DNA from: Solimonas terrae
Lineage (GTDB): Bacteria; Pseudomonadota; Gammaproteobacteria; Nevskiales; Nevskiaceae
Length of the DNA: 64,000 bases
Reading direction: 5' to 3'
NCBI RefSeq assembly: GCF_011067135.1
Contig: NZ_JAAMOW010000001.1
Location: 682,001 to 746,000, forward strand
Shown: positions 1 to 64,000 of the stretch, in pieces
Position numbering within the stretch: position 1 is the first letter of the stretch
Layout: each line of letters begins with the position of its first letter
Program-made: the position numbers and the translations under genes
Notes under the pieces: model-generated
Databases searched by the model: none
What the model saw: only the letters and a program-made list of their open reading frames with translations
What the model was told of the DNA's origin: nothing

Positions 1-1
1 C

Positions 2-382
2 GACATGCGCTGGACGCGGCCCTGGTACTGGCCGTTCGCAAAAACCCTGAGCACGCACGGCAAGCGCATCCCGACCTTCATTCCGGAAGCCAATGCCTTC
101 ACTGAAAAGGCCGCGAAGGCGACTGGCGGCATCGGCCTCAGCACGATCACGGAAATCCTGTTCAACGTGCCGATGACGGCGCATTGCATGGGCGGCTGCG
201 CGATGGGCGCGACACCGGAACAGGGCGTGATCGATGCACAGAATCGCGTCTTCAACTACCGGAACCTGTACGTCGTCGACGGCTCCATGCTGGCCGCCAA
301 TCTCGGCGTCAATCCGAGCCTGACGATCACCGCACTGGCCGAACGGGCGATGAGCTTCATCCCGGACAAAGCGGCAGCCTGA
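2..382 (+). CDS. GMC oxidoreductase, C-terminal part (cut by window start)
   Basis: The reading frame is already open at the first bases, so only the last 126 residues are present. The tail has the C-terminal signature of FAD-dependent GMC oxidoreductases of the cholesterol oxidase (ChoD) type: an [10 protein letters not shown] motif, then GVID, then NLYVVDGS and [15 protein letters not shown]. In this family the His-containing motif and the later GVNP motif line the active site by the flavin. The closest pattern I recall is actinobacterial ChoD rather than choline dehydrogenase, but steroid oxidation is not proven by it and a general sterol or alcohol oxidase is possible. The gene converges on the hydrolase at 434-1267. 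Confidence 0.85.
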
Positions 383-433
383 GCGGTTTGCCGCGCCCGA
401 CCGGCATCAGCGCCGGACCGAACGCCATCTGCG

Positions 434-1267
434 TCAGGCTTCGCGCAAATGTGCGAGCAGCAGGTCATTGAGCAGCGCCGGCTGTTCCAGCGGAATCCAG
501 TGGCGGCCGCCCAGACGCTGGTAACGCCACTTGCCGCGCACGCGCGATTCCGACGCCAGCATCTGCGATTCGGTGAGAAAGGCGTCGCACTCGCTCCACA
601 GCGCCAGCGTCGATGCCGGCACGGCGGGGTGACTGCGGAACAGTACATCGACGAAATTCGCACGATAGATCCGCAGCGCCGCAGTCAGGCGACCCGGTGC
701 GGACAGACGTTGCATCACGGCGTCCATCTGCGGGTGCGTCCCGAACACGCGGCGCAGGCTGAACCGGCCGTTGCCCGACAGCAGACGCTCCGACAGGCCG
801 GCGAGCAGGAAGAACAGCACATACCAACCCTTGATCTTCTGCGCGAGGCCGGCGCGGCCATAGGCCGTCGGATGCCCGACCGACAGCACGACCAGCCGCA
901 GGACACGCTGCGGGTAGTAGATCGCCGCGTACCACGCCAGCACCGCGCCCCAGTCATGCCCGACGATGTGTGCCTGCGCGATGCCGAGTTGATCGAGCAA
1001 CGCCAGCGCATCGGCAACGATGAGGCGGGCCGAATAGTCGTGCAGCTGCGCGCCGACCGCCGACTCGCCGCAGCCGATCGTGTCCGGCGCGATGCAGCGG
1101 AAGCCGGCAGCATGCAACGCATCGATCTGCGCCACCCACATGCCGGCTTCATCGGGAAAGCCGTGCAGCAGCAGTACCGCCGGCCGGTCGCGCGCACCCG
1201 GCGCGGAATCCAGATAGGACAAGCGGAAACCGCGGCTGTCGAAATAACCCCGCCGTACTGCACCCAT
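434..1267 (-). CDS. alpha/beta hydrolase, epoxide-hydrolase-like
   Basis: A 277-residue alpha/beta-fold hydrolase. It has the oxyanion-hole motif HGFPDE (about residues 35-40) and a nucleophile elbow GHDWGA with Asp105 where esterases have Ser. An Asp nucleophile followed by Trp is the pattern of soluble epoxide hydrolases and haloalkane dehalogenases. A late Asp (ECDAF, near 226) and a His (GGRHW, near 262) can complete the triad. A longer frame opens with GTG at 1288, but the ATG at 1267 is preferred because AAGGGG lies six to seven bases before it. Substrate unknown; the neighbour is a GMC oxidase on the other strand. Confidence 0.8.
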   Translation of the reverse strand: MGAVRRGYFDSRGFRLSYLDSAPGARDRPAVLLLHGFPDEAGMWVAQIDALHAAGFRCIAPDTIGCGESAVGAQLHDYSARLIVADALALLDQLGIAQAHIVGHDWGAVLAWYAAIYYPQRVLRLVVLSVGHPTAYGRAGLAQKIKGWYVLFFLLAGLSERLLSGNGRFSLRRVFGTHPQMDAVMQRLSAPGRLTAALRIYRANFVDVLFRSHPAVPASTLALWSECDAFLTESQMLASESRVRGKWRYQRLGGRHWIPLEQPALLNDLLLAHLREA

Positions 1268-1322
1268 GGTCCACCCCTTGTTCAGCACGCCATGGCGATC
1301 ACCGGGTCACGATACTGCGGGT

Positions 1323-3164
1323 TCAATCTTCCAGCAGATCGAGATTGCGGACCGCACCCATGTCGGCGCTGGTCACCAGCTTGGCATAGGCCTTCAAGGC
1401 TGCGCTGACCTTGCGCGGACGCGGTGCCGCAGGCTTCCACCCCTGCGCGGACCGAGCGGCGCGGCGCCGTTCGAGTTCCGCATCGCCGACCTCGAAGCGC
1501 ACGATGCGGTTCGGAATGTCGATGAAGATCGTGTCACCGCTTTCGACCAGCGCGATATTGCCGCCCTCCGCCGCCTCGGGCGAGACGTGCCCGATCGACA
1601 AGCCCGCCGTACCGCCCGAAAAGCGACCGTCGGTGATCAGCGCGCAGGTCTTGCCGAGTCCCTTCGATTTCAGATAGCTCGTCGGGTACAGCATCTCCTG
1701 CATGCCGGGTCCGCCGCGCGGTCCCTCATAGCGAATCACGACCACATCGCCGGCCTTGACCTTGCCGCCGAGAATCGCGTCGACGGCGGCGTCCTGGCTC
1801 TCCAGCACGACAGCCGGTCCGCTGAATTCGAGAATGCTCTTGTCGACGCCGGCGGTCTTGACGATGCAGCCACGCTCGGCGAGGTTGCCGAACAGCACGG
1901 CCAGACCACCGTCCTGGCTGTAGGCGTGGGCCTTGCTGCGGATGCAGCCTTTCTCTCGATCGGTATCGAGCTCGTCGTAACGGCAGCTTTGCGAGAACGC
2001 CTTCGTGGTGCGGATGCCCGCTGGACCGGCGCGGAAGAATTCCTGCACCGCCGTGTCCTGCGACTGCGCGATATCCCAGCGCTTCAGTGCATCGGCCAGC
2101 GACGGGGCGTGCACGGTAGGCACCGAGCTGTCGAGCAGGCCGGCGCGATCCAGTTCGCCGAGAATCGCCATCACGCCGCCGGCGCGATGCACGTCCTCGA
2201 GATGGAAATGACTGGACGGCGCGACCTTGCAAAGGTTCGGCACCTTGCGTGACAAGCGATCAATGTCGCCGATGTTGAAGTCGATCTCGCCTTCGCGGGC
2301 CGCGGCCAGCAGATGCAGCACGGTGTTGGTCGAACCGCCCATCGCGATATCGAGCGACATCGCGTTCTCGAACGCCGCCTTGCTGGCGATATTGCGCGGC
2401 AGGGCGCGCGCGTCGTCTTCGACGTAGTGACGCCTGGCCAGTTCGACGATCGTGCGGCCGGCCTTGCGGAACAGCTGCTCGCGATCACTGTGCGTCGCCA
2501 CCAGCGAGCCATTGCCCGGCAGCGACAGGCCCAGCGCTTCGGTCAGGCAGTTCATCGAATTGGCGGTGAACATGCCGGAGCACGAACCGCAGGTCGGACA
2601 GGCCGAGCGTTCGATCTGCGCGACGTCGGCATCCGACACCGAATCATCGGCCGCTGCCACCATCGCATCGACCAGATCGAGCGGAATCACCTTGTCCGCG
2701 AGCCTGGTCTTGCCGGCTTCCATCGGCCCGCCGGAGACAAACACCACGGGGATGTTCAGGCGCAGCGCCGCCATCAGCATGCCCGGCGTGATCTTGTCGC
2801 AGTTCGAGATGCAGACCAGCGCGTCGGCCGTGTGCGCGTTGCACATGTACTCGACGCTGTCGGCAATGATGTCGCGCGACGGCAGCGAATACAGCATGCC
2901 GTCATGGCCCATCGCGATGCCGTCGTCGACCGCGATGGTATTGAACTCCTTGCCGACGCCACCGGCCTTCTCGATTTCCTCGATGACCAGCTGACCGAGA
3001 TCCTTGAGGTGGACATGCCCAGGCACGAACTGCGTGAACGAATTGGCAACGGCGATGATCGGCTTTTCGAAGTCCCCGTCGTTCATGCCGGTGGCACGCC
3101 ACAGCGCGCGGGCGCCAGCCATGTTGCGGCCGGCAGTGCTGGTACGGGAGCGGTAGGCAGGCAT
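1323..3164 (-). CDS. ilvD: Dihydroxy-acid dehydratase
   Basis: IlvD removes water from 2,3-dihydroxy-isovalerate and 2,3-dihydroxy-3-methylvalerate, the third common step of valine and isoleucine synthesis. The 613-residue length fits the family. The iron-sulfur cysteines are present in [10 protein letters not shown] and [18 protein letters not shown], and the C-terminal half has [22 protein letters not shown]. The start at 3164 has AAGGAAG just upstream. It is divergent from a LysR-type regulator across about 105 bp containing an inverted repeat, so regulation by that protein is plausible. Confidence 0.96.
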
Positions 3165-3217
3165 CGGGAGCTTCCTTGGCGACGGTTCATGGAGTGGGCG
3201 CCATTCTGATTGGATTC

Positions 3218-3237
3218 ATGTATACGGACCAATACAT
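3218..3237. promoter_or_regulatory. Inverted repeat between ilvD and the LysR gene
   Basis: ATGTAT and ATACAT form perfect 6-bp arms separated by 8 bp, in the shared upstream region of ilvD (start 3164) and the LysR gene (start 3270). Dyads of this size and place are typical LysR-type operator positions. That this regulator binds it is inference. Confidence 0.45.
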
Positions 3238-3269
3238 AATCGCGATCCCTGATATTCGGAAAGCAAATA

Positions 3270-4181
3270 GTGGAACTGCGCCAGCTGCGTTACTTCGTCG
3301 CCATTGCCGAGGAAGGCAGCTTCTCGCGTGCCGCTGCACGACTGCATGTCTCGCAGCCGCCGTTGTCGACCCAGCTCAGGAAACTGGAAGACGAGCTCGG
3401 CGTGCGTCTGCTGGAGCGCGGCAACCGCGGCGTGTCTCTGACCACCGCCGGCGCGGTGTACTACGAGGAGATTCGCGCGACGCTGGCGCGGCTCGAGCAC
3501 GCGCGAACGCGGACCCTGCAGGCCGATCGTGGCGATGCCGGCATGCTGTCGATCGGCTTCGTGTCGATCGCCGACTACGGCATCCTGCCGCCGGCGCTGA
3601 AAAGCTTCCGCACCGCCTTCCCGCGTGTCGAAGTCGAACTGCACGAACTGACCACCGACGCACAGATCCGCGAACTGCGCGCCGCGCGCCTTGATCTCGG
3701 CATCGGTCTGGCTCCGGTCGACGAGCCGGACCTCGAATTCGGCAGCGTGCTGCGCGAGGAGCTGGTGCTCGCCGCACCGACCGGCTACCCGACCGCGCGA
3801 AGCGACGGCGGCATTGATTTGCGCACGCTGTCGAAGGCAAGTTTCATCGTCCCGCCGCGCGACATCGGTCCCGGCCTCTACGATCTGACGATCAGCCAGT
3901 GCCGCGCCAGCGGCTTCGCGCCGCGCATCACCCAGCACGCACGCCAGATGCAGACCGTGATCGGTCTCGTGTCCTCCGGCATGGGTGTTGCGCTGGTCCC
4001 GGCGTCCGTGCGCAATCTCAAACGCAGCGGCGTGCAGTACCGGCCGCTGCGCGGCAAGCCCGCGTTCGTCGAACTCGGCATCCTGCGCCGGCGGGATGCC
4101 GACCATGTGCCGGCCGCGAATTTCGCCGAAGCGCTGCACCGGGCGGCACGCAAGCGCGACGGATTGCCGGCGGCGTCATGA
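3270..4181 (+). CDS. LysR-family transcriptional regulator
   Basis: A 303-residue LysR-type regulator. The N-terminus (MELRQLRYFVAIAEEGSFSR, then AAARLHVSQPPLSTQLRKLE) is a full winged helix-turn-helix, and an effector-binding domain follows from about residue 90. The start is GTG at 3270, placed by matching the canonical LysR N-terminus. It is divergent from ilvD. The sequence is closer to aromatic-catabolism type LysR proteins (BenM/CatM-like beginning) than to IlvY, so the link to branched-chain synthesis rests on position alone. Confidence 0.9.
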   Translation: MELRQLRYFVAIAEEGSFSRAAARLHVSQPPLSTQLRKLEDELGVRLLERGNRGVSLTTAGAVYYEEIRATLARLEHARTRTLQADRGDAGMLSIGFVSIADYGILPPALKSFRTAFPRVEVELHELTTDAQIRELRAARLDLGIGLAPVDEPDLEFGSVLREELVLAAPTGYPTARSDGGIDLRTLSKASFIVPPRDIGPGLYDLTISQCRASGFAPRITQHARQMQTVIGLVSSGMGVALVPASVRNLKRSGVQYRPLRGKPAFVELGILRRRDADHVPAANFAEALHRAARKRDGLPAAS

Positions 4182-4248
4182 CCTCACGGCACCGACAGCG
4201 CGCGAGCTTGGCGCGGCGGGCGACGCGCCAATGCTGTCGTCCGTTGAT

Positions 4249-4325
4249 TGGCGCGCCCGACAGGAGTCGAACCTGTGACCCTCGGCTTAGAAGGCCGATG
4301 CTCTATCCAGCTGAGCTACGGGCGC
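4249..4325 (-). tRNA. tRNA-Arg (anticodon TCT)
   Basis: Read on the minus strand, a 77-nt cloverleaf starts GCGCCCG and ends CGGGCGC-G-CCA, with 7 bp of acceptor pairing, discriminator G and an encoded CCA. The D arm has AGCTCAGCTGGATAGAGC and the anticodon loop is CTTCTAA, giving TCT (Arg, AGA codons). The T loop TTCGAGT is standard. A TACAAT-like -10 lies just upstream (4335-4340 on the complement), so it probably has its own promoter after the lipoprotein gene on the same strand. Confidence 0.96.
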
Positions 4326-4368
4326 GAGGCCCGCATTGTAGGGGAAGCACGCCGGCGAGAGCCACGCG

Positions 4369-5214
4369 CTAGAGAGGTTTCAGCTGCCAGAGTACCGCAA
4401 GCTTGCTCGACGCCGACACCGACACCAGACTCGGCGTGGCCGAGCCGGTCACCGCTTTCTTGAGCGTTGCCAGGCCTGTGGTCGTGACCGTCGTCGCGCT
4501 GCCGGTGCACTGCGTCTGCAGACGCACGGCGTACAGGTTGTAGTGCTGGTCGATGACGCTGAACGCGCCGCTGTAGTTGCAGCCGTCTTCGTCGGCACCG
4601 GAGAACGTGCCGCCGGCATCGATCGAGATGCTGGTGGTCGGTGTACCGAACTGATCCTTGAGCCCCCAGCTGCCCTGGATCAGCGAAACATCGGAGCGCG
4701 ATTCGTAGGCAACGCTGTCGTAGGACAGTGCAAGGCTGCCGGAATCGAGGCTGGCGCCGCTGGCGTCGCGTTCGGTGAAGGTCATCTGGATCGCGGACTG
4801 TTCATCGTAGGTGCCGCCGGCGACGATCGACGTGATCGCCTGCCCGGTGGTCGGGTCGGTCGATTCGTCTGCCGGGGTGCTCGGATCGTCCGGCGTGCCG
4901 GGGATCGTGACTTCCCTGAACAGGCGTGCAGTCCAGGTCAGGCCACGCGCCTGATCGGTCTTGGCGTAGACGCCGGAGGCGATCAGGCTGCCATCGGCAT
5001 TGAACAGCATGAACGTCGAATCGCCGTTGAGAAATGCCGTGACGTTCTCGGTCGATTGCGAATCCGTCAGCGTGCCTTCGTAGACGCCGGCCGGCGCCGC
5101 GCTGGTCGGCCGCACGATCGGCGTTTCGATCGAATCGTCCTGCGACCCGCATGCCGCGATCAGCAGCACGGCGCCCAGCGCGCAGGCGGTTTTCAGCAGG
5201 CGGAACACGATCAT
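4369..5214 (-). CDS. Putative lipoprotein of unknown function
   Basis: A 281-residue protein with a short hydrophobic signal and the lipobox LIAAC, so Cys22 would be lipidated. The mature part is rich in Ser, Thr and Asp and looks like an all-beta extracytoplasmic protein. I see no catalytic motif and recognise no family. A proline- and acid-rich loop near residues 100-125 (TPDDPSTPADESTDPTTG) may be a linker. It lies upstream of tRNA-Arg on the same strand and is divergent from the cellulose operon, with 153 bp between them. Confidence 0.75.
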   Translation of the reverse strand: MIVFRLLKTACALGAVLLIAACGSQDDSIETPIVRPTSAAPAGVYEGTLTDSQSTENVTAFLNGDSTFMLFNADGSLIASGVYAKTDQARGLTWTARLFREVTIPGTPDDPSTPADESTDPTTGQAITSIVAGGTYDEQSAIQMTFTERDASGASLDSGSLALSYDSVAYESRSDVSLIQGSWGLKDQFGTPTTSISIDAGGTFSGADEDGCNYSGAFSVIDQHYNLYAVRLQTQCTGSATTVTTTGLATLKKAVTGSATPSLVSVSASSKLAVLWQLKPL

Positions 5215-5367
5215 CGAGGGCCTTCCTTGGGCAGGACCTGCACTCTAGCAAACACCGTGATCCACGAAGACAGCAAGGCCGTAGACAAAACTACCAATTG
5301 CATGATTTCCGGTTCACGGTGAAAATCCTCGCGAGATCAAAAATATGCGCGATCTTCTGGAGCTTGG

Positions 5368-5844
5368 GTGGACGAAAGGACGCTGACGTACCTGCAACAG
5401 CTTCCGCGCAGCACGGCGGCGGTGGCGATGCTGCGCGCGCTGGGCGGCGAGCTCGCCGGACAGGTGCCGGCCCCGCAGCTGCGCGCCCTGCTCTATCGCA
5501 CCGGCCGTGCGCTGGCGCGTGAACACTCGGCCAGCAGCATCAAGACGCTCGCCGAGTTCGAAGGTTTCGCCGGCCGCATGCTGGCCAGTCTCGATCTGGG
5601 CTGGATGCAGATCGAGGAAGTGTCCGGCGCCGTCGACTTCCTGCACGGCGCCGCACCGCTGACCGCCTGGTTCGGTACAGCCGCAGCTGAATGGTCGGCC
5701 GGCCTGCTCGAAGGCCTCTATGCGGAATGGATGATGCAGCTTGGAGCCGATGAGCGGCTCGACGTGCGTGAAATCGAGGACCGTGCACTGCCTGAGGGTG
5801 TGGTCCGCCTGCGCTTCGCGCATGAATCGGCTTTCGGGGTTTGA
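5368..5844 (+). CDS. bcsD: Cellulose biosynthesis protein BcsD
   Basis: A 158-residue protein matching the BcsD family (about 156 residues in Komagataeibacter) in length and in the C-terminal LLEGLYAEWMMQLGA motif, whose equivalent in the acetic acid bacteria is LEGLYGRW. BcsD forms a periplasmic ring that helps align cellulose chains as they leave the synthase. The start is GTG at 5368, with GGAG five bases before it. It opens the bcs operon. Having bcsD first, before bcsA, differs from the acetobacterial order, where it is last. Confidence 0.8.
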   Translation: MDERTLTYLQQLPRSTAAVAMLRALGGELAGQVPAPQLRALLYRTGRALAREHSASSIKTLAEFEGFAGRMLASLDLGWMQIEEVSGAVDFLHGAAPLTAWFGTAAAEWSAGLLEGLYAEWMMQLGADERLDVREIEDRALPEGVVRLRFAHESAFGV

Positions 5845-5845
5845 G

Positions 5846-6343
5846 ATGAGTGACCGTAAATCGTCGGACGATGTCCAGCAGCTGCTCCGCGACAAGCGGC
5901 TCGGCGATCTGCAGTACCGCGAATTCGCACCGACGCACGCCGCGCAGCTGAAGCTGGCGGACAGCAAGCTCAGACCCCCCGAGCCCGGGCTGCCGCCGGT
6001 CACCGCCGTACCGCCTGCGCCGGCGCCGAGCGCCGCGCTGCCCGACACCCCGGCGCCGGCACGCAGCGGGCCGGTTGCCGGATTGCCGAGCGTGCCGCCG
6101 CGTGCCCAGCCCTCTGCCGAGCCGCGCTCGGCAGTGCACGAAAGTCCGCTGAACTTCACGTTCGAACGTCTGCGTCGTCAGGTGATTCCGGCACGCGCCA
6201 ACGGTCCGCTCATCGATCTGCAGCTCGCACCGCGCCACCGCGCCGCCGCGATCCCACGGCTTGAGCTCCTGCAGCAGCGCAGTCTCGCCGACGTGTTCAG
6301 CACGCTCCAGCACGCTTCCGGCACACGGCGACACGGCTCCTGA
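5846..6343 (+). CDS. Proline-rich BcsP/BcsR-like cellulose accessory protein
   Basis: A 165-residue protein starting one base after the bcsD stop. The first 40 residues (SDDVQQLLRDKRLGDLQYRE) resemble the short conserved region of BcsR/BcsP proteins, which bind or regulate the synthase on the cytoplasmic side. The middle (about residues 45-95) is a Pro/Ala-rich linker. The C-terminus has a second conserved-looking stretch (RLELLQQRSLADVFSTLQ). BcsR/BcsP normally sits beside the ATPase gene bcsQ, which is absent here. The identification comes from a short motif and operon position; homology should be tested. Confidence 0.55.
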   Translation: MSDRKSSDDVQQLLRDKRLGDLQYREFAPTHAAQLKLADSKLRPPEPGLPPVTAVPPAPAPSAALPDTPAPARSGPVAGLPSVPPRAQPSAEPRSAVHESPLNFTFERLRRQVIPARANGPLIDLQLAPRHRAAAIPRLELLQQRSLADVFSTLQHASGTRRHGS

Positions 6344-6378
6344 ATGCGTCGCCGCGGCTACGTCCAGGGAGGACCGAC

Positions 6379-8493
6379 ATGCGGCAGCTGAGCATCGTCC
6401 TGATTCTCGTCGCAATGGCGCTGCCGGCGTACGCGCTGGTGACGGCGCCGTTGTCGCTGTTCTGGCAGGCCTTCACGGCGATCGGCATGGTGATCGCGGT
6501 CAACGTGTTGCGCCGCCTGCATGATTACCGCTGGGCACTGGCGATGATGGGGCTGTCGGTGCTGGCCAGTTCGCGCTACCTGTACTGGCGCCTGACCGAA
6601 ACCCTGCCGCTGGGCCAGGAATTCAATGCCTGGGACCTGTTCCTGTCGCTGGGTCTGATCGGCGCGGAGTTGTACGCCTACACGATCCTCGTGCTCGGCT
6701 TCGTGCAGACCATCTGGCCGCTGCACCGCAAGCCGGCGGCGCTGCCGGCCGATGCCTCGCAATGGCCGACCGTCGATATCTTCATTCCGAGCTACAACGA
6801 GCCGCTGGCCGTCGTGCGACCGACCGTGCTGGCGGCGCTCGCGCTCGACTGGCCACGCGACAAGTTCAACGTCTACGTGCTCGATGACGGCCGTCGCGAG
6901 GAGTTCCGGGCCTTTTGCGAGCACGTCGGCGTCACCCACATCACGCGCGCCGACAACAAGCACGCCAAGGCCGGCAACATCAATGCCGCGCTCAAGCACA
7001 CCCGCGGCGAGTACATCGCGATCTTCGACTGCGATCACATTCCGGTGCGATCCTTCCTGCAGATGACGATGGGCACGATGCTGGCCGATCGCGAAGTCTC
7101 GCTGGTGCAGACGCCGCACCACTTCTTCTCGCCCGATCCGTTCGAGAAGAACCTCAACACCTTCCGCAAGGTGCCGAACGAAGGCGAGCTGTTCTATGGC
7201 CTGATCCAGGACGGCAACGACTTCTGGGACGCCTCGTTCTTCTGCGGCTCCTGCGCCGTGCTGCGTCGCACCGCGCTCGAAGAGATCGGCGGCATTGCCA
7301 CCGAAACGGTGACCGAGGACGCGCATACCTCTCTGCGCATGCATTCGCGCGGCTGGAAGAGCGCCTACATCAACATTCCGCAGGCGGCGGGGCTGGCGAC
7401 CGAATCGCTGTCGGCACATGTCGGCCAGCGCATCCGCTGGGCACGTGGCATGGCGCAGATCTTCCGGGTCGACAATCCGATGTTCAAACCCGGCCTGAAT
7501 TTCGGTCAGCGCATCTGCTACTCGAACGCGATGCTGCACTTCTTCTACGGTCTGCCGCGCCTGATTTTCCTGACCTCGCCGCTGGCCTATCTGCTGCTCG
7601 GCGCCGAAATCATCAAGGCGCAGGGCTGGATGGTGCTGGCCTACGCGGCACCGCACGTGATTCTCGCCACCGTGACCAACAGCCGGGTGCAGGGGCCGTT
7701 CCGTCATTCGTTCTGGGCCGAGATCTACGAGACCGTGCTCGCCACCTTCATCCTCGTGCCGACGCTGCTGGCGGTCATCAATCCCAAGCTCGGCAAGTTC
7801 AACGTCACCGCCAAGGGCGGCATCGTCGATCGCGACTATTTCGACAAGGACATCGCGCGGCCGTACTACCTGCTGTTCTCGCTGAACATGATCGGCTTCG
7901 CGGTCGGCATCATCCGCCTGCTGGCGGGCAGCGCGCACCCGGACACGCTGATGCTCAACATCGGCTGGACCATGTACAACCTGCTGATCGCCGGCGGCGC
8001 GCTCGCGGTCGCCAACGAAAAACGCCAGGTGCGCACGGCCGTGCGCGTGCGCACCAAGCTGCAGGCAGCGATGCGGCTCGATGCCGACAGCGGGGCCTAT
8101 CTGACCGACACCCTCGATGTCTCCTACAGCGGCGTGGCCCTGCAACTGCCGCCGGAACTGACGGTCGCGACCGGCGATCACATCCAGATCCTGCTGATGC
8201 CGGAACGCAATGACGTCTGGCTCGACGCGACGGTACGACGCAACAGTCATGGCATCGTCGCGGCGCAGATGACGGAGATGTCGATTGCCCAGGAAAGCGC
8301 GCTGGTGCAGGCCCTGTTCGGCCGCGCCGACGCCTGGATCCAGTGGCGCGAGACCCAGCGCAGCGACAAGCCGCTGTCGGCGCTGCTCAACGTCGGCCAC
8401 TATGGTCTGCGCGGTGGGCGCGACTTCTTCCAGTGGTTTTTCCGCAGCGTGTTCACTCGCGGCTCGCGCGGCGCGCCGGCGAATTCCGCCTAG
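6379..8493 (+). CDS. bcsA: Cellulose synthase catalytic subunit (UDP-forming)
   Basis: The 704-residue inner-membrane processive glycosyltransferase that polymerises UDP-glucose and extrudes the chain. GT2 motifs are in order: DIFIPSYNEP (about 131), DDG (170), the metal-binding FDCDH (216), the catalytic TED (312) and the chain-binding QRIRW (350). Hydrophobic helices flank the domain. A C-terminal PilZ domain (about 550-630) has RTAVR and DVSYSG, satisfying the RxxxR and DxSxxG motifs for cyclic-di-GMP, so allosteric control by c-di-GMP is expected. It is followed 43 bp later by bcsB. Confidence 0.97.
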   Translation: MRQLSIVLILVAMALPAYALVTAPLSLFWQAFTAIGMVIAVNVLRRLHDYRWALAMMGLSVLASSRYLYWRLTETLPLGQEFNAWDLFLSLGLIGAELYAYTILVLGFVQTIWPLHRKPAALPADASQWPTVDIFIPSYNEPLAVVRPTVLAALALDWPRDKFNVYVLDDGRREEFRAFCEHVGVTHITRADNKHAKAGNINAALKHTRGEYIAIFDCDHIPVRSFLQMTMGTMLADREVSLVQTPHHFFSPDPFEKNLNTFRKVPNEGELFYGLIQDGNDFWDASFFCGSCAVLRRTALEEIGGIATETVTEDAHTSLRMHSRGWKSAYINIPQAAGLATESLSAHVGQRIRWARGMAQIFRVDNPMFKPGLNFGQRICYSNAMLHFFYGLPRLIFLTSPLAYLLLGAEIIKAQGWMVLAYAAPHVILATVTNSRVQGPFRHSFWAEIYETVLATFILVPTLLAVINPKLGKFNVTAKGGIVDRDYFDKDIARPYYLLFSLNMIGFAVGIIRLLAGSAHPDTLMLNIGWTMYNLLIAGGALAVANEKRQVRTAVRVRTKLQAAMRLDADSGAYLTDTLDVSYSGVALQLPPELTVATGDHIQILLMPERNDVWLDATVRRNSHGIVAAQMTEMSIAQESALVQALFGRADAWIQWRETQRSDKPLSALLNVGHYGLRGGRDFFQWFFRSVFTRGSRGAPANSA

Positions 8494-8536
8494 CCGCGAT
8501 CCGATTTTCAGCTGGAGTTTCAGGGAGCGTTGTTCG

Positions 8537-10780
8537 ATGCGTGCACACCACATCATGTCCCGTCTGCTGACCGGCATCGCGGCAATGCTGATCGCCGCCT
8601 CGGCCGCCGCCGCAAGCGACGTTTCGTCGGCAGCCGACAGCGCAGGCGTCGGCACCGACCGCGCGTCGCAGCAGTCGGCGCGCACGCTCAGCTTCGAGGA
8701 TCTGGGCATGATCTACAGCCTCAAGCTGCGGACCGTGTTCGGGCAGGCCTCGATTCCCCTGAACCTGCGTGCCGACCAGATCGTCACCGCGGCGACCCTG
8801 GATCTGCACTACGCGCATTCGCCGTCGCTGCGTTTCGATCTCAGCCATCTCAGCGTCTACATCAACGATCAGCTGCTGCGGACCATGCCGTTGTCCGCCG
8901 AAACCGCGTCCGGAACCAGCGTCCGCATCCCCATCGATCCGCGCCTGCTGCTGCCGCACAACCAGATCCGCTTCGAGCTGGTCGCCCACTATGCCAAGCC
9001 CAATGAGTGCGAAGACCCCGCACACACCACGCTGTGGGCCGACATCGACAATGACAGCAAGATCGAACTGAGCCTGTCGCCGCTGCCGGGCGCGCCATCG
9101 CTGGAACGCCTGCCGGCGCCGATGTTCGATGCCGGCGACGAACGCCACCTGCGTCTGCCCTTCGTGTTCAACGGCGCGCCGAGCCCCGAGACGGTCAAGG
9201 CCGCCGGCATCGTTGCCGCCTGGTTCGGCGCGCAGGCCGATTATCGCGGTGCCGATTTCCCGGTGTCGTTCGGCGCACTGCCGGGCGGTCACGCCGTGGT
9301 CTTCATCAGTGGCGGCAATCCGCCGCCGGGCTTCGAGCGTTTCGCCGGTCTGCGCACGCCGACCGTCGCGGTAGTCGACAACCCGACGGCACCCGGCAGT
9401 CAGCTGCTGGTGTTTGCCGCGGCCGATGCCGATGGCCTGGTACAGGCCGCGCAGGCGCTGGCGCTCGGGCATCTGAGCCTGCAGGGCGCGCAGGCCGAAA
9501 TCAGCAGCCTGCAATTGCCGCCGCCGCGCGCGCCCTGGAGTTCGTCGCGCTGGATCGACCCGTCGAAACCGTTCCAGCTGGCGCTCGGCGCGACCGGACC
9601 GCTGTCGGTCACCGGACTGGTGCCGGGCCCGGTCAGCTTCGAGTTCTCGTTGCCGCCGGATTTCTATCCGCTGAGCGAAGACAGCGTGCACGCCCGGATC
9701 AAGTACCGCGCCGCGCCGATCTCGGCCGTGAACTCCTCGCTCAACATCCTGCTCAACGATCAGTTCGCCGGCGGTGTCGCGCTCAATCACGGTGACGATC
9801 ACCGCGTGAAGAAGGTCGACGACAGCTCGACGCTGGACGTCACGCTGCCGACCGAAGCATTGCGTGCACACAACCGGCTCGACGCGCAGTACCACTTCCG
9901 CCGCGACACCAATACGGTCTGCGAGGATTTCGACAGCAGCAGCCTGCAGGGTTCCATCGATCCGGCCTCGACGCTGGAAATGCATCACTACGCTTACTTC
10001 AGCGAGATGCCGGCGCTGGAGAAATTCGCCGACGGCGGCTTCCCGTATTCGCGCCTGTCGGATCTGGCCGATACCGCCATCGTCCTGCCGACGACGCCCG
10101 GCGAGAGCGACGTCTCGGCAGCGCTGATCGCGCTGGGTCACATCGGCCGCTGGACCCGCGATGCGGCAAGCCGCGTCGAAGTCACGACCCTGGATGCCAT
10201 GGACAACGTCAAGGATCGCGATCTGCTGGTGATCGGCCGCCTCGACCGGCTGACGCTGCCCGATGACTGGACCGACCGCATGCCGCTGCGGCTGTCCGGC
10301 GACCAGCTCGAACTGGCGCCGATCGGCTGGCTGACCGCGCTCAATGAGCGTTACCTGTTCGATCGCGATGTCGATTCCGCCCGTTCGCATGCGAGCCGCG
10401 TGATCGTCGACGCCGGTCAGAATTTCGCGGCGCTGATGGGCTTCGAGTCGCCACTGGCCTCGCAACGCAGCGTGATCATGATCACCGCCGGTCGCGGCGG
10501 CGACGTGCGCGATGCGGCACTCGCGTTGACCGATCCGGGTACCGCGCAGTTCGTGCGTGGCGGCCTGACCCTGGTGCGGGCCGACAAGGTCAGCGGCTAT
10601 GACTTCGGCGGCCACTACGAGGTCGGCCATCTGCCCTGGTGGTTCGAACTGAAACGCTGGCTCGCCCGTCATCCGTACCTGCTGTGGCCGATCGCCTTGC
10701 TGCTGGCGATCCTGCTGGGCACCCTGCTCAACGTCGCGCTGCGCCGCAAGGCGCGCGCGCGGCTGAAGACCAAGGGCTGA
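8537..10780 (+). CDS. bcsB: Cellulose synthase regulatory/periplasmic subunit
   Basis: A 747-residue partner of BcsA. It has an N-terminal signal sequence, a long periplasmic part with alternating carbohydrate-binding and flavodoxin-like domains, and one C-terminal transmembrane helix (YLLWPIALLLAILLGTLL) followed by basic residues. In BcsA-BcsB this anchor contacts the channel and is needed for catalysis. The frame is open far upstream into bcsA. The ATG at 8537 is chosen because AGGGAG precedes it by about nine bases and the signal peptide begins there; ATG at 8555 is an alternative. Confidence 0.95.
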   Translation: MRAHHIMSRLLTGIAAMLIAASAAAASDVSSAADSAGVGTDRASQQSARTLSFEDLGMIYSLKLRTVFGQASIPLNLRADQIVTAATLDLHYAHSPSLRFDLSHLSVYINDQLLRTMPLSAETASGTSVRIPIDPRLLLPHNQIRFELVAHYAKPNECEDPAHTTLWADIDNDSKIELSLSPLPGAPSLERLPAPMFDAGDERHLRLPFVFNGAPSPETVKAAGIVAAWFGAQADYRGADFPVSFGALPGGHAVVFISGGNPPPGFERFAGLRTPTVAVVDNPTAPGSQLLVFAAADADGLVQAAQALALGHLSLQGAQAEISSLQLPPPRAPWSSSRWIDPSKPFQLALGATGPLSVTGLVPGPVSFEFSLPPDFYPLSEDSVHARIKYRAAPISAVNSSLNILLNDQFAGGVALNHGDDHRVKKVDDSSTLDVTLPTEALRAHNRLDAQYHFRRDTNTVCEDFDSSSLQGSIDPASTLEMHHYAYFSEMPALEKFADGGFPYSRLSDLADTAIVLPTTPGESDVSAALIALGHIGRWTRDAASRVEVTTLDAMDNVKDRDLLVIGRLDRLTLPDDWTDRMPLRLSGDQLELAPIGWLTALNERYLFDRDVDSARSHASRVIVDAGQNFAALMGFESPLASQRSVIMITAGRGGDVRDAALALTDPGTAQFVRGGLTLVRADKVSGYDFGGHYEVGHLPWWFELKRWLARHPYLLWPIALLLAILLGTLLNVALRRKARARLKTKG

Positions 10781-10788
10781 TCGCGCCG

Positions 10789-11925
10789 ATGATGCGCATG
10801 CCCGGCCTGCGCTGGCTTATTGCCGGACTGTTCGTCCTGCTGCCGCTGCTGGCGGGTGCGGCGACAGCGAAGAAGGCCACTGCCTGGCCGGACTGGCAGG
10901 CCTTCGACGAGGCTTTCATCGACGCGCAGGGTCGGGTCATCGACTGGACCGATCACGGCCGCACGGTTTCCGAGGCGCAGGCCTATGCCTTGTTCTTCGC
11001 GTTGGTCGCCAATGATCCATCGCGCTTCGCGCAGATCTACGACTGGACCGAAAGGAATCTGGCCAAGGGCGACCTGCGCAAGAGCCGTCCGGCCTGGTTG
11101 TGGGGCGAGCGCGACGACGGCAGCTGGGGCGTGCTCGACGCGAACTCGGCGACCGACGCCGATCTCTGGCTCGCCTATACGCTGATCGAGGCCGGACGCC
11201 TCTGGCACAAGCCCGACTACGGCCTGACCGGTCGTGCCCTGCTCGCCCAGATCGCGACCAGCGCCGTTGCGCCGATACCGGGCGGCCCGATGCTGATGCT
11301 GCCCGGCCAGCAGGGCTTCACCGGCAGCGATGGCTCGATCCGCATCAATCCCAGCTACTACGTGCCGATGCAATTGATCGGTTTGCAGAGCGAAGATCCC
11401 AAGGGTCCCTGGCTGCGCCTGCTGAACGATTACGCCGCCTTGCTTCCGCAGATCGCGCCGCTGGGCCGCATGCCGGACTGGACCGTCTGGCATACCGACC
11501 GCATCGTCGTCGACCCGACGACTGCCGGGGTCGGCAGCTACGACGCGATCCGCGTCTACCTGTGGGCCGGCATGGTGCCGCTTGCCGACGCGGATGCGCG
11601 GAGACTGCGCGGCGCACTGAATGGCTATCGCGACATGATTCGCGAACTCGGCCATGTGCCGGAACGCTGGAGCACCGGCAACAGCGGCATCAGTGGCGAT
11701 GCGCCGCCCGGCTTCTACGCCGCGCTGCTGCCGTTCCTGCAGCGCAGCGGCGACCCCGCCCTGTACGAGCAGCTGCGTCAGCATCTCGACGAAACACGGG
11801 TCGACGGCCTGTACGGCAAACCGGCCCGTTACTATGACCAGGTTCTGGTGTTGTTCGGCAAGGGCTTTGTCGACGGGCACTATCATTTCGACGCCAAGGG
11901 CAGAGTGATTCCTTCATGGCAATGA
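10789..11925 (+). CDS. bcsZ: Periplasmic endo-1,4-beta-glucanase, GH8
   Basis: A 378-residue glycoside hydrolase family 8 enzyme that trims cellulose in the periplasm during export. A signal peptide (WLIAGLFVLLPLLAGAATA) leads. The catalytic-acid region is TVSEAQAYALFFAL (Glu in SEAQAY) and the base region is GSYDAIRVYLW, equivalent to E55 and D243 of E. coli BcsZ. Length is close to the 368 residues of E. coli. ATG codons at 10789, 10792 and 10798 could all start it; AAGGG 12 bases upstream favours the first. It overlaps bcsC by 10 bases. Confidence 0.94.
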   Translation: MMRMPGLRWLIAGLFVLLPLLAGAATAKKATAWPDWQAFDEAFIDAQGRVIDWTDHGRTVSEAQAYALFFALVANDPSRFAQIYDWTERNLAKGDLRKSRPAWLWGERDDGSWGVLDANSATDADLWLAYTLIEAGRLWHKPDYGLTGRALLAQIATSAVAPIPGGPMLMLPGQQGFTGSDGSIRINPSYYVPMQLIGLQSEDPKGPWLRLLNDYAALLPQIAPLGRMPDWTVWHTDRIVVDPTTAGVGSYDAIRVYLWAGMVPLADADARRLRGALNGYRDMIRELGHVPERWSTGNSGISGDAPPGFYAALLPFLQRSGDPALYEQLRQHLDETRVDGLYGKPARYYDQVLVLFGKGFVDGHYHFDAKGRVIPSWQ

Positions 11926-14900
11926 AAGTGGCGAAGCAGTACGGCACGGCCCTGAGCCTGTGCACCGGTCTGCTGATCGGCGGCCTGCCCGTTCTGCCGG
12001 CATCGGCACAGGACAGCGCCGCGGTCAGCCAGCTGGTGCAGCAGGCACAGTTCTGGGACGCCAAGCAGCGCCCCGATCTGGCGCAGGAAAGCTGGAAGCG
12101 CGTGCTGCAGGTCGACCCGCACAACGCCAAAGCGCTCGCGCGACTGGCCGAAATTGCCGATCAGAACGGCAACCATGCCGACGCCCAGCATTATCTCGAT
12201 ACGCTGCAACAGGTCGCACCGGATTCGACGCTCGCACACCGCGCGCAGCAGCAGCTGCAGGGCGGCGGTGCGGCGGCAACGCTGCCGCAGGCACGCCAGC
12301 TCGCCCAGCAGGGCAAGGCCGCCGACGCACTCAAGATCTACGAACAGGTCTACGGCGGCACCACGCCGCCGGACGACGTCAGCGGTCTCGAGTACTACGA
12401 GACCATGGCCGGTGTCGACAGTCGCTACGCCGAGGCGCGCGATGCGCTGGCGCAACTGGTCCAGCGCAACGACGGGGACCCACGTTACGCATTGACCTAT
12501 GCACGCGTACTGACCTATCGCGAAAACACGCGGCGCGACGGCATCGCCCGCCTGCGTGCGATCAGCGGCGACAGCCGATACGGCGCCGATGCGCGCCGCG
12601 CCTGGCGTCAGGCCTTGATCTGGCTGCAGGCGACACCCGCCGACCAGCCGCTGTATCAGGACTATCTCGGCACCGTCGGCGATGACCCGCAGATCGCGCA
12701 GAAACTCGCGGCGCTGAAGGAAGCGCGCGCCGGCGCGGTTGCGGCACAGGCGGTGCAGAACAACGACGCCGAGCTCGCCCGCGCGTTCCGCAATCTCGAC
12801 AGCGGCGAGCTTGATGCTGCGGAATCCGGCTTCGAGCGCCTGATCGGCAAGGGCGGCAGCAACGCCGATGCACGCGCCGGGCTCGGTCTGGTGCGCCTGC
12901 GCCAGCAGCGCTTCAACGATGCCGCCAACCTGTTCGACGACGCGATCCGCGCCAAGCCATCGCTGGAACCGCGTTATCGCGAGGCAAGACGCACGGCGCT
13001 GTTCTGGAATCACGCGCGCAATGGCCAGCGCGCCGACAGTGATGGCGATACGCGCCGCGCGGAGAGCGAGTACGCGGCCGCACTCGCCAACCCGCCGCCG
13101 GGTGGCGCACCGAGCGCGGTGGTCCGCGCTTACGCCGATGCGCTGGTCGCCAACGGCAAGACGCCGCTCGCCGAGCAGAAACTGCGCGCCGCACTGAAGG
13201 CCAGCCCCACGGATCCGGATCTGGTCAGCGGCCTGGCCGCGATCCTGCTCAAGAGCGGTCGAAACGACGAAGCCCGCAGCCTGCTCGCCAATGCACCGGA
13301 AGCCTCGCGTGTGCAATTCCGTACGGCACAGGCCGAACTGAGCCGGCAGCAGGCCGCGACGCTGATGCAGGCGGGCCGTTATCCGGAAGCCGAGCAGAAA
13401 CTGCGCGAAGCGCTTGCCACCGCACCCGAGTCACCGTGGATCCGTCTCGATCTGGCGCGTCTTTACCGCCGCATGGGCCGCGACGCCGAAGCCGAATCGC
13501 TGCTCAACGCAATGGTCGAGGCCTCGGCCGACAGTGCGCAGGCGCATCTTGCGCAGGCTTACGCGTTCACCGAATCGCAGCGCTGGTATGAGGCCCTGAT
13601 CGCACTCGAAGGCCTGCCGCCGGCCGACCGCACACCGGACGCACGCAAGCTGCAGCGCGAAGCCTGGGTGCGCTACCAGATCCAGCGCGCGACTCAGGCC
13701 GCTCAGCAGGGCGATGCCAGCCATGCCGCGGAGTGGCTTGGCGCGGCCGTCAACGCCGCCGGCGATGATCCCTCGCTGGCCAGCGCGCTTGCGCAGGGCT
13801 GGGCGTCACTCGGCGATCCGGCGCGTGCGGTCGCCGTGCTGCGTCGCAGCTTCGCGGCGCGCGGCGAACCGTCGGCCGGCGATCGCATCCAGTACGCGGC
13901 CCTGCTCCTGCAGATCGATCAGGACGCCGAATTCGAGGCGGTCAGCACGACCCTGATCCAGCACGGCGGCATGTCGCCACAGGAATCGAAGACGCTCGAA
14001 GACCTGATCGTCGGCTATCGCATCAAGCTCGCCGACCGCGCCCGCGAGCGCGGCGACTTCGCGGCGAGCTATCGGCAACTGCGCGAAGTGGTCGCGCGCT
14101 ATCCGAACCAGCCACGCGTGCAGATGGCGCTGGCGCGCCTGTTCGCCTCGGCCGGCGAACCGGACAAGGCGCTGGCGATCGGCCGTTCGCTGATGAACCA
14201 GCCCGAACCCAGCGACGAGCAGCTCTATGCGGCGATCGACAGCGCACTGGCTGCCAAGGACAAGGACACGGCCGCGCAGTGGATCGACATCGCGTTCAAG
14301 CGCGGCAGCGATCCGGTCGCCGCCCATCGTGCCGCGGCGCGACTCGCCGAACTGCGCGGCCGCCAGGCCGAAGCGCTCGGCCACTATCGCGAAGCCGACG
14401 CGCTCGCAAAACAGCAGAGCGACTACAGCGCCGCACCGCCGGAGCTGACGCTGATCGATCCGGCCACCGGCGCCGCCAGCGAACTGCCGGGACCGATGCG
14501 CGACATGCTGCAGGGCACCGACGTGCCGGTCGGCCCCTTGCTGCCACGTGCGCCGGATGCCGGCAGCGAAGCGCCACTGCCGGCCACCGCCGTGCTTTCA
14601 TCGCGCAACGGCGTCGCGCCCGGCGTGACCAACACCTACAACGGCTATCAGCTGTCGTCGTCCCTGCAGCGCGCACCCGTCGGTTCCGCCGCGGCGTCTG
14701 CAGATGCCCGCTACGGTGCGCCGGTGGCCCTGCAGTTCGACCGCCATCTGCATACCCCGGCGCCGGACTCGAAATGGGTCGCGCCTTTCGATCCGGCACA
14801 GGTCAAGCCGATGGATCGCCTGGAAGGCGATGTCAGCGGCTGGATGCTCGGCGGCTTCGACAGTCGCTCGCGCGCCGGCGAAGGCGGCCTCGGCAAGCTC

Positions 14901-15974
14901 TTCGATCTGGAAACCCCGATCGACTGGGCCAGCCGGCAGTGGAGCGGCGGTCGGGTCGCCCTGCGCATTCGTCCGGCCTATCTCGACGCCGGTACCGTGT
15001 CCGGACGCACCAATCTGCTGAAGTACGGAACCCTGGCGCTGGTCAACGGCGAAAGCGGCAATCTCGACCAGTCCGACAGCGGCATCGCCTTCGCAGCTGC
15101 CTACCAGATCGGCACGTTCACGGCCGACATCGGCACCACGCCGATCGGCTTCGACATCGAGAGCCTGGTCGGCGGACTGCTGTGGACGCCGACCGTCGGC
15201 GACCTGAGCCTGAGCTTCAATCTGTCACGGCGCGCAATCACGGACAGCCTGCTGTCGTATGCCGGCACCTATGATCCGCTGACCGGTCGCGATTGGGGCG
15301 GCGTCACGCGCAGCGGCGCGCGCGTCGACGCGGCGTACGACTTCGGCAGCTACGGCCTGTATGGCAACGGCGGCTACTACAGCCTGACCGGACGCAATGT
15401 CGCCGAGAACACCGAATTCGAATTCGGCGGTGGCCTGTTCGTGCGCGCCTACCGCGGCGCCAACAGCACGCTGACGGCGGGCGTGAATCTGACGACATTC
15501 GGCTACGACAAGAATCTGCGCTACTACAGCTTCGGCCATGGCGGCTATTTCAGCCCGCAGTTCTTCGGCGCGATCACCCTGCCCGCCTCGTTCACCGGCA
15601 CCTACGGCTCGCTGAGCTACCGGCTCGACGCCGCGCTCGGCATCCAGAGCTTTCGCGAAGACGGTACCGCGCTGTACCCGAACAACGGCGCGCTGCAGGA
15701 CGAGGTCGAGGAACTTGCCGCCTTCGAGCCGGCCGCCGACATCCCGACCGGCTATCCGTCGCAGCACAACACCGGGCTGGGCTATCGCTTCGCTGGCGCG
15801 GCGCAATACCGGCTCACCGATCACCTCGCGCTCGGCGGTTCGCTGGGTATCGACAACGCGCGGGACTATCGCGAGCTGAACCTGATCGGCTATCTGCGCT
15901 ATTCGTTCGCCGGGGTCCAGCCGCTGCCCAGCGAACCCGAGGTACCGAGCATCTTCACCGGACCGTTGCCATGA
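11916..15974 (+). CDS. bcsC: Cellulose export protein (TPR plus outer-membrane barrel)
   Basis: A 1352-residue exporter. After a signal peptide it has many TPR repeats (about residues 30-860, for example AKALARLAEIADQNGNHADA), which contact the synthase and peptidoglycan. From about 1000 to the end comes a Gly/Tyr-rich beta barrel (repeated GGYYS, YSFGHGGYFSPQFFG) that forms the outer-membrane pore. The ending NLIGYLRYSFAG plus a short proline-rich tail is typical of BcsC. The start overlaps the end of bcsZ, suggesting coupled translation. Confidence 0.95.
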   Translation: MAMKVAKQYGTALSLCTGLLIGGLPVLPASAQDSAAVSQLVQQAQFWDAKQRPDLAQESWKRVLQVDPHNAKALARLAEIADQNGNHADAQHYLDTLQQVAPDSTLAHRAQQQLQGGGAAATLPQARQLAQQGKAADALKIYEQVYGGTTPPDDVSGLEYYETMAGVDSRYAEARDALAQLVQRNDGDPRYALTYARVLTYRENTRRDGIARLRAISGDSRYGADARRAWRQALIWLQATPADQPLYQDYLGTVGDDPQIAQKLAALKEARAGAVAAQAVQNNDAELARAFRNLDSGELDAAESGFERLIGKGGSNADARAGLGLVRLRQQRFNDAANLFDDAIRAKPSLEPRYREARRTALFWNHARNGQRADSDGDTRRAESEYAAALANPPPGGAPSAVVRAYADALVANGKTPLAEQKLRAALKASPTDPDLVSGLAAILLKSGRNDEARSLLANAPEASRVQFRTAQAELSRQQAATLMQAGRYPEAEQKLREALATAPESPWIRLDLARLYRRMGRDAEAESLLNAMVEASADSAQAHLAQAYAFTESQRWYEALIALEGLPPADRTPDARKLQREAWVRYQIQRATQAAQQGDASHAAEWLGAAVNAAGDDPSLASALAQGWASLGDPARAVAVLRRSFAARGEPSAGDRIQYAALLLQIDQDAEFEAVSTTLIQHGGMSPQESKTLEDLIVGYRIKLADRARERGDFAASYRQLREVVARYPNQPRVQMALARLFASAGEPDKALAIGRSLMNQPEPSDEQLYAAIDSALAAKDKDTAAQWIDIAFKRGSDPVAAHRAAARLAELRGRQAEALGHYREADALAKQQSDYSAAPPELTLIDPATGAASELPGPMRDMLQGTDVPVGPLLPRAPDAGSEAPLPATAVLSSRNGVAPGVTNTYNGYQLSSSLQRAPVGSAAASADARYGAPVALQFDRHLHTPAPDSKWVAPFDPAQVKPMDRLEGDVSGWMLGGFDSRSRAGEGGLGKLFDLETPIDWASRQWSGGRVALRIRPAYLDAGTVSGRTNLLKYGTLALVNGESGNLDQSDSGIAFAAAYQIGTFTADIGTTPIGFDIESLVGGLLWTPTVGDLSLSFNLSRRAITDSLLSYAGTYDPLTGRDWGGVTRSGARVDAAYDFGSYGLYGNGGYYSLTGRNVAENTEFEFGGGLFVRAYRGANSTLTAGVNLTTFGYDKNLRYYSFGHGGYFSPQFFGAITLPASFTGTYGSLSYRLDAALGIQSFREDGTALYPNNGALQDEVEELAAFEPAADIPTGYPSQHNTGLGYRFAGAAQYRLTDHLALGGSLGIDNARDYRELNLIGYLRYSFAGVQPLPSEPEVPSIFTGPLP

Positions 15975-16375
15975 AGACCTGGTTCATTGCCGTACTGCTG
16001 TTGCCGCTCGCCGCGTTCGCACAGAGCGCGGCCGCGCCCAGCTCGGCGCAACTGCAGTCGCTGCTCGAAAACGGCCAGGTGACACAGGCCGTCAATACGC
16101 TCGAAAACACGCTGGGCGACAATCCCTTCGATCCCGTGCAGCTCAACAATCTCGCTGTCGCGCGCTCGCGCGATGGCGATGTCTATGCGGCGCTGGAACT
16201 GCTCGATCGCGCTGCACGGCTGGCCCCGGACCAGGCGGTGATCCTCGACAACCGGACCAAATTGCGCGAATGGATCGCCGCCAGGATCGGCGCCAACAAG
16301 CAACAACTCGACACGGTCGCGGTCGACCGGCTGCCTTCGCAGCTGCCCGATCCGCCGCCGCTGTGGGGCGAGTAG
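15971..16375 (+). CDS. Small periplasmic TPR protein at the end of the bcs operon
   Basis: A 134-residue protein whose ATG overlaps the bcsC stop (ATGA). It has a signal peptide (WFIAVLLLPLAAFAQS), then about two TPR-like helical hairpins (QLNNLAVARSRDGDVYAALE and LLDRAARLAPDQAVILDN), and a Pro-rich end (SQLPDPPPLWGE). I do not recognise a named Bcs subunit. Overlap with bcsC and the shared TPR fold suggest it works in the periplasm with the export machinery, perhaps extending or capping the BcsC TPR scaffold. That role is inference. Confidence 0.75.
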   Translation: MKTWFIAVLLLPLAAFAQSAAAPSSAQLQSLLENGQVTQAVNTLENTLGDNPFDPVQLNNLAVARSRDGDVYAALELLDRAARLAPDQAVILDNRTKLREWIAARIGANKQQLDTVAVDRLPSQLPDPPPLWGE

Positions 16376-16435
16376 ACGTTCAGCTGCCAGCTGGGCGACC
16401 GGGCTAGAGTTCGGCGTCTGCAACGGGAGCCTCTC

Positions 16436-16864
16436 ATGAAAATCCGCATCATCGCGGCGCTGCTCGCGCTGGGCATTGCCATACCGGCCATGGCCGACGT
16501 CGGCGTCTCCATCAACATCGGCGAACCCGGCTTCTACGGGACCATCGACCTCGGTGGCGCGCCCCGGCCAGAGCTCATTTATGCGGAGCCCGTAATGGTC
16601 GAACGCGTGGCCGTGCGGCCGGCGCCGGTCTATCTGCGTGTTCCGCCGGGCCACGAAAAGAACTGGAGCCACTATTGCGGCGCTTATCACGCCTGCGGCC
16701 GGCCGGTCTATTTCGTGCAGGACAGCTGGTATCGCAAGGTCTATTCGCCGGACTACCGCCGGCGCCACGGCCATGGCGACGATCATGACCATGACGATCA
16801 TCACGACAACGGACATGGCCACGGTCACGGCAATGGTCACGGCCACGACAAGGGCTACCACTGA
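16436..16864 (+). CDS. Exported protein with His/Asp/Gly-rich tail
   Basis: A 142-residue protein with a clear signal peptide (IIAALLALGIAIPAMA). A conserved-looking middle carries two close cysteines (HYCGAYHACGRPVYF). The tail from about residue 115 is almost entirely His, Asp, Gly and Asn (HGHGDDHDHDDHHDNGHGHG), a composition usually linked to binding Zn, Ni, Cu or Co. It starts 60 bp after the bcs operon on the same strand. A periplasmic metal buffer or surface protein is plausible but not shown; the core resembles small exported proteins of unknown function in other Proteobacteria. Confidence 0.75.
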   Translation: MKIRIIAALLALGIAIPAMADVGVSINIGEPGFYGTIDLGGAPRPELIYAEPVMVERVAVRPAPVYLRVPPGHEKNWSHYCGAYHACGRPVYFVQDSWYRKVYSPDYRRRHGHGDDHDHDDHHDNGHGHGHGNGHGHDKGYH

Positions 16865-16900
16865 TCCAGGCGGTCGCGCCGGACTGGCCCCGCATGGCGA

Positions 16901-17413
16901 CTAGGCCGAGTCAAAGCCCGTGTAACGGACTTCCTTGATCTCGAATTCCGCTGCGCCGCCCGGCAACTGCACCTTGACGATCTCGCCGCTGGCACGCCCC
17001 AACAGGGCGCGTGCCAGCGGCGAGTCGACACTGATCCAGCCGATCGTCGAATCGGTCTCGTCCGCGCCGACGACACGGTAGCGACGAGGCTCGCCGGCCT
17101 CGTCGGCCAGTTCGACCCAGGCGCCGAAGTAGATCTTGCCGTCACTTGATGCCTGACGCTCGACGATCTTCACGTCTTCCAGTCGTTGCGTCAGGTACTT
17201 GAGCCGCGCATCGATCTCGCGCAGCTCCTTCTTGCGATACTGATATTCGGCGTTCTCGCTGCGATCGCCTTCGGCGGCAGCGGCGGCAAGGGCGCGCACC
17301 ACCTCGGGACGGCGCGCGCGCCACAGCTGCTCGAACTCGCGCTTCAGGCGCACCTGACCTTCGGCAGTGATGTACGGCGACGACTTCTCGGATGGCGGAC
17401 GCCAGCGGGACAT
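16901..17413 (-). CDS. greB: Transcription elongation factor GreB
   Basis: A 170-residue Gre factor that rescues backtracked RNA polymerase by stimulating transcript cleavage. The N-terminal coiled coil carries the tip motif AAAEGDRSENAEYQYRKKEL with the acidic Asp/Glu pair that coordinates the second Mg ion. The C-terminal FKBP-like domain follows from about 85. The length and the basic KKELREID stretch favour GreB over GreA. It lies downstream of phoR on the same strand. Confidence 0.95.
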   Translation of the reverse strand: MSRWRPPSEKSSPYITAEGQVRLKREFEQLWRARRPEVVRALAAAAAEGDRSENAEYQYRKKELREIDARLKYLTQRLEDVKIVERQASSDGKIYFGAWVELADEAGEPRRYRVVGADETDSTIGWISVDSPLARALLGRASGEIVKVQLPGGAAEFEIKEVRYTGFDSA

Positions 17414-17483
17414 GGCTGCTCGGGGCGCGTGACTGAGCGCGGATTGTAAGAGTTGGCGCCGCGCGCCATCGCGTTAACAAGCC

Positions 17484-18935
17484 CTAGTGCGGCTCGCGTT
17501 GTCCGCTTGCAGCCGGCGCCGATCGATCCGCGCCGGCTGCGACCGGCTCCTGCGGCGCCAGCTGCACGCGGTGCTGCGGAAACCGGCAGAAGAAGGTCGA
17601 GCCGACGCCGGGTTCGCTGTCGATTTCCAGACGCGAATCGAAGGCCTCCAGCGCATGCTTGACGATCGACAGGCCCAGACCGGTGCCGCCGGACGCGCGC
17701 GAACGGCCAACATCGACGCGATAGAACCGCTCGGTCAGGCGCGGAATGTCGTCGCTGGCGATGCCGATGCCGGTATCGGCAACGGAAAATTGCGCACCAC
17801 CATCGTCCAGCCGCTCCCAGCTGACGCGAATGACGCCACCGGCCGGCGTATAGCGCACGGCATTGGTCAGCAGATTGATGATGATGCTGTAGAACTCGGT
17901 TTCGCCGCCGATCAGCAAGGGCGCACTGTCGATGTTCTGTTCGAAACGATGCTGCGCCTTCGACACCGCCCGCGCCTCTTCGACTGCGCGGCCGATCAGC
18001 ATCGGTGCCTGCAGCAGCTCGTCGCGCATGCTGGCGCGGTCCGCTTCGAGCCGGGCCAGCTTGAGCATGTCGTTGACCAGTGCCTCCATGCGCAAGGCCT
18101 GATTGCGCATTTCGACGACCGGCGCATGCCAGGTCGCCAACGGCCCGCTGCCCTGCGCTTCCATGTCCATCAGATCGAGATAGCCACGCAACACCGTCAA
18201 GGGCGTGCGCAACTCGTGCGAGGCATTGGCGACGAAATCGCGGCGTGCGGCTTCCAGCTGCCGACGCTCGGAGACATCGCGGACGATCAGCAGTTTCTGG
18301 TCATTGCCGTACGGGATGATGCGCAGCGACAGCAGTCGCTTGCGGCTGATCGGCGACGGCGCCTCGGTTTCCTGCTCGAACACGCCGCGCTCGAAGAATT
18401 CGGTGAAGCTCGGGTGACGGATCAGATTGGGAATGCGGATGCCCAGATCCTGCGGCGCCCGCAGACCCAGCAGCCGCCGCGCCGCGGTGTTGAACCAGGA
18501 GATCTCGCCGCGGTCGCCAAGCACGACCGCACCGTCCGGCAAGGCGGCAGTCGAGGCCTGGAATTCGGCGAGCATCAGCGCCAGCCGCTTCTTGCGCTTG
18601 CGGTTCTTGCGCTGCAGGTCGATCAGCAGATCGAAGACCTCGCCCCAGATGCCGGTGGCATCGGGCAGGAAATAGCGCTTCGGAGCGAGCAGCCAGGCAC
18701 GCAGACGCACCAGCTGGCGCAACTGCAGGCAGACGAATACCAGCAGCGCGATCAGGCCGCCGAAGGCCGGATGGTGGAAGATCGCACCGACGATCAGGCC
18801 GGCGCCGACGACCAGACCGACGCGAATGAATGCGCGGCCGAGCAGTGCCAGATACGGTGACGGCGGCGAAGTCGGGGAATCCGGCACGGAGTCGTCCTGG
18901 AGTTCAGCCGACCGCACGCGGGCCGGCCTGGTCAT
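17484..18935 (-). CDS. phoR: Phosphate-regulon sensor histidine kinase PhoR
   Basis: A 483-residue membrane sensor kinase paired with PhoB. Two close transmembrane segments lie at about residues 35-75 with almost no periplasmic loop, as in PhoR. A PAS domain follows (LPDGAVVLGDRGEISWFN, about 132-150). Then come the H-box FVANASHELRTPLTVLRGYL with the phospho-accepting His, the N-box NLLTNAVRY, the G1 box DTGIGIASDDIPRLTERFYR and G2 GGTGLGLSIVKH. It starts 9 bp after phoB. It runs about 50 residues longer than E. coli PhoR, mostly in an extra N-terminal leader and a C-terminal tail. Confidence 0.94.
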   Translation of the reverse strand: MTRPARVRSAELQDDSVPDSPTSPPSPYLALLGRAFIRVGLVVGAGLIVGAIFHHPAFGGLIALLVFVCLQLRQLVRLRAWLLAPKRYFLPDATGIWGEVFDLLIDLQRKNRKRKKRLALMLAEFQASTAALPDGAVVLGDRGEISWFNTAARRLLGLRAPQDLGIRIPNLIRHPSFTEFFERGVFEQETEAPSPISRKRLLSLRIIPYGNDQKLLIVRDVSERRQLEAARRDFVANASHELRTPLTVLRGYLDLMDMEAQGSGPLATWHAPVVEMRNQALRMEALVNDMLKLARLEADRASMRDELLQAPMLIGRAVEEARAVSKAQHRFEQNIDSAPLLIGGETEFYSIIINLLTNAVRYTPAGGVIRVSWERLDDGGAQFSVADTGIGIASDDIPRLTERFYRVDVGRSRASGGTGLGLSIVKHALEAFDSRLEIDSEPGVGSTFFCRFPQHRVQLAPQEPVAAGADRSAPAASGQREPH

Positions 18936-18944
18936 TGCAGCGGC

Positions 18945-19637
18945 TCAGACCTTTTCTGAGAAACGGTAGCCGGAGCCGCGCACCGTCTGCACCATCTCAT
19001 CATAGCCGAACGGTTCCAGCGCCTTGCGCAGGCGACGGATGTGCACATCCACCGTGCGCTCCTCGACATAGACGTTCTGGCCCCAGACGCGATCGAGTAC
19101 CTGTTCCCGCGAGTAGACGCGTTCCGGATGGCTGATGAAGAAGTGCAGCAGCCGGTATTCGGTCGGACCGAGATGGATGGGCTGGCCCTGCGCGGTCACG
19201 CGCTGGCTCGCGGCATCGACTTCCAGACCGCTCGCCGACAGCTTTTCTTCTTCGCCGCCGGGCAGTGCGCGGCGCAGGACGGCCTGTATGCGTGCGATCA
19301 GTTCAGGATACGAAAACGGCTTCGACACATAATCGTCGCAGCCGATGTTCAACCCGCGCACCTTGTCCTCTTCCTCGACGCGAGCGGTGACCATGATCAC
19401 CGGAACATCGCGGGTCGTCGATTGTGCCTTCAGCTCGCGCGTCAGCTCGACGCCGGAAATGCCGGGCATCATCCAGTCCATCAGGATCAGGTCGGGACGC
19501 TCGTCGGCGATCCGCAGACGTGCCGCCTGGGCATCGCCGGCCTCGACCACCCGGAAGTGAGCGCGCGTCAGCGCAAATCGGAGCATCTCGCGAATCGGCG
19601 CCTCGTCATCGACGACCAGTATCAGTTTTCCCTGCAT
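18945..19637 (-). CDS. phoB: Phosphate-regulon response regulator PhoB
   Basis: A 230-residue OmpR-type response regulator. The receiver domain has VVDDE, the phosphorylation site in [13 protein letters not shown] and the switch Lys in [11 protein letters not shown]. The winged-helix DNA-binding domain includes [21 protein letters not shown] and [12 protein letters not shown]. The frame is open further upstream, but ATG at 19637 gives the family length and has GGAAGG nine bases before it. A three-repeat Pho box lies 35 bp upstream, so positive autoregulation under phosphate starvation is expected. Confidence 0.96.
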
Positions 19638-19671
19638 GCCTAAGCCTTCCCTAATTCCATGACGGCAGCAT

Positions 19672-19700
19672 ATGAACGAACAGTGACGTTTCAATGACAG
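19672..19700 (-). promoter_or_regulatory. Pho box, three 11-bp repeats upstream of phoB
   Basis: On the minus strand the sequence reads CTGTCAT-TGAA-ACGTCAC-TGTT-CGTTCAT, three 7-bp half-sites on an 11-bp period. The first matches the PhoB half-site CTGTCAT exactly; the other two match five or six of seven. It lies 35 bp before the phoB start, the right place for an activator site in the phoBR promoter. Confidence 0.75.
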
Positions 19701-19753
19701 CCTTGGCAAGCGCTTGATTGAACTGCGCTATGGCGGGCATGAACGGAAATGCT

Positions 19754-20922
<1,169 letters not shown>

Positions 20923-20950
20923 GACCGCGATCCCCGGCGGACCGGGTCCG

Positions 20951-20984
20951 GGCTCCGCAACGACATCGCTGCGGAGCCTTTTTT
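20951..20984 (+). terminator. Rho-independent terminator of trxB
   Basis: A perfect 9-bp stem, GGCTCCGCA with TGCGGAGCC, closes a 10-nt loop and is followed by six T residues, 28 bp after the trxB stop. Confidence 0.92.
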
Positions 20985-21041
20985 GTACGCTGCGGTCGTG
21001 GCCGGCGATAATCGACCCATGCCAGCAGACCGTGAGCATTC

Positions 21042-21668
21042 GTGAGCGACACCGACAGCAAGATGCGCCTCTACCGCAGCCTGCCGTCACCGTACGCAAG
21101 GCGGGTACGCGTCGTCATCGACGAGCTGGGCCTGTCCGAACAGATCGAGGAGATCGACGTCGATCCCTATGACCCGCCAGCCGCCTTCCTTGAAATCAAT
21201 CCCTTGTCGAAGGTTCCGGTACTGGTCACCGAACAGGGCGAAGCGCTGCCCGATTCGAATCTGATCATCAGCTACCTGTTCACGCGCGGGCACGGGCTCG
21301 CGGCGCTGCCAAGCGGCGCCAAGCGCTGGGGCGCGCTGCGTCGGCAGTACCTTGGCGAAGGCATCATCGACGCCGCTGCCGCTTCGACCAACGAGAAGCG
21401 CCGACCGGAAGGCATCATCTATCAGGTCTTTCTCGATCGGCAGGCCGCCGCGATTCGCCGCGCCGTCGCCAGTCTCAATGGTGAAGTCGGCGAACTCCTG
21501 CAGGAAACGCCGACGACCGTCGAGATCACGGTCGGTTGCGCGCTTGGCTATCTCGATCTGCGCATGCCGTATCTGGAATGGCGGCGCGGGCACGACGCCC
21601 TTGGCGAATGGTATGCGCAGTTCGCCACGCGCCCGTCGATGCAGAAGACGGCACCGCAGGCGGCGTGA
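21042..21668 (+). CDS. Glutathione S-transferase family protein
   Basis: A 208-residue GST. The N-terminal thioredoxin-like domain begins MRLYRSLPSPYARRVRVVID, with the Ser-Pro-Tyr region that contacts glutathione, and continues to NPLSKVPVLVTEQGEALPDS (cis-Pro and the Asp-Ser that binds the gamma-glutamyl group). The all-helical C-terminal domain follows. Start is GTG 21042 or ATG 21063; the second matches the usual family start and neither has a clear ribosome site. A GATAAT -10-like hexamer is at 21007. The stop overlaps the next gene (GTGA). Confidence 0.88.
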   Translation: MSDTDSKMRLYRSLPSPYARRVRVVIDELGLSEQIEEIDVDPYDPPAAFLEINPLSKVPVLVTEQGEALPDSNLIISYLFTRGHGLAALPSGAKRWGALRRQYLGEGIIDAAAASTNEKRRPEGIIYQVFLDRQAAAIRRAVASLNGEVGELLQETPTTVEITVGCALGYLDLRMPYLEWRRGHDALGEWYAQFATRPSMQKTAPQAA

Positions 21669-22138
21669 AGCGCACAAAGTCCGGATCGGCTGTTCTTTGT
21701 GCGGCACTGCTGGTGTTGCTCTCGGCCTGTGCCGGCAACAGGCTCAAACCCGATCCGGAAAACGATGCGACGCGGCGCCAGATCGTGCTCGATGCCCTGG
21801 GTCAGGTCGGTCGTCCGTACCAGTACGGCGGCACCTCGCCGGACGGCTTCGACTGCAGCGGACTGGTGCAATACGTCTACGGTCTGGCAGGGATCAAACT
21901 GCCGCGCACGACGCGCGAGCAACATGCCTACGGTCTGGCGGTCGACATGGACGACGCCGAACCCGGTGACCTGCTGTTCTACAGCTTCGGCAATGGCGGC
22001 ATCGATCATGTCGCGATCTATCTCGGCGACGACGAGGCGGTCCATGCGCCGGCAGCCGGCCGCACCGTGATCGTTGCCGGGGTACACCTGAAATACTGGC
22101 AAAGCCATTTCGTCGATGCGCGCCGCGTGTTCCGCTGA
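21665..22138 (+). CDS. NlpC/P60-family (C40) peptidase lipoprotein
   Basis: A 157-residue cell-wall cysteine peptidase, probably a gamma-D-glutamyl-diaminopimelate endopeptidase on peptidoglycan. The signal ends in lipobox LLSAC. The catalytic Cys is in GFDCSGLVQYVY, the His in GGIDHVAIYLG and the polar third residue in VHAPAAG. The GTG start at 21665 overlaps the GST stop. A longer frame starts at 21536, but the lipoprotein signal shows the true beginning. The length is close to E. coli Spr/MepS and NlpC. Confidence 0.9.
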   Translation: MKRTKSGSAVLCAALLVLLSACAGNRLKPDPENDATRRQIVLDALGQVGRPYQYGGTSPDGFDCSGLVQYVYGLAGIKLPRTTREQHAYGLAVDMDDAEPGDLLFYSFGNGGIDHVAIYLGDDEAVHAPAAGRTVIVAGVHLKYWQSHFVDARRVFR

Positions 22139-22160
22139 CGCGCATCGACGAACAGCGATT

Positions 22161-24023
22161 TCAGATAATGATGCGGCTGGCTTCTGCCGCGACGCCGTCG
22201 AGCAGCAGCTTGTTCAGTGTCCGCACGAATCGCGCCGGATCGTCGAGCTGTCCGCCTTCGGCCAGCACGGCCTGGCCGAGCAGCAACTCACCGAGATCGG
22301 CGAAGCGCTCGTCGTTCGACGCAGCCCTGAGCTTCTCAACCAAGGCGTGCCCGGGATTGAGTTCGAGGATAGGCGCTGACGAGGGGGCGTTTTCTCCGGC
22401 GCGCTTGAGCATCTCCTCCAGACGCCGCGACAGCGCGTGCTCGCCGGCCACCAGACACGACGGCGACTCGGTCAGCCGCGACGACAGGCGCACCGATTCG
22501 ACGCGCTCACCCAGCACTTTCTGCAGGCGTTCGACAACATCCTTGAACTCGCCTTCGAGACGCGCCTTCTCCGGCGTCTCGATCTTGGCGTCGAGATCCC
22601 GGGACGCACGCGCGACCGATTCGAGCTTCTTGCCGCCGAAGCTCTGCAGGTGATTGACGACCCATTCGTCGATGCGGTCGGTCAGCAGCAGCACTTCGAA
22701 GTTGTGGGCACGGAAGCCTTCGAGGTGCGGGCTGCTGCGCGCCGCGGCCAGCGTGTCGGCGGTCAGATAATAGATGCCGTTCTGCTCGGCCGGCATGCGT
22801 GCGACGTAGGCCTCCAGCGTGACGTCGGCCTTGTCCGGCGCCGTCGTCGAGTGAAAGCGGCAGAGTCTGGCGATGCGCTCCTGATTGGCGTGGTCCTCGA
22901 CCAGACCTTCCTTGAGCACCGTGCCGAATACCTGCCAGAACTTCGCGTAGTCGTCGGGCTTGTTCGCCGCCATGTCGTCGAGCAGATCGAGCACGCGCTT
23001 GACCAGCGCATTGCGGATCTTCTCGACCGTGCGATTGCCCTGCAGGATCTCGCGCGAGACATTGAGCGGCAGGTCGGCAGTATCGACGACGCCACGCACG
23101 AAGCGCAGATACGACGGCAGCAGTTCGGCCGCCTTGTCCATGATGAAGACGCGCTTGACGTACAGCTGCACGCCGCGCGACTGCTCGCGGTCCCAGAGAT
23201 CGAACGGGGCGCGTGCCGGAATGTACAGCAGCGATGTGTATTCGAGCGTGCCTTCGACGCGGTGATGCGCATGCGCGAGCGGGGCTTCGTAATCGTGCGT
23301 CAGCTGCTCGTAGAACTTCGCGTAGTCCTCGTCTTTCAGCTCGGACTTCGGCCGCGTCCAGAACGCGCGCGCCTGGTTGATGGTCTCGGTCTCGTCCTTG
23401 TCGTTCTTCAGCTTGATCGGCAGGCTGATGTGGTCGGAATACTTGCGCACCAGATTCGACAGGCGCGCCGGTTCGAGGAATTCCCGGTCGTCCTCGCGCA
23501 GATGCAGGATCACTTCGGTGCCGCGGTCGAGCTTGAACGACGGCTCAATCGTGAACTCGCCCTGCCCGTCGGATTCCCAGCGCACGCCGTCGGCGTCGGT
23601 GCGCTTGCTCAGCACCGTGACCTTGTCGGCGACGATATAGGCCGAATAGAAGCCGACGCCGAACTGGCCGATCAGCTGCGAATCCTTCTTCTGGTCGCCG
23701 GACAGCGATTCGATGAACTTGCGCGTGCCTGAGCGCGCGATCGTGCCGAGATTGTCGATCACCTCGTCGTGCGACATGCCGACGCCGTTGTCCCTGATCG
23801 TCAGCGTGCCGGCGGCGGCGTCCGGAATCAGCTCGACATGCAACTCGTCGCCGCCGATCAGCTCCGGTTTTGCGATCGCCTCGAAGCGCAGCTTGTCGCA
23901 GGCGTCCGATGCATTCGAAATCAATTCGCGCAGGAAGATTTCCTTGTTCGAATACAGCGAATGGATCATCAGGTGCAGCAGATGCCGCACTTCGGCCTGG
24001 AACTCACGCTTTTCGACAGCCAT
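22161..24023 (-). CDS. htpG: Molecular chaperone HtpG (Hsp90)
   Basis: The 620-residue bacterial Hsp90. The N-terminal ATP-binding domain has [25 protein letters not shown] and [18 protein letters not shown]. The middle and dimerisation domains are complete. It is preceded by a good ribosome site (GAGGAG) and a sigma32-like promoter at 24057-24085, so it should be heat-induced. It converges on the NlpC/P60 gene. Confidence 0.97.
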
Positions 24024-24056
24024 CGGCTGGGGACTCCTCTATGTGTGGAGCCGGCG

Positions 24057-24085
24057 TTTTAGGGCCGGCAGCGACAGATTTCAAG
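24057..24085 (-). promoter_or_regulatory. Candidate sigma32 heat-shock promoter for htpG
   Basis: On the minus strand CTTGAAA is followed after 14 bp by CCCTAAAA. The first is an exact match to the sigma32 -35 element; the second is close to the -10 CCCCATWT. It ends about 33 bp before the htpG start codon. Confidence 0.65.
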
Positions 24086-24108
24086 CCCCGGCAACCGTGG
24101 CGGCCCCT

Positions 24109-25260
24109 TCAGTCCAGCGTGCGCCGATAAAACCGCATCGCCACCAGCATCACGACCAGCGTGAACACGCCCATCGGCCAGATGTTCGGCCACAGGTCGA
24201 TCCAGCCATTGCCCTTGAGGATGATGCCGCGGATCAGGCGATTGAAGTAGGTCAGCGGCAGCACGCTGGCAATCCACCGCGCCCAGACCGGCATGCCCGC
24301 GAACGGGAACATGAACCCGGACAACAGGATGTTCGGCAGGAAATAGAACATCGTCATCTGCATCGCCTGCAGCTGATTCCTGGCGATCGACGACAGCGTG
24401 ATGCCGACGGTCAGGTTGGCGGCGATCAGCAGCAGCGCCGCCAGGTAGATCGCGACCACGCTGCCGGCAAACGGGACGCCGAACACCCAGCGCGAGGCCA
24501 GCAGGATGATGGTGGCCTGGATCAGGCCGATCGCGATGTACGGCACCAGCTTGCCGGTGGTCACCTCGATCGGCCGTACCGGCGTCGCCAGCAGGTTTTC
24601 CATCGTGCCGCGCTCGCGCTCGCGCGTCATCGCCAGGCCGGTCATCATCACCAGCGTCATCGTCAGGATCACGCCCATCAGGCCGGGAATGATGTTGTAC
24701 TGGGTGATGCCCTCCGGATTGTAGAGCCGATGGACGCGCACCTCGAACGGCGGGTCGGCCGGCATCAGATGTGCGAGCGGTCCGCGCAGGTCCTTGCTCG
24801 CGACGCTGCTCACCAGCTGCGCGGCGGCCGACAGCGCCATGCCGGTGGCGGTCGGATCGGTGGCGTCCGCCTCCAGCAGCACCGCCGGCTTTTCGCCGCG
24901 CACGAGCTGTTTGGTGAAATCGGCGGGAATGTTCAGCACGAACTGCGCGCGGCCCTGCGCAAGCGCCGCGCGGCCGGCATTCTCGTCATGCAGTTCCTCG
25001 ACGATGTCGAAGTAGTCCGAGTTGCGCATCGCCGCCATCAGGCTGCGCGTGAACTCGCTGTGCTCCGCGACGATCACCGCGGTCGGCAGGTGTCGCGGAT
25101 CGGAGTTGATGGCAAAGCCGAACAGGGCCAGCTGCACGATCGGGATACCGACGATCATGCCGAAGGTCACGCGGTCGCGGCGCAGTTGCAGGAATTCCTT
25201 GCGCACGATGCCCCACCAGCGCGACCACGAGAACCACGCGAAGGGGCGCGCCGCGTTCAC
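24109..25260 (-). CDS. ABC-2 type transporter permease (YbhS/YbhR-like)
   Basis: A 383-residue inner-membrane permease. One helix lies at the N-terminus (FGMIVGIPIVQLALFGFAI), then a large extracytoplasmic domain of about 130 residues, then five C-terminal helices (for example GLMGVILTMTLVMMTGLAMT and the motif RERERGTMENLLATPV). That motif is the ABC-2/YhhJ family signature. It overlaps the ATPase gene by 4 bp. E. coli YbhGFSR has two permeases, while only one is present here, so it may act as a homodimer. Confidence 0.9.
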   Translation of the reverse strand: MNAARPFAWFSWSRWWGIVRKEFLQLRRDRVTFGMIVGIPIVQLALFGFAINSDPRHLPTAVIVAEHSEFTRSLMAAMRNSDYFDIVEELHDENAGRAALAQGRAQFVLNIPADFTKQLVRGEKPAVLLEADATDPTATGMALSAAAQLVSSVASKDLRGPLAHLMPADPPFEVRVHRLYNPEGITQYNIIPGLMGVILTMTLVMMTGLAMTRERERGTMENLLATPVRPIEVTTGKLVPYIAIGLIQATIILLASRWVFGVPFAGSVVAIYLAALLLIAANLTVGITLSSIARNQLQAMQMTMFYFLPNILLSGFMFPFAGMPVWARWIASVLPLTYFNRLIRGIILKGNGWIDLWPNIWPMGVFTLVVMLVAMRFYRRTLD

Positions 25261-26204
25261 GACGTGCCCGCGTAGTTGTCGGTCGAACGCTTCATCAGAT
25301 GGATGAAGACGTCTTCGAGGCTGGTGTCGATGTGCTCGATGCGCAGACCCTCGCCCGCCACGCGTCGCAGGCTGGCTTCCAGCTGCGCGGCGTCGCTGCC
25401 GGTGACATGCAGCAGCGAGCCGAAGGCCACGGTCTGCTCGACACCCGCTTGTCCGCGCAGGCGCTCGGACAGTGCGGCAAGCTCGTGGCCGTGCACGGCA
25501 AACGTCGTCAGATGCTGCGCGGCGACCACTTCGTCAGCCGTGCCCTGCACCAGCAGCTTGCCGTAGGCGATATAGGCCAGCTTGTGGCAGCGCTCGGCCT
25601 CGTCCATGTAGTGGGTGCTGACCAGCACCGAGATTCCGTCGGCGGCGAGTCGGTGCAATTCCTCCCAGAAATCGCGACGCGCGGTCGGATCGACGCCGGC
25701 GGTCGGCTCATCGAGCAGCAGCAGCTGCGGCTTGTGCAGCATGCAGGCGGCGAGCGCGAGCCGCTGCTTCCAGCCGCCGGACAAGGCGCCGGTCAGCTGA
25801 TCGGCGCGCGATGCCAGACCGAGTCGCTCAAGTGCCTCGTCGACCACCTGCTGGCGATCCTTCATCTCGTACAGGCGCGCGACGAAATCGAGGTTCTCGC
25901 GAATCGTCAGATCTTCCCAATACGAGAATCGTTGCGTCATGTAGCCGACGCGGCGCTTGATCTGCTCGGTTTCGCGCAGGATGTCGTAGCCCAGGCACCG
26001 CCCGCTGCCGGAATCCGGCGTCAGCAGGCCGCACATCAGGCGGATCGAGGTGGTCTTGCCGCTGCCGTTCGGTCCGAGAAAACCGAAAATCTCGCCTTTT
26101 CGCACCTGCATCGACAGATCGTTGACGACGTGCTTGTCGCCGAAGTGCTTGTTGAGTCCCTGCACGTCGATCGTCAGTACATCGGCGTCCGCCGCGTCGC
26201 TCAT
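25257..26204 (-). CDS. ABC transporter ATP-binding protein (YbhF-like)
   Basis: A 315-residue ATPase of the drug-export ABC class. It has Walker A GPNGSGKTTS, the signature LSGGWKQRLALAA and Walker B with catalytic Glu, LLLDEPTAGVDP, then the switch His in VSTHYMDEAE. The C-terminal 80 residues are a short regulatory extension. E. coli YbhF is a double ATPase of 578 residues, so this single-domain form should dimerise. It overlaps both neighbours by 4 bp. Confidence 0.94.
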   Translation of the reverse strand: MSDAADADVLTIDVQGLNKHFGDKHVVNDLSMQVRKGEIFGFLGPNGSGKTTSIRLMCGLLTPDSGSGRCLGYDILRETEQIKRRVGYMTQRFSYWEDLTIRENLDFVARLYEMKDRQQVVDEALERLGLASRADQLTGALSGGWKQRLALAACMLHKPQLLLLDEPTAGVDPTARRDFWEELHRLAADGISVLVSTHYMDEAERCHKLAYIAYGKLLVQGTADEVVAAQHLTTFAVHGHELAALSERLRGQAGVEQTVAFGSLLHVTGSDAAQLEASLRRVAGEGLRIEHIDTSLEDVFIHLMKRSTDNYAGTS

Positions 26205-27145
26205 TTCAGACTCACGGCAACCGGCTGGCCGGGGTGCAGGGTGGCCGCGTCGGCCGCCGCCGGCCAGGCCTCGACCATGAACACCAGCTTGTCACGCGCG
26301 TCATTGCTGTAGATGACCGGCGGCGTGAACTCGGCCTGATTCGAGACATAGCGGACAGTGGCCGCGACATCGTGCGCACAAGCGTCGCAATGCAACGTCA
26401 CCGCCTGACCGGTGCGCAGGCTGCCGACCACGGTTTCGGGGACGAAGAAACGGATCTTGATGTTGGCGGGCGGCAGCAGGCGCACGACCGGATTGCCGGC
26501 CGCCACCCACTCGCCGACGCGATACATCGTTTCGTAGACCAGCCCCGCCTGCCCGGCCTTGATCGATTTTTCGGACAGTCGCCAGTCCGCCTGCGCAAGC
26601 GCGTCCCGGGCGGCATCGGCCTGGGCCGCAAGCGCGGCCAGTTGCTGCGCGCGGCCCGGCAACGCCGCGACGCTCAGCTGGTTGCGCAATTCGTCGACCC
26701 GCGCGCGGCTCGCGTCGGCCTGCGCGCGGCTGTTGTCGAGCTGCGCCTGCGACACGGCATGGATGTCGAACTGCGCCTGATCGCGACGCAGCTGCTCGGC
26801 GGCGTTGCGATCGGCCGCCTCGGCCTGTGCGAGTTGTGCGCGCACGACCGCAATTTCCGGTGGACGCTTGCCGGTTTGCAGATCGGCGTACTGCGCCTCG
26901 GCGGCATGCAGCTGCTGTGTCGCCTGTTGCTGCGCGGCTTGCTCAAGCGTCGCTTCGAGCGCGAACAGGGGCGCGCCGCGCGCCACGCTGTCGCCACGCG
27001 CCACCGCCAAATTCTGCAGGCGCCCGGCTTGCGACGAGGCGACATAGACGAATTCGCCCTCGACATAGCCCTGATACTGGTCCGCATCGCGGCCGCTGCA
27101 GGCGGCGAGCAGGCCAATCGCCAGCAGCATCGGAAATCTAGGCAT
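26201..27145 (-). CDS. HlyD-family membrane fusion lipoprotein (YbhG-like)
   Basis: A 314-residue periplasmic adaptor. The start at 27145 gives a signal with lipobox LLAAC; GGAG lies about seven bases before it. An apparent longer start at 27238 lies inside the TetR gene. A barrel-sandwich half-motif (QGYVEGEFVYVASSQAGRL), a long Ala/Gln-rich coiled coil (about residues 60-190) and a second half ending in HPGQPVAVSL follow. It would connect the ABC permease to an outer-membrane channel encoded elsewhere. It overlaps tetR by 8 bp. Confidence 0.92.
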   Translation of the reverse strand: MPRFPMLLAIGLLAACSGRDADQYQGYVEGEFVYVASSQAGRLQNLAVARGDSVARGAPLFALEATLEQAAQQQATQQLHAAEAQYADLQTGKRPPEIAVVRAQLAQAEAADRNAAEQLRRDQAQFDIHAVSQAQLDNSRAQADASRARVDELRNQLSVAALPGRAQQLAALAAQADAARDALAQADWRLSEKSIKAGQAGLVYETMYRVGEWVAAGNPVVRLLPPANIKIRFFVPETVVGSLRTGQAVTLHCDACAHDVAATVRYVSNQAEFTPPVIYSNDARDKLVFMVEAWPAAADAATLHPGQPVAVSLK

Positions 27146-27833
27146 CGGGCGTCTCCAGGCGCCGACGCTGAGCCTGCAGCGCCGCGAACGAGAACTGCGT
27201 GATATGGGCCGACAGCTGCTCAAGCGCATCGTCGGCATAGGTTTGCGGCGCCAGGGTCTGCACCAGCGGGCGGGCGAACAGATAGAACATGCACTGGCTG
27301 ACGATGCTGAAGCTGCAGCGCGTCACCGTTTCCGCCGGCGCCTGCTCGCCAAGCAGACCGGCGACGACCGCCGACAGCTGGCGGAACTGCGGCGCGATCA
27401 GATCCTCGATCAGGGTGGTCAACGCCGGCGTCGGCACCGCGAACTCGCGCATCAGCAACTTCGGCACCACGCCACGCTGGTCATCGGCAAGGAAGCGGCT
27501 GAGCAGCATGTCGATCGCCGTGCGCAGCCCGGCTTCGCCACTGGTGGCCACCGTCGGGTCCGGCAACGGATAGCGTTCGATGCGCTCGCCCGCGTGCTGG
27601 CGCAACACGGCCACGTAAAGCGCCTGCTTGCCGCCGAAGTGGTAGTTGATGGCCGCGACATTGGCACTGGCACGATCGGCGATATCGCGTACACGGGCCA
27701 GTTCGTAACCCTGTTCGACGAACACGGCGGTTGCCGCCTGCAACAAGGCACCGCGAGTCACGGTGCCGGCCCGATCACCGGGATCGGCGGGCTTTCCTGT
27801 CGCGCGTGACGTTCCGGACGATACGGTCGGCAT
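27138..27833 (-). CDS. TetR-family regulator, CecR-like
   Basis: A 231-residue TetR-type repressor heading the export operon. The helix-turn-helix spans roughly residues 45-65 (VRDIADRASANVAAINYHFG). The C-terminal domain has the helical pattern of CecR/YbiH, the regulator upstream of ybhGFSR in E. coli, where it responds to cefoperazone and chloramphenicol sensitivity. The same order here suggests self-regulated expression of a drug or lipid exporter. A dyad-rich AT patch immediately upstream is the likely operator. Confidence 0.88.
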   Translation of the reverse strand: MPTVSSGTSRATGKPADPGDRAGTVTRGALLQAATAVFVEQGYELARVRDIADRASANVAAINYHFGGKQALYVAVLRQHAGERIERYPLPDPTVATSGEAGLRTAIDMLLSRFLADDQRGVVPKLLMREFAVPTPALTTLIEDLIAPQFRQLSAVVAGLLGEQAPAETVTRCSFSIVSQCMFYLFARPLVQTLAPQTYADDALEQLSAHITQFSFAALQAQRRRLETPDA

Positions 27834-27845
27834 GTGTGAAACGAA

Positions 27846-27863
27846 TGTTTAAAACACTTGTTT
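27846..27863 (-). promoter_or_regulatory. Candidate operator of the TetR/ABC export operon
   Basis: Two overlapping dyads share one arm: TGTTT-A-AAACA (27846-27856) and AAACA-CT-TGTTT (27852-27863). They lie 13-30 bp before the tetR start in an otherwise GC-rich region. Binding by the TetR protein is inference. Confidence 0.5.
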
Positions 27864-27904
27864 AATATCGCCGCCGCAACGGCGACCGTCAAGCCGCAGA
27901 ACGC

Positions 27905-27939
27905 AAAAAACCACGGCGGACCGGAGGTCCGCCGTGGTT
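27905..27939 (-). terminator. Rho-independent terminator after rplS
   Basis: Read on the minus strand, a 12-bp perfect stem (CCACGGCGGACC with GGTCCGCCGTGG, extendable by A-T pairs) closes a 3-nt loop and runs into six T residues. It ends the rpsP-rimM-trmD-rplS transcript. Confidence 0.93.
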
Positions 27940-27984
27940 GTCGAACACTGGCAACGATGCCGGCACGAGGCCGGCACAGCGTGC

Positions 27985-28347
<363 letters not shown>

Positions 28348-28359
28348 CTTCCGTTAAAC

Positions 28360-29097
28360 CTATCGCTGTTGCGCGATGAACTCACGCAGCAGCGTCCTTG
28401 AATCCTCGTCCAGTTCCAGACCTTCCAGCAACTCGGGCCGCTTCAACCAGGTCTGCCCCAGCGCCTGCTGGCGACGCCAGCGGGCAATTTTCGCATGATC
28501 GCCGGACATCAGCACTTCCGGCACACCGGCGTCGCGCCACAGCTCCGGCCGCGTCCAGTGCGGATGATCCAGCAAACCGGCCGAGAACGAATCGTTCACC
28601 GCCGACTGCTCGTCTCCCAGCACACCGGGCAACAAGCGCGCGATGGCATCAATCACCGTCATCGCCGCCAATTCGCCGCCGGACAACACGAAATCGCCCA
28701 GCGACAACTCGAAATCCACTTCCTGCCGCACGAGACGCTCGTCGAGCCCCTCGTAGCGGCCGCAGAGCAGAACCAGAGCCGGTTCCTCGCTCAGCCGCTG
28801 CGCCCATCGCTGGTCGAAACGGCTGCCCTGCGGTGACAGGTACAGCACCCTGGCACTGCCCAGCATCGCCCTGGCATCACCGATCGCGGCCGCCAAGGGC
28901 TCGGCTTCCATCACCATGCCGGGTCCGCCGCCATACGGCCTGGCATCGACCCGCCGCCACTTGTTCGTGCTGTAGTCGCGCGGATTGCGCGTCGACAGCT
29001 GCAACTGACCACCTTCGGCCGCGATTCGCGGCATCCCGTGCTGCGTCACCTGTTCCACCAGTTCGGGGAACAGCGTGATGACATCGATCTTCATCAC
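28360..29097 (-). CDS. trmD: tRNA (guanine-37-N1)-methyltransferase
   Basis: A 245-residue SPOUT methyltransferase that methylates G37 next to the anticodon and prevents frameshifting. The trefoil-knot motifs [23 protein letters not shown] and [15 protein letters not shown] are all present. It overlaps rimM by 4 bp. Confidence 0.97.
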
Positions 29098-29612
29098 CAG
29101 TCCGGCTGCCAGTCGCAGACGATGCGGCCGGCGGCCATGTCGATCTCGCGAACGATCTGCGGCCGCACGACCGGAATCATGCGCTCCACTTCACCCGCAC
29201 CCAGCACCAGCACGTCCTGTGCCCCGTTGCTGGTGACATCGGTCACCGTGCCAAGTGCCGCGCCTTCCAGCGACTCGACCCGCAGCCCGATCAGATCGAT
29301 CCAGTAATACTCGCCGTCGCCCAGCTTCGGCAGCGCATCGCGATCGACCGCGATCTCGGCACCGACCAGCCCTGCGGCAACTTCGCGATCCTCGATGGCC
29401 AGCCCGGCAGCATCGCTGAGCTGGACGACGAGGCTGCGGTTCTGCACCTGCGAGGCCAGTACTTTCGCTTCGAAACCCCCGCCATGGTGAAGCCACCAGC
29501 GGCGATAGTTCAGAATGTTCTCGGGCGGACGAGTGTAGGAATGCACCCTGATCCAGCCCTTGATACCAAACACGCCGGAGACGCGGCCCAGCGTCACCCG
29601 GCGTGATGTCAC
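29094..29612 (-). CDS. rimM: Ribosome maturation factor RimM
   Basis: A 172-residue 16S processing factor that binds S19 during 30S head assembly. The N-terminal RimM domain starts [20 protein letters not shown], and a PRC-barrel domain follows with [13 protein letters not shown] and the end [10 protein letters not shown]. It sits 3 bp after rpsP and overlaps trmD. Confidence 0.95.
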
Positions 29613-29615
29613 AGC

Positions 29616-29864
29616 TTAAGCAGCCTTCGGCGCCGTCTTGACGAGATAGGCGACGCGGTCGGACATCTGCGCACCGTTCTTCTGCCAGTGTTCGACACGG
29701 GCGAGATCGAGCGTCAGCTTCGACTCCTGACCCTTCGCATTCGGGTTGTAGTAACCGAGGCGCTCGATGAAGCGGCCATCACGGGCGCTGCTCTTTTCTG
29801 TCGCAACGACGTGATAGAACGGGCGCTTCTTGGCGCCGGCGCGAGCCAAACGAATCGTAACCAT
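29616..29864 (-). CDS. rpsP: 30S ribosomal protein S16
   Basis: An 82-residue S16. The true start is ATG 29864 ([20 protein letters not shown]), although the frame stays open upstream to 30269. GYYNP and the C-terminal [11 protein letters not shown] are typical. It is first in the rpsP-rimM-trmD-rplS operon and has a candidate promoter at 29927-29955. Confidence 0.97.
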
Positions 29865-29926
29865 GCTTGTAATTCCTGAATTCCGGACAGTCCTCAGCAG
29901 GACCGAGGGCCGCTGAAAGGGGGCGT

Positions 29927-29955
29927 ATTGTAGCGATTTGTGTGCGAAATTCCAG
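29927..29955 (-). promoter_or_regulatory. Candidate promoter of the rpsP operon
   Basis: On the minus strand CTGGAA, 17 bp, then TACAAT (3/6 and 5/6 matches). It lies about 63 bp before the rpsP start in a short non-coding gap behind the redoxin gene. Confidence 0.45.
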
Positions 29956-29970
29956 AGGCTTAGCGCGTTT

Positions 29971-30531
29971 TCAGCGTTTTGCCGGTGCCCACACCGGCGA
30001 CGGCGCATAACGGCCACGCAGCAAGGCCAGCGCCCGTTCCTCGATATCGCCGGCAAAGCTGTCGCCGAAGCCGTAGTAGATCTGCTCGATTTCGCCGCTC
30101 GGCCGGACCAGGAATGTCGCCGGCAGGCGCCAGAGACTGAAGTTCTTGGTGGCGATGCCGACCGGGTCGATGACCACCGGATAGGACACGGGATGCAGCT
30201 TGAGGAAACGTCGCGCCTGATCGACATCGTCGTCGATGCTGACCGACAGCACTTCGAAACGGTCGCCATAGCCCTGCTTCAGCAGACGACTGCGGATCGC
30301 GTCGATCTGCGGCATCGATTCCATGCAGGGCCCGCACCAGGTTGCCCAGAAGTCGACGACGACCACCTTGCCCTTCAACGCACTGAGCTTGATGCCGGCC
30401 GGCCCCTGCAGGACGATGCCCGCGGCCTCCGGCACCTGCTGGCCGGCCTGGATGGCCAGAGCCGGCTGGACGGAGGTCATTGCCGCCAGCAGCAGCCCCG
30501 ATGCCGCGATTCGGTACAGGCCCGGATTCAA
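29971..30531 (-). CDS. TlpA-like thiol:disulfide redoxin, exported
   Basis: A 186-residue thioredoxin-fold protein with the active site [20 protein letters not shown] and the cis-Pro region [12 protein letters not shown], as in TlpA/ResA-type periplasmic reductases. A TTG at 30531, overlapping the ffh stop (TTGA), begins a good signal peptide ([20 protein letters not shown]); starting at the ATG at 30480 would remove it. The frame extends upstream through ffh, but that part is a shadow. Likely role: reducing cysteines in the periplasm, perhaps for cytochrome c or protein repair. Confidence 0.82.
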
Positions 30532-31889
30532 CGGCGCGGCATCATGCCGGGCGGCATGCGACCGGCGAGCCCGCGCATCATCTTCGCCATGCCGCCGCTG
30601 GCGACCTTCTTCATCATATCGCGCGTGGTGTCGAACTGGCGCATCAGCTGATTGACCTGCTGCACCTCGACCCCGGCGCCGGCGGCGATGCGGCGCTTGC
30701 GCGACGCCTTGATCAAATCGGGGAAGCGGCGTTCCTGTTTCGTCATCGAATTGATGATCGCGATCGTGCGCCGCACCTGCTTCTCGGCATCGACATTCTT
30801 CAGCTGGGCCTGCATCTGCGCCCCGCCCGGCAGCTTTTCGAGTATCGACTGCATGCTGCCCATGTTCTGCATCTGCAGCATCTGCTCGCGGAAATCCTCG
30901 AGATCGAAGCTCTTGGTCTTCTTCAGCTTGGCGGCGAACTTCTGGGCCTTTTCCTGATCGACCTTGCGCGCCGTTTCCTCGATCAGCGACAGCATGTCGC
31001 CCTGGCCGAGAATGCGGGTGGCGATGCGATCCGGATGGAAGACTTCGAGGCGGTCGGACTTCTCGCCGACGCCGAGGAACTTGATCGGCTTGCCGGTGAC
31101 CTGACGCACCGACAGCGCTGCGCCGCCGCGGGCGTCGCCGTCGACCTTGGTCAGGATCACGCCTGTCAGCGGCAGGCGGTCGGCAAACGCGCGCGCCGTG
31201 TTGGCGGCGTCCTGGCCGGTCATGCTGTCGACCACGAACAGGGTTTCGACCGGGTCGAGCGCGGCATGCAGGGCCGCGATCTCGGTCATCATCTCCTCGT
31301 CGACCGTCGTCCGACCGGCGGTGTCGACGATCAGCACGTCGGCGTACTGCTTGCGCGCCTCGGCGAGCGCCGCCCTGGCGATGTCGACCGGGTTCTGGCC
31401 GACGGCCGACGGGAAGAACTCGACACCGACATTGCCGGCGACGATGCGCAGCTGCTCGATCGCCGCCGGACGATAGACGTCGCCGGACACGACGATGACC
31501 TTCTTCTTCTGTTCCTTCAGCCACAAGGCCAGCTTGCCGGTGCTGGTGGTCTTGCCGGCGCCCTGCAGACCCGCCATCAGGATGATCGCCGGCGGTTGCG
31601 CGCGCAGGTTCAGCGGCTCGGTGACGCCGCCGAGTGTGGCAGTCAGTTCCTGCTGGACCACGCGCAGGAATTCCTGTCCCGGCGTCAGCGACTGCGTGAT
31701 CTCGACGCCGAGCGCACGCGTCCTGACCTTGTCGATGAAGTCCTTGACGACCGGCAACGCGACGTCGGCTTCGAGCAGCGCCATGCGCAGTTCGCGGCTG
31801 GCGGCGGCGATCTGCTCTTCGGTCAGGCGGCCCTGGCCGCGGATCGAGTCGAGGACGCGCCCGAGGCGCGTTGTCAGGTTTTCAAACAT
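30528..31889 (-). CDS. ffh: Signal recognition particle protein Ffh
   Basis: A 453-residue SRP54 homologue that binds 4.5S RNA and signal sequences of nascent inner-membrane proteins. The GTPase domain has GLQGAGKTTSTGKLA, DTAGR and TKVDGDARGG. The C-terminal M domain is rich in Met ([26 protein letters not shown]). It lies upstream of the redoxin and rpsP, a common gammaproteobacterial order, and is divergent from ypjD with one gene between. Confidence 0.97.
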   Translation of the reverse strand: MFENLTTRLGRVLDSIRGQGRLTEEQIAAASRELRMALLEADVALPVVKDFIDKVRTRALGVEITQSLTPGQEFLRVVQQELTATLGGVTEPLNLRAQPPAIILMAGLQGAGKTTSTGKLALWLKEQKKKVIVVSGDVYRPAAIEQLRIVAGNVGVEFFPSAVGQNPVDIARAALAEARKQYADVLIVDTAGRTTVDEEMMTEIAALHAALDPVETLFVVDSMTGQDAANTARAFADRLPLTGVILTKVDGDARGGAALSVRQVTGKPIKFLGVGEKSDRLEVFHPDRIATRILGQGDMLSLIEETARKVDQEKAQKFAAKLKKTKSFDLEDFREQMLQMQNMGSMQSILEKLPGGAQMQAQLKNVDAEKQVRRTIAIINSMTKQERRFPDLIKASRKRRIAAGAGVEVQQVNQLMRQFDTTRDMMKKVASGGMAKMMRGLAGRMPPGMMPRR

Positions 31890-31930
31890 GGGGTTCCGCC
31901 CGTGGCAATGCCGCTATTGTAGCGCCCGCT

Positions 31931-32701
31931 TCAGCTCAGACTGATGGTATCGCCACGCTTCAGGTGCGCATATTCCCAGCCGCGCAGGGCTTGCCGGCAT
32001 TCGCGTTCGATGCTCGCCTCGGTGCCGGGCTTGTGGTGCGTCAGGTACAGCTTCGGACGATGTTCGAGCTTGCGCAGTTCGCGGCCCAGCAAGTCCGGCG
32101 TGAAGTGCTTGGAGGCGTACCCGAGCGCTGCTTCCTTGTCCGGGAAGGCAATCTCGATCATCAGCTTGTCGAGCCGCGGCAAGCCATTGAGGAAGTGCCA
32201 GAGCGCATCGTCGGCATAAGTGTCGCCGGTGAAAGCAAAGGTCCCGCTGCGACCCTCGATCGCGTAACCGTTGGCCGGCACGGTGTGCAGGACGCGGAAC
32301 GGCGTGATGCGACGCCCGTCGCCGAGTTCGAGTTTCTCGTCCATCGCCACTTCGTTCCAGCGCAGCAAGGGATTGTTCTCGTCCGGCAGCACCGAGAAGT
32401 CCGGCCAGATCTTCCAGTTGAAGACATGCTCGCGCAGCGTCTGCAGGGTTTCGCGGCTGGCATGCACCGCGATCGGTTCGTCGATCAGGTCGAACAGGTT
32501 GTCGGCCATGAACGCCAGCCCGCAGACGTGATCGAGGTGGCAGTGCGTGAGAAAGACATGGCGGATGCGGCGCTGCTGCGACAGGGTCAGGTCACCGATG
32601 CCCGTACCCGCATCGATGAGAATTTCCTCGTCCAGCAACAGGCTGGTCGTCCGCAACCCCGGACCCACACCGCCGCTGCAACCGAGGACCTTGATCCGCA
32701 T
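31931..32701 (-). CDS. Metallo-beta-lactamase-fold hydrolase, class II cyclic-nucleotide phosphodiesterase-like
   Basis: A 256-residue MBL-fold enzyme. The metal site HCHLDH (His53, His55, Asp57, His58) matches the THxHLDH pattern of class II cAMP phosphodiesterases, and further ligands are FTGDTYAD and a late LTHHKPG. The start MRIKVLGCSGG at 32701 is favoured over 32737. 3',5'-cyclic nucleotide hydrolysis is the family prediction, but RNase Z-like or other phosphodiester substrates are possible. It lies between ffh and ypjD. Confidence 0.82.
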   Translation of the reverse strand: MRIKVLGCSGGVGPGLRTTSLLLDEEILIDAGTGIGDLTLSQQRRIRHVFLTHCHLDHVCGLAFMADNLFDLIDEPIAVHASRETLQTLREHVFNWKIWPDFSVLPDENNPLLRWNEVAMDEKLELGDGRRITPFRVLHTVPANGYAIEGRSGTFAFTGDTYADDALWHFLNGLPRLDKLMIEIAFPDKEAALGYASKHFTPDLLGRELRKLEHRPKLYLTHHKPGTEASIERECRQALRGWEYAHLKRGDTISLS

Positions 32702-32779
32702 GGCAATCCGCAAGACTTGACCGACCGATGCTAGCACGCCGGCCGCGAGCCGCTGCAGTGCGATGCTATGCTCGCCGGC

Positions 32780-33562
32780 ATGATCCCCACGTTACTCGCC
32801 TGTACTCTTTATATCGTGACGGCGCTGCTGATCTGGCGACGTCCGCACCCCCTGCTCGAGCGCACGCTGCCGCCGATCGCACTGGCGCTGCACGGCGCCG
32901 CGCTCAGCGGCTTCGTGTTCCGTGCCGGCACAATCACCCTCGGCTTCAATGAAGCCCTGTCGCTGTTCGCCTGGCAGTCATCGCTGCTGCTGTGGGGCCT
33001 GTGCTTCCGCGAACCGCTGCGCATTCTCGGTACCGCGATCTATCCGCTGACGGCCCTCGCCGCCGTCGTCGCCGTGAGTTCGCCGTCACCGACCAGCGAC
33101 ATCATCATCGACAACTGGAAAGCACAGCTGCATATCACGCTGTCGCTGTTCTCGGCCGGGCTGCTGACGCTCGCCGCCGTGCAGTCGATTCTGCTCGCCG
33201 CACAGGACCGGCTGCTGCATCGCCACCAGCTCACGCATCTGGCCCGTGCCCTGCCACCGGTACAAACCATGGAGCGCCTGCTGTTCCAGCTGATCGGCAT
33301 CGGCTTCGTGCTGTTGTCGCTGACGCTGATCTCCGGTCTGTGGTTCATCCACGACTGGCTGGCGCAGCACCTCGCACACAAGACCATCCTGTCGGTCACC
33401 GCCTGGCTGATCTTCGGCACGCTGCTCTGGGGTCGCGTGCGCCATGGCTGGCGCGGCCGCGTGGCGATCCGCTGGGCGCTGGCAGGCTATGCCATGCTGA
33501 TCCTCGCGTACTTCGGCAGCAAGTTGATATTGGAAGAAATGCTAGGCCGGCACTGGACTTAG
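32780..33562 (+). CDS. ypjD: YpjD-like inner-membrane protein, cytochrome c assembly family
   Basis: A 260-residue, eight-helix membrane protein of the CcsA/CcmC-like family. Conserved features include HITLSLFSAGLLTLAAVQS, an FQLIGIGFVLLSLTLISGLW helix and the C-terminal HGWRGRVAIRWALAGYAMLI. E. coli YpjD (263 residues) has the same ending, and ypjD-yfjD next to ffh is the same neighbourhood. Function in E. coli is unclear. ATG 32768 is an alternative start. Confidence 0.88.
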   Translation: MIPTLLACTLYIVTALLIWRRPHPLLERTLPPIALALHGAALSGFVFRAGTITLGFNEALSLFAWQSSLLLWGLCFREPLRILGTAIYPLTALAAVVAVSSPSPTSDIIIDNWKAQLHITLSLFSAGLLTLAAVQSILLAAQDRLLHRHQLTHLARALPPVQTMERLLFQLIGIGFVLLSLTLISGLWFIHDWLAQHLAHKTILSVTAWLIFGTLLWGRVRHGWRGRVAIRWALAGYAMLILAYFGSKLILEEMLGRHWT

Positions 33563-33645
33563 GATGCACTTCTCAGATCGGGGCGTTGACAGCCCCGCCG
33601 CGCTTCGCTAACAAGTTGCTGCCCCGGCCCCATTCGACCGCGCTC

Positions 33646-34938
33646 TTGGACGACATACCGCTAGCTGCACTGTTCGGGCTTCTGATCGCCCTGCTGTTCA
33701 TTTCCGCGTTTTTCTCGGGCTCCGAAACGGGGCTGATGACGCTCAACCGCTATCGTCTGAATACCCGTGCGGACAAGGGCGAGCGTGCGGCCCGCTTTGC
33801 GCGACGCATGCTGAAGCGGCCCGATCGCCTGATCGGCACCATCCTGCTCGGCAACACGTTCTCGAACAATCTGGCGGCAGCAATTGTCGCCATCATCACC
33901 GCCAAGCTTTTTTCGAACAGCACGGCGGTCCTGATCACCACCGCGGTGATGACGCTGGTGATGCTGATTTTCTCGGAAGTCACACCCAAGACCCTCGCCG
34001 CGCTGCACCCGGAGCGCGTCGCTCTGCCGTCGGCCTATGTCTACTGGTATCTGCGTCTGCCGCTGTTTCCGTTCGTCTGGGCCGTCAACCTGATCAGCAA
34101 CGGCATCCTGCGCCTGTTCGGCGTGACCCCCGAGGACGCCGCGCAGCACAGCCTGAGTTCCGAGGAACTGCGCACCGTCGTGCTCGAAGCCGGTGCGATG
34201 ATTCCGCAGCGCCACCAGAAGATGCTGCTGTCGATCCTCGATCTGGAAAAGGCGACGGTCGAGGACATCATGGTGCCGCGCAACGAAATCATCGGCATCG
34301 ACATCACCGAATCGCGCGAGCAGATCCGCGAAACCATCATCGCCAGCCAGCACACGCGCCTGCCGGTGTTCGACGGCTCGATCGACCACCTGAAGGGCGT
34401 CGTGCACCTGCGCCGTGCTGTCCGTCTGGCCGCCGAGGACAAGCTCGACACCGAGAGCCTGCTGGCGCTGGCGGCCGAACCGTATTACGTGCCGGAGGGC
34501 ACGCCGCTGAACCAGCAACTGCTGAATTTCCAGAACCAGAAGCGGCGCGTCGGTTTCGTCGTCGATGAATACGGCGACATCCAGGGACTGGTGACGCTCG
34601 AAGACATCCTCGAAGAAGTGGTCGGCGAATTCACGTCCGATCCGGCGACGCGGATCAAGAACGTCTATGCCGATGCCGACGGTTCCTATCGCGTATCCGG
34701 CTCGGTGACGATCCGCAGTCTGAATCGCAATCTCAACTGGCGGCTGCCGACCAAGGGGCCGAAGACGATCAACGGCCTGGTCCTCGAACAGCTGGAGGCT
34801 TTGCCGCAGACCGGCGCACAGGTCGCGATCGGCGGCTATACCCTGGAGATCACCGATGCCCGCGCCAATGTCATCAAGTCGGCGCGCATCTGGCCGCCGA
34901 AAACCGGGCTGGCGCAAAGGAAGGCGCGCGCGGCCTGA
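33646..34938 (+). CDS. yfjD: CNNM/CBS-domain membrane protein, CorB/YfjD-type transporter
   Basis: A 430-residue HlyC/CorC-family protein. The N-terminal DUF21 (CNNM) membrane domain begins FISAFFSGSETGLMTLNRYR and has GTILLGNTFSNN and IFSEVTPKTLAALHPE. Two CBS domains follow (EDIMVPRNEIIGID and RRVGFVVDEYGDIQGLVTLE), then a CorC_HlyC domain. The start is TTG at 33646 (DDIPLAALFG), giving nearly the 428 residues of E. coli YfjD. The family handles Mg2+ or Co2+ and sodium exchange, so metal transport is likely. Confidence 0.9.
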   Translation: MDDIPLAALFGLLIALLFISAFFSGSETGLMTLNRYRLNTRADKGERAARFARRMLKRPDRLIGTILLGNTFSNNLAAAIVAIITAKLFSNSTAVLITTAVMTLVMLIFSEVTPKTLAALHPERVALPSAYVYWYLRLPLFPFVWAVNLISNGILRLFGVTPEDAAQHSLSSEELRTVVLEAGAMIPQRHQKMLLSILDLEKATVEDIMVPRNEIIGIDITESREQIRETIIASQHTRLPVFDGSIDHLKGVVHLRRAVRLAAEDKLDTESLLALAAEPYYVPEGTPLNQQLLNFQNQKRRVGFVVDEYGDIQGLVTLEDILEEVVGEFTSDPATRIKNVYADADGSYRVSGSVTIRSLNRNLNWRLPTKGPKTINGLVLEQLEALPQTGAQVAIGGYTLEITDARANVIKSARIWPPKTGLAQRKARAA

Positions 34939-34944
34939 ACCCGT

Positions 34945-36303
34945 TCAGAGTTGCGCCAGCGCTTCGTCGAGACGCGAGATTGCGAGCACTTCGATATCGA
35001 GCCTGGCACCGCGCCGCGGCTTGTTGGCCTCCGGCACGATGGCTCGCTTGAAGCCCTGCTTGGCCGCTTCGATCAGCCGCTCCTCGCCGCCGGCAACCGG
35101 CCGCACTTCGCCGGCCAGGCCAATCTCGCCGAACACCACCCAGTCGCCGGGCACCGGCCGGCTGCGCAGACTGGACAGCGCCGCCAGCAGCAGCGGCAGA
35201 TCGGCCGCGGGCTCCTGGATGCGCATGCCGCCGACGACATTGGCGAAAACGTCCTGATCGCCGAGTGAAATGCCGCCGTGCCGATGCAGCACAGCCAGCA
35301 GCATGTTGAGGCGGTTGCCTTCGAGACCGAGCGTCACGCGGCGCGGATTGCCGATCGTCGACTGGTCCACCAGCGCCTGCACCTCGACCAGCATCGGCCG
35401 GCTGCCCTGACGTGTGACGGTGATCACACTGCCGGGCACCGGCGCGCCGTGACGCGACAGGAACAGCGCCGACGGATTGCTGACCTCCTTGAGGCCGCCG
35501 TCGGTCATCGCGAACACGCCCAGCTCGTTGACCGCGCCGAAGCGATTCTTGACCGCGCGAATGATGCGGAAACGCGAACCCGGATCGTGCTCGAAGTACA
35601 GGACGGTATCGACCATGTGCTCAAGCACGCGCGGGCCGGCGATCGCGCCCTCCTTGGTGACATGGCCAACCAGCACGACCGCGGTCTGCGAGGACTTGGC
35701 GAAGCGCACCAGCTGCGCCGCGCATTCGCGCAACTGCGAAACCGAACCCGGCGCCGAATCGAGCGCATCGGTGTACAAGGTCTGGATCGAGTCGATGACC
35801 ACCAGTCCCGGTCGCAGCGCCTGCAGCTGGGCGACAATCGCCTCGACCCCCGTCTCGGCGAGCACCGGCAGGTCGAGGCGCGTCAGGCCTAGCCGCTTGG
35901 CGCGCAAATGCACCTGGGTCAGCGATTCTTCGCCTGTCACGTACAGCGTCGGCAGACGCTCCTGCACCTGCGCCAGCATCTGCAGCAGCAGCGTCGATTT
36001 GCCGATTCCGGGGTCGCCACCGATCAGGATCACCGCACCCGGCACGATGCCGCCGCCGAGCACGCGGTCCATCTCCGGCATGCCGGTGGCGGCGCGCGGC
36101 TCCTCCTGCAGTTCGACCTCGTCAAGCCGTTGTATGCGTCCGAGCGCCGCACCGCTGATGCCGCCGGCGCGCGATTTCGCGGCCGGCACCGCGACCGTTT
36201 CGCTCAAGGTGTTCCAGGCGCCGCAGTCGGCGCATTGCCCGACCCACTTCGGGCTGACCGCACCGCAGCTCTGGCAGACGTACTGGGTTTTTGCCTTGGC
36301 CAT
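34945..36303 (-). CDS. radA: DNA repair/branch-migration protein RadA
   Basis: A 452-residue RecA-like ATPase that assists branch migration in recombination. The N-terminal zinc ribbon is CQSCGAVSPKWVGQCADC, Walker A is GGDPGIGKSTLLLQ, the RadA-specific motif is VKNRFGAVNELGVF, and the C-terminal Lon-protease-like domain includes EIGLAGEVRPVAGGEERL. Length and all motifs are intact. It converges on yfjD and is divergent from the kinase module. Confidence 0.97.
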   Translation of the reverse strand: MAKAKTQYVCQSCGAVSPKWVGQCADCGAWNTLSETVAVPAAKSRAGGISGAALGRIQRLDEVELQEEPRAATGMPEMDRVLGGGIVPGAVILIGGDPGIGKSTLLLQMLAQVQERLPTLYVTGEESLTQVHLRAKRLGLTRLDLPVLAETGVEAIVAQLQALRPGLVVIDSIQTLYTDALDSAPGSVSQLRECAAQLVRFAKSSQTAVVLVGHVTKEGAIAGPRVLEHMVDTVLYFEHDPGSRFRIIRAVKNRFGAVNELGVFAMTDGGLKEVSNPSALFLSRHGAPVPGSVITVTRQGSRPMLVEVQALVDQSTIGNPRRVTLGLEGNRLNMLLAVLHRHGGISLGDQDVFANVVGGMRIQEPAADLPLLLAALSSLRSRPVPGDWVVFGEIGLAGEVRPVAGGEERLIEAAKQGFKRAIVPEANKPRRGARLDIEVLAISRLDEALAQL

Positions 36304-36382
36304 GCAAATGAGACATTGTTAGCGGACGGCGAAGTCCGGAACCGTTAGTATCGCCGCAGCACACGAGTCGGGGGGCTTGGCG

Positions 36383-39046
36383 GTGAAAGAAAAACTGTGG
36401 AGCCGGGACTGGTTCGCCGCGCTGGCGTTCGCGATCCTGTTCGCGGTGCTGGCCTACGGCGTGTTTGCCGACAGCTTCCAGTCGCTGGAACGCTACACCT
36501 ACGATCTTGGCGTGCGTTCGCGCGAGCGCACCCCGTCCGATCGCATCGCGATCGTCGCGATCGACGACGACTCGATCCGCAATCTCGGCCGCTGGCCGTG
36601 GCCGCGCGCGTTGCAGGCGCAGCTGATCGACAAGCTGCACGAAGGCGGCGCGCGTGTCGTTGCCAACACGGCGCTCTATCTGGAGCCGGAATCCAATGCC
36701 AGCGCCGCCGCCCTGCAGTCGATCGCATCCGATCTCGAAAAGTCGCCGCTGACACAGCAGATCCCGGTCGAGATCGAAACCTTCGGCGTGATGCTTGATG
36801 ACAACGCCGCCAAGGATCAGCGGCTGTCGGGCATCGCGCGTTCATACAAGGACTCGGCGCTCGCGCACGACTACGCGAAGCTGATGCGCGGTCTGCTGAC
36901 GCGCCTGCAGACCGCTGCGCAGGACGGCGACTCGGCCGACGTCAAGCTCGGCAAGGCGCTGGCCGACGACAAGGTCGTGCTGCCGATGATCTTCACGCTC
37001 GGCCGCCCGCAGGGACGACCGGACGCGGCGCTGCCCGACTACATCCGACGCAATGCCCTGACCAATATCCAGGACCGGGTCGGTGCGCGCGCCGACGGCG
37101 AAATGCCGCTGCCGGCAAGTGCCGTGCAGATTCCGATCGAGCCGCTGGGCACGCAGGCACTGGCGATCGGCCATCTGAACGTCACGCCGGATGTCGACGG
37201 CGCCGTGCGCTACGAGCCGCTGGTCCTGCAGTACTACGACGAGTTCTATCCGTCTCTGTCCCTGATGCTGGCGGCGAGCGCCCTGAACCTGAAGCCGGCC
37301 GACATCGAGGTTCGCCTCGGCGAAGGTGTCGTGCTCGGCGGTCTCGACATCGCGACCACGCCGTCACTGCGCATGTACACGCAGTTCTACGCCGACCGCG
37401 ACGGCAAACCCGCGTTTCCGGTCGACTCGGCCTACGACGTGCTGTCCGGCAAGCTGCCGCTGGCGCGTTACAAGGACAAGATCGTGCTGATCGGCACGAC
37501 CGCTGCCGGCACCGGCGACAGCTTCGCCACGCCGGTTTCCGCCTCGACGGCGCCCGTGCTGACGCTCGCGCACAGCGTATCGAGCCTGCTGCAGGGCGAC
37601 TTCTTCACGCGGCCGGACTGGGCGCGCTGGGCGGAACTGGGCGTCTTCGTCGGACTGCTGCTCTATCTCGCCTTCGTCGTGCCGCGCATGAAAGCAACGC
37701 TCGCTGCGCTTGTCAGCCTGATCCTGATCGTCGCGCTGGTCGGCACGCAGATCGGCCTGATGGTCAGCCACGCGATCTGGCTGCAACTGACGATCGCTGC
37801 GGTGTTCCTCGCACTTGGCCACGCGTTCATGACGGTGAAGAAATTCAACATCACCGAGCGCCTGAAACAGACCAGCGATGTCGAGGGTGCGGAGTCCAAC
37901 CGCATGCTCGGCCTCGCCTTCCAGGGCCAGGGCCAGCTCGACATGGCGTTCGAGAAATTCCGTCGCGTGCAGCCGGTCGACGATCGCCTGCTCGACCTGA
38001 TCTACAACCTGGCGCTGGACTTCGAACGCAAGCGCCAGTTCAACAAGGCCGAGTCCGCCTACCAGTACATCGCCGGGTTCAACAAGGAATTCCGCGACGT
38101 GCCACAGAAGCTGTCGCGCGCCAAGAAGCTGTCGGAGACGGTCATCCTCGGCAGCAGCGGCGGCGGCTCGCATCCAGGCGGCACCCTGGTACTCGATGCC
38201 ACCCAGCAACTCGAAAAACCGATGCTCGGCCGCTACCAGGTCGAGAAGGAACTCGGCAAGGGCGCGATGGGCATCGTCTACATGGGCAAGGACCCGAAGA
38301 TCGGCCGTCAGGTCGCAATCAAGACGATGGCGCTGTCGCAGGAGTTCGAGCCGGACGAACTCGCCGGCGTCAAGGAACGCTTCTTCCGCGAAGCCGAAAC
38401 CGCCGGCCGGCTGACGCATCCGCACATCGTGTCGATCTACGATGCCGGCGAGGAGCATGACCTCGCCTACATCGCCATGGAGTTCATCCGCGGTTTCGAT
38501 CTGACCCGGCATACCAAGGCCAACAATCTGCTGCCGGTCGACGAGGTGCTGCGGCTGATGGCCGACGCGGCCGACGCACTGAACTACGCGCACGCCAACG
38601 GCATCGTGCATCGTGACATCAAGCCGGCGAACATGATGCTGGTCGAGACCACGCGATCGCTGAAGCTGATGGACTTCGGCATCGCCCGCATCACCGATTC
38701 GAGCAAGACCAAGACCGGCATGGTGCTCGGCACGCCCAGTTACATGTCGCCCGAACAGCTGGCCGGGCGCAGGGTCGACGGCCGCTCGGATCTGTTCTCG
38801 CTCGGCGTCACCTTGTACCAGCTGCTGACCGGCGCCTTGCCGTTCCAGGCCGAGTCGATGGCAACGCTGATGTTCAAGATAGCCAACGAACCGCATGCGC
38901 CGCCGCTGGCGCTGCGCCCCGATCTGCCGGCGGAAATCGATCAGGTCATTGCGCGCGTGCTGCATAAGGATGCTGCACAGCGCTACGCGAACGGCGCCGA
39001 ACTGGCCACCGCGCTGCGTCAGGTGCTCGCGCAACTCGGCGGCTGA
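36383..39046 (+). CDS. CHASE2-domain serine/threonine protein kinase
   Basis: An 887-residue membrane kinase. An N-terminal helix precedes a CHASE2 sensor domain (about residues 30-390; RIAIVAIDDDSIRNLGRWPW is its hallmark), followed by three helices (about 415-485). A short TPR-like helical linker leads to a Hanks-type kinase domain (about 615-880): LGKGAMG glycine loop, VAIKTM Lys, HRDIKPANMML catalytic loop, DFGIARI and GTPSYMSPEQL. GTG 36383 is chosen because a GGGGG tract lies about seven bases before it; TTG 36377 is too close. CHASE2 has an extracytoplasmic location, so it senses an envelope signal. Confidence 0.93.
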   Translation: MKEKLWSRDWFAALAFAILFAVLAYGVFADSFQSLERYTYDLGVRSRERTPSDRIAIVAIDDDSIRNLGRWPWPRALQAQLIDKLHEGGARVVANTALYLEPESNASAAALQSIASDLEKSPLTQQIPVEIETFGVMLDDNAAKDQRLSGIARSYKDSALAHDYAKLMRGLLTRLQTAAQDGDSADVKLGKALADDKVVLPMIFTLGRPQGRPDAALPDYIRRNALTNIQDRVGARADGEMPLPASAVQIPIEPLGTQALAIGHLNVTPDVDGAVRYEPLVLQYYDEFYPSLSLMLAASALNLKPADIEVRLGEGVVLGGLDIATTPSLRMYTQFYADRDGKPAFPVDSAYDVLSGKLPLARYKDKIVLIGTTAAGTGDSFATPVSASTAPVLTLAHSVSSLLQGDFFTRPDWARWAELGVFVGLLLYLAFVVPRMKATLAALVSLILIVALVGTQIGLMVSHAIWLQLTIAAVFLALGHAFMTVKKFNITERLKQTSDVEGAESNRMLGLAFQGQGQLDMAFEKFRRVQPVDDRLLDLIYNLALDFERKRQFNKAESAYQYIAGFNKEFRDVPQKLSRAKKLSETVILGSSGGGSHPGGTLVLDATQQLEKPMLGRYQVEKELGKGAMGIVYMGKDPKIGRQVAIKTMALSQEFEPDELAGVKERFFREAETAGRLTHPHIVSIYDAGEEHDLAYIAMEFIRGFDLTRHTKANNLLPVDEVLRLMADAADALNYAHANGIVHRDIKPANMMLVETTRSLKLMDFGIARITDSSKTKTGMVLGTPSYMSPEQLAGRRVDGRSDLFSLGVTLYQLLTGALPFQAESMATLMFKIANEPHAPPLALRPDLPAEIDQVIARVLHKDAAQRYANGAELATALRQVLAQLGG

Positions 39047-39873
39047 TGGCGATGGCGCTCAAGGGCAAGCTGGGCACTGCGCTGCTTACCGACCCAGGGC
39101 TGGTGCGCGGCAACAACGAGGACACGGTTGCCGAAGATCCGGACATCGGCCTGGTGGTGCTGGCCGATGGCATGGGCGGCTACAACGCCGGCGAGATCGC
39201 CAGCGGCATCGCCGTGACGACCGTGCTCGACGCCGTGCGCCGGCAATGGCCGACGCTCAAGCACGGCAGTGTCGATCCGGACAGCGGCTACAGTGTCGAA
39301 GCGCTGACCCTGAAAACGGCGATCGAGACCGCACACGCGACGATCCACCAGGTTTCGCAAACCCAGCCGCAATGCGCCGGCATGGGGACGACCATCGTCG
39401 CCGCTGCCTTTCACGACGACCGCGTCGCCATCGCCTATGTCGGCGACTCGCGGCTGTACCGCCTGCGACATGGTCGTTTCGAGCAGATCACCCGCGACCA
39501 TTCCCTGCTCGAAGAACTGATCGCGCGCGGCCACTATTCCCGCGAAGACGCCGAGCGCATCGTGCGCAAGAACATCGTGACGCGGGCGCTTGGCGTCGAG
39601 AACGAAGTGCAGGTCGACGTCATCGAGGACACGGTCGAGGTCGACGACCTGCTGCTGCTGTGCTCGGACGGACTCAGCGACATGGTCAACGACCAGACCA
39701 TCGGCTTAACACTGGAAAGGTACGCTGCTAATCTCGAAACCGCAGCGCAAAGGCTGGTCGAACTCGCCAATGCCGCCGGCGGCAAGGACAATGTTTCGGT
39801 TGTGCTGGCACGGGCCGACGCGTCATTCGCGCGTGGCCGCCGCTGGTACGAACGCTTGATGGAATGGTTCTGA
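39046..39873 (+). CDS. PP2C-family serine/threonine phosphatase (Stp1-like)
   Basis: A 275-residue metal-dependent phosphatase, presumably reversing the upstream kinase. The family motifs are in order: VRGNNEDT, LADGMGGYNAGEIAS, GMGTTIVAA, YVGDSRLYRLR, TRDHSLLEEL, LLCSDGLSDMV and GGKDNVSVVL, with the Asp and Gly residues that hold two Mn/Mg ions. Its ATG overlaps the kinase stop (TGATG), which suggests translational coupling. Confidence 0.95.
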   Translation: MAMALKGKLGTALLTDPGLVRGNNEDTVAEDPDIGLVVLADGMGGYNAGEIASGIAVTTVLDAVRRQWPTLKHGSVDPDSGYSVEALTLKTAIETAHATIHQVSQTQPQCAGMGTTIVAAAFHDDRVAIAYVGDSRLYRLRHGRFEQITRDHSLLEELIARGHYSREDAERIVRKNIVTRALGVENEVQVDVIEDTVEVDDLLLLCSDGLSDMVNDQTIGLTLERYAANLETAAQRLVELANAAGGKDNVSVVLARADASFARGRRWYERLMEWF

Positions 39874-39881
39874 AGGAATTT

Positions 39882-40559
39882 ATGGGCAAGCTCATCGTTA
39901 CCGACGGCAACGGCCAGGTGCAGGAATTCGCGCTGACCAAGGAACGTCTCAGCATCGGCCGGCACCCCGACAACGACATCCCGCTCAACGACAAGGCCGT
40001 GTCCGGCCGCCATGCCGTGGTCATCACCATTCTCAAGGACTCGTTTCTCGAGGATCTGGATTCGACCAACGGCACGACGGTCAACGGCCGCACCATCACC
40101 AAGCATCCGCTCACCCACGGCGACCAGATCACGATCGGCCGCAACACGCTCAAGTACGAATCCGAAGCCGGCGGCGACGACGACTTCGAGAAAACCATGA
40201 TTCTCAAGCCGGGCCAGTTCGGTACGGCCTTCGAGTCGCAGGTTCAGGCTGCGACCGCCTCGGCACCGCCACCGACCAGCGTCAAGCCGGTACTCGGCAA
40301 ACTGCGCGTGGTCAGCGGACCGAACGCCGGCAAGGAGCTGGAGCTGTCGAAGGCCCTGACCACGATCGGCAAGCCCGGCGTGCAGGTTGCGGCGATCACC
40401 CGCCGCGCCGACGGCTACTACATCGTCCACGTCGGCGGCGAAACCGGCACCAAGCGCGCGCTCGTCAACGGCGCCGAAATCAGCACGCATGCGCGCAAGC
40501 TGAATCCTGGCGACACCATCGAACTGCTTGGCACGCAGATGAGTTTCGCCACCGTCTGA
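39882..40559 (+). CDS. FHA-domain protein, third member of the phospho-signalling module
   Basis: A 225-residue cytoplasmic protein. The first forkhead-associated domain (about residues 3-85) has the phosphothreonine-binding residues in SIGRHPDNDIPL, VSGRHA and DSTNGTTVNG. A linker with Pro/Ala follows, then a second domain (about 130-225) keeps the FHA outline (LTTIGKPGVQVAAITRR, LNPGDTIELL) but lacks the SxRH and TNG residues, so it is probably degenerate. Start 39882 is chosen for AAGGA six bases upstream; ATG 39864 is an alternative. It likely binds phosphorylated targets of the kinase. Confidence 0.88.
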   Translation: MGKLIVTDGNGQVQEFALTKERLSIGRHPDNDIPLNDKAVSGRHAVVITILKDSFLEDLDSTNGTTVNGRTITKHPLTHGDQITIGRNTLKYESEAGGDDDFEKTMILKPGQFGTAFESQVQAATASAPPPTSVKPVLGKLRVVSGPNAGKELELSKALTTIGKPGVQVAAITRRADGYYIVHVGGETGTKRALVNGAEISTHARKLNPGDTIELLGTQMSFATV

Positions 40560-40621
40560 GCGGTGCTTGCAGCAGGGGACGGTCGGCGCATAATGCGCTG
40601 ACGCTCGTCACGGAGCCGATC

Positions 40622-40891
40622 ATGAACTCCCCCGCCATGCTCGCATCCCTGCTGCTCGCGACCACGCTCGTCGCCCCGGCACTTGCCGACAACCTCAAGG
40701 CCGCGGCGCCCGGGCCGGCACCAGCAGCGATACCGCACGACTGCATCCGCGAAACCGGTACGCTGATCCCGAACAAGGATGGCAAGTGCCTGGCGGTCCC
40801 GGGTCAGGTACTGACATCCGAGGATCTGCAGCACACCGGCGCCACGAACACTGCCGACGCGATTCGAGCGCTAGTACCCTCCGCGCGCTGA
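40622..40891 (+). CDS. Small exported protein with TonB-plug-like C-terminus
   Basis: An 89-residue protein with a signal peptide (MLASLLLATTLVAPALA) and two cysteines about 15 residues apart. The C-terminal 25 residues (VLTSEDLQHTGATNTADAIR then ALVPS) read like the start of a TonB-dependent receptor plug domain (usually VITAEDIQ...GATTVADALR), but no barrel follows. The ORF has its own start, 62 bp after the FHA stop. It may be a small stand-alone plug-like protein or a remnant of a receptor; its last 21 bases overlap the end of alr. Confidence 0.6.
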   Translation: MNSPAMLASLLLATTLVAPALADNLKAAAPGPAPAAIPHDCIRETGTLIPNKDGKCLAVPGQVLTSEDLQHTGATNTADAIRALVPSAR

Positions 40892-41998
40892 ACGCAGACC
40901 GCTGGCCGCCTGCGAACCCGGCAGGTGGCGGTAGTGCACGCGCTGCGTGAGTCCGCAGAACAGTTCATAGGCGAGCGTGCCGGCGTATGCAGCCACCTCT
41001 TCGGCTGCCAGCCCCGGCCCCCAGAGCCGCACCGGATCGCCGACCGCAGCCTGCGGCACCGCGCGCAGGTCGACCGTGATCATGTCCATCGACACCCGAC
41101 CGGCGAGCGGCACGCGGCAACCGGCGACGACCATCGGCGTGCCGTTGGCGAAGGCGCGATGGATGCCGTCGGCGTAGCCGACCGCGACCACGCCGATCGG
41201 CATGCGCTCCGGGCAGACATAGGCGCCGCCGTAGCCGACCCGCTCGCCGGCCGCGAATTCGCGCACCGCGATCAGGCGGCTGTCGAGCGCCATCGCCGGC
41301 CGCAGATCGAGATCCGCGGCGCTGCGCGCGGGCAGCGGCGAACAGCCGTACAGCGCCAGCCCCGGCCGTACCCAGTCGCGACGTGCCGACGGCCAGGCAA
41401 TGATGCCGGCCGAGTTGGCGATGGAGCGCGGCCCCGGAATGCCCTGAAGCGCCGCGTCGAAGCGTGCGATCTGCAGCGGCGTGAAATCGTTCTCGGGCTC
41501 GTCCGCGCAGGCCAGATGGGTCATCCAGCCTTCCAGCTTCCAGTTCGGATGGCGACGCAGGACCTCGACCAGCTTGGGCACATCCGCAAGCGGAAACCCG
41601 AGTCGATGCATGCCACTGTCGAGCTTGAACCACAGCGACAGCTGCGCACTGTCAGGCAAGGCTTCGAGCAGCGCCAGCTGCCAGTGATCGTGGACGACGA
41701 TCTGCAGACGTTCGTAGACGGCCTGTGCCGCTTCCTCGCCGGAAATGACCCCTTCCAGCAGCGCGATCGGCGTGACGACGTGCGCCTGCCGCAGCTCCAT
41801 CGCCTCTTCGAGACACGCCACTGCCAGTGCGTCGACACCCGCGGCTTCGAGCGCGCGCGCCACCGGCACGGCGCCATGGCCGTAGGCATCGGCCTTGACG
41901 GCCGCCATCACGCGCGAGCGTGGTGCCATACCACGCACGACCTGCAGGTTGTGCTGGATGCAGCCGAGATCGACCGTGGCGGTGACGCGCGGAATCAT
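40871..41998 (-). CDS. alr: Alanine racemase
   Basis: A 375-residue PLP enzyme that makes D-alanine for peptidoglycan. The Schiff-base Lys is in AVKADAYGHG (about residue 34) and the catalytic Tyr lies in RVGYGGAYVCPERMPIGVV. FKLDSGMHRLGF and SMDMITVDLRAVP are further family motifs. Its ATG overlaps the dnaB stop by 4 bp. The last residues (SARGGY) run past the small exported ORF in the opposite direction. Confidence 0.96.
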   Translation of the reverse strand: MIPRVTATVDLGCIQHNLQVVRGMAPRSRVMAAVKADAYGHGAVPVARALEAAGVDALAVACLEEAMELRQAHVVTPIALLEGVISGEEAAQAVYERLQIVVHDHWQLALLEALPDSAQLSLWFKLDSGMHRLGFPLADVPKLVEVLRRHPNWKLEGWMTHLACADEPENDFTPLQIARFDAALQGIPGPRSIANSAGIIAWPSARRDWVRPGLALYGCSPLPARSAADLDLRPAMALDSRLIAVREFAAGERVGYGGAYVCPERMPIGVVAVGYADGIHRAFANGTPMVVAGCRVPLAGRVSMDMITVDLRAVPQAAVGDPVRLWGPGLAAEEVAAYAGTLAYELFCGLTQRVHYRHLPGSQAASGLRSARGGY

Positions 41999-43374
41999 TC
42001 GTCGACGTCGTAATCCGCGGAATAGCCCTGCGCGAGATTGTCGAACCGCGTGTATTCACCGTGGAACGCCGTCTTCACGACGCCGAGCGGACCGTTACGC
42101 TGCTTGGCGATCAGAATCTCGGCGATGCCCTTGTCCGGCGAATCCTTGTTGTAGACCTCGTCGCGATAAATGAACAACACCAGATCGGCGTCCTGCTCGA
42201 TACCACCGGACTCGCGCAGGTCCGACATGCGCGGCCGCTTGTTGTCGCGCTGCTCGACGCCGCGGTTGAGCTGCGAAAGTGCGATCACCGGCACTTCGAG
42301 TTCCTTGCCGAGCGCCTTGAGGCTGCGCGAAATCTCGGAAATCTCGTTGACGCGACCATCCTTGTTGCCGGGAATCTGCATCAGCTGGATGTAATCCACC
42401 ACGATCAGGCCAAGCCCGTGCCGCGCCTTGACGCGGCGTGCGCGCGCACGGATGTCGAGCGGCGACATCGCACCGGTTTCATCGATGTACAGCGGTGCCT
42501 CGCGCAGGAAGCCGCTCTGCGAGACCAGGCGATCCATGTCCCGGTCGCCGAGATCACCGCTGCGCAGACTGCCCATCGGAATGCGCGCGAACGACGACAG
42601 CATGCGCAGCGCCAGCTGGTCGGCCGGCATTTCCATGCTGAACACCAGCGCCGGCTTCTTCTCGTACATCACTGCGTGCTCGGCCATGTTCAGCGCCAGG
42701 CTGGTCTTGCCCATCGACGGACGGCCGGCAAGAATCACCAGATCGCCCGGATGCAGGCCGGTGGTCTTGTCGTCGAGATCCTTGAAGCCCGTCGACAGCC
42801 CTGCCAGCTGGCCCTTGTTCTGGCGCAATGCCTCAAGCTTGCGCTCGACCGTGTCGATCAGCGCCGGCATCGCGTAGTAGTCGTTCTTCGAACGATCGGC
42901 CCGGGAGCGCAGACGGAAAACCTGCTGCTCGGCCAGATCAAGCAATTCCGGGTACTCGCGCCCGTCGGGACGATAGCCGAGTTCGGCGATTTCACCGCCG
43001 ACACCGACCAGCGCGCGCAGCACGGCGCGTTCGCGGACGATCTCGGCATAGGCCATGACATTGGCGGCGCTCGGCGTGTCGTTCGCCAGCGTGCCGAGGT
43101 AGGCGATGCCGCCGGCGTCCTCGAGCTGGCCGCGCGCCTTCAGATGTTCAGACAGCGTAATGAAGTCGCAGGGCCGCCGGCTCGAAGCCAGCTCGGCGAT
43201 CGCCCGATAGATCAGCTGATGATCCTCGCGATAGAAATCGTCGGCGTTGAGCTTGTCCGCCAGATCGTCCCAGTGGCGGTTTTCCAGCATCAGGCCGCCC
43301 AGCACCGACTGCTCCGCCTCGACCGAATACGGCGGTGCCTTGGGCTGCTGCTGAAGTTTGAGAGGGGTGCTCAT
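41995..43374 (-). CDS. dnaB: Replicative DNA helicase DnaB
   Basis: A 459-residue hexameric 5'-3' helicase. The N-terminal primase-binding domain starts PPYSVEAEQSVLGGLMLENR. The RecA-type motor has Walker A GRPSMGKTSLALN, Walker B GLIVVDYIQLM and the motif IALSQLNRGVEQR. No intein is present, the frame is continuous. It follows rplI after a hairpin and overlaps alr, the standard gammaproteobacterial dnaB-alr order. Confidence 0.97.
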   Translation of the reverse strand: MSTPLKLQQQPKAPPYSVEAEQSVLGGLMLENRHWDDLADKLNADDFYREDHQLIYRAIAELASSRRPCDFITLSEHLKARGQLEDAGGIAYLGTLANDTPSAANVMAYAEIVRERAVLRALVGVGGEIAELGYRPDGREYPELLDLAEQQVFRLRSRADRSKNDYYAMPALIDTVERKLEALRQNKGQLAGLSTGFKDLDDKTTGLHPGDLVILAGRPSMGKTSLALNMAEHAVMYEKKPALVFSMEMPADQLALRMLSSFARIPMGSLRSGDLGDRDMDRLVSQSGFLREAPLYIDETGAMSPLDIRARARRVKARHGLGLIVVDYIQLMQIPGNKDGRVNEISEISRSLKALGKELEVPVIALSQLNRGVEQRDNKRPRMSDLRESGGIEQDADLVLFIYRDEVYNKDSPDKGIAEILIAKQRNGPLGVVKTAFHGEYTRFDNLAQGYSADYDVDE

Positions 43375-43442
43375 CGGCGTTCGATTATGCAGCGATTTCG
43401 AGGTGACGCGGGTACCGATCCGGCGCCCTCGCCCGCAAACGA

Positions 43443-43467
43443 ATCGGCCCGCACGAGGCGGGCCGAT
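43443..43467 (-). terminator. Hairpin after rplI, probable weak terminator
   Basis: A perfect 10-bp GC-rich stem (ATCGGCCCGC with GCGGGCCGAT) closes a 5-nt loop in the 117-bp gap between rplI and dnaB. Downstream on the minus strand only a few T residues occur (TTCGTTTG), so termination may be partial and dnaB could be partly read through from the ribosomal operon. Confidence 0.55.
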
Positions 43468-43491
43468 CCGGTCACAGCGACAGACGGCTTC

Positions 43492-43953
43492 CTAGCGGAC
43501 GCCGCTCTTGTCTTCTTCGACCACGATCGTCAGGCTGGTTTCGACTTCGCTGTGCAGATGCACACCGACTTCGAACGTGCCGACCGCACGGATCGGGCCG
43601 CCGACGATGTCGATTTCGCTCTTTTCGACGTCCAGACCCAGCGCCCTGGCGGCTTCGACAATTTCGTGCACGCCGACCGAACCGTAGAGCTTGCCTTCTT
43701 CCGACGCCAGCGCCTTGATCGTCAGCGTCTTGCCGGCGAGCTTCTCGGCGCGGATCTTCGCGGCGTTGACGCTTTCCGTGGCCTTCTTCACCAGCTCGGC
43801 CTTGCGCGCTTCGAACACCTTGACGTTGTCGGCCGTGGCCGGCAGCGCCTTGCCCTGCGGCAGCAGATAGTTGCGACCGAAACCGGACTTGACCTTGACG
43901 GTCTCGCCGAGGTCGCCGAGCTTCTTGATCTTCTCGAGCAGAATCACGTTCAT
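43492..43953 (-). CDS. rplI: 50S ribosomal protein L9
   Basis: A 153-residue L9. The N-terminal domain has ILLEKIKKLGDLGETVKVKS and GFGRNYLLPQGKALPAT, joined by the long helix (FEARKAELVKKATESVNAAK) to a C-terminal domain with GKLYGSVGVHEIVEA. It is third in rpsF-rpsR-rplI. Confidence 0.97.
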   Translation of the reverse strand: MNVILLEKIKKLGDLGETVKVKSGFGRNYLLPQGKALPATADNVKVFEARKAELVKKATESVNAAKIRAEKLAGKTLTIKALASEEGKLYGSVGVHEIVEAARALGLDVEKSEIDIVGGPIRAVGTFEVGVHLHSEVETSLTIVVEEDKSGVR

Positions 43954-43964
43954 GGTCTGCTCCC

Positions 43965-44195
43965 TTACAGATGCTTGTCGGTGTACGGCAGCAGCGCCAA
44001 GAAGCGCGCACGCTTGATCGCCAGGGCCAGCTCGCGCTGATAACGCGTGCGGGTGCCGGTGATGCGGGCCGGAACGATCTTGCCGTTCTCGCCGACGTAA
44101 CCCTTGAGCATCGCCAGATCCTTGTAGTCGATCTTCGGAGCGTTGTCCGAGCTGAACTTGCAGGACTTCTTGCGACGATAGAATTGCTGTGCCAT
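43965..44195 (-). CDS. rpsR: 30S ribosomal protein S18
   Basis: A 76-residue S18 with the family patterns [30 protein letters not shown] and the conserved [20 protein letters not shown]. It forms a heterodimer with S6, encoded just upstream, on the 30S platform. Confidence 0.97.
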
Positions 44196-44198
44196 TGC

Positions 44199-44624
44199 TT
44201 AGACCCCTTCCTCGGCGTTCGCGTCTTCGGTGTCGGACGACGCGTCGTCGGCTCCTTCCGAATCATTGCCACGCGAACGGTATTCGCCCGGCTTCTTCTC
44301 TTCATCCGGCACCTTGAACAGCGGCGACTGCTCGCTGACGGCGGTTTCGGTACGGATGACCAGCTTGCGGATCACGGCGTCGTTGAACTTGAACGCGTTC
44401 TCGAGCTCGGCGAGCGTCTCGTCGTTGATCTCGATGTTCATCAGCACGTAGTGCGCCTTGTGCGCCTTGGCGATCGGGTACGCCAGCTGACGACGACCCC
44501 AGTCCTCGAGACGGTGCACGGTGCCGCCGCCGGCCTGGATCATGTTGCGGTAACGCTCGGTCATGGCCGGAACCTGTTCGCTCTGGTCCGGATGCACCAT
44601 GACGACCACTTCGTAGTGTCGCAT
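44199..44624 (-). CDS. rpsF: 30S ribosomal protein S6
   Basis: A 141-residue S6. [20 protein letters not shown] begins the ferredoxin-like fold, and [20 protein letters not shown] is the family core. The last 30 residues are an acidic Glu/Asp/Ser tail ([18 protein letters not shown]), like the glutamylated tail region of E. coli S6. A structured leader and promoter lie upstream. Confidence 0.97.
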
Positions 44625-44640
44625 CGTAACTCCTTGTGGA

Positions 44641-44699
44641 CGTTGACATTTTCGTCAACGGCTCCCCGCCCTGTTGCCTCTGCAGCCGGGCGGTGGAGC
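44641..44699 (-). ncRNA. Structured rpsF mRNA leader, candidate S6:S18 regulatory element
   Basis: The rpsF 5' leader can form two hairpins. The first (44661-44699) pairs GCTCC-CCGCCC with GGGCGG-(bulged base)-GGAGC around a 16-nt loop. The second (44641-44660) pairs CGTTGAC with GTCAACG. A CCG triplet sits at the junction on the RNA strand (GGAGCCGTTG). The known S6:S18 autoregulatory leader uses a stem with a CCG-containing bulge, so this is a candidate; the match is my own reading, not a covariance search. Confidence 0.45.
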
Positions 44700-44736
44700 A
44701 AGTGAATCCCGCGCCGGATCGGCACGAGGGGCGCGA

Positions 44737-44765
44737 ATCTTATGGGAATCAGGCGCTTGTTGCAA
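44737..44765 (-). promoter_or_regulatory. Candidate promoter of the rpsF operon
   Basis: On the minus strand TTGCAA, 17 bp, then TAAGAT (4/6 matches at each hexamer). It would start transcription near 44730 and give a leader of about 105 nt carrying the two hairpins. Confidence 0.5.
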
Positions 44766-44794
44766 TGTGCCCGCGCCGTGCCCTGGCCGGTCGG

Positions 44795-45541
44795 CTATTT
44801 GCGCCGGACGGCATGCCGCTGGCGCCAGGCCTCATACAGGCAGACTGCCGTGGCCACCGACACATTCAGGCTCTCCGCCTTGCCCTGCATCGGAATCTTG
44901 ACGAGACGATCACAGGTGTCGCGCGTGAGGCGGCGCAGACCTTCACCCTCGGCGCCCATCACCAGCACGGTCGGGCCAGTCATGTCGACCTCGTACAGGG
45001 TTTCCCGGGCCTCGCCGGCCAGACCCGTGGTCCAGTAGCCCATTTCCTTGAGGCGTTCGAGCGTGCGCGACAGATTGGTGACCGCGATCAAGGGCACGCG
45101 CTCGGCGCTGCCCGCCGCTGCCGCACGCGCCGCCGCGGTCAGGCCGGCGGCGCGATCCTTGGGGATGATGACGGCCGACACGCCGACCGCTTCGGCGGTG
45201 CGCAGACAGGCGCCGAGATTATGCGGGTCCTGCACGCCGTCGAGTGCGAGAAACCAGCGATCCTTTTCGGCCGGCTGATAGAGAGCATCCTCGGCATCGA
45301 AGACTTTCTCGGGCACGTAGGCCAGCACGCCCTGATGGCGCAGTTCCGGCGCCTTCAGATCGAGATCGGAACGCGGCACGATGCGGACGCGGACTTCGTG
45401 CTGCCTGGCCAGCGCCTGCAGACGCCGCGCCCGCTCGTCGTTGCGCGTGTCGGCGAGCAGGATTTCAAACGGCTTGTCGTGCGCGTCTTCCAGCGCGGCC
45501 ATGACGGCATGAAAGCCGCCGATCAGAGTCGATTTCGACAC
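44795..45541 (-). CDS. rlmB: 23S rRNA (guanosine-2251-2'-O)-methyltransferase RlmB
   Basis: A 248-residue SPOUT-class methyltransferase. The N-terminal substrate-binding domain has GGFHAVMAALEDAHDKPFEI. The knot domain has LDGVQDPHNLGACLRTAEAVG, MGAEGEGLRR and PMQGKAESLNVSVATAV. In E. coli rlmB follows rnr directly; here two small genes and a terminator lie between. Confidence 0.96.
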   Translation of the reverse strand: MSKSTLIGGFHAVMAALEDAHDKPFEILLADTRNDERARRLQALARQHEVRVRIVPRSDLDLKAPELRHQGVLAYVPEKVFDAEDALYQPAEKDRWFLALDGVQDPHNLGACLRTAEAVGVSAVIIPKDRAAGLTAAARAAAAGSAERVPLIAVTNLSRTLERLKEMGYWTTGLAGEARETLYEVDMTGPTVLVMGAEGEGLRRLTRDTCDRLVKIPMQGKAESLNVSVATAVCLYEAWRQRHAVRRK

Positions 45542-45597
45542 CTGCCACTCTTCTGTCGTTGTTCAAGGCGCGCATTGTCCCAGAATTCGGGGCATGC

Positions 45598-45628
45598 AAA
45601 AGCCGGCCGCAGCAAGCCGCGGCCGGCT
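45598..45628 (-). terminator. Rho-independent terminator after the glsB-like gene
   Basis: On the minus strand a 10-bp stem (AGCCGGCCGC with GCGGCCGGCT) closes an 8-nt loop and runs into TTTT. It separates the rnr-OmpA-glsB transcript from rlmB. Confidence 0.8.
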
Positions 45629-45649
45629 CTCGTGCAAAGACGCCAGGTG

Positions 45650-45901
45650 CTACTTCGCTGCCCTTCGGATCAGCCCGATCACCACCAGCAGCACGATGGC
45701 GCCGATGACCGCGCCGATGAATCCGGCGTTCTCGCCCGGCGCATACAAGTGCAGGGCCTGTCCGCCGTAGGTGGCCGCGAACGCACCGGCGATGCCGAGG
45801 ATCGTCGTCAGCACGATGCCCATCTTGTCGTCACCGGGATGCAGCCAGCGCGCCAGCAGGCCGACGATGAAACCGATGATCAGGGTTCCGAGTATGTGCA
45901 T
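45650..45901 (-). CDS. GlsB/YeaQ/YmgE-family stress membrane protein
   Basis: An 83-residue protein with three hydrophobic helices (LGTLIIGFIVGLLARWL, IVLTTILGIAGAFAATYGG and GAVIGAIVLLVVIGLI) and the family motif LHPGDDKMGIVLTTILGIAG. These transglycosylase-associated proteins are induced by envelope or osmotic stress in several bacteria, but their mechanism is unknown. It lies between an OmpA lipoprotein and a terminator. Confidence 0.88.
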   Translation of the reverse strand: MHILGTLIIGFIVGLLARWLHPGDDKMGIVLTTILGIAGAFAATYGGQALHLYAPGENAGFIGAVIGAIVLLVVIGLIRRAAK

Positions 45902-45930
45902 GACGATGCCCCTTGACTGGTCTTACGTCC

Positions 45931-46626
45931 TTAACCGCCCAGATACGGCGGCGGCGCCCAGGCCTGCTGTTCCTGACCTTCGATCACCGGCTTGATGACG
46001 ATGTCGACGCGACGATTGCGCGGCTCGTTGACGTTGTCGCCGGTGCGGATCAGCGGCTCGCGCTCGCCACGCCCTTCGGTACGGATACGCTCGCTCGGTA
46101 CGCCCTGGCTCGACAGATAGGTCGCCACCGAATTGGCGCGGCTCTCCGACAGGCGCAGGTTGTATTCGTCGCTGCCGGTGGTATCGGTGTGGCCGACGAC
46201 ATGAATCACGGTCTTGTCGTAGGTCTTCAGGATGTTCGCGATCTTCGCGTAGGTATCGAGCGCGTTCGGCTTGAGCTGGGCACTGTTGAGATCGAAACTG
46301 ACGTCGCTGGCGATGCCGACCTTGAGCGAGCCGTCGGACAGCTGCGTGATCTGCAACTCGTTGTTGCGCTGTTCTTCCGCCAGCTGCTGATTGAGCTCGG
46401 CCTTCTGCTTGTCCATGTAATGACCGGCAGCGCCACCGGCCAGCGCACCGATGGCGGCACCGACGATCGGCGCTCCGCGCGCATGGCTGACGTTGTTGCC
46501 GATGATGCCGCCGGCAATGGCGCCGATCACCGCGCCGGTCTTGGCACGCTGGTTCGGATCATCCGTAGCGCAGGCGGCCAGACCGCCGACCGTCAGCGCG
46601 ATGATGGCAATACGGACGTATTTCAT
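45931..46626 (-). CDS. OmpA-family lipoprotein with glycine zipper (YiaD-like)
   Basis: A 231-residue outer-membrane lipoprotein. The lipobox is GLAAC (Cys19). A glycine-zipper segment follows (GAVIGAIAGGIIGN, IVGAAIGALAGGAAGHY), then a short coiled coil, then a peptidoglycan-binding OmpA domain (about 115-220) with VVGHTDTTGSDEYNLRLSES and RTEGRGEREPL. It tethers the outer membrane to the wall. Its start overlaps the rnr stop by ATGA, an unusual partner for an RNase gene. Confidence 0.92.
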   Translation of the reverse strand: MKYVRIAIIALTVGGLAACATDDPNQRAKTGAVIGAIAGGIIGNNVSHARGAPIVGAAIGALAGGAAGHYMDKQKAELNQQLAEEQRNNELQITQLSDGSLKVGIASDVSFDLNSAQLKPNALDTYAKIANILKTYDKTVIHVVGHTDTTGSDEYNLRLSESRANSVATYLSSQGVPSERIRTEGRGEREPLIRTGDNVNEPRNRRVDIVIKPVIEGQEQQAWAPPPYLGG

Positions 46627-49001
46627 GAGCGTTTCCTTGGTGGCTTTGATGAAGACGCGGAGCGCGATTTTCTGGCGCCGCGCTGAATCGGATCTGAACG
46701 TCTTTCGTTCTTCGCTGCACCCTCCCGCGACGGATTTTTTGCGGTCGGCCCGCGCGAAATCTGATGCAGCAACTCGAGATCGATCTTGCGTTCGTCGAGG
46801 TTTACACGCACGAGCTTCACACGCAAGCGGTCACCGAGCCCGTAGCTCATGCCGCTGCGGCTGCCGTTGAGGCGATGCGTGCGATCGTCGTATTCGTAGT
46901 AATCGTTCTTCAGTGTCGACACGTGCACCAGACCGTCGACATACAGTCCGGACAATTCGACGAACAAGCCGAACGGCGCGACGCTGGCGACGATGCCGTC
47001 GAACTCCTCGCCGACCCGATGACTCATGTACTCGCATTTCAGCCAGGTCGTGACCTCGCGCGTCGCCTCGTCGGCGCGCCGCTCGGTCATCGAACAATGC
47101 GTGCCGAACGCCTCCATGTTTTCCTGCGTATAGATGAAGCCCTTCGGCACGCGCCGCAGCAGACCACGCTTGAGCGTGGCGTGCTTGAGCGCGCGATGCA
47201 GCAGCAGGTCGGGATAGCGGCGGATCGGCGAGGTGAAGTGCGCGTAATGCGTCAGCGCCAGACCGAAGTGGCCGACATTGACCGGGCTGTAGCGCGCCTG
47301 CATCAGCGTGCGCAGCAGCACGGTCTGGATCAGGCTGATGTCCGGTCGCGACCTGGCTTCCTGCAGGACCTTGGCAAAATCGCCGGCCTTGGGCTTCGGC
47401 CCGCCGCCGAGGCTCAGACCTTTCAGCGCCAGGAACTCGCGCAGCGTCGCGATCTTGATCGGATCCGGGTCCTCGTGGACGCGGTAGAGGTTCGGCAGCT
47501 TGGCTTTCTCGACGAACTTCGCGGCCTCGACATTGGCCGCGACCATGCATTCTTCGATCAGCCGGTGTGCGCGATTGCGTTTGACCGGCACGATGCGGTC
47601 GATCTTGCGTTCGTCCGAGAACACGATGCGCGTTTCGGTCGATTCGAAATCGATCGCGCCGCGGCGACCGCGCGCCGCGAACAGCGCCTCGAACACCTCG
47701 TTGAGCGTCTGCAGGTGCGGCACGATGGCGGCGCGCTCGCGCGCCTTGGCGCCATCCGGCGCATCGAGCATTTCGGCAACGTCTTCATAGATCAGCCGCG
47801 CATGGCTGCGCATCACGCCTTCGAAGAAGCGCGCCTTGGCAACCTCGCCGTCCGGCATCACGCGCATCTCGCAGACCATGCACAGACGCTCGACATCCGG
47901 GTTCAGCGAACACAGCCCGTTCGACAGCTTCTCCGGCAGCATCGGAATCACGCGCTGCGGGAAGTAGACGGAGTTGCCGCGCTTCAGCGCTTCCTTGTCG
48001 AGCGGCGCGTCGGGTTTCACATAGGCCGATACGTCGGCGATCGCGACCCACAGCGTCCAGCCCTTCTTCTCGCGCCGCGCGTGGACGGCATCGTCGAAGT
48101 CGCGCGCATCGGCGCCGTCGATCGTCACCAGCGGCAGCTTGCGCAGGTCCTCGCGATCGGCGTACTGCTCGGGTTGCACGGTATCGGGAATCGCCGCCGC
48201 TTCCTGTTCGACGGCATGCGGCCACTCGTTCGGCAGGCTGTGCGCGCGAATCGCCGCCTCGATCTCCATGCCCGGCGCCAGATGCTCGCCGAGGATCTCC
48301 GTGATGCGACCGACCGGCAGGGTACGGTTGCCCGGCGGCGCGACGATGTCGGCGACCACCATCTGGCCGTGCCGCGCCTTGCCCAGTTCTTCGGCCGGAA
48401 TCAGCAGGTCCTGCTGCACCCGCGGGTTGTCGGGAATCACGTAGGCGACGCCACGATCGATGTGCAGGCGACCCACCACGCTGCGGCTGACCCGCTCGAT
48501 GACTTCGGCGACCACGCCTTCCGGCCGGCCCTTGTAGTCGAGGCCGATCACGCGCACCAGCACGCGGTCACCGTTCATCAGCGAGCGCATCTGCCGCGGC
48601 GACAGGAACACGTCCTTGCCGCCGGCGTCGGGGATCAGGAACCCGAATCCGTCGCGATGCGCCTGCACACTGCCGGCGATCAGGTTCATCTCCGTCACCG
48701 GGCCATAGGCGCCGCGTCGGTTCTGCATCAGCTGCCCCTCGCGCACCATTGCCACGAGGCGCTTGGACAGGGCTTCCTGCTGGGTCAGCTTGCCGAGCTG
48801 GAACGCGCCGACCAGCTCGTCGAGCGTCAGCGGGCCTTCATGAGCGGCGAGGGTGTCGAGGATCAGATTGCGGCTGGGAATCGGGTCCGCGTAGCGGCCC
48901 TGTTCCTTTGCATATTCGGCATCGGAGGTCTGCCAGTTGGCGGCAGCGGAAGCGGCCTTGCGGGCCGTACGGGTGTTATCTTTTGACTTCTTGTTTTTCA
49001 T
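46623..49001 (-). CDS. rnr: Ribonuclease R
   Basis: A 792-residue 3'-5' exoribonuclease that degrades structured RNA. It has an N-terminal helix-turn-helix segment (APHEGPLTLDELVG-like region), cold-shock domains, the RNB catalytic domain with DGADARDFDDAVHARR (metal-binding Asp residues), a C-terminal S1 domain (VGEEFDGIVASVAPFGLFVE) and a Lys/Arg-rich tail. Although the frame is open to 49163, that extension is the complement of tRNA-Leu; ATG 49001 begins MKNKKSKDN and gives the family length. No clear ribosome site precedes it. Confidence 0.95.
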   Translation of the reverse strand: MKNKKSKDNTRTARKAASAAANWQTSDAEYAKEQGRYADPIPSRNLILDTLAAHEGPLTLDELVGAFQLGKLTQQEALSKRLVAMVREGQLMQNRRGAYGPVTEMNLIAGSVQAHRDGFGFLIPDAGGKDVFLSPRQMRSLMNGDRVLVRVIGLDYKGRPEGVVAEVIERVSRSVVGRLHIDRGVAYVIPDNPRVQQDLLIPAEELGKARHGQMVVADIVAPPGNRTLPVGRITEILGEHLAPGMEIEAAIRAHSLPNEWPHAVEQEAAAIPDTVQPEQYADREDLRKLPLVTIDGADARDFDDAVHARREKKGWTLWVAIADVSAYVKPDAPLDKEALKRGNSVYFPQRVIPMLPEKLSNGLCSLNPDVERLCMVCEMRVMPDGEVAKARFFEGVMRSHARLIYEDVAEMLDAPDGAKARERAAIVPHLQTLNEVFEALFAARGRRGAIDFESTETRIVFSDERKIDRIVPVKRNRAHRLIEECMVAANVEAAKFVEKAKLPNLYRVHEDPDPIKIATLREFLALKGLSLGGGPKPKAGDFAKVLQEARSRPDISLIQTVLLRTLMQARYSPVNVGHFGLALTHYAHFTSPIRRYPDLLLHRALKHATLKRGLLRRVPKGFIYTQENMEAFGTHCSMTERRADEATREVTTWLKCEYMSHRVGEEFDGIVASVAPFGLFVELSGLYVDGLVHVSTLKNDYYEYDDRTHRLNGSRSGMSYGLGDRLRVKLVRVNLDERKIDLELLHQISRGPTAKNPSREGAAKNERRSDPIQRGARKSRSASSSKPPRKRS

Positions 49002-49029
49002 TGACAAAGGTAGTTGGCGTCGCCACAAT
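49001..49029 (+). promoter_or_regulatory. Promoter of tRNA-Leu
   Basis: A perfect TTGACA, 17 bp, then CACAAT (6/6 and 4/6). It starts transcription near 49036, about 42 bp before the tRNA. It overlaps the beginning of rnr on the other strand. Confidence 0.75.
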
Positions 49030-49077
49030 GCGCGCCCTTGACGCCAGCCGCAACTCGTTGCGGTGGCTGACAGAAAT

Positions 49078-49162
49078 GCCGAGATGGCGGAATTGGTAGA
49101 CGCACCAGTTTCAGGTACTGGCGGGTAACACCGTGGAGGTTCGAGTCCTCTTCTCGGCACCA
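49078..49162 (+). tRNA. tRNA-Leu (anticodon CAG)
   Basis: An 85-nt class II tRNA. Acceptor strands GCCGAGA and TCTCGGC pair fully, with discriminator A and an encoded CCA. The anticodon loop TTCAGGT sits in the stem CCAGT/ACTGG and reads CUG codons. A long variable arm (about 14 nt, GCGGGTAACACCGT region) and T loop TTCGAGT are typical of tRNA-Leu. Confidence 0.96.
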
Positions 49163-49220
49163 ATCAGGTTTTGACGGTTGAATCCGTCGCGACCACTTGG
49201 CGCACTTGCTGCGCACTGGA

Positions 49221-49245
49221 AAACGGCCCATGAGGCCGTTTTTTT
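49221..49245 (+). terminator. Terminator after tRNA-Leu
   Basis: AAACGGCC pairs with GGCCGTTT around a 5-nt loop, followed by a run of seven T residues. It lies 58 bp after the tRNA. Confidence 0.85.
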
Positions 49246-49346
49246 GTTTGCGTTGTTGTTCACGGCGAGCCGATTGTAGCGACATCGCCGCCGCCGCGCA
49301 GGATTTCACGCCGCACCGTGCCGGCCGCGGCGTGCACCGACGACCG

Positions 49347-51893
49347 TCACTGCCAGACGTAGCTCAGTTCCATGCCGATGGTCCGCGGCTCGCCCCAGAA
49401 CACGGCGCGATCGGTTTGCGGCAGGGTCGGGATGGCTTCCGTAATGTAGTCCTTGTCGAGCAGGTTGCGCGCAAAGGCAGCCACTTCAAGCTCGCCGTGC
49501 CCGAGCGTGATGCCGCTGACGGCAAGGCGCGTGTTGACCAAGCCGTAGGCCGGCAGATACGAAAGATCGGAACGACCCGGCAGGCCGCCGCCGTCGCGCT
49601 CGCCCATGTAGCTGTAATTGGTCGAACCGCGAAGCTGCCCCCAGCGGCCCCGAAAGAACGTGTAGTCGGCCGCGAGCACGCCGGAATGGCGGGGTGCCGA
49701 CGGAAACGGGTATTGATCGGCAACATTGGCACCAGTGGCATCAATGACTTTCAGCACCTTGGCATCGAGGTAGGAGTAGTCGCCCGAAAGGTTCAGCCAC
49801 GATGTCACAGCCCATGCGAGCTCGAGTTCGACCCCCTGTATCCGGGCGTGGCCGGCGTTGGTGGCCTTGGTGTCGCCGAGCGTGCCCGGAATCAGGAAGG
49901 TGATCTGCATGTCCTTGAAGTCGGTGTAGAACACATCGGCGTTGATGCGGAAGCGCCGATCGAACCAGTCGCTCTTGATGCCGACTTCGGTCGAAGCCAC
50001 GTACTCCGGCGCGAACCCCTCCTCGAAGCCGAAGCCGTAGTCGGTACCGTCCGACGCCGGGCCCGACGCCGCCGAAATCTGCGGATCGCGCAGATTGAAG
50101 CCGCCGCTGCGATAGCCTTCGACATACTTGGCGTAGAGGTGGACATCCGGCCGCAGATCGAACGCGCTGATGAACGAGAGCGAGTCATTCGAATAGCTGC
50201 GCTTGCCGCGCACATGGTCGAAAGCGTCCGCACTGTCGGCGAGAAAGGCGGTGCCCAGACCGTTGACGTTGACTTCGAGATAGTTGTCCTGCGTGTAGGT
50301 CTTGATCGCTTCGCGCGAATCCTGTGAATGCCGATAGCCGAGCGTCAGATGCAGGCGTTCATCGAACCACGACGGCGTCCAGGTGCCCTGGCCGAACAGC
50401 GCAGCAGCGTGATTGTCTGCGCCGTAATCGCGCATGTTGAACGTCACGATGCGTGGACCGGCCAGCGAGATCAGAGGGTTCACCAGACCCGGTATCAGCT
50501 GATAGAGGGCCGCGGCCTGCGCCGGCAACAACGCGGAGCTCGCCTGATGGCTGAACGGCGTACGGTCGGTCGCACGTTCCGAGAACAGGAAACCGCCGAG
50601 TATGTATTCGAACTGCTCGTCGAACAGCTTGCCCTTGAACTGCAGCTCATGCGACCACTGGTGCTGCTTGAGTTCTGGAATCACCAGGGGCGTCGGCCCG
50701 CCGTACGCGACCGTCGCCGCAGGACCATCGTAGTAGTTGCTGTCGAGCCGGAAGTCGAGCGAGCCGGCACCGCCACCGAGATCCGCGTAGTAGTTGTCGT
50801 CGAGACTGCGGTAGGCGCCGATGTACTTGAGCTCGTAGCCCTCGAACGGCATGGTCAGCGTCAGCGCGTGCCCGTCGATGCGCGTCGTCGACTGCTCCAT
50901 CGGCATGCCGGTCGCAAGATGATCGAGTCGGTGCGGCGAATACACGCTGTTGAGCGCCGCATATTCCTTGATCAGGTTCGCACTGCCCTTGTCGGAGTCC
51001 GGCGGCAGCACGTCCTGCGGCATCTGCGCGTAGGCATCGACGCGCGTCAAGTCGAAGCCGTAGTCGGCACGCAGCCAGTCGTACGGTGTCCAGCTCGCGT
51101 CGAAGCGCAGGCCGAGCGCCTTGCGGTCGCCGAAATCGCCGCCCGGTCCGGTGTTCTCGACATAGCCGTCCTGGCGTTTGGCGAGCACGCCGAGCTTGAC
51201 GGCTGCGTCCGCCGACAGCGGCGCGTTGATGGTGGCCTTGCCACTGGCGAGCGCCCGCTCGCCGCCGCTGCTTGTGAACTCGACCCAGAAGCCGCTCGGA
51301 TCGGGCCGCTTGGTGATGAGGTTGATCGCGCCGCCGGTGGTATTGCGCCCGTACAAGGTTCCCTGTGGTCCTTTCAGCACTTCTATCCGTTCGAGATCGG
51401 CCACCTCGAGCGCAAGCCCGGACGAACGCGCGATGTAGACGCCATCGAGGTAGACACCGACCGCCGGGTCCTGCGTCACCTGCGCATCGGCCAGACCGAC
51501 GCCGCGAATGAACAGGCGCAGCGTCGAATTGCTGGTCGGAAACGGCTCGATGGAAATGCCCGGCACATTGCCCTGCAGCTTCTCGACGCTGTCGATGCCG
51601 CGTTCCTGCAGCATTTTCTCGTTGAACGCCGTCATCGAAATCGGCGTGTTCTGGATCGATTCCGACTTCTTCTGCGCGGTGACGATGATTTCCTCGATCT
51701 GTGGCGCCGGCGTGCGGTCGCCGCTCGAGCCCACCACCGGCTTCGGCGGCTCGGCCGGCAACGCAATGGTCTTCAACGATTCTGCGTCGGGTGCAGCGTC
51801 GGACGCCGTCTGCGTCGCACTTTGGGCGCCCGCATGGGTCACCACGAACACGGCACCGAGCAGGCATCCTCGCACCTGAGCCTTGATCGCCAC
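49347..51893 (-). CDS. TonB-dependent outer-membrane receptor
   Basis: An 848-residue receptor. After a signal peptide and a Pro-rich linker, a TonB box-like segment (EEIIVTAQKKSESIQNTPIS) leads into the plug (LQGNVPGISIE, RLFIRGVG, GVYLDGVYIARSSG, VLKGPQGTLYGRNTTGGAIN). The 22-strand barrel follows and ends with an aromatic-rich strand (IGMELSYVWQ). The plug and barrel pattern is of the large proteobacterial family that imports diverse hydrophobic or carbohydrate substrates rather than classic siderophores; substrate unknown. It is divergent from a TetR regulator. Confidence 0.93.
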   Translation of the reverse strand: MAIKAQVRGCLLGAVFVVTHAGAQSATQTASDAAPDAESLKTIALPAEPPKPVVGSSGDRTPAPQIEEIIVTAQKKSESIQNTPISMTAFNEKMLQERGIDSVEKLQGNVPGISIEPFPTSNSTLRLFIRGVGLADAQVTQDPAVGVYLDGVYIARSSGLALEVADLERIEVLKGPQGTLYGRNTTGGAINLITKRPDPSGFWVEFTSSGGERALASGKATINAPLSADAAVKLGVLAKRQDGYVENTGPGGDFGDRKALGLRFDASWTPYDWLRADYGFDLTRVDAYAQMPQDVLPPDSDKGSANLIKEYAALNSVYSPHRLDHLATGMPMEQSTTRIDGHALTLTMPFEGYELKYIGAYRSLDDNYYADLGGGAGSLDFRLDSNYYDGPAATVAYGGPTPLVIPELKQHQWSHELQFKGKLFDEQFEYILGGFLFSERATDRTPFSHQASSALLPAQAAALYQLIPGLVNPLISLAGPRIVTFNMRDYGADNHAAALFGQGTWTPSWFDERLHLTLGYRHSQDSREAIKTYTQDNYLEVNVNGLGTAFLADSADAFDHVRGKRSYSNDSLSFISAFDLRPDVHLYAKYVEGYRSGGFNLRDPQISAASGPASDGTDYGFGFEEGFAPEYVASTEVGIKSDWFDRRFRINADVFYTDFKDMQITFLIPGTLGDTKATNAGHARIQGVELELAWAVTSWLNLSGDYSYLDAKVLKVIDATGANVADQYPFPSAPRHSGVLAADYTFFRGRWGQLRGSTNYSYMGERDGGGLPGRSDLSYLPAYGLVNTRLAVSGITLGHGELEVAAFARNLLDKDYITEAIPTLPQTDRAVFWGEPRTIGMELSYVWQ

Positions 51894-52130
51894 GTCTCCC
51901 CCCTGCGCACTGCCGGCGCTTCAATGACTGGACCATCCCAGTGCGGGCAATGTCGGCTCATGCAGGCGTTCGGTCATCCCCCAAATTGAGGGCAGTTGCA
52001 GCCCGACGGCACCCGTCCAGGCAAAGCGCGCTTCGGGCCATCCGAATCGGCATCGCGGCACGGTCATGCTCGCTCGCGCCATCGCGCGGGATGATATTGT
52101 CACCATGTCATATTTGAATTGAAGCTGCCG

Positions 52131-52742
52131 ATGCCAACCCGATCCAAAAAGCGCAAACCACCCGCCAAGCGCGCGTACATGAGCCGCGATCTTCGCCGTC
52201 AGACGCTGCTGGAAGTCGCCGCCGGCATCGTCGAGCGCGAGGGCTGGCCGGCACTGACGATGAGCGCACTGGCCGATCAGGGCGGCACCAGCCGGCAGCT
52301 GGTCTACCAGCACTTTCCCAGCCTCGAAAAACTGCTGGCGGATACGTCCTGGCACATCTTCACCGACACGATGCTCGGCACCCAGGCGTCGATCGCCGCG
52401 CATCCGACGAGTCTGGCCGAAGCTGTCACCGCCGCCGAAGCCGTGACGCTCGATCTGCCGCCCGGCCGCGGCGATGCGCTCTGGCAGCTGATTGCCGGCA
52501 CCGCGTCGACGACCGAGGAACTGGATCAGATGCGGCGCGGCATGCGCGAAGTGATCACCGGCATCTGGATGCCGCTGGTGCGCAAGGAACTCGGCCTGAA
52601 GGAAGCCGATGCCAAGGCCTACGCGTGGATGATGGTGATCGCGTTCTGGGGCATGCGGCAACTGGTGCGCGACGGCGACGTCACGCGAGCACGCGGCGTC
52701 AAACTGTTCGGCCAGATGGTCGAGCGGCTCGGCCGGCCGTGA
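52131..52742 (+). CDS. TetR-family regulator of the accessory region
   Basis: A 203-residue TetR-type protein. A basic N-terminus (TRSKKRKPPAKR) precedes the helix-turn-helix (LTMSALADQGGTSRQLVYQH then FPSLEKLLAD). The C-terminal domain is all-helical. ATG 52131 is preferred over an upstream TTG at 52119. The upstream region has direct repeats of TGTCA (52098-52102 and 52106-52110). It is the only regulator in the accessory region, so it is the best candidate to bind the 15-bp palindromes at 54251 and 61061. That assignment is inference. Confidence 0.88.
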   Translation: MPTRSKKRKPPAKRAYMSRDLRRQTLLEVAAGIVEREGWPALTMSALADQGGTSRQLVYQHFPSLEKLLADTSWHIFTDTMLGTQASIAAHPTSLAEAVTAAEAVTLDLPPGRGDALWQLIAGTASTTEELDQMRRGMREVITGIWMPLVRKELGLKEADAKAYAWMMVIAFWGMRQLVRDGDVTRARGVKLFGQMVERLGRP

Positions 52743-52788
52743 CGACCGGCCGAGCGCCCTTCCCCCGCTTCCCCCAGCTTCCCCGCCC

Positions 52789-54195
52789 CTATTTCCTGAG
52801 TTTGCGGCTCGCCAGCGTCTGCGGCCGGAAGTAGCTGTCTTCGAAGTCGAGCCCGAAATCCGGATATGCGTCGCCGGCGAAACTGCCGGTCACGAAGTAG
52901 CGGCCGCTCTGCAGGTCGTAATGCACTTCCGGACTGCCGGTGGTGGTCGGCACGAACGGAAAGGTCGTCAGATGCGCTTCCTGGAAGCGCCAGAGCTGAC
53001 CGCGGCCGTCGTAGCAGTCGACCGCCGCAATGCTCCAGCTGTCTTCGTCGACATAGAACACGCGCTTGCTGAATGCGTGGCGCAGCCCGGGCTTGAGCGT
53101 CGCTTCGACAACCCAGACGCGATGCAGCTCGTAACGCGCGAATTCCGGATTCAGATGGCCCTTGCGGATCACCCGATCGTAAGTCGCATCCGGCAGCACG
53201 ATGCGGCTGGAGTTGTACGGGATGTACATCTCGCGCTTGCCGAGCAGCTTCCAGTTGTAGCGGTCGAGCGCGCCGTTGAACATGTCGGTCTGGTCGTTGA
53301 ACATCAGACCATCGGCCGAGGTTTTCGGGTTGTCGTAGCCGACATCCGGCGCGCGCCGCGTGCGGCCGAGGCCGGGGCTGAACAGCCATGCGCTGCGGCC
53401 GCCATCGGCCTGATCGACGGTCTCGTGCACGAGCAGCAGCTGCCCGGCGATGCGCCTGGGCGCGAGCACTTCCTGCAGGTAGTACAGGATCATGCCCTCG
53501 CTCAGCGGGCTCGGCTCCTTCGGATTGCCGTACTTGAACTTGACGTCTTCGATGATGCGCGCCAGCTGGTAGCTGCCGTCCTGCGCGACGATCACTTCGT
53601 TGTTGAAGCGGCGCACGGCCGCGCCGCGGAACCGCAGCTTGTGATTCCAGATCACCTCCGCGCCGCTCTTCGGGATCGGGAACGGCACGCCGAGCCGCGC
53701 GCCACTCGGCTTGTCGGTGCCATCGAGCCGGGCCGCGGTCGCGTTGTCGCGCGTCGCCGCATTGACCGCGTCCGGCAGGAACGCCGCCCGCACGCTCGGA
53801 TAGACGCGCATCTGGTAGTCGGCATCGCGGGCGAACAGCGCTCGATGCCCGGCGGTCAGCTGCGCCGCGTACTGCGCGACGTTGTCGCGGGTGATCACGA
53901 ACAGCGGCTTGTCGACGATGCGATCCGGCGCGAGCAGCGCTGCCAGCGAAGCCGGCTTGTGGTCGCGCAGGTCTTCGAGCTGCTCGTATGTCAGCTTTAG
54001 CTGCTCCGGACGAAAGCGTTTGACGCCGTCCCAGGCGGGGATCGTGCCTGCGGCGTTGCCGGCTGCTTCGGCACCGGCCGGCGTCAGCTCATGGCCCAGC
54101 CTGGCCGCCTCGGCGGCCGTGGCGGTGGCCGATGCCGGAGGCACCGAGGCGAGCAACGCCACCAGTGCCAGCACGCCCCTCAGCTTGTAATGCAT
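52789..54195 (-). CDS. DUF1329 family protein
   Basis: A 468-residue exported protein of the DUF1329 family. A signal peptide (LRGVLALVALLASVPPASA) leads. The conserved core includes AGNAAGTIPAWDG, EVIWNHKLRFRG, a YDRVIRKGHLNPEFARYELH segment and a beta-rich fold similar to outer-membrane lipoprotein-sorting proteins. Start 54195 has a strong GGAGGAG site. The open frame to 55821 is only the complement of the divergent gene. Family members pair with DUF1302 proteins, often near a large RND transporter and steroid or alkane genes, and probably move hydrophobic molecules across the periplasm. Confidence 0.88.
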   Translation of the reverse strand: MHYKLRGVLALVALLASVPPASATATAAEAARLGHELTPAGAEAAGNAAGTIPAWDGVKRFRPEQLKLTYEQLEDLRDHKPASLAALLAPDRIVDKPLFVITRDNVAQYAAQLTAGHRALFARDADYQMRVYPSVRAAFLPDAVNAATRDNATAARLDGTDKPSGARLGVPFPIPKSGAEVIWNHKLRFRGAAVRRFNNEVIVAQDGSYQLARIIEDVKFKYGNPKEPSPLSEGMILYYLQEVLAPRRIAGQLLLVHETVDQADGGRSAWLFSPGLGRTRRAPDVGYDNPKTSADGLMFNDQTDMFNGALDRYNWKLLGKREMYIPYNSSRIVLPDATYDRVIRKGHLNPEFARYELHRVWVVEATLKPGLRHAFSKRVFYVDEDSWSIAAVDCYDGRGQLWRFQEAHLTTFPFVPTTTGSPEVHYDLQSGRYFVTGSFAGDAYPDFGLDFEDSYFRPQTLASRKLRK

Positions 54196-54250
54196 GTCTC
54201 CTCCGTCGCCTCGCGTCGTCCACTTGCGCGCGTGCTTTTGATGTATAAAC

Positions 54251-54265
54251 TTTACAGACTGTAAA
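54251..54265. promoter_or_regulatory. Palindromic operator 1, DUF1329/DUF1302 promoter region
   Basis: A perfect 7-1-7 palindrome, TTTACAG-A-CTGTAAA, lies 55 bp from the DUF1329 start and 68 bp from the DUF1302 start. A near copy is at 61061-61075. This size and symmetry fit a TetR-type repressor site. Confidence 0.7.
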
Positions 54266-54333
54266 TCTGGCGTCAAGCGGCACGACGAGCGCCACCGACC
54301 GGCATGGGGATGCCGGCGCATGCGGGGGAGAAA

Positions 54334-56481
54334 ATGAAGCACGGGATCGTTGCGACACTGCTGGCCCTGACAGCCCTGCCGGCATCGGCGCTGGACTTCG
54401 ATGCCGGCCCGATCGCCGGCACGCTCAACACGCGCATCTCGTTCGGCGCCGCGATGCGCGTGCAGAGCCGCGACGAGCGCCTGGTCGCCAAGCTCGCGGT
54501 GCCCGGCCAGCAGGATCTGTGCGCAGCCGACGACTGCCAGTCGCAGACCGGCGATCCGGCACCGAACCAGCGGCTGGTCGACGCACGCGGCGCGTTCTCC
54601 GGCGTCAATGAAGACAACGGCAACCTCGACTACGACCGCGGTGATCCGACCGCGGCGATCTTCCAGCTGCGGCCGAAGCTCGACCTGCTCTGGAACGACT
54701 GGCAGTTCGAGGCCTCCGGCCTGTTCTTCCACGATCTGGTCAATGTCGGCTTCGATGAAACCCACGCGGACACCCGCTTCCAGTCGGCCCACTCGCCGCG
54801 CGCCGGCGCGATCGAACACCTGTACGCCTCGGGGCAGCGGCTCGGCAGCCTGTACGTCGCCCGCTCGTTCGATTTCGACGATCACGAACTGCTGCTGAAG
54901 GTCGGCAACCAGCTCCTGAACTGGGGCGAGGCCAACCTCGTGCAGTTCAACACGCTGTCGGAATTCAATCCGCTCGATGCGCCCGTGCTCGGCATGCCCG
55001 GTTCGGAACCGAGCCAGTTGCAGCAGGCCACACCGCTCGCGGTCGCGGACCTGACGCTGACCGATTCGCTGGCGCTCGAAGCGGTCTATCAGATGGCCTG
55101 GCGCGGCGCGAAACTGCCGGCCTCCGGCAGCTTCCTGTCGAGCAACGACATCGCCGGCCGCGGCAGCTACGCGATTCTCGGGCTCGGCAACTACAACGAA
55201 GACCCGGACCGTGAGTTCCGGCCGGCCGGTCTGACCGGACTGATCTCGCAGTCGACCCGCACGATCTACATTCCGGGCGAAAACTTCGGCGCACCGCACA
55301 ACCGCGACGAATACGGTTTTCGTCTGAACTATCTTGCCGACTGGCTCAACAACGGCACCGAGATCGCGCTGCACTATCTGCACTATCACAGCCGCTACCC
55401 GCTGGTCAGCGGCATCGCCGCCGATGCCAGCTGCACCCGCGACGCGACGCAGCCCGGTTTCGTCGGCGCCTTCATCGCCTGCCAGGGTTTCAACGCTGCG
55501 TTCAATCCGATCGGCAAGGAACCGCTGCCGGTCGACACCGCAACGCTGTTTCTCGACTATCCGGAAAACATCCAGCTCTACGGCTTGAGCTTCAACACCA
55601 ATGTCGGCAGCTGGGCACTGTCCGGCGAGTATGCCTACCGGCCGAACCAGCCGCTGCAGATCCTGCAGTCCGACGTGCTGTTCGCGACGTTGGGGCCGGC
55701 GTTTCCGGCACAGGACATCCCGATCGGCCTGAACACGGTCGCCGATCCGGCGCTGCTGTCGGCCCTGCCGGCCACGCTTGCGCAGCCGCTGCAGAATCTC
55801 GAACAGGGTCTGCTCGGCCAACTGCCCGGCGGCGCGATCTTCACGCTGCCGGGCGAAGACAGCGCCGTGCCGGATTTCCTGAGCCGCTATCGCAAGCAGA
55901 CCATCAAGGCCGGCGACTACGTTCGCGGCTACGAACGCCTCGGCGTCTCGCAGCTGACGCTGACCGGCATCGGCACCTTCGCCAACAATCCGCTTGGCGC
56001 CTCACAGATCGTCTGGGTAATCGAAGGCGCGGCGATGTACGTTCACGGCATGCCGAGCCGCGGCGAGCTGTATTTCGAAGGCGCGGGCGATCGCACGCAC
56101 CCGTCACCGGGCGCCGACGGCACCGGCACGCCCGACGGCCAGCCGGACACGCGGCGCGTCAACCCGACGCAGATGACCAAGGGTTTTGCCGACGCCTTCT
56201 CGTACGGCTACCGCAGCCTGCTGCGCCTGACCTACAACGACCTGCCGGGTGGCATCACCGTCAATCCGTCACTGATCTGGTTCCAGGACCTGCACGGCAC
56301 CTCGCCGGCGCCGCTGGTCAATTTCATCGAAGGCCGCAAGCTGCTGATCAGCAGCGTCACCATCGAATTCGAATCGGACTGGACCGTCGGCGTGAACTAC
56401 CAGGTGTTCGCCGGCGCCGGCACGCGCAACCGTTTGCGCGATCGCGATAATGTCTCGGCGTATGTGGCGTATGTGTTTTAG
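54334..56481 (+). CDS. DUF1302 family outer-membrane protein
   Basis: A 715-residue protein with a signal peptide (IVATLLALTALPASA) and many amphipathic strands, ending in VSAYVAYVF with a terminal Phe typical of outer-membrane barrels. The mature N-terminus (LNTRISFGAAMRVQSRDERL) and the motif NQLLNWGEANLVQFNTLSEF are hallmarks of DUF1302. Start 54334 has GGGGGAG upstream; 54304 is also in frame. It is divergent from its usual partner DUF1329 and shares the palindromic operator, so they are likely co-regulated. A channel or binding protein for hydrophobic compounds is plausible. Confidence 0.88.
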   Translation: MKHGIVATLLALTALPASALDFDAGPIAGTLNTRISFGAAMRVQSRDERLVAKLAVPGQQDLCAADDCQSQTGDPAPNQRLVDARGAFSGVNEDNGNLDYDRGDPTAAIFQLRPKLDLLWNDWQFEASGLFFHDLVNVGFDETHADTRFQSAHSPRAGAIEHLYASGQRLGSLYVARSFDFDDHELLLKVGNQLLNWGEANLVQFNTLSEFNPLDAPVLGMPGSEPSQLQQATPLAVADLTLTDSLALEAVYQMAWRGAKLPASGSFLSSNDIAGRGSYAILGLGNYNEDPDREFRPAGLTGLISQSTRTIYIPGENFGAPHNRDEYGFRLNYLADWLNNGTEIALHYLHYHSRYPLVSGIAADASCTRDATQPGFVGAFIACQGFNAAFNPIGKEPLPVDTATLFLDYPENIQLYGLSFNTNVGSWALSGEYAYRPNQPLQILQSDVLFATLGPAFPAQDIPIGLNTVADPALLSALPATLAQPLQNLEQGLLGQLPGGAIFTLPGEDSAVPDFLSRYRKQTIKAGDYVRGYERLGVSQLTLTGIGTFANNPLGASQIVWVIEGAAMYVHGMPSRGELYFEGAGDRTHPSPGADGTGTPDGQPDTRRVNPTQMTKGFADAFSYGYRSLLRLTYNDLPGGITVNPSLIWFQDLHGTSPAPLVNFIEGRKLLISSVTIEFESDWTVGVNYQVFAGAGTRNRLRDRDNVSAYVAYVF

Positions 56482-56654
56482 CGCGCGGCAAGGCAGACAT
56501 CCTGGCCACGAACACCGGCTTGCGAGGTGACGGCGGAATCGTTGGCGGTCCGGCCCCAGCAAGCTTCGGCTCGCCGAGGGAGCACCCCACCTCATCCTGA
56601 GCGTTTCCGCCCCGCTGGCGGAGAGGGATTACGTCGATGGGCCGACGACGCGCG

Positions 56655-57665
56655 TCACTCGACCAGGTGTGCGAGGCAGCCGGTGCGCGTCATCAGCGGC
56701 GCCAGCGACGCACGCACCTGTGGATCGAGTTGTACCCAGCGCGCACGAATCTCCGCGTAGCACTTGGCCTGGTACGGGAACGCGGCCTGCGCGAATGTCG
56801 CGCCGCGGATGTTCACGCTGACATCGCTCGCGCCTTGCGCCAGTGCCGCGGCGTTGGCGGCGAGGAACGGCAGGTATTCGGCACCGATCATGTCCAGCAG
56901 GGCTTCGCGCAGGCCGGCGGATTTCTCCGGCTGCCATTCGCCGTCGATGCCGGAGCCGTCGTCGAGCGTGATCGTCCAGCTCTCGACCACCGGCGCGCGC
57001 TCGCGGCAGATGCGCTGCGGCTGCGGATCGATCGTCAGCTGCGCGAGCTGGCCGTACAGCGCGAAGTCGGCCAGCGACGGGCGGCTGCCGAACAGGTAGC
57101 GCGCGCCGCCGACCTGCGGCGCGAGGAGGTCGAGCAGTCGCCGGTAGCCGGCTTCGATCAGCGGCGCGTTGTCCGGCGTACAGCCGACCATTGCCATGCG
57201 GCTGCGCTGACGATCGTGAAAGAACCTTGCGGCGCTGTCGTGCGCGGCGCCGTGCAGCTTCGGCATCGCATCGCGGACGATCCAGTGCGCTGCCCAGTCG
57301 GCGGTGGCATCGTCGGTCCAGCGATGGTGGAACATCATCTTGCTGACCCACTCGTCGGCCAAGTCCTCGATCAGATGGCAGACGAAGGCATCGGCGGCAT
57401 CGGGCGGCACGATCGAGCGCTGGTCCGGGTGGCGCGCTTCGAGCAGATGCGCGATCGGCGTGCTGTCGACTTGCCATTCGCCGCTGTCCGGCATGCGCAG
57501 GATCGGCACGAGCCTGGGCCGCACATGCGCGACTTCCGGCACGGTGTCGGCGGTGCCGACGATCCACACATGCGGCAGTCGCCGGTAGCGCAGGATCGCG
57601 CGCAGCTTGCGCGAGAACGGCGAAGGGCTGCAGCCCACGAGACGATAAACGCCCTCGGTCGTCAT
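56655..57665 (-). CDS. Large GST-fold protein C (paralogue 3 of 3)
   Basis: A 336-residue protein, much longer than normal GSTs (200-240). The N-terminal thioredoxin-like domain has GCSPSPFSRKLRAILRYR and VDSTPIAHLLEARHP. The helical domain has EDLADEWVSKMM and RYLFGSRPSLADFALYGQLA. A C-terminal extension (about 230-336) ends with a stretch seen in the two paralogues (AQAAFPYQAKCYAEIRA then LDPQVRASL). It overlaps paralogue B by 4 bp and is last in the operon. The catalytic residue may be the Ser before Arg-Lys; substrate unknown. Confidence 0.85.
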   Translation of the reverse strand: MTTEGVYRLVGCSPSPFSRKLRAILRYRRLPHVWIVGTADTVPEVAHVRPRLVPILRMPDSGEWQVDSTPIAHLLEARHPDQRSIVPPDAADAFVCHLIEDLADEWVSKMMFHHRWTDDATADWAAHWIVRDAMPKLHGAAHDSAARFFHDRQRSRMAMVGCTPDNAPLIEAGYRRLLDLLAPQVGGARYLFGSRPSLADFALYGQLAQLTIDPQPQRICRERAPVVESWTITLDDGSGIDGEWQPEKSAGLREALLDMIGAEYLPFLAANAAALAQGASDVSVNIRGATFAQAAFPYQAKCYAEIRARWVQLDPQVRASLAPLMTRTGCLAHLVE

Positions 57666-58792
57666 GCGACAGGCTCCCAGGGTGTGCCGGAAAAATAGAA
57701 GCGCAGGCGCTGCCGCAGGCTCGGCGGCGCGACGGCGCGGGCTTCGGCCTGCACGATCGGCTCGAACACCGATGCCGCGCCGGCCTGCTGCAGATGACGG
57801 ACGATGTCGTGCGGCGCCAGACGCGCATCGACGCGCGCCCGCTGCTCCGCATCGAGCGCGGCATACGCCAGCTGCAGCGTGCGCAGACAGCGCGCGCGAT
57901 ATCGGATCGTCGGCAGCCGCCGGTAGCGGATGCCACCATAGTGGCCGTCGAAATGTGTCGTGCCGGTTTTCGCGGCGGTGGCGTTGTCGTGCAGGTACGG
58001 CAGATAGGCGGCACCGATGTCGGAAAAAATCTCATCCCAGGCCGCGTTCGAGAAATCGTCGAGCGGCGCGTCCGCCCAGTCTTCGCTGCCGCTGTTCCAG
58101 ACGCGCGTGACCCAGGCCCAGACACGTGGCGCCTGTTCGGCCATCAGCGCTGCCGGCCGCGGGTCCTGCGCGTAGTGACGGAACATCGGCCCGAACCACG
58201 CGATGTCGACCAGGCTCGGTCGCTCGCCGAGCAGATAGCGACGGTTCGCGAGCAGGGTGTCCAGCCAGCGCAGCGCCTGCGGATAGAGCGCCGCGATCGC
58301 ATCGAAGTTGTCGCGCGTCACGCCGTCACCACGCAGATAGATGCGTTGCTGGCGACGGCGGAAGTACAGGCCCATCGCCCAGGCCGGCTGCAGACTGTCG
58401 CGCGACAGTTCGGCACCGAGCCGCGCGCCGAGATAGCGCGCATTGTCCGGCCACGCCCAGCGCCAGAACATCGCCGGCCGCCATTGCCATTCGTCGCAAT
58501 AGTCCTCGATCAGCGTCGACAGGAATGCGCGATACGGATCGCGGGGAATCAGCGCGCGCTGCCGATGTTCGGCGTCGAGCCAGCGCAGCAACGGGGTGGT
58601 GTCGACGAGCCACAGGCCGTCATCGCGCCTCACTGCCGGCACTTTCATCCAGCCGGTGTTCGGCAGCACCTCGTCAAGCAGGATCGCGGGCGTGATCGTC
58701 CGCCGCTCGTAGGCAATGCGCTTGGCGCGCAGGGCACCTTCGAGCTTGCCGCTGAAATACGAGACGTCCGAAAGGTAGACGCAATACGACAT
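57662..58792 (-). CDS. Large GST-fold protein B (paralogue 2 of 3)
   Basis: A 376-residue GST-fold protein. The N-terminal domain is LSDVSYFSGKLEGALRAKRI then VDTTPLLRWLDAEHR. The C-terminal domain has IEDYCDEWQWRPAMFWRW and RYLLGERPSLVDIAWFGPMF. The extension (about 260-376) contains GIRYRRLPTIRYRARCL and YAALDAEQRARVDARL, shared with the paralogues, and a unique tail of about 50 residues. In the thioredoxin domain the usual CxxC is absent; a Ser-Gly-Lys replaces it. It overlaps C and lies 6 bp after A. Confidence 0.85.
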   Translation of the reverse strand: MSYCVYLSDVSYFSGKLEGALRAKRIAYERRTITPAILLDEVLPNTGWMKVPAVRRDDGLWLVDTTPLLRWLDAEHRQRALIPRDPYRAFLSTLIEDYCDEWQWRPAMFWRWAWPDNARYLGARLGAELSRDSLQPAWAMGLYFRRRQQRIYLRGDGVTRDNFDAIAALYPQALRWLDTLLANRRYLLGERPSLVDIAWFGPMFRHYAQDPRPAALMAEQAPRVWAWVTRVWNSGSEDWADAPLDDFSNAAWDEIFSDIGAAYLPYLHDNATAAKTGTTHFDGHYGGIRYRRLPTIRYRARCLRTLQLAYAALDAEQRARVDARLAPHDIVRHLQQAGAASVFEPIVQAEARAVAPPSLRQRLRFYFSGTPWEPVA

Positions 58793-58798
58793 CGCGAT

Positions 58799-59902
58799 TC
58801 AGCGTTCGACCATCACATGCAGACCGACGCGTTGCAGGCGCGTGCCGATATCGAGCTGCAGCGCCGAGGCGGCGTCCTGCCGTTGCAGCCACGCATCGAC
58901 CGTCGCGCGCGCTGCGGCATCGAGTTGCGCGTAGTCGTCCTGGATGCGCTGCAGCATCCACAGCGTGTACGGCATCGCATCGCGGCGGAAGCGATATCGC
59001 CCCATCGGGAATTCGACCGCGCCAAGCGCGCGCGGCAGACGTCGGCGCTGCGGCGGCGGCGTCGCCAGCGCCTTGTGCAGCTCGTCGCGAATGCCGGCCA
59101 GCATCGGCCAGAACTCCTTGAACAGCGCGTCGAACAGCGGCTGCAGCGTCGCCGGAATGTCGTCGTTGGCGAGGAATTCACCGCTGCCCGGCTGCGGCGC
59201 ATTCATTCTGTCGATCCAGGCTTTCAGATGCGGGCGCGGATCGACCAGCGTGCGCTTCGGCATCGGATCGCGGCCGAGATGGCCGTACAGCGGCCCGAGC
59301 AGCGCGAAGTCGGCAATCGACGGCTTGCTGCCGAGCAGGAACGGCAGCGTCGCGAAGTGCTGCTCCAGCGCATCGAGCATGTCTTCGGTCCAGCGTTCCA
59401 TCGCGCCGAACTGGGTCGGCACCACGCCAACCGAAGGCAGATAGCTGCGCAGGCGGGCCGCGACGTAGGCGACGATGCGCTTCTTCGCGAAACGCGGAAA
59501 ACCCGGCAACAGCGCGTTGCCGGCGTCGGCCTCGAACAGGGCGTAGTTCTCCGGAAAGCTCCAGCGATAGTGCATCGCCGTCGGTATCCACCATTCGTCC
59601 GCCCACATTTCCAGCAGCTCGGCGACGATGCGCTGGCGCGGCGTCGCCGGCAGCACCGGCGCGTCCGGGAAGCGCTGTTCGAGCACGTCGACGATATGCG
59701 TACTGTCCTGCAGCCACTCGCCTTCCGGCGTCACGACCACCGGCATCACCGTCGCGCCGGTCTTCGCCGGGATCTTGCGCATCAGCGTGATCGCATCGAC
59801 CTCGTGATCGACGAACGGCACGTTCTTGTAGCGCAGGTACGCGCGCGTCTTGCCGCTGTAGTACGACAGATGCCAGCCGTGCAACACATACGACGTGCTC
59901 AC
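58799..59902 (-). CDS. Large GST-fold protein A (paralogue 1 of 3)
   Basis: A 367-residue GST-fold protein. The start is GTG at 59902, overlapping the membrane-protein stop (GTGA); the frame stays open to 60379 only by chance. The thioredoxin domain has GWHLSYYSGKTRAYLRYKNV and LQDSTHIVDVLEQRFPDAPV, and the helical domain has EMWADEWWIPTAMHYRW and FLLGSKPSIADFALLGPLYG. The extension carries GRYRFRRDAMPYTLWML and YAQLDAAARATVDAWL, the segment that defines the three paralogues. Likely a glutathione-dependent enzyme; substrate unknown. Confidence 0.85.
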   Translation of the reverse strand: MSTSYVLHGWHLSYYSGKTRAYLRYKNVPFVDHEVDAITLMRKIPAKTGATVMPVVVTPEGEWLQDSTHIVDVLEQRFPDAPVLPATPRQRIVAELLEMWADEWWIPTAMHYRWSFPENYALFEADAGNALLPGFPRFAKKRIVAYVAARLRSYLPSVGVVPTQFGAMERWTEDMLDALEQHFATLPFLLGSKPSIADFALLGPLYGHLGRDPMPKRTLVDPRPHLKAWIDRMNAPQPGSGEFLANDDIPATLQPLFDALFKEFWPMLAGIRDELHKALATPPPQRRRLPRALGAVEFPMGRYRFRRDAMPYTLWMLQRIQDDYAQLDAAARATVDAWLQRQDAASALQLDIGTRLQRVGLHVMVER

Positions 59903-60321
59903 AGGCGGCTCCGCAGAAACAGGAAGACCAGCGCCGTGCCGCCGAACAACAGGATTTCCGCGATCAGCAGCGGCGCCGCGACATCGCGCAGCACCGGATC
60001 GCCGATCAGGAACGCGACCCGCATCAGGACAAACAGCCCGAGCGTGATCGCCGCCGAGCGCAGGTAGCGCCGCTCGCTGGCGCCGGCCAGGGCATTGCCG
60101 ACGACCAATGCGATGCCGATCATCAGGCAGCCGATGAACGCGATTGCATACCAGGTGTAGCTGTCGAACGGCAGCCGCATCGGCGCGCCGCAGAGATGCG
60201 CAAGCGCCAGCGCGAGAAACGCCACGCCGGCAAGGCCGAGCGAGAGGCGATACAGCTGCAGCGCGGCGCGGGCGACACGGCGGGCCGGCGATCGCCGCCG
60301 CAGGGTTTCGGTCTCGCTCAT
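59899..60321 (-). CDS. Four-helix membrane protein of unknown function
   Basis: A 140-residue inner-membrane protein with four helices (roughly residues 20-45, 55-77, 87-105 and 114-135, for example [19 protein letters not shown] and [17 protein letters not shown]). It has basic residues at both ends. No catalytic motif is visible; the outline resembles small DUF4345-type proteins but I cannot assign it. It overlaps the GST genes on both sides by 4 bp, so it is a committed member of the operon. Confidence 0.75.
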
Positions 60322-61022
60322 CGCTGCACCATGGTCCGCGCGGCAGTGGCGAAATCCTCGTCCTTCCTGGCGTCATCACCAGGGTTCGACATGTCGATCG
60401 GCACGGTGATGCCCTTCTGGCACGCCGGCCGCTCCTTCATCGCGTCGAGCCAGCGGCGCAGGTTCGGCAGGCCTTCGACCGCAACGCCCGACCATTTGTA
60501 GGTCCGCACCCAGCACCAGTTGGCGATGTCGGCGATCGAATATTCGTCGCCGGCCAGCCATTCGGCTTCGGCCAGCCGCGTGTCGAGCACCTCGAACAGG
60601 CGCCGGCACTCGTTCTGGTAGCGGGCAATGGCGGTCGGAATCTTCTCGGGCAGATAGCGGAAGAACACGTTGGCCTGCCCCATCATCGGTCCGACGCCAC
60701 CCATCTGGAACATCAGCCACTGGATCGCCAGCAGGCGCGCGGCCGGGTCCTTCGGCAGCAGGCGGCCGGTCTTCTCGGCGAGATACAGCAGGATCGCGCC
60801 GGACTCGAACAGCACCAGTGCCCCGTTCGGGCCGCCCGGATCGACGATCACCGGAATCCGCCCGTTGGGATTGAGCTTGAGGAACTCCGGCTGCTTCTGC
60901 TCGTTGGCGAGCAGGTTCACCAGTCGCGCCTCGTACGGCAGACCGAGCTCCTCCAGCATCACCGACACCTTCCAGCCGTTCGGTGTCGGCGCCGTATACA
61001 GTTGGATCGCGCGCTCCGCCAT
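60318..61022 (-). CDS. Nu-class-like glutathione S-transferase (YfcG/YghU type)
   Basis: A 234-residue GST that heads the five-gene operon. The N-terminal pattern [20 protein letters not shown], then [12 protein letters not shown] and [14 protein letters not shown], is that of YfcG/YghU, which reduce disulfides and hydroperoxides with glutathione. The helical domain has [12 protein letters not shown] and [28 protein letters not shown] ribosome site lies before the ATG at 61022. Palindromic operator 2 lies 39 bp upstream. Confidence 0.93.
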
Positions 61023-61060
61023 TGCTCCTCCCGTTCGCCGTGTGCGGCTCGTCGTTGAAT

Positions 61061-61075
61061 TTGACAGTATGTAAA
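61061..61075. promoter_or_regulatory. Palindromic operator 2, GST operon/kappa-GST-like promoter region
   Basis: TTGACAG-T-ATGTAAA matches operator 1 (TTTACAG-A-CTGTAAA) at 12 of 14 arm bases. It lies 39 bp from the start of the GST operon and 50 bp from the start of the divergent gene, the same arrangement as operator 1. Confidence 0.65.
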
Positions 61076-61124
61076 CTTAACGCTGCGGCGCGGTCAAGCA
61101 CCGCAACGACCGGGAACTTCCGCC

Positions 61125-62378
61125 ATGACGCCACCACTGACCCTGCCCGCCGCCGGCCTGCCGCCGAGTTTCAGGTCGCGCATCGCCGAACGCATCGCCG
61201 CGTCGCGCGATCCGCTCGCGCGGCTGCGTGCCGGACACGAGCTGGAGTTGTACTACGAGGCCGGCGATCCGCATTCGCAACTGTGCGCCGCCCTCGCCCG
61301 CAAGCTGCTGCCGCGCCTGGACCGACCGCTGCGCATCCGGGTCGTGGCGGCGCCGGACGTGGCGACCTATCCGGAGGCGGAACGCCAGCGCTCGTTCGCC
61401 GCCAGCGACGCGGCGCGCATCGCGCCCTGCCACGGCCTGCGTACGCCGATCGCCATTCCCGCCGGACAACAGGCCGCGTTCGCGGCGCGCCTGTGCGCGG
61501 CGGCCGATGCAGAGCACTTCCTGCAGATCGAAAGCGAGTGCCTGACCGCGCTTGCCGGTGGCCAGTCCCTGAGTGCCGATGCCGCATCGCTCGCCGGTGC
61601 CGAGCGCATGCTCGCCGCCAATGCCGTGCGGCGTTTCAAGCTCGGCCACTATCTGCCGGCGATGTGGCAGTACCGTGGCGAATGGTTCTGGGCGCTGGAT
61701 CGGCTCGATCTGCTGCAGGCGCGGCTGGACGCCGACCATGCGCTGCAGGGCCAGGCGCCGCTGACGAACTTCGATCCGGGCAGGCTGCCGGTGTCGCCCG
61801 CCGCGGCCGACACGCCGCTGGAGTTCTGGTACAGCTTCCGCAGCCCGTATTCATACCTCGCTGCCGTCGAACTGCTGCGGCGACGCGCACGAGGCGCCCG
61901 CGCGAGCCTGCAGGTCCGCCCCGTGCTGCCGATGGTGATGCGCGGCCTGCCGGTGCCGCGCATCAAGCGGTTGTACATCGTCCGCGACGTCAAGCGCTGC
62001 GCCGATACCCTCGGCATCGCCTTCGGTCGCATCCACGACCCGGTCGGCGACGGCGTGCTGCGCCTGCTGACCGTCCATCCGCACGACGCCGACGCCGATA
62101 CCCAGCTGCGCTATTGCGCGATCGCCGGCCAGACGGTCTGGGCCGAAGGCCTCGACGCGACACGCGACGACGTGCTGCGCAGCGTGATCGAGCGCTGCGG
62201 TCTGGACTGGCCGCAGGCACGGGAAAAACTGGCGGCCGGCGTCGACACGCGGGCAGCGGAAACCCATCGCGAAGCGCTGTTCGCCGCAGGGCTCTGGGGC
62301 GTACCGAGTTTCCGGCTCGGCGGCTTCACGACCTGGGGCCGCGACCGGCTGTGGATGCTCGACGCGCTCGATCCTTAG
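61125..62378 (+). CDS. Tandem kappa-GST/DsbA-like protein (HCCA-isomerase family)
   Basis: A 417-residue protein with two copies of a DsbA-type thioredoxin fold. The C-terminal copy (about 225-417) has LEFWYSFRSPYSYLAAVELL and GLWGVPSFRLGGFTTWGRDR, as in 2-hydroxychromene-2-carboxylate isomerase and kappa GST, with the Ser of the active site. The N-terminal copy is degenerate: LELYYEAGDPHSQLCAALAR matches the same beginning without the catalytic Ser, and FKLGHYLPAMWQYRGEWFWALDRL matches the same ending. It is divergent from the GST operon over operator 2. Confidence 0.85.
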   Translation: MTPPLTLPAAGLPPSFRSRIAERIAASRDPLARLRAGHELELYYEAGDPHSQLCAALARKLLPRLDRPLRIRVVAAPDVATYPEAERQRSFAASDAARIAPCHGLRTPIAIPAGQQAAFAARLCAAADAEHFLQIESECLTALAGGQSLSADAASLAGAERMLAANAVRRFKLGHYLPAMWQYRGEWFWALDRLDLLQARLDADHALQGQAPLTNFDPGRLPVSPAAADTPLEFWYSFRSPYSYLAAVELLRRRARGARASLQVRPVLPMVMRGLPVPRIKRLYIVRDVKRCADTLGIAFGRIHDPVGDGVLRLLTVHPHDADADTQLRYCAIAGQTVWAEGLDATRDDVLRSVIERCGLDWPQAREKLAAGVDTRAAETHREALFAAGLWGVPSFRLGGFTTWGRDRLWMLDALDP

Positions 62379-62680
62379 CCCGGCCGATGAGCGCACATAC
62401 CGGCCCGGACCGGCGGCGGTGCGCGCGTGGCCGGCTAATACTGAGCTAAGAACCGTCGCGCAGTCTGGCGATCGTCGTCGGTCGCGGACACCGACGACCG
62501 GTCGCGCTGAACCTCAGGCTGCGGCCGGCGTCAAAGCCGGCGCGACACCGCACGACAGACGAAACAGACGAACCCGGATCTTCCGACAGTGCCGAGCGCC
62601 ATCATCAACGCTGCAAGCCCGCGGCCATCGCTGATTTCGATGCCGCGGCCGGCGTACGCCGCCGCACCCACCGCCGGCCG
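62379..62680. other. 302-bp gap between the kappa-GST-like gene and the SMR gene
   Basis: No convincing gene. A perfect 9-bp inverted repeat (GTCGTCGGT with ACCGACGAC, 62474-62498, loop of 7) lacks a T run. A 71-codon frame at 62419-62634 is Arg/Ala-rich, has no ribosome site and looks like chance coding in GC-rich DNA. The SMR promoter must lie here, but no good hexamers are visible. Confidence 0.5.
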
Positions 62681-63025
62681 ATGCGCGGCATGAGCGCGAT
62701 CAGCCCGTGGGTCCTGATGATCTTCGCCATCGGCTCGGAGATTGCGGGCACCTCGTTCCTCAAGCTCGCGAACGGCTTCGAGCGGCCCTGGGCCTGGCTC
62801 GGCGTCGGCGGCGGCTTCGGCATCGCGCTGTTCCTGCTGTCGGTGCTGCTCGAGAAGATGGACGTCAGCGTGGTCTACGCGATCTGGAGCGGCGCCGCGA
62901 TCGCCCTGATCGCGGTGGTCGGCGTCGTGGTGTTTCACGAACAGATGAGCTGGACCCGCGCGGCGGGGCTGCTGGCAACCGTCATCGGCATCGTCCTGCT
63001 GCAGCTCAGCACCCGCACCGCCTGA
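62681..63025 (+). CDS. Small multidrug resistance (SMR) transporter
   Basis: A 114-residue four-helix proton-driven exporter. Helix 1 has the essential Glu in FAIGSEIAGTSFLKLANGFE, the equivalent of Glu14 in EmrE. Helix 3 has VYAIWSGAAIALIAVVGVVV and helix 4 LLATVIGIVLLQLS. ATG 62690 is an alternative start. Paired SMR subunits are common but only one gene is here. Substrate is likely a quaternary or lipophilic cation; it may export products or toxins from the neighbouring pathway. Confidence 0.92.
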   Translation: MRGMSAISPWVLMIFAIGSEIAGTSFLKLANGFERPWAWLGVGGGFGIALFLLSVLLEKMDVSVVYAIWSGAAIALIAVVGVVVFHEQMSWTRAAGLLATVIGIVLLQLSTRTA

Positions 63026-63046
63026 GCGAACCCGGAACCGAAACCC

Positions 63047-64000
63047 GTGTCGATCTCCGCCGGCATGCCCCCGCCCTACGCAGGCCCGACGTTCCGCAAG
63101 GTCGAACAGATCGACTGGCCGGACTTCACGCGCAGCGGCGCGTTGCTCGGCAGGCGCACGCGCCCGCTGCTGATCAAGGGCGCGATCCGGCACTGGCCGG
63201 CGACCGAGCGCTGGACCTTCGAACGACTCGCACAGCTGCGCCGTGCCGACGGCTCCGAAGTCACGACCCGATTCCAGATCGGCATCGCAGAGCAAGGCGA
63301 GTCGCGCCAGGACCTGATTCAACCGATCGCGCCCTACCTGCTGGCGCTGGCACGCAAGCAGCGCGAAGCCTTTGCCGCCGGCGATGACCAGCTCGGCCTG
63401 CTGAGCGCCGAGCAGCACGCGCATCTCTCGCCGACCGAGCGCTTCCGGCTGGACTGGTCGTACATGAAGATGCTGCCGCGCGATCAGCCGTACATCTCGG
63501 TGTGGCACATCCTCAAGGAGTTCCCGCAGCTGTGGGTCGACTTCCCGGTGAAGTCGTTGTGGAAGGGCACGCGCTGGGACTGGGGTTACACCTTCCTCGG
63601 CCCCGGCAAATCGGTGACCGGATTCCACTTCGACTACCCGACCAATCTGTTCTGCCAGGTCAGCGGCGCCAAGGAATTCCTGCTGTTTCCGCCCGATCAG
63701 AACGCCTACATGGCACCGTCCAGCAAGTACGACTGGGGCGGCAGGATGAGCCACGTCGACATCACCCGGCTCGATGAGCAGCCGCAGATCGCGGCGACGT
63801 TCGCACGCGCGTGCGGCCTGTATGCGCGCGTCGAGTCCGGCGATGCGCTGTTCGTGCCCAGACGCACCTGGCACGCGGTGGTCTCGTCCGTGCCGTCGGT
63901 GAGTCTCGCAGTATTCGGGATGACACCATGGCAACTGCTGGTTGACGGCGTGCCGTCGGTCGCACTCGCCGGGCTGCACGCAGCGGGCCTGTACGGCCGC
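63047..64000 (+). CDS. JmjC/cupin_8-type 2-oxoglutarate Fe(II) oxygenase, runs off the window
   Basis: A frame of 318 codons that is still open at the last base, so the C-terminus is missing. The Fe ligands are H194 and D196 in GFHFDYP, with H276 in RRTWHAVV completing the His-x-Asp...His triad. Lys209 (GAKEFLLFPPDQ) is placed to bind 2-oxoglutarate. The cupin_8 family hydroxylates proteins or small molecules. GTG at 63047 starts 21 bp after the SMR stop; ATG 63065 is an alternative. Whether it modifies a small molecule of the nearby system or a protein is unknown. Confidence 0.85.
   Translation, partial: MSISAGMPPPYAGPTFRKVEQIDWPDFTRSGALLGRRTRPLLIKGAIRHWPATERWTFERLAQLRRADGSEVTTRFQIGIAEQGESRQDLIQPIAPYLLALARKQREAFAAGDDQLGLLSAEQHAHLSPTERFRLDWSYMKMLPRDQPYISVWHILKEFPQLWVDFPVKSLWKGTRWDWGYTFLGPGKSVTGFHFDYPTNLFCQVSGAKEFLLFPPDQNAYMAPSSKYDWGGRMSHVDITRLDEQPQIAATFARACGLYARVESGDALFVPRRTWHAVVSSVPSVSLAVFGMTPWQLLVDGVPSVALAGLHAAGLYGR

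Follow-up and report, generated by a model that had tools for sequence, protein, structure and literature searches.

We describe a five-gene operon of Solimonas terrae that we read, with confidence evenly divided, as a catabolic module, IsoI/IsoJ-like and dependent on glutathione, that would act on lipophilic electrophiles, often sulfate esters and sometimes halogenated. The operon lies in the window (the whole stretch of DNA analysed, 64,000 nucleotides). Four of its five products belong to the GST superfamily, so that the original prediction of four GST-fold proteins is borne out by Pfam. All five genes lie on the minus strand and are packed as that prediction had described, with 4-bp overlaps at the NuGST/membrane protein, membrane protein/G1 and G2/G3 junctions and a 6-bp gap between G1 and G2. 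The predicted extent of the cluster held for these five genes, but the block conserved in Nevskiaceae also takes in the tandem DsbA gene and the DUF1302, DUF1329 and TetR genes beyond them (Table 1).

Table 1. Features of the operon and its flanks (window coordinates).
Feature	Position	Strand	Basis
NuGST: Nu-class (Ure2pB/YfcG-like) GST, 234 aa	60318..61022	-	Pfam, PDB
Membrane protein, 140 aa, four predicted helices	59899..60321	-	hydropathy, tblastn
G1, long StyI/IsoI-like GST, 367 aa, GTG start	58799..59902	-	Pfam, AlphaFold, PDB
G2, long GST paralogue, 376 aa	57662..58792	-	Pfam, homology to G1
G3, long GST paralogue, 336 aa	56655..57665	-	Pfam, homology to G1
Tandem DsbA/2-hydroxychromene-2-carboxylate (HCCA) isomerase-like (GST-kappa-like) protein, 417 aa, divergent	61125..62378	+	Pfam, PDB
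DUF1302 protein, 725 aa	54304..56481	+	Pfam 2.4e-130
DUF1329 (LolA-like) protein, about 465 aa	52789..54195	-	Pfam 4.6e-127
TetR-type regulator (alternative start 52119)	52179..52742	+	Pfam TetR_N 5e-8

The three long GSTs had been predicted to be related to one another, and profile comparison with hhalign identifies them as paralogues over nearly their whole length: the G1 and G2 profiles align over 334 columns (E 1.1e-60) and those of G1 and G3 over 328 columns (E 2.2e-50). Louvain clustering placed G1, G2 and G3 in one group; the families were split by a tree in which the position of G4 is poorly supported. Each family has its own invariant residues, namely S13, P54 and D66 in an alignment of 23 G1 sequences, S11, P52 and D64 in 11 G2 sequences, and S15, P54 and D67-S68 in 10 G3 sequences. 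As in GSTs generally, we take these Ser, Pro and Asp-Ser/Thr positions to be the GSH site.

G1 consists of a GST core (Pfam GST_N_3/GST_C_2) and a C-terminal domain of about residues 245-367, and AlphaFold predicted the whole protein with a pLDDT of 92.7 and the C-terminal part, folded alone, with 92.1. The nearest PDB structure is StyI (9qd3), ranked first by both Foldseek (E 6e-8) and VIA (Z 19.1, rmsd 2.7, 227 residues, over G1 residues 3-238). G1 has the StyI-like core fold, which is a weak test of class because the GST fold is widely shared. Tied with StyI is 4kf9 (Z 18.5), the following VIA rows having Z values of at most 16.3. The lengths of G1-G3 agree with the claim that they far exceed normal GSTs, but long GSTs have precedents in 4kf9 (Ralstonia, 329 aa) and 3ic8 (Pseudomonas, 310 aa; Z 15.1), which have 22% identity to G1 and no function named in their entries. 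Neither is matched by the C-terminal domain of G1 alone, for which none of the 40 PDB matches from Foldseek passes E<=0.001 (the best having an E of 2.3). This absence would not prove a new fold; with the predicted G1 model, 4kf9 and 3ic8 both align as far as residue 367. If the catabolic reading is right, the long GSTs form a class of their own with an extra C-terminal domain.

The fourth GST shows strong homology to the Nu class (Pfam GST_N 1.1e-16; best PDB match 4eci, E 3.1e-85; YfcG 3gx0, 6.4e-54) and scores below the equivalog cut-off for the disulfide-bond oxidoreductase YfcG (NCBIfam PRK13972, 194.5 vs 332 bits). The divergently transcribed tandem protein matches Pfam DSBA (PF01323) over residues 232-412 (3.1e-15; 56.9 bits vs a cut-off of 25.6), and its C-terminal half matches the HCCA isomerase structure 2imd (6.5e-8). 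It has the DSBA fold with Ser in place of CXXC that is characteristic of HCCA isomerase and GST kappa: S240-P241-Y242 is invariant in nine of nine sequences, with no CXXC at that site. Judging from the alignment, the N-terminal half appears to be a second, diverged copy. This tandem arrangement sets the 417-aa protein apart from HCCA isomerase and GST kappa, and no naphthalene-pathway gene was recognised adjoining it. The small membrane protein displays four hydrophobic peaks in a Kyte-Doolittle scan and a single, sub-threshold Pfam match (DUF7937); among the loci searched by tblastn, its relatives beyond the own genome were confined to L023 (=L012) and L024 (=L011).

One scan of genome contigs yielded 19 related loci, with G1 identities of 49-75% in 18 and a partial match of 39% in the nineteenth. 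The gene order, which might have been found only here, is present in related genera: G1-G2, or G1-G2-G3, recurs in Solimonas, Stagnimonas and Sinimarinibacterium, and the operon is therefore no local accident. Among the eight nearest loci (L017-L024), whose gene calls come from a codon-usage caller and are approximate for starts and small genes, G2 is present in seven, G3 in six, and the tandem DsbA gene in seven at the same place, while NuGST is absent at the operon position in four. DUF1302, whose product presumably has an outer-membrane role, adjoins the operon in all eight (truncated in L017, where the contig ends); DUF1329 occurs in seven, the stretch in L017 stopping short of it, and TetR in four, with three stretches ending earlier and L019 lacking it. 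Least conserved of all is the membrane protein, which occurs sporadically. Its presence in two of the eight, against seven for G2 and the tandem DsbA protein and eight for DUF1302, gives no support to the role at the membrane that had been proposed through it, and a membrane-bound complex was rejected on this count. The tandem DsbA protein and the DUF1302/DUF1329 pair had been overlooked in the original prediction.

Across Pseudomonadota, sulfatases, formylglycine-generating enzyme (FGE), RNase-Z-like hydrolase and DsbA-like proteins recur near long GSTs. Within 8 kb of a long GST in 78 loci (window included), the families counted were the DsbA-like group (27 loci, some single-domain), SDR (25; these are common anyway, and none is in the window operon), sulfatase (19), MBL (18), a broad NuGST-like group (16), DUF1302 (15), acyl-CoA synthetase (13), DUF3604 (12), HupE-type membrane proteins (11), FGE (10) and PPIase (8). 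The recurring sulfatase/FGE/DUF3604/dehalogenase company in relatives is the best functional hint, and it too had been missed. The window's own genome encodes sulfatase, DUF3604 and MBL members of the set at about 27-34 kb from the operon and not within it.

To evaluate this company, we relied on a 40-locus test and not on the counts of these markers in 58 whole-genome loci (L038-L095), because the marker models had been built partly from L038-L055; the 40 test loci had no part in model building. Any of six marker families occurred in 12 of the 40 independent loci (11 of 30 genomes) and in none of 40 control stretches (Fisher 9e-5), where the controls were 20-kb stretches of long-GST genomes at positions picked arbitrarily, not at random, and the score thresholds, here as for the 58 loci, were fixed after the foreground scores were known. 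L063 and L065 owe their positive status to DsbA scores of 114 and 117 alone (threshold 100), and leaving out both gives 10/40 (p 5e-4). For L038-L095 against the controls, there was no clear enrichment of acyl-CoA synthetase (2/58 vs 1/40), DUF1302 (5/58 vs 1/40) or DUF1329 (2/58 vs 0/40). The six markers are all absent from 28 of the 40 independent loci, so that many long GSTs, chiefly those of the outer G1 and G3 branches, act otherwise or stand alone.

At the level of whole genomes, 369 Gammaproteobacteria (own genome included) were compared. The haloalkane dehalogenase NF002043 was found in 10 of 14 long-GST genomes vs 11 of 355 others, DUF3604 in 6/14 vs 17/355 and the full-length tandem DsbA protein in 7/14 vs 5/355, associations that are uncorrected for relatedness and that shared lifestyle alone could produce. 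These counts leave out G070 and G220, whose matching frames of 252 and 254 aa are not long GSTs, and the tandem DsbA count also leaves out G131, G209, G260 and G320, in which only the C-terminal half is covered. Without G287 (a 120-aa piece), the long-GST genomes number 9/13 for the dehalogenase, 5/13 for DUF3604 and 6/13 for the tandem DsbA protein. In 38 further genomes the dehalogenase was found in 14 of 19 with a long GST (one below the cut-off) vs none of 19 without, a comparison of little weight as the controls are poorly matched (nine genomes of 1.3-2.9 Mb, eight from one family). The dehalogenase adjoins part of the set in four genomes (L066, L067, L084 and L141), and in L141 its frame and those of the tandem DsbA protein and the sulfatase show 4-bp overlaps. 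Its NF002043 scores are 309.7 bits in L066 and 457 bits in L084 against a cut-off of 265, which G234 (L067) and G077 (L141) also exceed. Long GST and dehalogenase are neighbours in just 3 of 24 genomes with both (G234, G340 and G663), and at E<=1e-60 NF002043 has no match in the window's own genome. Plasmid carriage was uninformative, with one hit in 72,556 records, a lone long GST (31% identity) among unrelated neighbours on a Pseudomonas mandelii plasmid.

Several glutathione systems resemble the operon in part. The lignin beta-etherase system (LigE/LigF with a Nu-class or LigG glutathione lyase) likewise has several GSTs from different classes working in succession, and the structural neighbours of G1 include both LigF and LigE. 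No Lig gene order was recognised here, the gene company differs, and membership among the beta-etherases was rejected on NCBIfam scores of 32.8 (G1) and 18.1 bits (G3) against a cut-off of 440. Other parallels come from StyI/StyH/StyJ and IsoI/IsoH/IsoJ of Gordonia, Rhodococcus and Variovorax. According to PMC8552685 and PMC10057887, StyI and IsoI conjugate epoxides with glutathione, IsoH dehydrogenates, and deglutathionylation is proposed for the Ure2p-like StyJ/IsoJ. The operon shares with these pathways the StyI-like GST fold and a second GST of Ure2p/Nu type (NuGST, by Nu-class homology). Near some relatives, acyl-CoA-synthetase genes and SDRs, the latter common in any case, recur. The operon departs from these pathways in having three long GSTs with a C-terminal extension where they have a single enzyme of about 240 aa, and in its tandem HCCA-isomerase-like protein and sulfatase/DUF1302/DUF1329 company; no epoxide-forming oxygenase or monooxygenase was recognised in the neighbourhoods, where unlabelled genes of part of the loci were read by eye. 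Among NCBIfam models, IsoI scores highest for both G1 (39.3 bits) and G2 (20.6 bits), though far below its cut-off of 300, with no IsoI match listed for G3. Isoprene or styrene degradation as such was rejected on the IsoI score and because no monooxygenase was recognised by eye in the neighbourhood genes read. No published description of this cluster was found in the literature searched.

From the gene content, homology, GSH-site pattern, gene order and non-random company observed, we infer a set of reactions, their order and a kind of substrate. In this reading, the operon would supply the glutathione-dependent, cytosolic half of a module that degrades lipophilic electrophiles. A bulky substrate would offer several electrophilic centres, such as an epoxide, a halide or an activated double bond, to which the three long GSTs may attach glutathione in turn. 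The resulting conjugate would be oxidised by SDR-type dehydrogenases, whose genes lie elsewhere in this genome and, in relatives, next to long GSTs. An isomerisation that uses glutathione might fall to the tandem HCCA-isomerase-like protein, the Nu/Ure2pB-class GST would remove the glutathione again, and at the outer membrane DUF1302/DUF1329 may deal with the oily substrate. Sulfatases, some with their maturation enzyme, are encoded in the same place in many relatives and a haloalkane dehalogenase in a few, so that in many lineages the compound degraded in nature is probably a sulfate ester, and in some it is probably halogenated. The predicted dedicated multi-step glutathione-dependent process is supported by the GSH-site pattern in each long-GST family, by NuGST, by the divergent HCCA-like protein and by their joint recurrence in related genera.

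Bacterial GSTs are often detoxifying, and we counted this in favour of a general detoxification or stress cluster, in which broad-specificity GSTs would act on reactive aldehydes, epoxides and hydroperoxides outside any dedicated pathway. The marker-free majority of independent loci also fits such a cluster; nevertheless, three old paralogue families, each with its own invariant residues and in an order fixed across genera, and the repeated company of sulfatases and other hydrolases make it a possible but unlikely account. Similarly unlikely is steroid or isoprenoid degradation, where DUF1302/DUF1329 and TetR would mark steroid or lipid uptake, the GSTs would clear a side-chain or ring electrophile and the sulfatases would act on steroid sulfates. 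DUF1302/DUF1329 pairs are known from steroid and hydrocarbon clusters and were counted on its side, as were a weak KstR match of the TetR regulator (17.6 bits) and, in the own genome, an FGE-sulfatase pair (C17:261.8-264.4k) near a meta-cleavage-type hydrolase and what by eye looked like a FAD ketosteroid-dehydrogenase-like protein. Yet all HsaD model matches are sub-threshold (best 157 vs 400 bits), no steroid-ring gene was recognised around the operon, and the combination of DUF1302, DUF1329 and steroid was not found in the literature searched. PMC7012976, the one paper found with GST, DUF1302 and DUF1329, places DUF1302/DUF1329 beside a phenol-hydroxylase cluster and has the three families in two separate aromatic-degradation clusters.

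The remaining alternatives are much less probable. Were the GSTs and DsbA-like proteins thiol enzymes serving FGE or sulfatase export, the frequencies of FGE and sulfatases around long GSTs and the recurrence of PPIase and HupE-type proteins would be accounted for. This redox support of sulfatase maturation is very improbable, as the DsbA-like protein carries Ser-Pro-Tyr and not CXXC, the dehalogenase and DUF1302/DUF1329 links are left unexplained, and no sulfatase is close to the window operon. Structural searches place SspA, FzlA and mitochondrial SAM-complex chains near G1, and the long GSTs could by that token lack catalysis and have a scaffold or regulator role of the kind seen in SspA, FzlA or metaxin. 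Non-enzymatic GST relatives need not keep GSH-site residues, whereas these are invariant within each family here, and we regard a scaffold role as highly doubtful.

Within the preferred reading of a glutathione-dependent catabolic module, the boldest candidate is a bacterial pathway, widespread yet undescribed, that would degrade sulfate-ester lipids bearing halogens, chiefly the chlorosulfolipids of chrysophytes and marine algae; we consider this a rather improbable suggestion. Sulfatases would strip the sulfate, the dehalogenase or the long GSTs would displace halides and Nu GSTs would recycle glutathione; in lineages lacking the dehalogenase, the window's included, dehalogenation would fall to the three long GSTs alone. 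The lack of an NF002043 dehalogenase in the window's genome weakens this candidate. Nothing on point about bacterial chlorosulfolipid degradation was found in the literature searched. According to PMC13413282, freshwater chrysophytes produce chlorosulfolipids, and these compounds have now been detected in Eastern Pacific coastal water. If the reading as a catabolic module is right, it would add a route of glutathione-dependent catabolism that has a class of long GSTs to itself, would supply candidate genes for the aquatic bacterial breakdown of sulfated, perhaps chlorinated, algal lipids, and would place DUF3604, DUF1330 and the tandem DsbA protein in a context open to testing.

All five genes of the original prediction (56655-61022, reverse strand) lie at the predicted coordinates with the predicted junctions. 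Pfam agrees on one GST of normal length and three long ones (G1, G2 and G3; 367, 376 and 336 residues), while the 140-residue protein expected to be a four-helix membrane protein displays four hydropathy peaks. The suspected kinship of the long GSTs was likewise borne out, as G1, G2 and G3 are paralogues over almost their entire length, C-terminal part included. The normal-length GST is Nu-class, with 4eci as its top PDB relative (E 3e-85) and a further PDB match to YfcG (6e-54). The neighbouring DsbA-like gene falls beyond the range of the original prediction. Its alignment suggests a tandem protein: Ser-Pro-Tyr is kept at the CXXC position of disulfide oxidoreductases in 9 of 9 aligned relatives, and the N-terminal half carries a motif similar to the C-terminal one, although diverged (Asp48/Ser51). 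The TonB-dependent receptor beyond the opposite flank is possibly part of substrate uptake.

Locations of the operon, its flanking genes and related loci (window positions unless a contig or locus is named)
Feature	Location	Strand	Remark
Five-gene operon	56655-61022	-	
Nu-class GST	60318-61022	-	first GST
Tandem DsbA protein, 417 aa	61125-62378	+	DSBA/HCCA-isomerase-like C-terminal half
DUF1302, DUF1329, TetR genes	opposite flank of operon		Pfam
TonB-dependent receptor	49347-51851		directly past TetR gene
SMR (small multidrug resistance) transporter	62681-63025		adjoins block
Second cluster, same genome	C11:764-777k (L036:17905-19002, L037:2139-10792)		fourth long GST, sulfatase, SDR, DUF3604, PPIase, MBL
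FGE-sulfatase pair, same genome	C17 (L137:9254-18363)		adjoins SDR-like gene and meta-cleavage-type gene set
Dehalogenase packs	L066:3749-10670, L084:6900-11300		long GSTs, with genes for DUF1330, haloalkane dehalogenase and DsbA-like proteins packed beside them; Nu GSTs also in L066
Dehalogenase, tandem DsbA and sulfatase frames	L141:7485-13614 (genome G077)		4-bp overlaps each
Broken G1 homologue	L055:14250-15360 (genome G040); L013		in-frame TAG; 223 + 138 aa
Plasmid-borne lone long GST	L136:9980-11113		Pseudomonas mandelii JR-1, 410-kb plasmid

Alignments demonstrate that each long-GST family keeps a serine where helix 1 begins (S13, S11 and S15 in G1, G2 and G3, respectively), a proline ahead of strand 3 (P54, P52 and P54) and an aspartate followed by Ser/Thr (D66, D64 and D67), positions expected to form the glutathione site by analogy with GSTs in general. 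The G1 structure model is confident (pLDDT 92.7); its closest solved fold is StyI, the epoxide GST of the styrene pathway, tied by VIA Z with the uncharacterised long GST 4kf9, and the beta-etherases LigF and LigE are among its further GST structural neighbours. Modelled alone, the G1 C-terminal domain (residues 245-367) reached pLDDT 92.1 and had no PDB match at E<=0.001. Great length by itself is not new because the VIA alignments of 4kf9 and 3ic8, a second uncharacterised structure, with G1 reach residue 367, the last one aligned. The long-GST tree splits G1, G2 and G3, each spanning several bacterial families, and holds a small extra group (G4), seen in four loci, the position of which has poor support.

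One G1 search of genome contigs returned 19 loci. The eight nearest (L017-L024) come from Solimonas, Stagnimonas, Sinimarinibacterium and two MAGs (one bearing the name Nevskiaceae), and their G1 identity is 66-75%. HMM labels there identified G2 in 7/8, G3 in 6/8, the Nu GST in 4/8, the divergent tandem DsbA protein in 7/8, DUF1302 in 8/8, DUF1329 in 7/8 and TetR in 4/8, the absences stemming partly from stretches that stop short of the missing genes. The membrane protein is present in 2/8. With the window's own genome counted, a G1-like protein occurs at E<=1e-15 in 31 of the 61 genomes searched as relatives, and the G1 profile matches 16/369 sampled Gammaproteobacteria (in 14 of them the match lies in a long-GST frame or an end piece) and 20/398 sampled Pseudomonadota; the distribution is wide yet sparse. 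Besides the broken G1 homologue, three further long-GST matches contain one in-frame TAG each (two among the 398 Pseudomonadota, one among the 369 Gammaproteobacteria). An annotated CBASS oligonucleotide cyclase lies ~7 kb from the plasmid-borne long GST.

Pfam analysis of cluster representatives named the recurring neighbours of long GSTs as sulfatases, formylglycine-generating enzyme (FGE), alkyl sulfatase, a metallo-beta-lactamase-fold hydrolase (MBL; top NCBIfam model RNase Z, under cut-off), SDR, AMP-binding enzyme, DUF3604, HupE/UreJ-like, PPIase and DUF1254/DUF1214. At distances up to 8 kb from a long GST (78 loci, window counted), we found a partly single-domain DsbA-like group at 27 loci, sulfatase at 19, MBL at 18, a broad NuGST-like group at 16, DUF1302 at 15, DUF3604 at 12, HupE at 11, and FGE and DUF1329 at 10 each. 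The counts for SDR (25), acyl-CoA synthetase (13) and an alcohol-dehydrogenase-like group assigned by eye (13) carry little weight because these are large superfamilies. Among 40 test loci left out of model building, 12 (11/30 genomes) held at least one of DsbA (6), FGE (5), sulfatase (5), MBL (5), NuGST (3) and DUF3604 (1), versus 0/40 arbitrary 20-kb control stretches from long-GST genomes (Fisher 9e-5), with marker thresholds fixed after the foreground was seen and some genomes contributing several test loci. Removal of two marginal positives leaves 10/40 (p 5e-4); 28/40 test loci held none of the six families.

Genome counts, uncorrected for kinship and lifestyle, compared the 14 long-GST genomes with the other 355 sampled Gammaproteobacteria: DUF3604 occurs in 6/14 versus 17/355, full-length tandem DsbA in 7/14 versus 5/355, and haloalkane dehalogenase NF002043 in 10/14 versus 11/355 (by genus, 8/11 versus 11/261). 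The dehalogenase is present in 10/12 genomes with full-length tandem DsbA and was not found in the window's own genome. That genome carries the second cluster ~21-34 kb onward on the same contig, and in Stagnimonas and a Nevskiaceae MAG (L022-L024) DUF3604, SDR and the fourth GST lie close by the operon. Family matches in the window's own genome include five to Sulfatase (perhaps not all true sulfatases), two to FGE and two to the alkyl-sulfatase dimerisation domain. In the meta-cleavage-type set on C17, the hydrolase scores 157 bits to HsaD; the hydratase, dehydrogenase and aldolase were assigned by eye.

In L066 and L067, both from small genomes of low GC content, and in L084, the dehalogenase adjoins long GST genes, with Nu GST, MBL, DsbA-like or FGE genes nearby. 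Nitronate-monooxygenase-like genes, recognised by eye, lie close to the packs in L066 and L084. In L141, ~35 residues ahead of a sulfatase frame that diverges from the three overlapping ones resemble the G1 start; Pfam detects sulfatase only, and the segment may be the remnant of a broken long GST. In some lineages at least, these neighbourhoods therefore tie the removal of sulfate and of halide genetically to glutathione enzymes. Adjacency in 3 of the 24 genomes holding both long GST and dehalogenase (10 from the 369-genome sample, 14 from a further set) counts against a general rule.

The superfamilies of the operon proteins are already known; for the gene combination and the long-GST class, no description was found in the openly accessible literature. 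In the published accounts, IsoI/StyI open an epoxide using glutathione, the conjugate is then oxidised by IsoH, and glutathione removal is the proposed role of Ure2p-like IsoJ/StyJ (PMC8552685; PMC10057887). The operon resembles this isoprene/styrene route in outline, yet is no member of it because the IsoI model scores far under cut-off. DUF1302/DUF1329 beside a phenol-hydroxylase cluster, as published in PMC7012976, agrees with a catabolic setting and names no substrate. The isoprene/styrene route is the best analogy for the long-GST operon, and the larger bodies of the three long GSTs may accommodate a larger substrate or one with several electrophilic centres.
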